IMG/VR virus record: IMGVR_UViG_3300001533_001815
Location: 1-21,655 of that record
Length of the DNA: 21,655 bases
Origin: a virus
Strand: one strand, 5' to 3'
Within the stretch, counting starts at the first letter, position 1. Each line of letters opens with the position of its first letter. Below, in pieces: positions 1-21,655 of the stretch. The notes beneath the pieces are model-generated. The model was not told the origin of the DNA, ran no database searches, and saw nothing but the letters and a program-made list of their open reading frames with translations. A program made the position numbers and the translations under genes.

Positions 1-185
1 AATGTCAGTACTGTGGAGAAAAAGCAACTGAAGTCCACCACGAACGTCCACAAAAACTAGAACCTTTATTTGTTCTTGATCCTGATTTTGCCTGGAGTTG
101 TTGTGAAGAATGTCATTACAAATATGGACATAAAACAGGAACAGAATGTAGTACTGGAAATCTAGCAAAGAGGATATGTATATGA
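1..185 (+). CDS. HNH homing endonuclease, C-terminal part (5' end outside window)
   Basis: The reading frame is open from base 3 and stops with TGA at 183-185. It shows a zinc-type HNH core: CQYCGE, then a His-His pair (EVHHE), then CEECHYKYGH, ending in GTECSTGNL. The end of this core is nearly the same as in the complete HNH protein at 14584-15429, so the two are paralogues. The family nicks or cuts DNA and usually spreads itself into empty sites. Its stop overlaps the start of the next gene (ATGA at 182-185), so it is inserted tightly against a structural gene. Only about 60 residues are visible; the N-terminal DNA-binding part lies outside the window. Confidence 0.85.
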   Translation, partial: CQYCGEKATEVHHERPQKLEPLFVLDPDFAWSCCEECHYKYGHKTGTECSTGNLAKRICI

Positions 186-826
186 TATTAGCAAGTACGG
201 CTCTGGTCCCTGAATTTCAATTCTATTTATATAATTTCGTAGTTAATTCTATTATTAATAGGTATGAAATTCCGGCGCCTGTTCCAGTTGACGAAATTTT
301 TTTGACCTCTGGAACTGTTATCGAATTATTATGTAGTGATAGTTTCCCGTATGATTCTTATATTTATCTATATAAAAATGAAGATAGAAAACAGTGCTGG
401 CCAACTTTAACTAGACAAAGATTAATGATTTATCCATCATCTAAATATTATATTCCTGATAGTGCTGGTGAAAATATATTTAATTTTCAAACTCATGATT
501 TTATACTATTAGATACTTTATTAAGATATAGACATAATTCTACATCTGTTACAATAATTGATTCGACTTCAGTTCAGTTTGTGGATTCAACTGCAGGAAC
601 AGCAATATTATATGCGAATTTTGAGTCATTAAATACTCCATTGTCCCGACTTATTTATTTATATCTTGATTTAAAAATTTATCATAATTATCAAAATTAT
701 AATAACTTAAACTTAATTACAACTGGGACTTTACTTGAAACTTGTTTTGAATTAAAATTAATTGATGAATATTTTTCTTTTATAACAAGTAGAGAAGTAT
801 TTTTTGATATTGCTTGCAGGACGTAA
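182..826 (+). CDS. Unrecognised protein upstream of tail gene, probable virion protein
   Basis: About 214 residues, rich in Tyr, Leu, Ile and Asn, with no signal peptide or clear motif. I chose ATG 182 rather than ATG 176 because the ribosome binding site AAAGAGG (167-173) is 8 bases from 182 but only 2 from 176, and because ATG 182 overlaps the HNH stop as ATGA. Its TAA is part of the ribosome binding site of the next gene (TAAGGAG), so the two are translationally coupled. Position directly before a large tail protein suggests a tail or baseplate component, but I recognise no family. Confidence 0.75.
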   Translation: MILASTALVPEFQFYLYNFVVNSIINRYEIPAPVPVDEIFLTSGTVIELLCSDSFPYDSYIYLYKNEDRKQCWPTLTRQRLMIYPSSKYYIPDSAGENIFNFQTHDFILLDTLLRYRHNSTSVTIIDSTSVQFVDSTAGTAILYANFESLNTPLSRLIYLYLDLKIYHNYQNYNNLNLITTGTLLETCFELKLIDEYFSFITSREVFFDIACRT

Positions 827-835
827 GGAGATTAA

Positions 836-3208
836 ATGGCTAAGACAGTAAATCGTTTAATAAATGACTTTTGGAAGATACGTGCATCTATAAATGGCGC
901 AGGTTATTATCAAAAGATTTATGGTTCCAACATTGGTCAGGTTAAATGGTTTGATCAGCATCCACAGCCTCAAGAACAAAACGAATGGGTTTTTGTTAGA
1001 TGTAACTCAGATATTACTAATTCTTTAGATGCTCTTGCTAAAGCAGATAGAACCAAACTAGAAAATTATTTTAGTAGTGTAATTGATCAAGTTTCATTTG
1101 GTATAACTGATTGGAATAGACTTAGAAAATTTTTAATTGATCTATATGCTTCTCATAAATCACTAATCACTTATTCTACACAAATTTCTGATCCACATTC
1201 ATTATCAAATTTAGATTTAGATGAGTTATTTAGAAGTTTCGGCTTTCCGTACTCAATACAATTAAAAGGTATAGATGATAATCCACTTGAACAAAAAATT
1301 CAATTTTTTCTAGACCTTGTTAATTTATATAAGGTGAAAGGAACCCCTCAATCATTAGTAGATGTTCTTCAGTATTATGGTGTAGCTGAAGTTGATATTT
1401 ATGAATTCTTTCTTAAACTTAAAGATCAAAATTCATTATTTTTTGAGGGCAAAGCAGTTGCTGGGACTTCAATAAGCCCAACTATTATTCAATTTCCTTT
1501 TAGTAATATTACTTCTGGTGATCCACATTGGTTATATACTGAACAACAAATCTTACAATTAAATAAAAATCTCAATATTAATTTACCAAGTAAGGTACCA
1601 TATATAGGTATTCAACCTCTTATAGATCTCGAAGGAGATGAGGTTGCAATTTTAATTCGAAAAGTTCAAGATCAATATGATTATTACCAAAGCACTGGCG
1701 ATCTTCCAACTGCAGATGCTGAAATTACATACATTAAAGAAGTAAGAAGTTTATTAGAGTTATATCTTTCTGCGCTATATATGTTTAATAAACTTTTTAA
1801 TATTGGAGTTGAACCATCATCAGATAGAGGATATTTATGTTACGATGGAACAAATACAAGTTCTGTAGATATAATTACTGAATTTAATCTAATTACACAA
1901 TTTCCAACAAGTAGAGCTGATCGAGAAATAAGACTTGAAAGATATTATGATTTATTTACTAGAAAAATTCCTACTAATTTTTTAGTTGATAAAAATAGCG
2001 CAGGTTATTGGTTAAATATAATTGCTCCAGATATTAAATCTCAATTAGATTCAGCTGGTAGTTCATTAGATGTTTTATATTCTTTATTTAAAGATATTTC
2101 TGTTTGGGTTCGAAATAATATTGGTTTGGGATTTTTAAATTTTGGATTTATTTTATTTGGTATTCAGGAATTTTTTAAAGATTTAGAATCAGTAATCGAC
2201 TTTTTTAAACCTATTCGAGCTAGATTATTATTACTAGAATCTCTTCGTATTAAGAATAGATTGTTTAATAGTATTGTTGTTGAAGATCAAATAGAAATTG
2301 ATACTAGTTTAATATTTCATGATTTTATGACTGGTGATAGTTCTCCTTGTTGTGGTGAAGATACTACATGTATTAATATTTGTGAAAACTGTGGTGGAAC
2401 AACTAAATGTTCTAGAGAAGTTATTTCACCTCCTGCTATATCTACTGTGTGGAAGGGACTTTGGTTAGATGAAATTGTATATGCAGTAAATGACTTGGTT
2501 CCTGACCAATATAATAATCATTATGTTTGTATTAAGAGTCATATTTCTTCATTAACAAGTAAACCATTGACAGGTATAAGTTGGTCAACATATTGGCAAA
2601 AATATAGTGAAATGATTTGTGTTGATACAACCTCAGGAGCTTCGTATTATTCTAGAGAAACATTTGATTGTGGTTCTAATTATGATTATGGTGCAGTAGT
2701 AGATAAAGAAATAAATATTAGTGTAACAGAAGAAGTTAAGGATTATTTGAGATGTCCTGGTGATGGAACAGCTTTTATAGTTTCTGAGATTTTATCTGGT
2801 CCAGATTCAATTATTTGTGACTCAACATGTTGTGATAGTACATCACTTATATATTATCAGTCGTCTGGATTTAGAGATTTTGATGAAGAAGGAAGTTTTG
2901 ACTGTTCACATGGTTTTGATCTAGTATTTATTACAAGTGAATTTGTTTCTTCTGTTAAATGTTATCTTGCACAAGAAGGCGGCGGCAGAATTTTACAAGA
3001 AAGTGGAGATAGAATTATAGTTGGGTGTGAAAGTCCTCCTCAATGTAGTATCCCTGTTGCGTCTCTACCAGCAGGTGAATATCCAGAAGGAACTGAGATA
3101 ACTTTAACTACTACAACATTAGGAGCAAGTATAGCATATACAACCGATGGAAGTAATCCTATTCCTGGAGAATCTGACGACTATACTGATCCAATTCCAT
3201 TATCTTAA
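836..3208 (+). CDS. Large tail/baseplate protein with C-terminal carbohydrate-binding-like modules
   Basis: A 790-residue protein. The N-terminal half contains a stretch resembling tail protein I/baseplate proteins (around residues 160-200, LVNLYKVKGTPQSLVDVLQY). Around residues 503-527 there is a Cys cluster (CCGEDTTC, CENCGG). Residues about 537-592 look like a CBM5/12-type chitin-binding module: W..L, then DLVPDQYNNHYVCIKSH, then GISWSTYW. More Cys pairs follow. The last ~50 residues (PVASLPAGEYPEGTEITL to YTTDGSNPIPGES) match the start of a chitobiase/hexosaminidase C-terminal-type beta-sandwich, but the final strands are missing and instead appear at the start of the next gene. The binding site is AAGGAG. 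I infer a baseplate or fibre-base protein that contacts surface sugars. The domain calls are from recognition only. Confidence 0.75.
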   Translation: MAKTVNRLINDFWKIRASINGAGYYQKIYGSNIGQVKWFDQHPQPQEQNEWVFVRCNSDITNSLDALAKADRTKLENYFSSVIDQVSFGITDWNRLRKFLIDLYASHKSLITYSTQISDPHSLSNLDLDELFRSFGFPYSIQLKGIDDNPLEQKIQFFLDLVNLYKVKGTPQSLVDVLQYYGVAEVDIYEFFLKLKDQNSLFFEGKAVAGTSISPTIIQFPFSNITSGDPHWLYTEQQILQLNKNLNINLPSKVPYIGIQPLIDLEGDEVAILIRKVQDQYDYYQSTGDLPTADAEITYIKEVRSLLELYLSALYMFNKLFNIGVEPSSDRGYLCYDGTNTSSVDIITEFNLITQFPTSRADREIRLERYYDLFTRKIPTNFLVDKNSAGYWLNIIAPDIKSQLDSAGSSLDVLYSLFKDISVWVRNNIGLGFLNFGFILFGIQEFFKDLESVIDFFKPIRARLLLLESLRIKNRLFNSIVVEDQIEIDTSLIFHDFMTGDSSPCCGEDTTCINICENCGGTTKCSREVISPPAISTVWKGLWLDEIVYAVNDLVPDQYNNHYVCIKSHISSLTSKPLTGISWSTYWQKYSEMICVDTTSGASYYSRETFDCGSNYDYGAVVDKEINISVTEEVKDYLRCPGDGTAFIVSEILSGPDSIICDSTCCDSTSLIYYQSSGFRDFDEEGSFDCSHGFDLVFITSEFVSSVKCYLAQEGGGRILQESGDRIIVGCESPPQCSIPVASLPAGEYPEGTEITLTTTTLGASIAYTTDGSNPIPGESDDYTDPIPLS

Positions 3209-3222
3209 GGGAGTAATAAAGT

Positions 3223-4350
3223 ATGTTAATTAAAGCAGTAACTTATAAAGATGGATATAGAAATAGTAATATATTGTCTGTAGAATATACAGTTAGTATT
3301 CCATCAGATTTTGGGTTATGGAGTTGGGGAGATAATGTTTTTGGTCAACTTGGCTTAAAAGATATAATACCTAGATCATCACCTGTCCAAGTTAGTTCTT
3401 CAACTGATTGGAGTCAAATAAGTTGTGGTGAACATACAGTAGCAATCAAAACAGATGGAACTTTATGGTCATGGGGAAAGAACAGTAATGGTCGACTTGG
3501 TTTGGGAGATACGATAAGTAGATCGTCACCAGTTCAAGTTGGTTCTTTAACTAATTGGTTACAAGTTTCTTGTAGTTCATATAATCATACAGTAGCAATT
3601 AAAACTGATGGAACTTTATGGAGTTGGGGATCAAATGACTATGGTGAACTTGGTTTAGGAGATAGAACAAGACGATCATCACCAGTTCAAGTTGGTTCTT
3701 TAAATAATTGGGAGCAGGCGATTTGTGGAACTTCTCATACAGTAGCAATTAAAACTGATGGAACTTTATGGTCATGGGGACTTAATACTTATGGTCAACT
3801 CGGTTTAGGAGATATAACACGACGATCATCACCAGTTCAAGTAGGTTCTTTAAATAATTGGACTAAAGTTTCTTGTGGCAATCATACAATAGCAATTAAA
3901 ACAGATGGAACCTTATGGTCATGGGGATTTAATATTTATGGTCAACTTGGATTAGGAAATAGAATACATCAATCATCACCAGTTCAAGTAGGTTCTTTAA
4001 CTAATTGGAGTCAAATAAGTGGTAGCGGTTCTAATAGTGTAGCAATTAAAACAGATGGAACTTTATGGTCTTGGGGAGATATAGAAGATAGATCATCACC
4101 AGTTCAAGTTGGTTCTTTAACCAATTGGAGTCAGATAAGTAGTTCATATCATACAGCAGCAATTAAAACTGATGGAACTTTATGGAGTTGGGGATCAAAT
4201 GACTATGGTCAACTTGGTTTGGGAGATATGTCAGAAGATAGATTATCACCAGTTCAAGTTGGAACTTTAACTAATTGGTTACAAATTTCTTGTGGTACAT
4301 ATCATACAGTATCTATAAAAGGGGAGTTACCTCTTCCTCCACCTACATAA
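3223..4350 (+). CDS. RCC1-type beta-propeller tail protein
   Basis: 375 residues. Residues 2-25 (LIKAVTYKDGYRNSNILSVEY) look like the missing last strands of the beta-sandwich cut off at the end of the preceding gene. Residues ~32-366 are seven tandem RCC1 repeats of about 50 residues with the pattern LWSWG.N.YGQLGLGD, SSPVQVGSL.NW, then HTVAIKTDGT. Seven repeats fit a complete seven-bladed propeller. Repeat 6 lacks the NDYGQLGLGD segment and is about ten residues short. RCC1-like propellers bind proteins or ligands; in a phage tail block the likely role is a receptor-contact or fibre protein. The ribosome binding site AAGGGAG overlaps the previous stop; the spacing to ATG 3223 is 9 bases. 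Confidence 0.85.
   Translation: MLIKAVTYKDGYRNSNILSVEYTVSIPSDFGLWSWGDNVFGQLGLKDIIPRSSPVQVSSSTDWSQISCGEHTVAIKTDGTLWSWGKNSNGRLGLGDTISRSSPVQVGSLTNWLQVSCSSYNHTVAIKTDGTLWSWGSNDYGELGLGDRTRRSSPVQVGSLNNWEQAICGTSHTVAIKTDGTLWSWGLNTYGQLGLGDITRRSSPVQVGSLNNWTKVSCGNHTIAIKTDGTLWSWGFNIYGQLGLGNRIHQSSPVQVGSLTNWSQISGSGSNSVAIKTDGTLWSWGDIEDRSSPVQVGSLTNWSQISSSYHTAAIKTDGTLWSWGSNDYGQLGLGDMSEDRLSPVQVGTLTNWLQISCGTYHTVSIKGELPLPPPT
3310..4320 (+). repeat. Seven near-identical RCC1-coding tandem repeats (~150 bp units)
   Basis: The DNA units are highly alike: the segment CCAGTTCAAGTTGGTTCTTT recurs with very few changes in most units. This is closer than protein function alone would require, so unit exchange, loss or recent duplication is likely. 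The sixth unit carries an in-frame deletion of roughly 30 bases. Confidence 0.85.
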
Positions 4351-4462
4351 TTTTAAATCTTTGTTTTCTCATTTAGATGTTTTCTTTCCTTCCTAAGTTT
4401 ATAACTTATTGAAATAGTTGGTTTCTTCTGGTCAAAATTGTAAATATGTTAAGCAAAAAAAA

Positions 4463-4544
4463 AAGAATGGGGTGAACCAATCGCCAACTGGACGGCCCCA
4501 GAGTGGTTCGCTCCAAGAATCCCAGCAGTCAGCACCCCATTCTT
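4463..4544 (-). terminator. GC-rich long stem with structured loop; probable minus-strand terminator or small RNA
   Basis: AAGAATGGGGTG (4463-4474) pairs perfectly over 12 bases with CACCCCATTCTT (4533-4544). The 58-base spacer holds a nested hairpin: AACCA (4475-4479) with TGGTT (4504-4508), and CTGG (4488-4491) with CCAG (4498-4501). On the minus strand the stem runs straight into ten T residues (opposite A 4455-4464), which is a classic intrinsic terminator for the 5745-4582 operon. By my count 46 of the 78 bases 4465-4542 are G or C, in an otherwise very AT-rich region. The large structured loop is more than a terminator needs, so a separate RNA ending here is possible. Confidence 0.65.
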
Positions 4545-4550
4545 CCAACG

Positions 4551-4570
4551 ATTCAGAAATTAATCTGAAT
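4551..4570. repeat. Small inverted repeat after the stop of the minus-strand operon
   Basis: ATTCAGA (4551-4557) and TCTGAAT (4564-4570) can form a 7-bp stem with a 6-base loop. It lies between the last minus-strand gene and the GC-rich element. There is no T run on either side, so it is not by itself a good terminator. Confidence 0.45.
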
Positions 4571-4581
4571 TTGTTGTCATA

Positions 4582-4956
4582 TTATTCTAAAAATTCAATA
4601 GATATTTGTTGACCAGTTTTAATATTTGTCACTATAAGAAAATCTTTATCATAAAATATTAAACACTTGCTGTTGATCATCCTTCGAGAAAGAGTTGGAT
4701 ATAGTTTGTCATGAGAATGTTGTATTGGAAAAGGAATTTGATTAGTCACTTTAAAACCACCGCCCTCCCAAACCGTTTCATTAAAGTCTTTAATATCAAC
4801 AATATCTACTTGAGGTACTTGGTTTATAAAACCAGAAATTCTACAAAATGCACAAGTTCCTTTTTCTTTTTTTTCTTTAATGGGATAATTATATTTGTGG
4901 GCACATTTATCGCAATAACAAATTAATTTATTCCAACCTTGTAAATGCATATCCAT
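4582..4956 (-). CDS. Unknown small protein with N-terminal zinc-ribbon-like Cys pairs
   Basis: 124 residues. Near the N-terminus are CYCDKC and, about 20 residues later, CAFC, which together could bind one zinc ion. The rest (residues ~45-124) is not recognised and has no membrane segment. The ATG is preceded by GAGGTGA, which overlaps the TGA of the upstream gene, so translation is coupled. It is the last gene of a three-gene minus-strand unit that ends at the terminator-like element 4463-4544. A role in host takeover or regulation is possible but not shown. Confidence 0.75.
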   Translation of the reverse strand: MDMHLQGWNKLICYCDKCAHKYNYPIKEKKEKGTCAFCRISGFINQVPQVDIVDIKDFNETVWEGGGFKVTNQIPFPIQHSHDKLYPTLSRRMINSKCLIFYDKDFLIVTNIKTGQQISIEFLE

Positions 4957-4965
4957 TTAATCACC

Positions 4966-5511
4966 TCACTTTTCAATATATGATATCTTCATTTCGTTTT
5001 TAAATGTTATTTTATAAGATCTGCTCATTCCTGTTTTTATATAGTTGTCATCTTTAACCTTTTCAATATCAATATTAAAAAATTTTGGTTTCCCACCAAA
5101 GAGGTCAAAAGTATGAAAAGAAGATACATGACCTTTATCTCTTATATCTAATTTATAATTTTTTAGGAAATATTTTTCAGCTTCATTCTGTACTTTATTT
5201 AGAAATGTAAATCCATCGCTTCTCCAACAAGAGTCATGGTCACTTTCAAGTCTAAAATCTATTTTATTATTTTTAACTAATAGGTGGAAGAAAGTTTCTT
5301 TATTATCTAACTCATAAAGTAAAATTTTAGTGTAATTCGAAGGTCTATATGCTACTAGTAATAATTTTTTTTGAAATCTTCCTTCTTTTCCAACTTCAAA
5401 ACTTTCCCATAATAAACTTATTCCAAATGTTAAAGCTATGTTATTTGTAAAAGTTGGAAGGAAGGATTCAATAATATATTCGAGCATTTTTGCGAATTTA
5501 ATTTCAATCAT
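4966..5511 (-). CDS. Unrecognised 181-residue protein
   Basis: Mixed alpha/beta composition with many Lys, Phe and Asp; no signal peptide, membrane segment or recognised motif. ATG 5511 is preceded by TAAGGAG, which includes the TAA of the upstream gene, and its own TGA is followed within 10 bases by the next start. It is therefore the middle gene of a coupled three-gene unit on the minus strand. I do not recognise the family. Confidence 0.75.
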   Translation of the reverse strand: MIEIKFAKMLEYIIESFLPTFTNNIALTFGISLLWESFEVGKEGRFQKKLLLVAYRPSNYTKILLYELDNKETFFHLLVKNNKIDFRLESDHDSCWRSDGFTFLNKVQNEAEKYFLKNYKLDIRDKGHVSSFHTFDLFGGKPKFFNIDIEKVKDDNYIKTGMSRSYKITFKNEMKISYIEK

Positions 5512-5520
5512 ATTATCTCC

Positions 5521-5745
5521 TTAAATAGTAATTTTTGTCTTCCATTCTGTTAAATCTTTACCACATCTATTACAGTGATATCCCATTCCTAGAGCTGAAG
5601 ACCTAGTACAAATTCTTGAGTCAATAATTGATCCACAATTCCAACAATGATTAATATATATTTGGACATGTGGCATAAATACTGGTATTGGTACTTTAGA
5701 CTTGACATAAGAATGTACTACTGCTGGTGATGTAAAATTTGACAT
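5521..5745 (-). CDS. Small zinc-ribbon-like protein
   Basis: 74 residues. Two Cys pairs, CWNC and CNRC (the latter as YHCNRCGKDL), about 24 residues apart, make a zinc-ribbon pattern in the C-terminal half; one extra Cys lies between them. The start is supported by AGGAGG upstream. It is the first gene of the minus-strand unit and faces the promoter-like region 5746-5919. Such small zinc ribbons in phages often bind nucleic acid or host proteins, but no specific role can be given. Confidence 0.75.
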   Translation of the reverse strand: MSNFTSPAVVHSYVKSKVPIPVFMPHVQIYINHCWNCGSIIDSRICTRSSALGMGYHCNRCGKDLTEWKTKITI

Positions 5746-5798
5746 AATTTAATTTGCCTCCTTTTTGTTTTAAATAATAATGTTAAGAATAATACTTC

Positions 5799-5818
5799 TC
5801 ACTAATTAATATATATAG
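5799..5818 (-). promoter_or_regulatory. AT-rich element shared by both minus-strand operons (candidate promoter)
   Basis: Read on the minus strand it is CTATATATATTAATTAGTGA; 18 of 20 bases match the element at 13975-13994, which lies upstream of the other minus-strand operon. It ends 54 bases before ATG 5745. Its position at both divergent boundaries and shared sequence suggest a promoter for minus-strand (probably non-late) genes. Direction is inferred from position only. Confidence 0.45.
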
Positions 5819-5819
5819 C

Positions 5820-5835
5820 AGAACAAATATTAAAT
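5820..5835 (+). promoter_or_regulatory. Candidate late-type promoter, diverged copy
   Basis: AGAACAAATATTAAAT matches 13 of 16 positions of the corresponding part of the exact repeated element at 6858-6879 and 14030-14051. It lies 84 bases upstream of ATG 5920, in the right direction to transcribe that gene. It is a weaker match to TATAAAT (TATTAAAT). Confidence 0.4.
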
Positions 5836-5837
5836 GG

Positions 5838-5849
5838 TTACCTATACGA
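5838..5849. repeat. Left arm of a 12-bp inverted repeat flanking the 5920 gene
   Basis: TTACCTATACGA is the exact reverse complement of TCGTATAGGTAA at 6757-6768. The pair brackets the single gene at 5920-6750; see the right arm. Confidence 0.6.
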
Positions 5850-5859
5850 TATATACCAA

Positions 5860-5896
5860 CAGACTTTAAACCAAAAAAAATTGAGGTCTTAGTCTG
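5860..5896 (+). promoter_or_regulatory. Imperfect hairpin in the 5' leader of the 5920 gene
   Basis: CAGACT (5860-5865) pairs with AGTCTG (5891-5896); a further ACC/GGT pairing inside closes an A-rich loop. It ends 9 bases before the strong ribosome binding site AAGGAGGA (5906-5913). It could modulate translation or mRNA stability. No T tract follows, so it is not a terminator. Confidence 0.4.
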
Positions 5897-5919
5897 TGAC
5901 CTGTTAAGGAGGAAGTATC

Positions 5920-6750
5920 ATGACGTATAAAGATAATTTCGTAGTAGAAGTAAAATGTCGAGGTAAAATTCTTCGAGTAAGAGATGGATCTGTATTCCTA
6001 CCATTTGGAAGTGAGTATTCTATTCTTCTAAAAAATCTAAACTCAAGAAAAACTTCTGTTAAAATTCATATTGATGGTCAAGATATTCTTGATTATAGTT
6101 CGTTAATTCTTGAACCAAATTCTAGTACAGAACTAGAAGGATTTTTAAGCGGAACAATTGCTAAAAATAAATTTAAGTTTATAAAGAAAACAAAAGAAAT
6201 CCAAGATCATCGAGGAGATAAAATTGATGATGGAATAATTAGAGTTGAGTTTGCATTTGAAAAGTCAAAAGCTGAAGCTAAAGTTATAGACGAAAAATGT
6301 AATCACCATCATTACCATTATTATAATTATCCTTGCTGGCCACAATTTACTTTTAGTTCTGAAGGTCAATCAGGAACACCAGATGTAAATAGAAATGCAA
6401 TAGAGATTTCTGCTGGTGGAATATCAAATAATGATAATTCATCAATTCGTAGTTCATTTTGTTATAATGTTCAGTGCGAATCACTTGGTGTTGAATCTTT
6501 GGGTCAGCCATTAAATGACGAGGGAATAACTGTAAAAGGTTCTGAATGTTGTCAATCTTTTAGGTATGGATCTATTGGAGACCTTGAGCAAAGTCAAGTA
6601 ATCATTATTAGTTTAAAAGGAATTAATAATACTGGAGTAGAAGTGGAAAAACCAGTAACAGTGAAAGATAGATTAGAATGCTCAAGTTGTGGAACAAAAT
6701 GTAGATCATCTTTTAAATTTTGTCCAATTTGTGGAACATTTCTAGAATAA
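5920..6750 (+). CDS. Phage protein with C-terminal zinc ribbon and His/Tyr-rich linker
   Basis: 276 residues. The N-terminal ~115 residues (VEVKCRGKILRVRDGSVFLP, then SEYSILLKNLNSRK) form a beta-rich region of a type I associate with large phages, function unknown. A short aromatic/His segment between Cys127 and Cys139 (CNHHHYHYYNYPC) links to a Gly/Ser/Asn-rich middle. The C-terminus is a zinc ribbon with Cys254, 257, 261, 268 and 271 (CSSCGTKC and FCPICG). The gene is a one-gene unit: promoter-like element, leader hairpin and strong binding site before it, terminator at 6777-6837 after it. A structural or virion-decorating role is possible but unproven. Confidence 0.8.
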   Translation: MTYKDNFVVEVKCRGKILRVRDGSVFLPFGSEYSILLKNLNSRKTSVKIHIDGQDILDYSSLILEPNSSTELEGFLSGTIAKNKFKFIKKTKEIQDHRGDKIDDGIIRVEFAFEKSKAEAKVIDEKCNHHHYHYYNYPCWPQFTFSSEGQSGTPDVNRNAIEISAGGISNNDNSSIRSSFCYNVQCESLGVESLGQPLNDEGITVKGSECCQSFRYGSIGDLEQSQVIIISLKGINNTGVEVEKPVTVKDRLECSSCGTKCRSSFKFCPICGTFLE

Positions 6751-6756
6751 ATAAAT

Positions 6757-6768
6757 TCGTATAGGTAA
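6757..6768. repeat. Right arm of the 12-bp inverted repeat flanking the 5920 gene
   Basis: TCGTATAGGTAA is the exact reverse complement of 5838-5849. It lies 6 bases after the TAA and just before the terminator hairpin, so the 5' and 3' ends of this gene's mRNA could pair if the transcript begins early enough. Confidence 0.6.
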
Positions 6769-6776
6769 TTATCTGT

Positions 6777-6837
6777 AAGGTCATAGAGTTTTATAAATAA
6801 GTAATAGCTTTATAAACTCTATGACCTTCTTTTTTTT
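6777..6837 (+). terminator. Strong intrinsic terminator
   Basis: AAGGTCATAGAGTTTTATAAA pairs with TTTATAAACTCTATGACCTT over about 20 bp with one bulged T. The stem ends at 6828 and a run of eight T follows (6830-6837). It ends transcription of the zinc-ribbon gene and isolates it from the sheath unit. Confidence 0.9.
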
Positions 6838-6857
6838 GTTGTAACTAAATGAGTAAT

Positions 6858-6879
6858 AAATTAAGAACAAAATATAAAT
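6858..6879 (+). promoter_or_regulatory. Candidate late promoter (exact 22-bp repeat, copy 1)
   Basis: The 22 bases starting AAATTAAGAAC and ending TATAAAT occur identically at 14030-14051. TATAAAT (6873-6879) equals seven of the eight bases of the T4 late promoter core TATAAATA. It lies 45 bases before ATG 6925 and just after a terminator, the expected place for the promoter of the virion protein and sheath genes. The identity stops exactly at both ends of the 22 bases. Confidence 0.65.
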
Positions 6880-6924
6880 GGAAGATTGTTTATTTTTTTT
6901 AACTATTAGAAAAGGAAATAAATT

Positions 6925-7611
6925 ATGGAAAATACAAAGGTCATAAAGATAGAAGCTAAAGATTATTATGGAGATAAATGTCTAGTTGACCAAGTTAATA
7001 CAAATAAAGCTCATTCTCGAAAACCAGAAGGTGAAGTACATGTTTTTGAAATATCAGATGACGGGCAAAAAAAATTACTTCATAAAAGTAATTTAGTTGT
7101 GTACCTTGGTAGGGAAATGTTAGCACAAAGATTAGTTAATTTAGATAACGGACTTGTATCACCTACTAAAGATGAATTTATTTGTTGGTTTGGAGTTGGA
7201 GATGGAGGTGTAAGACCAGCTGACCCATTAGATCCAGTTCCACCAATTAATAGTGATGATGCTTTATACTCAAATGTTATGATAAGTGACTCAACAGCAA
7301 CTTATGGGGATTATCATACTTTTGCTGAATCTGGATATCCTCAAACTGGATATTACAAGAAGCAATTTGATGATGTTAATTTTGAACAAGATACTTTAAA
7401 TGATAGTAGATATTTGGTATTAAAAATTGAGATTACTATTGGTGTAAATGATGCAAACGGAAATCAATTAAGTGAAGCGGGGTTATTTTCTGCAGAGAGC
7501 ACAACACCAGGATATAGTGGTAATTTTCATTTATTTGCTAGAGTAATATTTCCATCATTAATTAAGTCAGTTGAACGTAGGTTACTTTTTGTTTGGTATT
7601 TATATGTATAA
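6925..7611 (+). CDS. Probable virion structural protein upstream of sheath
   Basis: 228 residues. Features include WFGVGDGGV around residue 90, an extended Asp/Tyr-rich middle, and a C-terminus LSEAGLFSAES then LFARVIFPSLIKS and LLFVWYLYV. That ending (sea-GLF...LFARV.FP...K....FVWY.Y) is one I associate with structural proteins of large myoviruses; the exact role is not known to me. It is the first gene after the candidate late promoter and the only one before the sheath gene. The binding site is AAAGGA. A neck, tail-end or tail-fibre-attachment role would all fit. Confidence 0.7.
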   Translation: MENTKVIKIEAKDYYGDKCLVDQVNTNKAHSRKPEGEVHVFEISDDGQKKLLHKSNLVVYLGREMLAQRLVNLDNGLVSPTKDEFICWFGVGDGGVRPADPLDPVPPINSDDALYSNVMISDSTATYGDYHTFAESGYPQTGYYKKQFDDVNFEQDTLNDSRYLVLKIEITIGVNDANGNQLSEAGLFSAESTTPGYSGNFHLFARVIFPSLIKSVERRLLFVWYLYV

Positions 7612-7761
7612 AGGAAATTGTTTTAAATTATAGTAAAAGATTTGAAAGCGTATCTAAAAAATAAAATAGAATAGTTATTTTTAAAAGTTTAAAAGGATGT
7701 TTATAAAGATAGAAAAGAAATGCAATAGAGTAAAAAGAAATATTAATAGGAGGATACGCTA
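7612..7761. other. 150-base non-coding gap before the sheath gene
   Basis: A/G-rich sequence with no convincing hairpin, promoter copy or small gene. It ends in a strong ribosome binding site, TAGGAGGA (7748-7755), for the sheath. A long purine-rich leader with such a site would suit very high expression. Confidence 0.5.
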
Positions 7762-9717
7762 ATGGCAAATGTTTCGCCAGGAGTTTTCACAAAAATAATT
7801 GATCTGTCAACTTTTGTTCAGGTTGTTCCATCTACAATTGGATTTTTAAGTGGATTCTCAAATAAAGGAAGAGATAATGAACTAGTGTTTGTTGGTTCCA
7901 GAGCTGATTTTATCAGTGAGTGGGGTGAACCAAATATTCAAGATTTTGGAAAAAATTATGGTCAAGGTCCATATATTGCTTATAATCATTTAGGTGAATC
8001 TGGAGCATTATATTGGATGAGACTTTTACCAGATGATGCTACATATTCTAATATTAGATTAGATGCTAAATTGGCTGCTGCTGATGCAACAGCTAGTATA
8101 ACAATTACTTATGTTGATAGTTTAAACACGTTTGAGGAAATTCAAACAAATTTAGAAACAGTTGATGATACTAAACCAATTTTATTTTTATACCCAATTG
8201 GAAGAGGAGATTTTTATAATTCACTTGGAATAAGATTAACAGAACATTCAAACCCAACTTTATCTGGAGTTTATGTTCTAGATATTTATGAAAGACAATC
8301 AGATGGCGACGATGTAATTATTGAGTCATTTGATGTTTCGTTAGATCCAAACTCAGTTGATAATGCTGGTGACTCAATTTTTATTGTTTCAATTCTTGAA
8401 ACTTACTCATCAGTTTTAAGAGCTGTTATGACATTATCTAGTGGTGAATATACAGATGGTTACAAATTAATAACTAAAAATTATGACAAAGAAATTGGAA
8501 CAGTTACAGTAGATTTAGTAAGTGGAACTACAAAAATTGCTGATAATAAACAAGATTTTTCTGATTGGCAAACTACTCCAGAAACTGGAAATGCTAGCTA
8601 TGTTATAGTAGCAAAAGATGCAAAAGGAGTTGAAATTTGGGGTTGGTTAGGAGAATCAGGTGGTATTGATAATGAAGAAATTAATGTCTTTCTAACTAGA
8701 GATTTAACTGGAGCTACTCAAGGGTGGAATGGAAGTATTTCATCATTTGATACAAATTCTATTATAACATATTTTGTTAAGGCTTCATATGCAAGTGTTG
8801 CTTCAGTATTTACATCTTCAGAACCACAGCCATTACGAAAGGGATCTGAAGGAAGTTTAAGAAGTGTTGATGGAACTTTAGATACGGCTGAAGCTGAAAG
8901 TCTTCTTGAATCAGGTTATTCTGGACTAATTGATGACTCAATTTTAGACCCAGAAAGTATTTATTTTACTCTTGTTTATGACGCAGGTTATCCAACAGAT
9001 GTTAAGACTGCAATAAGTACTTTATGTCAAACTCGTAGAGACTGTGTTGGAATTTTAGATAATGGTGATAATTCATCTGTTAATTTAGCTATTTCTAGAA
9101 GAACTAATAATCATACTTATAATAATTATTTTGTGGCTTTATATGAGTCATTTAGTAAAGTTTCTGATCCATTTACTGGAGAAGATGTTTGGTTCTCACC
9201 AATTTATCATATGTCTTATTTGATTCCAAGAAATGATAATGTTGCAGAAATTTGGTATGCTGCTGCTGGTTTCCAAAGAGCAGCTATTGACTCTATTAAA
9301 GAATTGAGATATAATCCAAGATTAGGTCAGAGAGATCAAATGTACTTGAAACAATTAAATCCAATTGTAAAATTTGCTGCTGGATATGTTGTTTGGGGTC
9401 AGTTAACATCACAAGCAAAAGCTAGTGCATTACAAGATTTAAATATTGTAAGATTAGTTCTTTATTGTAAGAGAGCTATCGAACAATATTGTCGTAATTT
9501 TATATTTGAACAAAATGACGAAATTACGTGGGGTCAAGTGTCGGGTGCGATTGTAGAATTCTTAGAAGTTATAAAAAACAGAAGAGGGTTAGATAATTAT
9601 TCTATTGATGTAGGAGCTACTGATTACGAAAAGAAAACCAAAAAATTCCATGTTAATATTACTTTACAACCAACAAGGGTTGTTGAACAAATTGAACTTA
9701 ATTTTTATATTCAATAA
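7762..9717 (+). CDS. Contractile tail sheath protein
   Basis: 651 residues. The start MANVSPGVFTKIIDLSTF and the early VGSRADFISEWGEPN, NYGQGPYIAYNHLGESGA and YWMRLLPDDA segments are typical of sheath subunits of large myoviruses. The C-terminal domain (from about residue 525: LGQRDQMYLKQLNPIVKFA to LDNYSIDVGATDYEKKTK and FHVNITLQPTRVVEQIELNF) carries the extended strand used for sheath subunit linkage. The sheath surrounds the tail tube and contracts to drive injection. A terminator-like hairpin follows at 9728-9767. The tail tube gene, usually next, lies 5.7 kb away at 15429. Confidence 0.93.
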   Translation: MANVSPGVFTKIIDLSTFVQVVPSTIGFLSGFSNKGRDNELVFVGSRADFISEWGEPNIQDFGKNYGQGPYIAYNHLGESGALYWMRLLPDDATYSNIRLDAKLAAADATASITITYVDSLNTFEEIQTNLETVDDTKPILFLYPIGRGDFYNSLGIRLTEHSNPTLSGVYVLDIYERQSDGDDVIIESFDVSLDPNSVDNAGDSIFIVSILETYSSVLRAVMTLSSGEYTDGYKLITKNYDKEIGTVTVDLVSGTTKIADNKQDFSDWQTTPETGNASYVIVAKDAKGVEIWGWLGESGGIDNEEINVFLTRDLTGATQGWNGSISSFDTNSIITYFVKASYASVASVFTSSEPQPLRKGSEGSLRSVDGTLDTAEAESLLESGYSGLIDDSILDPESIYFTLVYDAGYPTDVKTAISTLCQTRRDCVGILDNGDNSSVNLAISRRTNNHTYNNYFVALYESFSKVSDPFTGEDVWFSPIYHMSYLIPRNDNVAEIWYAAAGFQRAAIDSIKELRYNPRLGQRDQMYLKQLNPIVKFAAGYVVWGQLTSQAKASALQDLNIVRLVLYCKRAIEQYCRNFIFEQNDEITWGQVSGAIVEFLEVIKNRRGLDNYSIDVGATDYEKKTKKFHVNITLQPTRVVEQIELNFYIQ

Positions 9718-9727
9718 TTAAACCTAA

Positions 9728-9767
9728 GTAAAGAGTCACTTTATTTCCTTTAAAAGTGACTCTTTAC
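9728..9767. terminator. Bidirectional hairpin between convergent genes
   Basis: GTAAAGAGTCACTTT (9728-9742) and AAAGTGACTCTTTAC (9753-9767) form a perfect 15-bp stem with a 10-base loop. It sits between the plus-strand sheath gene and the minus-strand repeat block; the last minus-strand frame ends inside it. There is no strong T run on either side, so it may act as a weak terminator or an mRNA-end stabiliser. Confidence 0.65.
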
Positions 9768-10329
9768 GAGTTCAACAGCAGGACCATCTTCTCGATGAAG
9801 TTTATTATTTAACCACCATTCTTTAGTTCCATCTGCATATTCGATTAGCAGGACCATCTTCTCGATGTAGTTTACCCTTCTTATACCATTCTTTAGTTCC
9901 ATTTGCAAATTCAATAGCAGGACCATCTTCTCGATGTAGTTTACCATTTCTGCACCAACGTTTATCTCCATTTTCAAATTCAATAGCAGGACCATCTTCT
10001 CGGTGACGTTCTCCATTTAACCACCATTCTTTAGTTCCACTAATAAATTCAACTGCTGGTCCATCTTCTCGATGAAGTTTTCCATTTTTATACCATTCTT
10101 TAGTTCTACTAGAATATTCAACTGCTGGTCCATCTTCTCGATGACGTTCTCCATTTTTAAACCATTGTTTAGTTCCACTTGCATATTCAATAGCAGGACC
10201 ATCTTCACGATGAAGTAAATCATTTTTATACCAACTTTTATCTCCATTTATTTCTTCAACTGCAGGACCATCTTTTCGATGAAGTTTGCGGTTTTTATTC
10301 CATTCAATTTTAACTTTGCTTACTTCTAT
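9750..10329 (-). pseudogene. Third repeat-protein copy: headless and frameshifted
   Basis: The frame begins at IEVSKVKIEWN, which equals the segment just before the repeats in the two intact copies (IEVSKVRTEWN), but the ~65-residue Cys-bearing head is missing. The upstream sequence is instead the last repeat of the second copy, in another frame. Eight HREDGPA-type repeats follow. In the seventh, the + strand reads CGATTAGCAGG near 9841-9851 where other units read CGATAGCAGG: one extra T shifts the frame, ending one frame at 9823 and continuing the repeats in another to the stop at 9750. A head-deleting recombination plus a one-base insertion explains this. A sequencing error for the extra T cannot be excluded. 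Confidence 0.7.
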
Positions 10330-11262
10330 GTTCAATAGCAGGACCATCTTCTCGATGATATTTACCATTTCTATACCAATATTTATTTCCGTTTGCAAAT
10401 TCAATAGCAGGACCACCTTCTCGATGAATTGAACCATTAAACCACCATTCTTTTCTCCCATCTGAATATTCGATAGCAGGACCATCTTCACGATGAAGTC
10501 TACCCTTCTTATACCATTCTTTAGTTCCATCTGCATATTCTATAGTAGGACCATCTTCTCGATGGGGTTTACCATTTAACCACCATTCTTTAGTTCCGTT
10601 TGCATGTTCAATAGCAGGACCATCTTCTCGATGATATTGACCATTTCTATTCCATTCAGTTCTAACTTTGCTTACTTCTATTGTTATTTTTTTATCCAAA
10701 TTTAAACTTATATTATATAAAGTTGGTAAACTCATTAACCTATAACTTAAATTGTTGTGATTAGAAAAGTCTTCGATTACTAATTTATTTAAATTTATAT
10801 AATTTAAAAGTTCTTCACAGCCATTTTTACATATTGTTTTTATTAAACAGTTATCGCAAATCATTTATAATAACCCCTCTAATATTTTTTCCATTTAACC
10901 ACCACTCTTTAATTCCATTATAATATTCAATTGCTGGACCACCTTCCCGATGAAGTCTGCCCTTCTTATACCATTCTTTTCTCCCATTTGTAAGTTCAAT
11001 AGCAGGACCATCTTCTCGATGAAGTTTTCCATTTTTAAACCAACGTTTATCTCCATTTGTAAGTTCAATAGCAGGACCATCTTCTCGGTGGTATTTACCA
11101 TTTTTGCACCAACGTTTATCTCCATTTGCAAGTTCAATAGCAGGACCACCTTCTCGATGAAGTCTACCCTTCTTATACCATTCTTTAGTTCCATCTGCAT
11201 ATTCAATAGCAGGGCCATCATCTCGATGATATTGACCATTTTTATTCCATCGAGTTTGAAGA
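9770..11262 (-). repeat. Array of ~69-bp repeats coding 23-residue HREDGPA units
   Basis: About 17-18 units in three clusters, interrupted by the conserved head of the second copy (about 10665-10864). Each unit codes roughly HREDGPAIE-x(3)-GTKEW-x(2)-NGK-x. Units are close enough in DNA for slipped pairing and unequal exchange, which fits the headless third copy. Confidence 0.85.
10310..10864 (-). CDS. Cys-headed tandem-repeat protein (MORN-variant-like), copy 2
   Basis: 184 residues. Head of about 65 residues beginning MICDNCLIKTICKNGCEELL, with four Cys that could bind a metal ion, then YRLMSLPTL and a strand KKITIEVSKV. Then four and a half repeats of about 23 residues (HREDGPAIEHANGTKEWWLN and relatives). 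These Trp/Gly-rich repeats resemble MORN-variant repeats that I associate with large phages and giant viruses, role unknown. It ends abruptly inside a repeat (IEHRSKQS) where it meets the remnant of copy 3, so its C-terminus is probably abnormal. ATG 10864 overlaps the end of copy 1 by 14 bases in a different frame, after AGAGGGG. Confidence 0.75.
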   Translation of the reverse strand: MICDNCLIKTICKNGCEELLNYINLNKLVIEDFSNHNNLSYRLMSLPTLYNISLNLDKKITIEVSKVRTEWNRNGQYHREDGPAIEHANGTKEWWLNGKPHREDGPTIEYADGTKEWYKKGRLHREDGPAIEYSDGRKEWWFNGSIHREGGPAIEFANGNKYWYRNGKYHREDGPAIEHRSKQS

Positions 11263-11465
11263 TTATTTACTTCTATTGTTATTTTTTTATCCAAATTTAA
11301 ACTTATAGTTATAGTATGTAAAGTTGGTAAACTCATTAACCTATAACTTAAATTTTCGTGATTAGAAAAGTCTTCGATTACTAATTTACTTGAATTTATA
11401 TAATTTAAAAGTTCTTCACAGCCATTTTTACATATTGATTTTATTAAACAGTTATCACAAATCAT
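10851..11465 (-). CDS. Cys-headed tandem-repeat protein (MORN-variant-like), copy 1
   Basis: 204 residues. The head (MICDNCLIKSICKNGCEELL through ISLNLDKKITIEV) is almost identical to copy 2, so these are recent tandem duplicates. Five repeats follow, with HREDGPAIELTNGDKRWFKN as a typical unit. The C-terminal tail NIRGVIINDLR replaces a sixth repeat and runs into the start of copy 2. ATG 11465 has a good binding site (AAGGAG). Repeats of alternating Trp, Gly and acidic residues suggest a beta-rod-like surface. Role unknown; a protein-binding or membrane-associated role is only a guess from MORN proteins in general. Confidence 0.8.
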   Translation of the reverse strand: MICDNCLIKSICKNGCEELLNYINSSKLVIEDFSNHENLSYRLMSLPTLHTITISLNLDKKITIEVNNLQTRWNKNGQYHRDDGPAIEYADGTKEWYKKGRLHREGGPAIELANGDKRWCKNGKYHREDGPAIELTNGDKRWFKNGKLHREDGPAIELTNGRKEWYKKGRLHREGGPAIEYYNGIKEWWLNGKNIRGVIINDLR

Positions 11466-11493
11466 TTATGTATAACTCCTTTATATTTGTAAT

Positions 11494-11835
11494 TTAAATA
11501 TTTATTTTATTATTTTCTTCTGTATTCTTACAAAAAATTTCTTTAACATTTATTTTATTTTTTCTTATCCAAACTCCCGTTCTGCATGGTTCATTTATAT
11601 TAGATTCTATTTGACCATGACTATAACAAGGGAGTTTTTTATACCAGTTATAGTGATGAATTTTACAGATTGCTATGTCTCCATCCCAAGTTAGATGAGG
11701 ACATGGTTCGTTATTTACACATAAAAATGCTTCTTCTGGAAGTTTATCTATGTTTAAATTTTCTTTAACAAAATCTGGATGAATAGTAACAAGCATAGAA
11801 GTACAACAACATTTTCCACATCGTTGACAGATCAT
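11494..11835 (-). CDS. CxxCxxCC (YkgJ-like) metal- or Fe-S-binding protein
   Basis: 113 residues. The N-terminus MICQRCGKCCCTSMLVTIHP carries C3, C6, C9, C10 and C11, followed by CVNNEPCPHL, ICKIHHYNWYKKLPCYSHG and a late Cys. This is the layout of the YkgJ-type CxxCxxCC family, annotated as a putative zinc- or iron-chelating domain, reaction unknown. The ATG follows AGGAG; it starts 11 bases after the preceding gene's stop. Being in one unit with a radical SAM enzyme, it might supply or protect a metal centre, or be a target; that is inference. Confidence 0.75.
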   Translation of the reverse strand: MICQRCGKCCCTSMLVTIHPDFVKENLNIDKLPEEAFLCVNNEPCPHLTWDGDIAICKIHHYNWYKKLPCYSHGQIESNINEPCRTGVWIRKNKINVKEIFCKNTEENNKINI

Positions 11836-11846
11836 ATTTTTATCTC

Positions 11847-12395
11847 CTAATCTAAATTCCCAATTTCTTTTAATTTTTTATCCACTTCAATCTGATATTT
11901 TTGTAAATCGTTCGCAATTTTTAAAGATTCATCAATTACGTTTTGGTTCATCATTTGAAATAAATTAATTATTATAATATTAACTCGTTTCGTCTCTTGC
12001 CCCCTAATATAAGTTAAATATCCTTCTTTACTATTTTCATTATATCTTTTTATGAATCTTTTATATTCTTCCCCACTTTTTCGTAGGGGGTTTGTAATAG
12101 ATTTAACAACAAGTCCTAATTCATCTAAGACTGATAAAAGATAGAAACCTGCTACAGGATTTAATAAAGCGTTATTTAGTAAACTAACAACTGGTGAAAA
12201 TTTAATAGCATCTGCAATTTTCTTAATTTGATTTAATTCAACTTGATTTATATCAAATTGACCAACTTGTTCACGTAGAGTTAAAAAATTACTAATATCA
12301 AAATTTGGTGGTACTGAAACGAATTCCACCAAGAAGTAATTTTCAACTAAATTAAATTTAGCGTTATCAACTGCATTATCAATATTCATATTCAT
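11847..12395 (-). CDS. Unrecognised 182-residue protein
   Basis: I start at ATG 12395 (MNMNIDNAVDN) because CTCCTT at 12402-12407 is an AAGGAG site at 6 bases; the frame is open further upstream but the extra part overlaps the preceding gene. The protein is helix-rich, with a hydrophobic middle (VVSLLNNALLNPVAGFYLLS) too polar at its edges to be a confident membrane span, and a charged C-terminus that may form a coiled coil (DLQKYQIEVDKKLKEI). Its binding site includes the stop of the NSSSS-motif gene, so the two are coupled. Confidence 0.7.
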   Translation of the reverse strand: MNMNIDNAVDNAKFNLVENYFLVEFVSVPPNFDISNFLTLREQVGQFDINQVELNQIKKIADAIKFSPVVSLLNNALLNPVAGFYLLSVLDELGLVVKSITNPLRKSGEEYKRFIKRYNENSKEGYLTYIRGQETKRVNIIIINLFQMMNQNVIDESLKIANDLQKYQIEVDKKLKEIGNLD

Positions 12396-12405
12396 ATTTT
12401 TCTCC

Positions 12406-12909
12406 TTAGTGTTGGTTAATTCTAATATACTTAAGGTTTGAAAAAATATTTCCGTGCTCCATTTCAGCAGAATACTCGTTATCATCACTATATGAAAGTA
12501 TATAAATATAATTGTCATTTAAAACTCCTTCTAAAAATTGTTTAGTTTTTTCATAAGCTAATTCTCGTTTTTTCGTTTGTAACTTATCTATAAATGTTCT
12601 ATACCACTCAGAATTTTGGTTTAGTTTTTCTTTTGTAATATTTTCTCTCCTGCAAAAATTAGTCATCATTCTCTCATAACCACTTCCAAAGTTCAATACA
12701 TCATCTTCTAATTCTTTACAAATTGAAATTAAAGTATCTGGAGCATTTTTTGACATAGCTCTTGAAGATATTGCATCATTAAATACAGTTTTTGCATATT
12801 TCTTGTCAATAAACTCTTCAACATCTTCTATAGTAGTAATTTTTCTTGGCCATACTATAATAAAAGTTGAGCTTGAGGAGTTTGTTATAAAAGATTTTTT
12901 AATTTTCAT
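12406..12909 (-). CDS. NSSSS-motif protein of unknown function
   Basis: 167 residues from ATG 12909, chosen because AAGGAG lies 8 bases upstream; a further upstream start would fall inside the previous gene. The N-terminus MKIKKSFITNSSSSTFIIVW is a striking signature. From memory, proteins beginning with K..F(V/I)(T/S)NSSSSSF occur in many phages and some bacteria with otherwise unrelated bodies and no known role. The rest is helical and charged (EDVEEFIDKKY, KKRELAYEKTKQFLEG). It follows the radical SAM gene by 14 bases. It could be a modified or processed substrate of that enzyme; this is inference only. Confidence 0.75.
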   Translation of the reverse strand: MKIKKSFITNSSSSTFIIVWPRKITTIEDVEEFIDKKYAKTVFNDAISSRAMSKNAPDTLISICKELEDDVLNFGSGYERMMTNFCRRENITKEKLNQNSEWYRTFIDKLQTKKRELAYEKTKQFLEGVLNDNYIYILSYSDDNEYSAEMEHGNIFSNLKYIRINQH

Positions 12910-12923
12910 AGAATAATCTCCTT

Positions 12924-13925
12924 TTAAAAAAGTGGGCATTTTCTAGGGTTAGTAAGTAGTTGGTTTCTAAATTTATTAAAAATTTGTGAGTGATTCCATA
13001 TATTATAGATATCTTGATTTTCTGTAATATCTATTGCAAAAAACTCTGGATTTGCAAAACTACATGGCATCATTTTCATATCTGGAGTTATATATGCTGA
13101 TTGTCTAGCACCTTCACAAGTATCTATTGATAGAGATTGTATTTTATCTGGTTGTTCATAATACAGAACTTTATTAACCAGACAACTATCAATACCAACT
13201 AAAAACTTGCTTTTAGGTTTAAATATATGTTTAGAAAATTCTTTTAATTGCATACCAGTTGGACTCCAATCTAAATTTTTTCCTGATCCTTGTGGTTTGA
13301 ATAATAAGAATAAAACTGAAAATAATTTATCTATATTGACTTTTCCATTCCACACATCATTACCATTAAGAATTTGAATTACTTTATCATGTGATTCTTT
13401 TGAGTATATTAGATGTATGCAAACTTTTATTCCAGCTTCTATTAAATCATTTATAGCTTTGAAGGTATGATCTTTTCCATAATCACTAACTCCAATTGCT
13501 CCACAAAGTTTTGAGGATTCTATTTCCTCTTTTGTTAAATTAATTCCACTTGTTGTGTAATTTGGTGCAACTTTGTTTTCTCGACAGTAAACTAAAATTT
13601 CTTTGAAATTTTCATGTTTGTTAGGATCTCCTCTTCCTCCTAATGCTACTTGACTTACATGATGTTTAGTTTGATCTATTATTTTTTTGAAATCATCTAA
13701 TTTCATATTTGGTCTATTGATATGACCTTGATAACAAAATTTACATTTATTTTGACATGTTCCCATTATTCCAATATCAAGTAGTGATGGAAGTTCTAAA
13801 GAGAAGGGATCTGGAAAACCATTTATCCCTCTTAAAATCTCAAACCCTGTAATTTCATTAAATAAAAGTTCGTATTTGTCATTACTAAATTTTTTTGTAA
13901 AAATTAAAACTGATTTTTTTGACAT
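12924..13925 (-). CDS. Radical SAM enzyme with SPASM/twitch-like C-terminus
   Basis: 333 residues from ATG 13925, preceded by AAAGGA; a TTG five codons upstream is less likely. The CX3CX2C motif (Cys57, 61, 64 in TCQNKCKFCY) binds the [4Fe-4S] cluster that cleaves S-adenosylmethionine. A GG(R)GDP motif (96-101) replaces the usual GGEP. After the barrel, Cys248, Cys270 (TCEGARQSAYITPDMKMMPC), Cys288 and Cys330 (KCPLF at the C-terminus) are placed to hold one auxiliary cluster, as in twitch/SPASM enzymes that modify peptides. Reaction unknown. It is the first gene of the minus-strand block and directly precedes the NSSSS protein. Rare as a phage cargo gene inside a tail module. Confidence 0.88.
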   Translation of the reverse strand: MSKKSVLIFTKKFSNDKYELLFNEITGFEILRGINGFPDPFSLELPSLLDIGIMGTCQNKCKFCYQGHINRPNMKLDDFKKIIDQTKHHVSQVALGGRGDPNKHENFKEILVYCRENKVAPNYTTSGINLTKEEIESSKLCGAIGVSDYGKDHTFKAINDLIEAGIKVCIHLIYSKESHDKVIQILNGNDVWNGKVNIDKLFSVLFLLFKPQGSGKNLDWSPTGMQLKEFSKHIFKPKSKFLVGIDSCLVNKVLYYEQPDKIQSLSIDTCEGARQSAYITPDMKMMPCSFANPEFFAIDITENQDIYNIWNHSQIFNKFRNQLLTNPRKCPLF

Positions 13926-13974
13926 AAACTTTCCTTTCAAATTTGGTTTTAAAAAAAATTAAAGAAATTCCTAT

Positions 13975-13994
13975 TCAGTAATTTATATATATAG
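13975..13994 (-). promoter_or_regulatory. AT-rich element shared by both minus-strand operons (candidate promoter)
   Basis: Matches the 5799-5818 element at 18 of 20 positions (minus strand: CTATATATATAAATTACTGA). It ends about 50 bases before the radical SAM start. Same relative position at a divergent boundary as its partner. Confidence 0.45.
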
Positions 13995-14029
13995 TTTGAA
14001 TTTCTTAAATAGTAACGAGATATCCTCTG

Positions 14030-14051
14030 AAATTAAGAACAAAATATAAAT
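14030..14051 (+). promoter_or_regulatory. Candidate late promoter (exact 22-bp repeat, copy 2)
   Basis: Identical over 22 bases to 6858-6879, with TATAAAT at 14045-14051. It precedes the HAD-HNH-tail tube run and is the only promoter candidate I see for the tube and baseplate genes downstream. By T4 late promoter geometry the transcript would begin near 14058. Confidence 0.65.
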
Positions 14052-14069
14052 CTTAAAGTTTATAAGTTA

Positions 14070-14591
14070 ATGGTATTTGATATGACACTTAAACGTTATC
14101 TAGAGAAAATTCAATCAGTAGAAGCAGTTGGTAATTTTGCTATTGATTCATTTCCAAAAGATAAAAAAAAGAAGAAAGTTATAAGAGTTAGTTATCCAAA
14201 TGAAAATGAAATAATTAAGTTTAGAAGAGTGATGATTGATTTTGATGGTACTATTCATAAGTACTCAAAAGGTTTTCAAGATGGTTCAATTTATGATGAC
14301 CCGTTTAAGGGAGCTAAGAAAAGTATTAATTGGTTAAAAAAGCAAGGTTATGAAATTGTAATTTTTACTACTAGAGCCTCAAGAGAAAATGCTTTAGCAA
14401 CAGGTGATGACCATATAAAGCAAATATCGAATATTGAAACTTGGTTAAATAATAATGAAATTTATTTTGATCGAATTACTGCTGAAAAATTAGCGGCTGA
14501 TTTTTATATTGATGATAAAGTAGTTCTTATAAAAGATGGAAATTGGGAAGATGTTTTAAAAGTTATTAAAGAAAGGATGAGAAATGATTAA
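14070..14591 (+). CDS. HAD-superfamily hydrolase, phosphatase/nucleotidase-like
   Basis: 173 residues from ATG 14070; ATG 14082 is an alternative, and neither has a clear ribosome binding site. Motif I is MIDFDGT (Asp57 nucleophile, Asp59), motif II is IFTTRAS (Thr100-Thr101), and motif IV is FYIDDK (Asp148-Asp149), with a candidate motif III Lys140. The cap insert is small. Such enzymes remove phosphate from small molecules, often nucleotides, and phages use them in nucleotide metabolism or nucleic-acid end repair; the substrate cannot be told here. The first ~50 residues are a Lys-rich extension before the core. Its TGA overlaps the next gene by 8 bases. Confidence 0.8.
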   Translation: MVFDMTLKRYLEKIQSVEAVGNFAIDSFPKDKKKKKVIRVSYPNENEIIKFRRVMIDFDGTIHKYSKGFQDGSIYDDPFKGAKKSINWLKKQGYEIVIFTTRASRENALATGDDHIKQISNIETWLNNNEIYFDRITAEKLAADFYIDDKVVLIKDGNWEDVLKVIKERMRND

Positions 14592-15429
14592 ATTGTGTAG
14601 TTATGGGTGTGGGTTAGAAGCAAATCATCAGTTGAAGAATGGAAAATTATGTTGTCACCCTTCTTCAAAATCTTGTCCAGAAATAATTAGAAAAAGCAGT
14701 GAAGGAAGAAAGGGTTTAAAAAGAACTAAAGAACAAATAAAAAATATATCTAAATCTCATTTTGGTCAAGAATCTTCTAAAAAAGGTTTAAAGTATGAAG
14801 AGATATATGGGAAAGAAAGAACGAAGAGAATCAAAAGAAAAATGAGATATAAAAAACTTTTAGATTTAGAAAAGATTAAAAAACGATATTCATTCTTTTC
14901 ACAAATAGAAGAAATGAGATATAATCCAGATAAACCAGGAGAAAAAGAAATTCAAGTTCATTGCAAAAATCATAATTGTCCAAATTCAAAAGAGAGAGGT
15001 GGTTGGTTTACACCAACTAGAGGTCAAATATTTGAAAGAATTAGAAATCTTGAAAAACCATCTGGAACAGAAGGAAGTTATTTCTATTGCTCAGAAAAAT
15101 GTAAAAATCAATGTCCTTTATTTAATTTAATAAATGATCCTTTTAGAGATACTGAAAAACCATATACTTGTAAAGAATATCAAGATTGGAGACAAAAAGT
15201 TTTAGAATCAGATTGTTATCAATGTCAATATTGTGGAGAAAAAGCTATTAATGCTCACCATGAAAAACCAGTGAAAACTCATCCACATTTAGCTTTAGAT
15301 CCTGATAATGGAATTTCATGTTGTAAAGAATGTCATTATAAATATGGACATAAAACTGGTACTGAATGTAGTACTGGAAATTTATCAAAGAAAGTTCAAC
15401 AAGGTTGTATTTTAGGAGGTCAAGGATAA
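14584..15429 (+). CDS. HNH homing endonuclease, full length
   Basis: 281 residues. In order: an N-terminal zinc-finger-like segment (CSYGCG...CCHPSSKSC), a NUMOD3-like segment (EGRKGLKRTKEQIKNISKSH), a middle Cys-rich module (HCKNHNC, YFYCSEKCKNQC), and the C-terminal HNH core (CQYCGE, NAHHEKP, CKECHYKYGH, GTECSTGNL). The core cuts or nicks DNA at a recognition site; the N-terminal parts contact DNA. It begins inside the HAD gene and its TAA shares a base with the ATG of the tail tube gene. A paralogue ends at 185. Location within an essential tail unit fits homing into conserved structural DNA. Confidence 0.9.
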   Translation: MIKLCSYGCGLEANHQLKNGKLCCHPSSKSCPEIIRKSSEGRKGLKRTKEQIKNISKSHFGQESSKKGLKYEEIYGKERTKRIKRKMRYKKLLDLEKIKKRYSFFSQIEEMRYNPDKPGEKEIQVHCKNHNCPNSKERGGWFTPTRGQIFERIRNLEKPSGTEGSYFYCSEKCKNQCPLFNLINDPFRDTEKPYTCKEYQDWRQKVLESDCYQCQYCGEKAINAHHEKPVKTHPHLALDPDNGISCCKECHYKYGHKTGTECSTGNLSKKVQQGCILGGQG

Positions 15430-16151
15430 TGGCTATAAAAAATTCATTTGTAAATGTGCCAAATAATCGACTAACAAGAAATTTTGGTGGAACAGTTGCT
15501 GGAGTTGCTGATCCATATGTTACTGGTTATCATTTTGTACATTTTTCAAAAATACCCAGTAATTTACCGCTTTATGCATCATTACCTGATGTAGGTACTA
15601 TTCAAAATCTTTTAGCTGGTGCATGTCTTTCAGTTACTCCACCAGGTGGAACATTAAATAAAGTCGAATTTACTGGACTCGGTGGAATTAAATGGGCAGT
15701 CCCAGCAAATATTGATTACGGCAATTCTGTTTCTGTTAAGTTTCTAGAATTTAATGGAACTCCAATTCTAAATATTATGCATGGTTGGATAAAAATGATT
15801 AGAGATTATAGAACTGGAACAAGTAATCTTATAGATACTGAACAGTTAGGTGGTTATTCAAAATCCACATATGCCTGTTTAATGTATTATTGGACTACAG
15901 CTCCTGATGCTAAGACAGTGGAATACTATGCATGTTATGATGGAGTTTTTCCAACTAAAGATCCACAAGATTTATTTACTAGTGATGTAGAAACAGTTGG
16001 GCGTCTAGATGCAGAAATCGAGTTTCATGTTGACTATATTTGGCATGAAGATTGGGTAAAAACAAAATGTCAGTCATTTGCTGATAATGTTTATGCAATT
16101 AAAGCAAATGTTATTGAACAATATGGAGATAGAGTTAACTCTGCTACATAA
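15429..16151 (+). CDS. Tail tube protein (probable)
   Basis: 240 residues from ATG 15429, chosen because AGGAGG (15415-15420) lies upstream and the ATG overlaps the HNH stop (TAATG). The protein is beta-rich. It contains IKWAVPANIDYGNSVSVKFL, then a segment FNGTPILNIMHGWIKMIRDY that resembles the tube fold of T4 gp19-type proteins (strand-turn-helix with HxWxxMIRD), then AEIEFHVDYIW. It would form the hexameric inner tube through which DNA passes. The sheath at 7762 supports this. Identification is by resemblance and context, not by a diagnostic motif. Confidence 0.75.
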   Translation: MAIKNSFVNVPNNRLTRNFGGTVAGVADPYVTGYHFVHFSKIPSNLPLYASLPDVGTIQNLLAGACLSVTPPGGTLNKVEFTGLGGIKWAVPANIDYGNSVSVKFLEFNGTPILNIMHGWIKMIRDYRTGTSNLIDTEQLGGYSKSTYACLMYYWTTAPDAKTVEYYACYDGVFPTKDPQDLFTSDVETVGRLDAEIEFHVDYIWHEDWVKTKCQSFADNVYAIKANVIEQYGDRVNSAT

Positions 16152-16177
16152 TATTATTACTAAAGAGGATCTAAGAG

Positions 16178-16909
16178 ATGAGTAAAATATTTCTGAAAGA
16201 ATTTACATATCAATATATTCTTTTACATGATAATTTAACAAAAGATGAAAAGTTACAAATAGGTAAGTTTGTTAAGGAAGCTTCTGAAGAACAAATTATG
16301 GCATTATTATTGTCAGGAAAATGTAAACCAAAATTACAAGAAAAAGAAGAGAAATTTGTTAAAAAATTATTTGAAGCTTCAGATATGTCCCAAATATTAA
16401 CTAAAGGTGGTGAATTTATAGGAAAGGCAAGTAAAGTTGGAGTTACAGGGCAGACATCTTCAACTGGTTGGGTAAAGAAACTAGCTAGTATGTGGGCAAA
16501 TTATAGAGTTGAACCAGCTAAATCTATAGGTTTTGGAGATTTTAAAGTTTCTACTCATGCTGATTATAGCGCATGGAAGACTGCATATGATCAAGCTACA
16601 ACTGCTATAAAACATGGCGCTCCAGTTGCTGCTCTTGTAATGGCTGCTTTAGTTTCTTTAGTTGCTACTAAATTATATAAGTCTTATATTAGTAAAGCTG
16701 CTAGAGCATGTAAGGGGCAAGCCTCGTCTGAGTTAAAGAAAGCATGTATGAGAAAATATGCAATTAATGGACTTGAGATGAAAGTTCGAGCACTACAAAA
16801 TGGAATAAAAGCTTGTGACTCAGCTAAAAATCCGGGTAAGTGTAGAGATTCAGTTAATTCAAAAATTGCGAAAGCAAAAGCTAAATTAAACAAAGCACAA
16901 TCTAAATAA
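16178..16909 (+). CDS. Unknown tail-module protein with one hydrophobic segment
   Basis: 243 residues. Residues 148-166 (APVAALVMAALVSLVATKL) could cross a membrane once. After it comes a highly basic, Ala/Lys-rich tail with two Cys pairs: ACKG...KKAC (178, 190) and ACDSAKNPGKC (213, 222). The N-terminal 70 residues are helical and charged. No family is recognised. Between tail tube and assembly chaperone it may be a virion protein that acts at the host membrane during injection, but this is inference. The binding site is AGAGGA. Confidence 0.75.
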   Translation: MSKIFLKEFTYQYILLHDNLTKDEKLQIGKFVKEASEEQIMALLLSGKCKPKLQEKEEKFVKKLFEASDMSQILTKGGEFIGKASKVGVTGQTSSTGWVKKLASMWANYRVEPAKSIGFGDFKVSTHADYSAWKTAYDQATTAIKHGAPVAALVMAALVSLVATKLYKSYISKAARACKGQASSELKKACMRKYAINGLEMKVRALQNGIKACDSAKNPGKCRDSVNSKIAKAKAKLNKAQSK

Positions 16910-16936
16910 AAACGAAAAGAAAGGAGATAGACACAA

Positions 16937-17719
16937 ATGTTTAAAGGATTTGATATAAAATATCCCGAATATGAAGTGATCACACCGCAGACAAATTTGT
17001 CATATAATATTCGTTCGCTGAATGTTCAGGAAGAAGAAAGATTAAAAGGAAGTTTGTTATCACAAATTAAAATTAATGAGCATCTTAATAAATGTATTTA
17101 TGAGGCTCTAACAAAAAAACCAGAAATTATAACAAGTTATGATGTATTTTTAAGGAATACAACATTAAAAGATCGCGATGCTCTTCTATATGGTTTATAT
17201 CATATTACTTATGAAGAAATTAGAAATTATGATGTTTTTTGTATGTCATGTAGAAAGCAATATCCAGTTACAGTTCAGGCATCATCCACGTTCAGTATGA
17301 AACCATATCCTGGAGATGATATTCTCAAAAAAGAAGTCCATGAAACCCTACCAATCTCGAAAAATGTTACAGCTTTTTTCAAACAACCAACACTATTTGA
17401 TGAGATGTTACATTTTCAAAGTGGTGGAGCTAGATCAGATAATATGGATCTTTTAATGGAGACACTAATCATTACAAAATTTCAGTATCAACCCGATGAA
17501 GCAGATACAGAAATATATTCAGACCGAGAAGATATAATGGATGGTTACAAGTCTTTACCTGCAAAAGATAAAAGAGCAATTTATAAAAGATTTAGAGAAG
17601 AGTTTGGACAATATGGAATCTCATTAAAGATGCTTAGTACTTGTATTCATTGTGGTAAAACTGATGAAATTGATATTGATTTAGTGGACAACTTTTTTCG
17701 TATGGTGCACTCAATCTAA
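16937..17719 (+). CDS. Tail/baseplate assembly chaperone, zero-frame product
   Basis: 260 residues. Resembles the assembly proteins of T4-like and large phages related to baseplate hub gp26/gp51. It carries two Cys pairs that could bind zinc, CMSC (102, 105) and CIHC (236, 239). The N-terminal residues 15-95 are helical. The last codons read DNFFRMVHSI then stop. A second open frame begins under these codons and runs 66 codons further (17700-17900), so a fraction of product is probably extended by a frameshift at residue 254. The binding site is GGAG. Followed, through the extension, by the mini-gene and gp25-like gene. Confidence 0.75.
   Translation: MFKGFDIKYPEYEVITPQTNLSYNIRSLNVQEEERLKGSLLSQIKINEHLNKCIYEALTKKPEIITSYDVFLRNTTLKDRDALLYGLYHITYEEIRNYDVFCMSCRKQYPVTVQASSTFSMKPYPGDDILKKEVHETLPISKNVTAFFKQPTLFDEMLHFQSGGARSDNMDLLMETLIITKFQYQPDEADTEIYSDREDIMDGYKSLPAKDKRAIYKRFREEFGQYGISLKMLSTCIHCGKTDEIDIDLVDNFFRMVHSI
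17685..17719 (+). other. Probable programmed +1 frameshift site (TTT TTT C)
   Basis: The +1 frame opens only after TAG 17682-17684, and the zero frame stops at 17717-17719, so any shift must occur in these 35 bases. The window holds AAC TTT TTT CGT (17690-17701). The tRNA-Phe on the second TTT can re-pair one base downstream on TTC, after which GTA TGG TGC is read. A shift of minus two on the six T residues would give the same frame. Tail-assembly chaperones of many phages use a frameshift at this stage. Confidence 0.65.
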
Positions 17720-17900
17720 TTCAATTAATAAATATCGTGAAACTCTTGATAAAAATATTTACTCTTGTATGGAAATGAGTAAGCAATCATACTCTGATGT
17801 TACTAAAATGCCTGTCAAGAAGTTCTACGATTACCTTAAGTGGAAGAGTGACCTCGAAGAGGAAAAACGAAAAATGATTCTTGAGGAGGTCGGAAAATAA
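17700..17900 (+). CDS. Frameshift extension of the assembly chaperone
   Basis: 66 codons in the +1 frame, ending at TAA 17898-17900, with no start codon and no ribosome binding site at the beginning. It ends in a pattern typical of extended phage assembly chaperones: a short MPVKKFYDYL helix, then a strongly charged helix (KSDLEEEKRKMILEEVG). Joined after residue 254 of the first frame it gives a product of about 320 residues. The extension leaves no gap between the first frame and the mini-gene at 17900, further support that it is translated. Confidence 0.7.
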   Translation, partial: VWCTQSNSINKYRETLDKNIYSCMEMSKQSYSDVTKMPVKKFYDYLKWKSDLEEEKRKMILEEVGK

Positions 17901-17968
17901 TGAGTGCAATTTCAAAATATTTAAATGAGTTATATTTATATTGTGTATTTGAGGGAGTATCAGGGTAA
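17900..17968 (+). CDS. 22-residue mini-protein between chaperone and gp25-like gene
   Basis: ATG 17900 overlaps the TAA of the frameshift extension (TAATG), and its own TAA (17966-17968) overlaps the ATG of the next gene in the same way. A strong site GAGGAGG lies about 11 bases upstream of the start. The peptide (MSAISKYLNE start, LYLYCVFEG middle) is hydrophobic and aromatic. It may be a real micro-protein, or may only keep ribosomes coupled to the gp25-like gene. It is too short to compare with families. Confidence 0.5.
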   Translation: MSAISKYLNELYLYCVFEGVSG

Positions 17969-18417
17969 TGGCAAATTTATTAAATAGATTTAGAGAGCAA
18001 GTTGTTGGTTCAGACGCTATTATTTATGACTATCTACCAAAAATTACTTCTAGCGGAGATTTTAAAAGAATAAAAGAAATTGATGTTATTATAAACTCAT
18101 GGAATAATATTTTACTAACTCCAAGAAGAACTTATTTACATGATCCTGAGTATGGTAGTGATTTATATCTAATGGTTTTTGATCCAGTTGATGATTCTAC
18201 TGTTGAGAGAATTAAAGATGAGATACAACAAAGATTAGCTTATTATGATAATCGAGCAACAATTAATGACGTTACTGTTTCATTGATGTCAAATGGAAAA
18301 GGTTTTACAGTGGATATTTTAGTAGAATATGAAGGAGAAGAAGCTTCATTAACTGTTAAATTTGATGATAGTACTATATTAGGTCAAGAAGGAAACCAAT
18401 CATTATTGACAGCATAA
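17968..18417 (+). CDS. Baseplate wedge protein, gp25/GPW family
   Basis: 149 residues, the usual length for the family. The signature around residues 48-75 is present: NNILLTPRRTYLHDPEYGSD then LYLMVFDPVDDSTV, corresponding to the iL.TprGer...p.fGs.l....f.p.d family pattern. A helix (ERIKDEIQQRLAYYDNRA) and strands (VTVSLMSNGKGFTVDILVEY) follow. In T4 gp25 joins the baseplate wedge to the start of sheath polymerisation, and related proteins act in other contractile injection machines. GAGGGAG precedes the ATG. A base J/gp6-like protein 0.7 kb downstream is its normal partner. Confidence 0.9.
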   Translation: MANLLNRFREQVVGSDAIIYDYLPKITSSGDFKRIKEIDVIINSWNNILLTPRRTYLHDPEYGSDLYLMVFDPVDDSTVERIKDEIQQRLAYYDNRATINDVTVSLMSNGKGFTVDILVEYEGEEASLTVKFDDSTILGQEGNQSLLTA

Positions 18418-18426
18418 GGAATTTAA

Positions 18427-19101
18427 ATGAGTACACAAAAATTTCAACGTATTTATGATTATATTCATGAATATCAACATTTAATATATGATTTTTATAG
18501 TAAAGATGTAGTTGCTTTCCTTACAACTTTTTACCATATTGATGTAGCCAGTACTATTTGGGAAGATGAAAAAATATTTGCTGGCTCATATGATCGAGTT
18601 GGTGAATATTCAGGTGTTAAATGGAATAAAATACTTTTACTTCCAGTTTATTATATTGAAGAAATTAGTACTTCTTTTGATGCACAAGACGTTGGTTATG
18701 TTAAAGAAAATGACTCAACATTAGTTATTCCAAGTTCATATGGATTTACGCCATTACCAAATGATAAAATAAAATTTGAACAAGCATACTTAAGACCAAC
18801 AAACGATGTGTATCCAGTTTTCAATGTTGGTGGAGTTGAAAAATCAGTTAATGCTGATAGACTTTTTTGGAAAATGAAAGTACATATTGAACAAAGCGTT
18901 ACTCTTACGCAATTAGAGCAACAAATAACAGAAACATATACCTTTTTTGAGTATGATAAAAAAATTCATACTATTCCAGATGCACAATTTTTAACTAAAC
19001 TTTTAGCAAAGAATGAAGATATAAGAGAAATAACTAAAAATAATTTATATGATTCACGGAGCGGTTATTATTTTGTAAATAATATTGTTGCTCCTTGTTA
19101 A
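18427..19101 (+). CDS. Unknown baseplate-region protein
   Basis: 224 residues, no Cys except the last residue (VAPC), no membrane segment. Aromatic N-terminus (FQRIYDYIHEYQHLIYDFYS), then alternating strands (WNKILLLPVYYIEEIS, DKIKFEQAYLRP) and a C-terminal helical part. I do not recognise the family, but its place between gp25-like and J/gp6-like genes makes a baseplate wedge component likely. TAAGGA before the ATG includes the stop of the gp25-like gene, so they are coupled. Confidence 0.75.
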   Translation: MSTQKFQRIYDYIHEYQHLIYDFYSKDVVAFLTTFYHIDVASTIWEDEKIFAGSYDRVGEYSGVKWNKILLLPVYYIEEISTSFDAQDVGYVKENDSTLVIPSSYGFTPLPNDKIKFEQAYLRPTNDVYPVFNVGGVEKSVNADRLFWKMKVHIEQSVTLTQLEQQITETYTFFEYDKKIHTIPDAQFLTKLLAKNEDIREITKNNLYDSRSGYYFVNNIVAPC

Positions 19102-19114
19102 GCGGAGAATAAAA

Positions 19115-21574
19115 ATGTCAGATGATACTGTTTCATATCAAGTTTATAAATCTCGTGACCAAATAAGAGATCAGATTATCACTCTACTTAAACAGTATAT
19201 GGAATTAGAAAATGTTGATCTTACAAAGTCCTCATTTTTATCATTTTTAGTTGAAGTTCTTTCAACGAATACTAGCAATTTGTTGTTTTATCAAATTTCT
19301 GCTTATAGGGAATTCTTTTTAACTCAAGCTCAACTTCCATCATCTATTTATAATTTGGCAGCATTTCTTGGTTATAATGCACAGAAAGCAACTTCAGCGG
19401 AAGTTAATATACTTTTTACAGTCCCATTAACATTTCAAGATCCTACTGTAACATTTACAATTGGAGAAAACTGGTCTATTACGGCAGAAGGTGGAATTAA
19501 TTTTAATACGTACTATACTACAACTATAACAATAATAAATAATTCACAAGTATCAATTGTTGTTAGAGAAGGGAATAGAACTTATAATCTTCCTGTAACT
19601 ATTGAGTCCAATCAATTTCTTTTTGTTATGCCTTTTAGACAAACTTCTTCATCTCAACAAGAATTTCAAGTGTCTGAAGATCTTCAACAATATCAATTTG
19701 TTTCTTTAGATGTACCTTTTTATGGTCAGATCTCATCACAAATAGTAGAGGTAAGACCAGTAGGGTCAACATCTTGGCAACTTTACACAGAAATTGCTAG
19801 TTTGTTTTTAATGGATAAAACAACAAAAGGATATGTTTCAAGACGAACTGATACAGGTCTAAGTTTACAATTTGGAAATGGTTTAATTGGATATCAACCA
19901 GAAGCTGGTTCTACAGTAAGAGTTACTTTACAACTTACCGATGGAGCAGTTGGAAATGTAATTGCTGGTTCAATCAACTCAGGTGAAAGAATTTATAATA
20001 CAACTCTTTCTGGAATAACACAAATAGTAAATTATACTATTACTAATCCGTCTCCAGCATTTGGAGGTGAAGATGAAGAATCATTAGAACTAATTAGACA
20101 AAATGCAATTACTAATTTGACAGCGTTAAAAAGGTTAGTAAGTGAAAATGATTATATAAATACAAATGTTATTATTGATAACTCACCAATTGGTCAGAAT
20201 TCTCTTCCTGTATTAAAACGATCTGATATTAAAGTAAATGAAATTTCTCTATTTTCAATTATATTATTTGCGTCAGATTTAGTTCCGACGAGAAATGTAT
20301 ATGAGACATTTACTGATACTTTCATTCCACGTCAAACAGTAATTACTAAAGATTCTATTGACTATTATACAGTTTTTGATATGGAGATAGATATTTTAAA
20401 TTCGATTGCTGAATATATGTATATTTTATTTAAGATTGAAAATATTCCTACATTAGTTACAAGTTATGGTTCAGATTATGACCTATATATTGATCTTTTA
20501 ACTGTTACAAGATCTGGTTTACAAGCTACATATAAATTAGATTATAAATCTACTGAATCTGATTCAATATCAACAGAATGTAAAATGACAATTTCTGAAA
20601 CTGGTTCTTCTTATAATATGACTAATGATGGTACATCTTATGTTTTAGTTTTTCCTAATAATAATGTAATTCCAGAAGGAAATTTGACATATTTCTTCAC
20701 TATAACACATCCAGTAGAAGGATCAATTGCTCAATACTCATCACAATTTATTTTCAGATTACCTCTAGATGACTTTGAAATGTCTAATGTAGTAGCTCAT
20801 GATTCAACTTCATATACTGTATATGATATTCCTGTTGTTCGTAAGAGTTATTATGACAGTATTGTTCAGAAAGATTTTGAAAGTCAAATTTTACAGTCTA
20901 TGCTTACAACAATGACATTTAAAGATTATAGAATGCTAACAGATTTTGTAAATTTTAAATTTGCAAATACAACAGGTAAACTTGAAAATATGCAACTAAA
21001 CGAAGTAGATTTATTACCTGTTATAGATCTGTTATGTGACCCTCCTACATATGGAATAGTAGGCGATAGATATATTGTTTGTAAAGGAATGGATAGTTGG
21101 GAAAATCAACAAAATAATATTGCTACTTTAATAGATGCAACATCTATGACATGGGTATTTACTGAACCTAAAACTGAACAGATGGTATATGTTACTAATA
21201 AAGGTTTAAAATATTTATATTCAGATATTGGTTGGATTGTTCCATCATATAATATACCATTAGAAATAGAAATTGATGTTTTTACTTCAGAATCATATTC
21301 CGGAACTTTGGGGGACTTAACACAGGAAATTCGAGAAACACTTGTTGAATCGTTTACTAGTAGATTTGGAATTAATGCAAATATTTATCGTTCAGAAATT
21401 ATTGATATAGTTCAAGGAATAAGCGGCGTTGAACATTGTAGATTAGTAAAACCCGAGTCAAGTATATTTTTTAATTTTAATAATGTAAATGATTTTACAC
21501 AAGAAGAATTACTACAATATGGTCCTGAGTATATTTATTTTACTGAGGATTCGATTTCTATAAGGATTTTCTAA
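19115..21574 (+). CDS. Baseplate wedge protein, baseplate J / gp6-like
   Basis: 819 residues from ATG 19115 (GGAG 7 bases upstream); an upstream in-frame start would lie within the previous gene. The N-terminal region (LLFYQISAYREFFLTQAQLP, IYNLAAFLGYN) and the later FGNGLIGYQPEAGSTVRVTL plus GAVGNVIAGSI match the baseplate J pattern (gDG.rG..P.G..v.v.y..G..GNV), followed by the DEESLELIRQNAITNLTALK helix and SENDYI, also typical. The T4 counterpart gp6 forms the inner iris of the wedge. The middle (res ~390-600) is an extra beta-rich insert with unknown role. The C-terminus (ITSRFGINANIYRSEIID-like helix, GVEHCRLV) is conserved in the family. Confidence 0.88.
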   Translation: MSDDTVSYQVYKSRDQIRDQIITLLKQYMELENVDLTKSSFLSFLVEVLSTNTSNLLFYQISAYREFFLTQAQLPSSIYNLAAFLGYNAQKATSAEVNILFTVPLTFQDPTVTFTIGENWSITAEGGINFNTYYTTTITIINNSQVSIVVREGNRTYNLPVTIESNQFLFVMPFRQTSSSQQEFQVSEDLQQYQFVSLDVPFYGQISSQIVEVRPVGSTSWQLYTEIASLFLMDKTTKGYVSRRTDTGLSLQFGNGLIGYQPEAGSTVRVTLQLTDGAVGNVIAGSINSGERIYNTTLSGITQIVNYTITNPSPAFGGEDEESLELIRQNAITNLTALKRLVSENDYINTNVIIDNSPIGQNSLPVLKRSDIKVNEISLFSIILFASDLVPTRNVYETFTDTFIPRQTVITKDSIDYYTVFDMEIDILNSIAEYMYILFKIENIPTLVTSYGSDYDLYIDLLTVTRSGLQATYKLDYKSTESDSISTECKMTISETGSSYNMTNDGTSYVLVFPNNNVIPEGNLTYFFTITHPVEGSIAQYSSQFIFRLPLDDFEMSNVVAHDSTSYTVYDIPVVRKSYYDSIVQKDFESQILQSMLTTMTFKDYRMLTDFVNFKFANTTGKLENMQLNEVDLLPVIDLLCDPPTYGIVGDRYIVCKGMDSWENQQNNIATLIDATSMTWVFTEPKTEQMVYVTNKGLKYLYSDIGWIVPSYNIPLEIEIDVFTSESYSGTLGDLTQEIRETLVESFTSRFGINANIYRSEIIDIVQGISGVEHCRLVKPESSIFFNFNNVNDFTQEELLQYGPEYIYFTEDSISIRIF

Positions 21575-21577
21575 AAT

Positions 21578-21655
21578 ATGGATGAGTTATTTAAAAAGAT
21601 TACTATTGATTTAGCACCACTTAAAAGATATATTGTGGGTAAAGCAGCAATGGAA
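21578..21655 (+). CDS. Start of an unknown gene after baseplate J-like (3' end outside window)
   Basis: ATG 21578 lies 3 bases after the previous TAA; AAGGA (21562-21566) is the candidate binding site. The 26 visible codons read MDELFKKITIDLAPLKRYIV then GKAAME. Too short to identify; context predicts another baseplate protein. Confidence 0.6.
   Translation, partial: MDELFKKITIDLAPLKRYIVGKAAME

What the first reader, a model, noticed from the sequence alone, without database searches (positions are those of the whole stretch)
11494..13925. Radical SAM enzyme, NSSSS protein and CxxCxxCC protein in one tightly coupled phage operon
Seen: a CX3CX2C radical SAM protein with four later Cys is followed at 14 bases by an NSSSS-motif protein, then an unknown, then a YkgJ-like Cys protein; stops overlap the next ribosome binding sites. 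Known: twitch/SPASM radical SAM enzymes usually modify peptides or proteins encoded next to them. Inference: the NSSSS protein, or the small Cys proteins, may be the substrate, giving a phage-encoded protein-modification system placed inside the tail module.
Basis: partly seen in the sequence, partly recalled or inferred. Interest (0 to 1): 0.72.

Follow-up and report, generated by a model that had tools for sequence, protein, structure and literature searches.

The report
Phage radical-SAM enzyme and tagged proteins
A gene pair in this phage fragment belongs to a widespread, apparently undescribed system in which one radical-SAM enzyme is found together with proteins that carry the same 18-residue N-terminal tag (MKIKxDFVTNSSSSSFIV), so the enzyme very probably modifies that tag, both in phages and in bacterial operons that look like anti-phage defence.

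Summary
In detail: a minus-strand operon encodes a radical SAM enzyme (12924-13925) and, 14 nt later, a protein starting MKIKKSFITNSSSSTFII (12406-12909), then an unknown protein and a CxxCxxCC protein. In 80 bacterial/archaeal relatives of the enzyme, 77 of 78 informative loci carry NSSSS genes, normally immediately upstream. A search with the tag alone in viral contigs found the enzyme in 74 of 80 loci; four of the other six are cut off, two are distal tag-gene clusters. In 398 genomes of one phylum the same 10 have both. T4-like phages RB16, RB43 and Matisse have the enzyme and two tagged genes each; T4 and RB69 have no tag. Behind the tag lie about 40 unrelated protein bodies, and conservation stops at residue 18. 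Best reading: the enzyme acts in trans on the tag, probably at N10-S13. In bacteria the pair sits behind Avs/NACHT-like STAND NTPases. The CxxCxxCC protein is not part of the system (3 of 76 loci), and the tail-module position is incidental. No Pfam or NCBIfam model covers the tagged proteins. Chemistry and purpose are untested; E. coli phages RB16/RB43 make them testable.

The parts
12924..13925 (-). Radical SAM/SPASM-type enzyme, 333 aa, CX3CX2C plus C248/C270/C288/C330; SPASM truncated after CPLF
12406..12909 (-). NSSSS-tagged protein, 167 aa (PHROG 7397; homologue of Escherichia phage RB16p111)
12856..12909 (-). N-terminal tag (residues 1-18, MKIKKSFITNSSSSTFII): the conserved unit shared by about 40 unrelated bodies; residues 1-9 predicted disordered
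11847..12398 (-). Untagged protein of 183 aa ('EFVSVPPNFDI..LREQ' family), homologous to the bodies of some tagged phage proteins
11494..11835 (-). CxxCxxCC (YkgJ-like by motif) protein, 113 aa; co-transcribed neighbour, found in only 3 of 76 related loci, probably an accessory gene outside the system

Best explanation
The rSAM enzyme and the NSSSS protein are an enzyme-substrate pair of a widespread modification system. One rSAM of this family per genome recognises an 18-residue N-terminal tag (M-[KR]-[IV]-[KR]-x-[DG]-F-[VI]-[TS]-N-S-S-S-[STA]-x-F-[IV]-[IV]) on one to eleven otherwise unrelated proteins and makes a radical-based change within the tag, most likely at the nearly invariant N10-S11-S12-S13, which sits at the junction between a flexible tail and the first strand of a folded body. 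The modified protein, not a released peptide, is the product. Shown: the operon, the tag, its two-way co-occurrence with this rSAM family, its spread over unrelated bodies, distal tag genes. Inferred: catalysis on the tag (about 0.75); Ser/Asn-directed chemistry such as oxidation, epimerisation or a cross-link (about 0.5 that the NSSS residues are the site). In bacteria the product is inferred to be a subunit or regulator of Avs/NACHT-like STAND NTPase immunity operons; in phages the tagged proteins are inferred to be host-takeover or counter-defence factors (about 0.35).
For: (1) Enzyme to tag: 77 of 78 informative bacterial/archaeal loci have tag genes, usually directly upstream of the rSAM; 44 of 76 phage rSAM loci have 1-3 tag genes just downstream, many within 25 nt. 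(2) Tag to enzyme, independent of the rSAM: a tag-only scan of viral contigs gives 80 loci, 74 with this rSAM; four exceptions are cut off upstream and two are distal clusters. A tag-only tblastn of plasmids led straight to rSAM operons. (3) In 398 genomes of one phylum, the tag profile hits 10 and the rSAM profile the same 10. (4) RB16, RB43, Matisse: rSAM plus two tag genes about 20 kb away; T4, RB69: no tag. In 50,697 phage records the rSAM is found in 172, the two tagged proteins in 175 and 174, with near-identical genus counts. (5) One rSAM and 3-11 tags in each of ten long contigs, some tags over 40 kb away. (6) 278 tagged proteins, 40 body families, conservation ends at residue 18. (7) Within one genome, identical tag residues on different bodies share codons in only 47% of cases and 219 of 557 Ser codon pairs are switched TCN/AGY, so the tag is held by selection on protein, not copied as DNA. 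(8) AlphaFold: residues 1-9 disordered, body folded. (9) Nearest solved enzymes are peptide-modifying SkfB and SuiB.
Against: No biochemical data. 32 of 76 phage rSAM loci lack a local tag gene, and 12 of these contigs (11-52 kb fragments) show none elsewhere except one remnant; L007 keeps the rSAM with the tag protein deleted to its C-terminus. The uncultured 462-kb phage LR756500 has a distant rSAM and no tag. The phage SPASM is truncated, so its chemistry may differ from the bacterial enzyme. A second rSAM, of another family, sits beside distal tag genes, so it could act on them instead or as well. Tag conservation at positions 1-13 is partly built into the search pattern (not positions 14-18).
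Confidence: 0.74

Rival explanations
1. The tagged proteins are not substrates but partners of the rSAM (chaperone, recognition subunit or electron donor) that deliver or hold another substrate, for example the untagged paralogue encoded beside them.
For: Untagged paralogues sit next to tagged proteins both in bacteria (hhalign 98.7%) and in phages, so the untagged one could be the target.
Against: About 40 unrelated bodies, up to 11 per genome, some far from the rSAM, with only the tag in common; a partner would normally be one conserved fold.
Confidence: 0.13
2. The rSAM makes a small molecule (nucleotide or cofactor) and the tag is the site that binds it or to which it is attached; the tagged proteins are sensors or carriers.
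For: Weak similarity of the rSAM core to viperins (PADLOC pVip 5e-6 in the window enzyme, 1e-13 in the plasmid relative) and to MoaA/mycofactocin models.
Against: All such matches are far below family cut-offs (viperin 16.8 of 180 bits); closest solved structures are peptide-modifying; no conserved downstream metabolic enzymes.
Confidence: 0.08
3. The tag is a localisation or assembly signal unrelated to the rSAM, and both travel together by mobile-element linkage.
For: The tag is short, N-terminal and flexible, like targeting signals.
Against: Tags over 40 kb from the rSAM and in different modules still co-occur with it; T4-like phages without the rSAM lack the tag; gene order is opposite in phages and bacteria.
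Confidence: 0.05

Closest known systems
Radical SAM/SPASM RiPP maturases (SuiB, SkfB, mycofactocin MftC)
   Same: rSAM core plus SPASM-type cluster domain, substrate encoded nearby with a conserved N-terminal recognition sequence; PDB hits SkfB 6efn and SuiB 5v1q; NCBIfam MftC 8e-10
   Different: Scores far below the curated cut-offs; candidate substrates are folded proteins of about 95-480 aa with the conserved element at the N-terminus itself, no short core peptide; one enzyme for many bodies
Anaerobic sulfatase-maturating enzymes (anSME)
   Same: SPASM rSAM enzymes acting on a Ser or Cys in a short motif of a protein (general knowledge, not tested here)
   Different: No anSME model among the NCBIfam matches listed and no sulfatase seen nearby; the motif here is N-S-S-S near the N-terminus
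Avs/AVAST and other STAND-NTPase anti-phage systems
   Same: The bacterial operons have a NACHT/Avs2-like NTPase with exchangeable effectors (SMEK nuclease, trypsin plus Avs1a-like MBL, lipase)
   Different: Added conserved trio: untagged small protein, tagged paralogue, rSAM; the first two have no PADLOC, Pfam or NCBIfam match in those tested
rSAM-containing conflict systems of Kaur et al. 2020 (PMC7159879)
   Same: rSAM/SPASM gene predicted to modify a peptide inside an NTPase-based conflict system
   Different: There the peptides carry a conserved C-terminal FxSxx-type motif with an MPTase and VMAP or FtsH/vWA/MoxR components; the NSSS motif is not mentioned in the text
PHROG 7293 (rSAM) and PHROG 7397 (tagged protein) of RB16-like T4 relatives
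   Same: Window proteins match both (4.7e-24 and 2.5e-9); RB16p156 and RB16p111 are full-length members
   Different: Both listed as unknown function; in RB16 the genes are about 20 kb apart, here adjacent

Membership tests
Radical SAM superfamily | CX3CX2C cluster motif in a Radical_SAM domain above cut-off | tested here: met
   C57/C61/C64; PF04055 34.8 bits vs 29.5
SPASM domain (two auxiliary Fe-S clusters, 7 Cys) | Full C-terminal 7-Cys motif | tested here: not met
   Pfam SPASM 22.4 vs 21.5, but the window protein ends CPLF with only C270, C288, C330 (plus C248); bacterial relatives keep the further Cys
Known peptide-maturase equivalogs (MftC, PqqE, WgkB, sactipeptide and KxxxW maturases) | Score above NCBIfam curated cut-off | tested here: not met
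   Best 38.4 of 265 bits (MftC) and 35.9 of 381 (PqqE); plasmid relative 84 of 265
Prokaryotic viperins | Score above viperin equivalog cut-off | tested here: not met
   16.8 of 180 bits
RiPP system | Ribosomal precursor with a conserved recognition sequence co-occurring with a maturase | tested here: met
RiPP system | Modification of the precursor and removal of a leader | not testable with these tools
   needs mass spectrometry; the tag may itself be the modified part
Avs/STAND defence (bacterial operons only) | STAND/NACHT NTPase with P-loop in the operon | tested here: met
   GQGKT in 66 of 70 large proteins; Avs2 or NACHT matches in those tested
Avs/STAND defence (bacterial operons only) | Protection against phage | not testable with these tools
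   requires plaque assays
YkgJ/CxxCxxCC family (11494-11835) | PF03692 above cut-off | tested here: not met
   12.6 of 23 bits, E 0.23; motif present by eye

The most novel reading that the evidence does not exclude
Phages and bacteria share one general rSAM-tag modification code: bacteria use it to arm STAND-NTPase immune complexes, and phages carry arrays of tagged proteins modified by their own rSAM as mimics that dock to, saturate or disarm those host complexes.
Probability: 0.2. Interest if true: 0.93.

Novelty: new variant of a known kind. Interest (0 to 1): 0.82.

Why it matters
If true, it is a post-translational modification system defined by an N-terminal tag placed on dozens of unrelated folded proteins and served by one radical enzyme per genome, present in jumbo phages, in over 170 sequenced T4-like enterobacterial phage records and in defence-like operons of many phyla. 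It gives proteins annotated only as hypothetical (RB16p106, RB16p111 and the bacterial NSSSS proteins) a testable biochemical hypothesis, links a phage module to bacterial STAND-NTPase immunity, and provides an 18-residue genetic handle that might be fused to other proteins.

Tried and rejected
CxxCxxCC protein as a component: present only in the window, L049 and L057. NSSSS as a low-complexity artefact: zero hits in shuffled DNA, 84 versus 2 hits near versus far from bacterial rSAMs. First impression that T4-like rSAMs lack a partner: overturned by whole-record search. Direct tblastn of the window NSSSS protein or the tag in phage records found nothing, probably low-complexity masking of the Ser run plus divergence. 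Fold searches with both tagged-protein models gave no convincing match (best VIA Z 3.5 for the bacterial model; 5.8 to lambda GamS helices over about half of the phage model; Foldseek E 2.5 in PDB, 0.15 in BFVD); this does not show the folds are new. Bacterial and phage tagged proteins align only over the tag by profile comparison. Literature searches for the motif and for rSAM in phage or STAND systems found no description, within an open-access library only. The Vibrio rSAM-tag locus has no DNA match in the complete E. coli genomes.

Full report
What is in the window. The window is a 21.7-kb IMG/VR virus fragment carrying contractile-tail genes; its tail sheath is closest among annotated phages to AR9/PBS1, phiR1-37 and the MarsHill-type staphylococcal phages (27-29% identity), so it comes from a large myophage. 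The rSAM passes Pfam cut-offs for Radical_SAM and, barely, SPASM, has C57/C61/C64 and the invariant C248/C270/C288/C330, and stops right after '..CPLF', whereas bacterial relatives have the further SPASM cysteines.

Conservation in related phages. A scan with the window rSAM gave 19 viral loci, and an alignment-based scan kept 80 (52-84% identity). Leaving out some duplicates gave 75 loci plus the window. 44 of these 76 have an intact NSSSS gene just downstream of the rSAM, sometimes two or three, whose bodies differ completely while residues 1-18 stay the same. The unknown 183-aa protein is widespread in these operons, often followed by a CreA-like secreted protein (NCBIfam CreA 7e-13, below its cut-off). 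The CxxCxxCC protein occurs in three loci only. Some loci have lost the tag gene (L007 keeps only its C-terminal 36 codons, L031 is frameshifted), and several clades lack it locally.

The jump to bacteria. tblastn of the tag consensus alone against plasmids gave seven weak hits in Agrobacterium, Rhizobium and Rhodobacter. In all three regions inspected the tagged protein is followed immediately by an rSAM; the one compared is 33% identical to the window enzyme over its full length (2e-49), although the search knew nothing of the enzyme. A genome-collection scan with a joint rSAM alignment gave 80 loci from Pseudomonadota, Bacteroidota, Bacillota, Cyanobacteriota, Chloroflexota, Acidobacteriota, Verrucomicrobia, Planctomycetota, Thermodesulfobacteriota, Spirochaetia and others. 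75 have an NSSSS gene within 1.5 kb; L164 has an NSSTT variant in the right place; L158 has four tag-like genes a little farther off; two contigs are cut off; only L168, with a truncated rSAM, lacks one. In the tree the phage and bacterial enzymes are two groups separated by well-supported branches.

Bacterial context. 70 of 74 operons read: large protein (about 850-1050 aa where intact, GQGKT in 66 of 70), a small protein of about 120-150 aa, the tagged protein (mostly 131-140 aa), the rSAM. The large proteins tested match Avs2 or NACHT models, with exchangeable N-terminal or neighbouring effectors: SMEK nuclease, trypsin plus an Avs1a-like MBL protein, or an LCAT-type lipase. The small protein is an untagged homologue of the tagged one (hhalign 98.7%, 117 columns). 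The same pairing recurs in phages: the 183-aa window protein is homologous to the bodies of tagged proteins in other phages (hmmsearch about 1e-6, hhalign 96.6%). The module is rare and scattered (1 of 395 Bacteroidota genomes), as expected of defence genes. A further Bacillota context puts the tag on a protein of about 480 aa after a membrane protein and an rSAM with a stretched cluster motif.

Reciprocal tests. (a) Tag-only scan of viral contigs: 74 of 80 loci contain this rSAM; four of the six others are cut off upstream, and two (L263, L267) are distal clusters beside SbcCD-like genes. (b) 398 genomes of one phylum: the tag profile hits 10, the rSAM profile hits 9 at 1e-60, and the tenth (G690) has the rSAM in two pieces on two contigs at 5e-60 and 2e-28, one piece adjacent to the tag gene; Fisher p for the 9-of-10 table is 1.6e-17. 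(c) RB16, RB43 and Matisse carry the rSAM and two tag genes about 20 kb from it; T4 and RB69 give no tag even at E=1. RB16p111 is a full-length relative of the window NSSSS protein (26%, 5e-8) and matches PHROG 7397 at 6e-118. In 50,697 phage records, 172, 175 and 174 records hold the rSAM, p111 and p106, with matching counts for Enterobacter, Cronobacter, Citrobacter and Escherichia phages; overlap was compared by genus, not record by record. (d) Ten phage contigs of 101-548 kb each have one rSAM of this family and 3-11 tags, some over 40 kb away.

What the tag looks like. 278 distinct tagged proteins fall into 40 body families; one representative per family gives N10, S11 and S12 invariant and S13 in 39 of 40, F7 and F16 nearly so, with information falling to about 1 bit or less from residue 19 (the pattern used for collection constrains positions 1-13 but allows alternatives at most of them). 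Within a genome, tags on unrelated bodies resemble each other more than tags between genomes (0.77 versus 0.68 identity), yet their codons differ: 47% identical codons at identical residues, and 219 of 557 Ser11-13 pairs switch between TCN and AGY. This argues for selection on the peptide rather than copying of DNA. AlphaFold models of the window protein (pLDDT 88) and a bacterial one (pLDDT 90) leave residues 1-9 and 1-7 disordered and begin the folded body with a strand at 13-20, so N10-S13 lies at an exposed junction.

Mechanism. The simplest account is that the rSAM recognises the tag and abstracts a hydrogen within it. No other sequence is common to all tagged proteins, so recognition, and probably the chemistry, must lie there. 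The tag has no conserved Cys or Trp, which makes sactionine, thioether or Trp-Lys linkages unlikely. Ser- or Asn-centred oxidation, epimerisation, backbone cleavage or a linkage to a neighbouring residue remain open. The truncated SPASM of the phage enzymes suggests one auxiliary cluster rather than two. These steps are inferences from family knowledge and were not tested.

Function. In bacteria, position directly behind STAND NTPases with exchangeable effectors suggests that the tagged/untagged pair regulates or senses for the NTPase after modification. In phages, small size, fast body turnover, several copies and sporadic loss suggest host-takeover or counter-defence factors. Whether the phage tagged proteins engage the bacterial systems is the most novel reading and is untested.

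Novelty. No Pfam or NCBIfam model covers the tagged proteins, the two PHROGs have no function, no curated rSAM family matches at cut-off, and the searchable literature holds no mention of the tag. The closest published idea found, rSAM-modified peptides in ternary conflict systems (PMC7159879), has different components. It is classed as a new variant of a known kind (leader-directed rSAM modification) because the catalytic principle is presumably shared.

Noticed in passing
L268:329-1396, L269:6634-7698, L270:222-1268, L267:5416-6459: A second radical SAM protein of about 350 aa (NWLLTRKCNLECEYC..FYGGEPLLR) overlaps or abuts distal tag genes beside SbcC/SbcD-like and UvsW-like genes in jumbo phages; it could be a second tag-modifying enzyme.
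   Followed up: partly
L263:6204-6401, L269:2794-3042, L270:4874-5137: Small pilin-like proteins (GFTLVEVLVVIV..., class III signal peptide-like) sit between tag genes and the SbcD-like gene in these phages.
   Followed up: no
window 9750-11465 (minus strand): Tandem genes made of 'NGxxHREDGPAIEYADGTKEWxxx' repeats, with overlapping frames that suggest frameshifted copies, next to the operon.
   Followed up: no
window 3223-4350: Protein made of RCC1-like repeats (LWSWGxNxxGQLGLGD), unusual for a phage structural region.
   Followed up: no
L178, L179, L180, L277: In Bacillota the rSAM has a stretched cluster motif (CAHGKSGLCIKSGVECYQ) and is followed by a tagged protein of about 480 aa, preceded by a membrane protein; possibly a secreted or cell-surface system.
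   Followed up: partly
G802:C1:87449-88459 and G808:C1:23020-24018: The rSAM genes of a 548-kb and a 154-kb phage contain an in-frame TAG and an in-frame TAA respectively, which may point to stop-codon recoding or decay.
   Followed up: no
L272 (RB16 66186-71242): The two RB16 tag genes flank a 739-aa vWA-domain protein (RB16p109); p106's body also matches a head-tail adaptor PHROG (3e-10).
   Followed up: no
L010, L012, L016, L019, L027 upstream of the rSAM: A small TM protein with an acidic tail and a C-terminal KKL/KRL-like end often precedes the phage rSAM; it is absent in the window.
   Followed up: no
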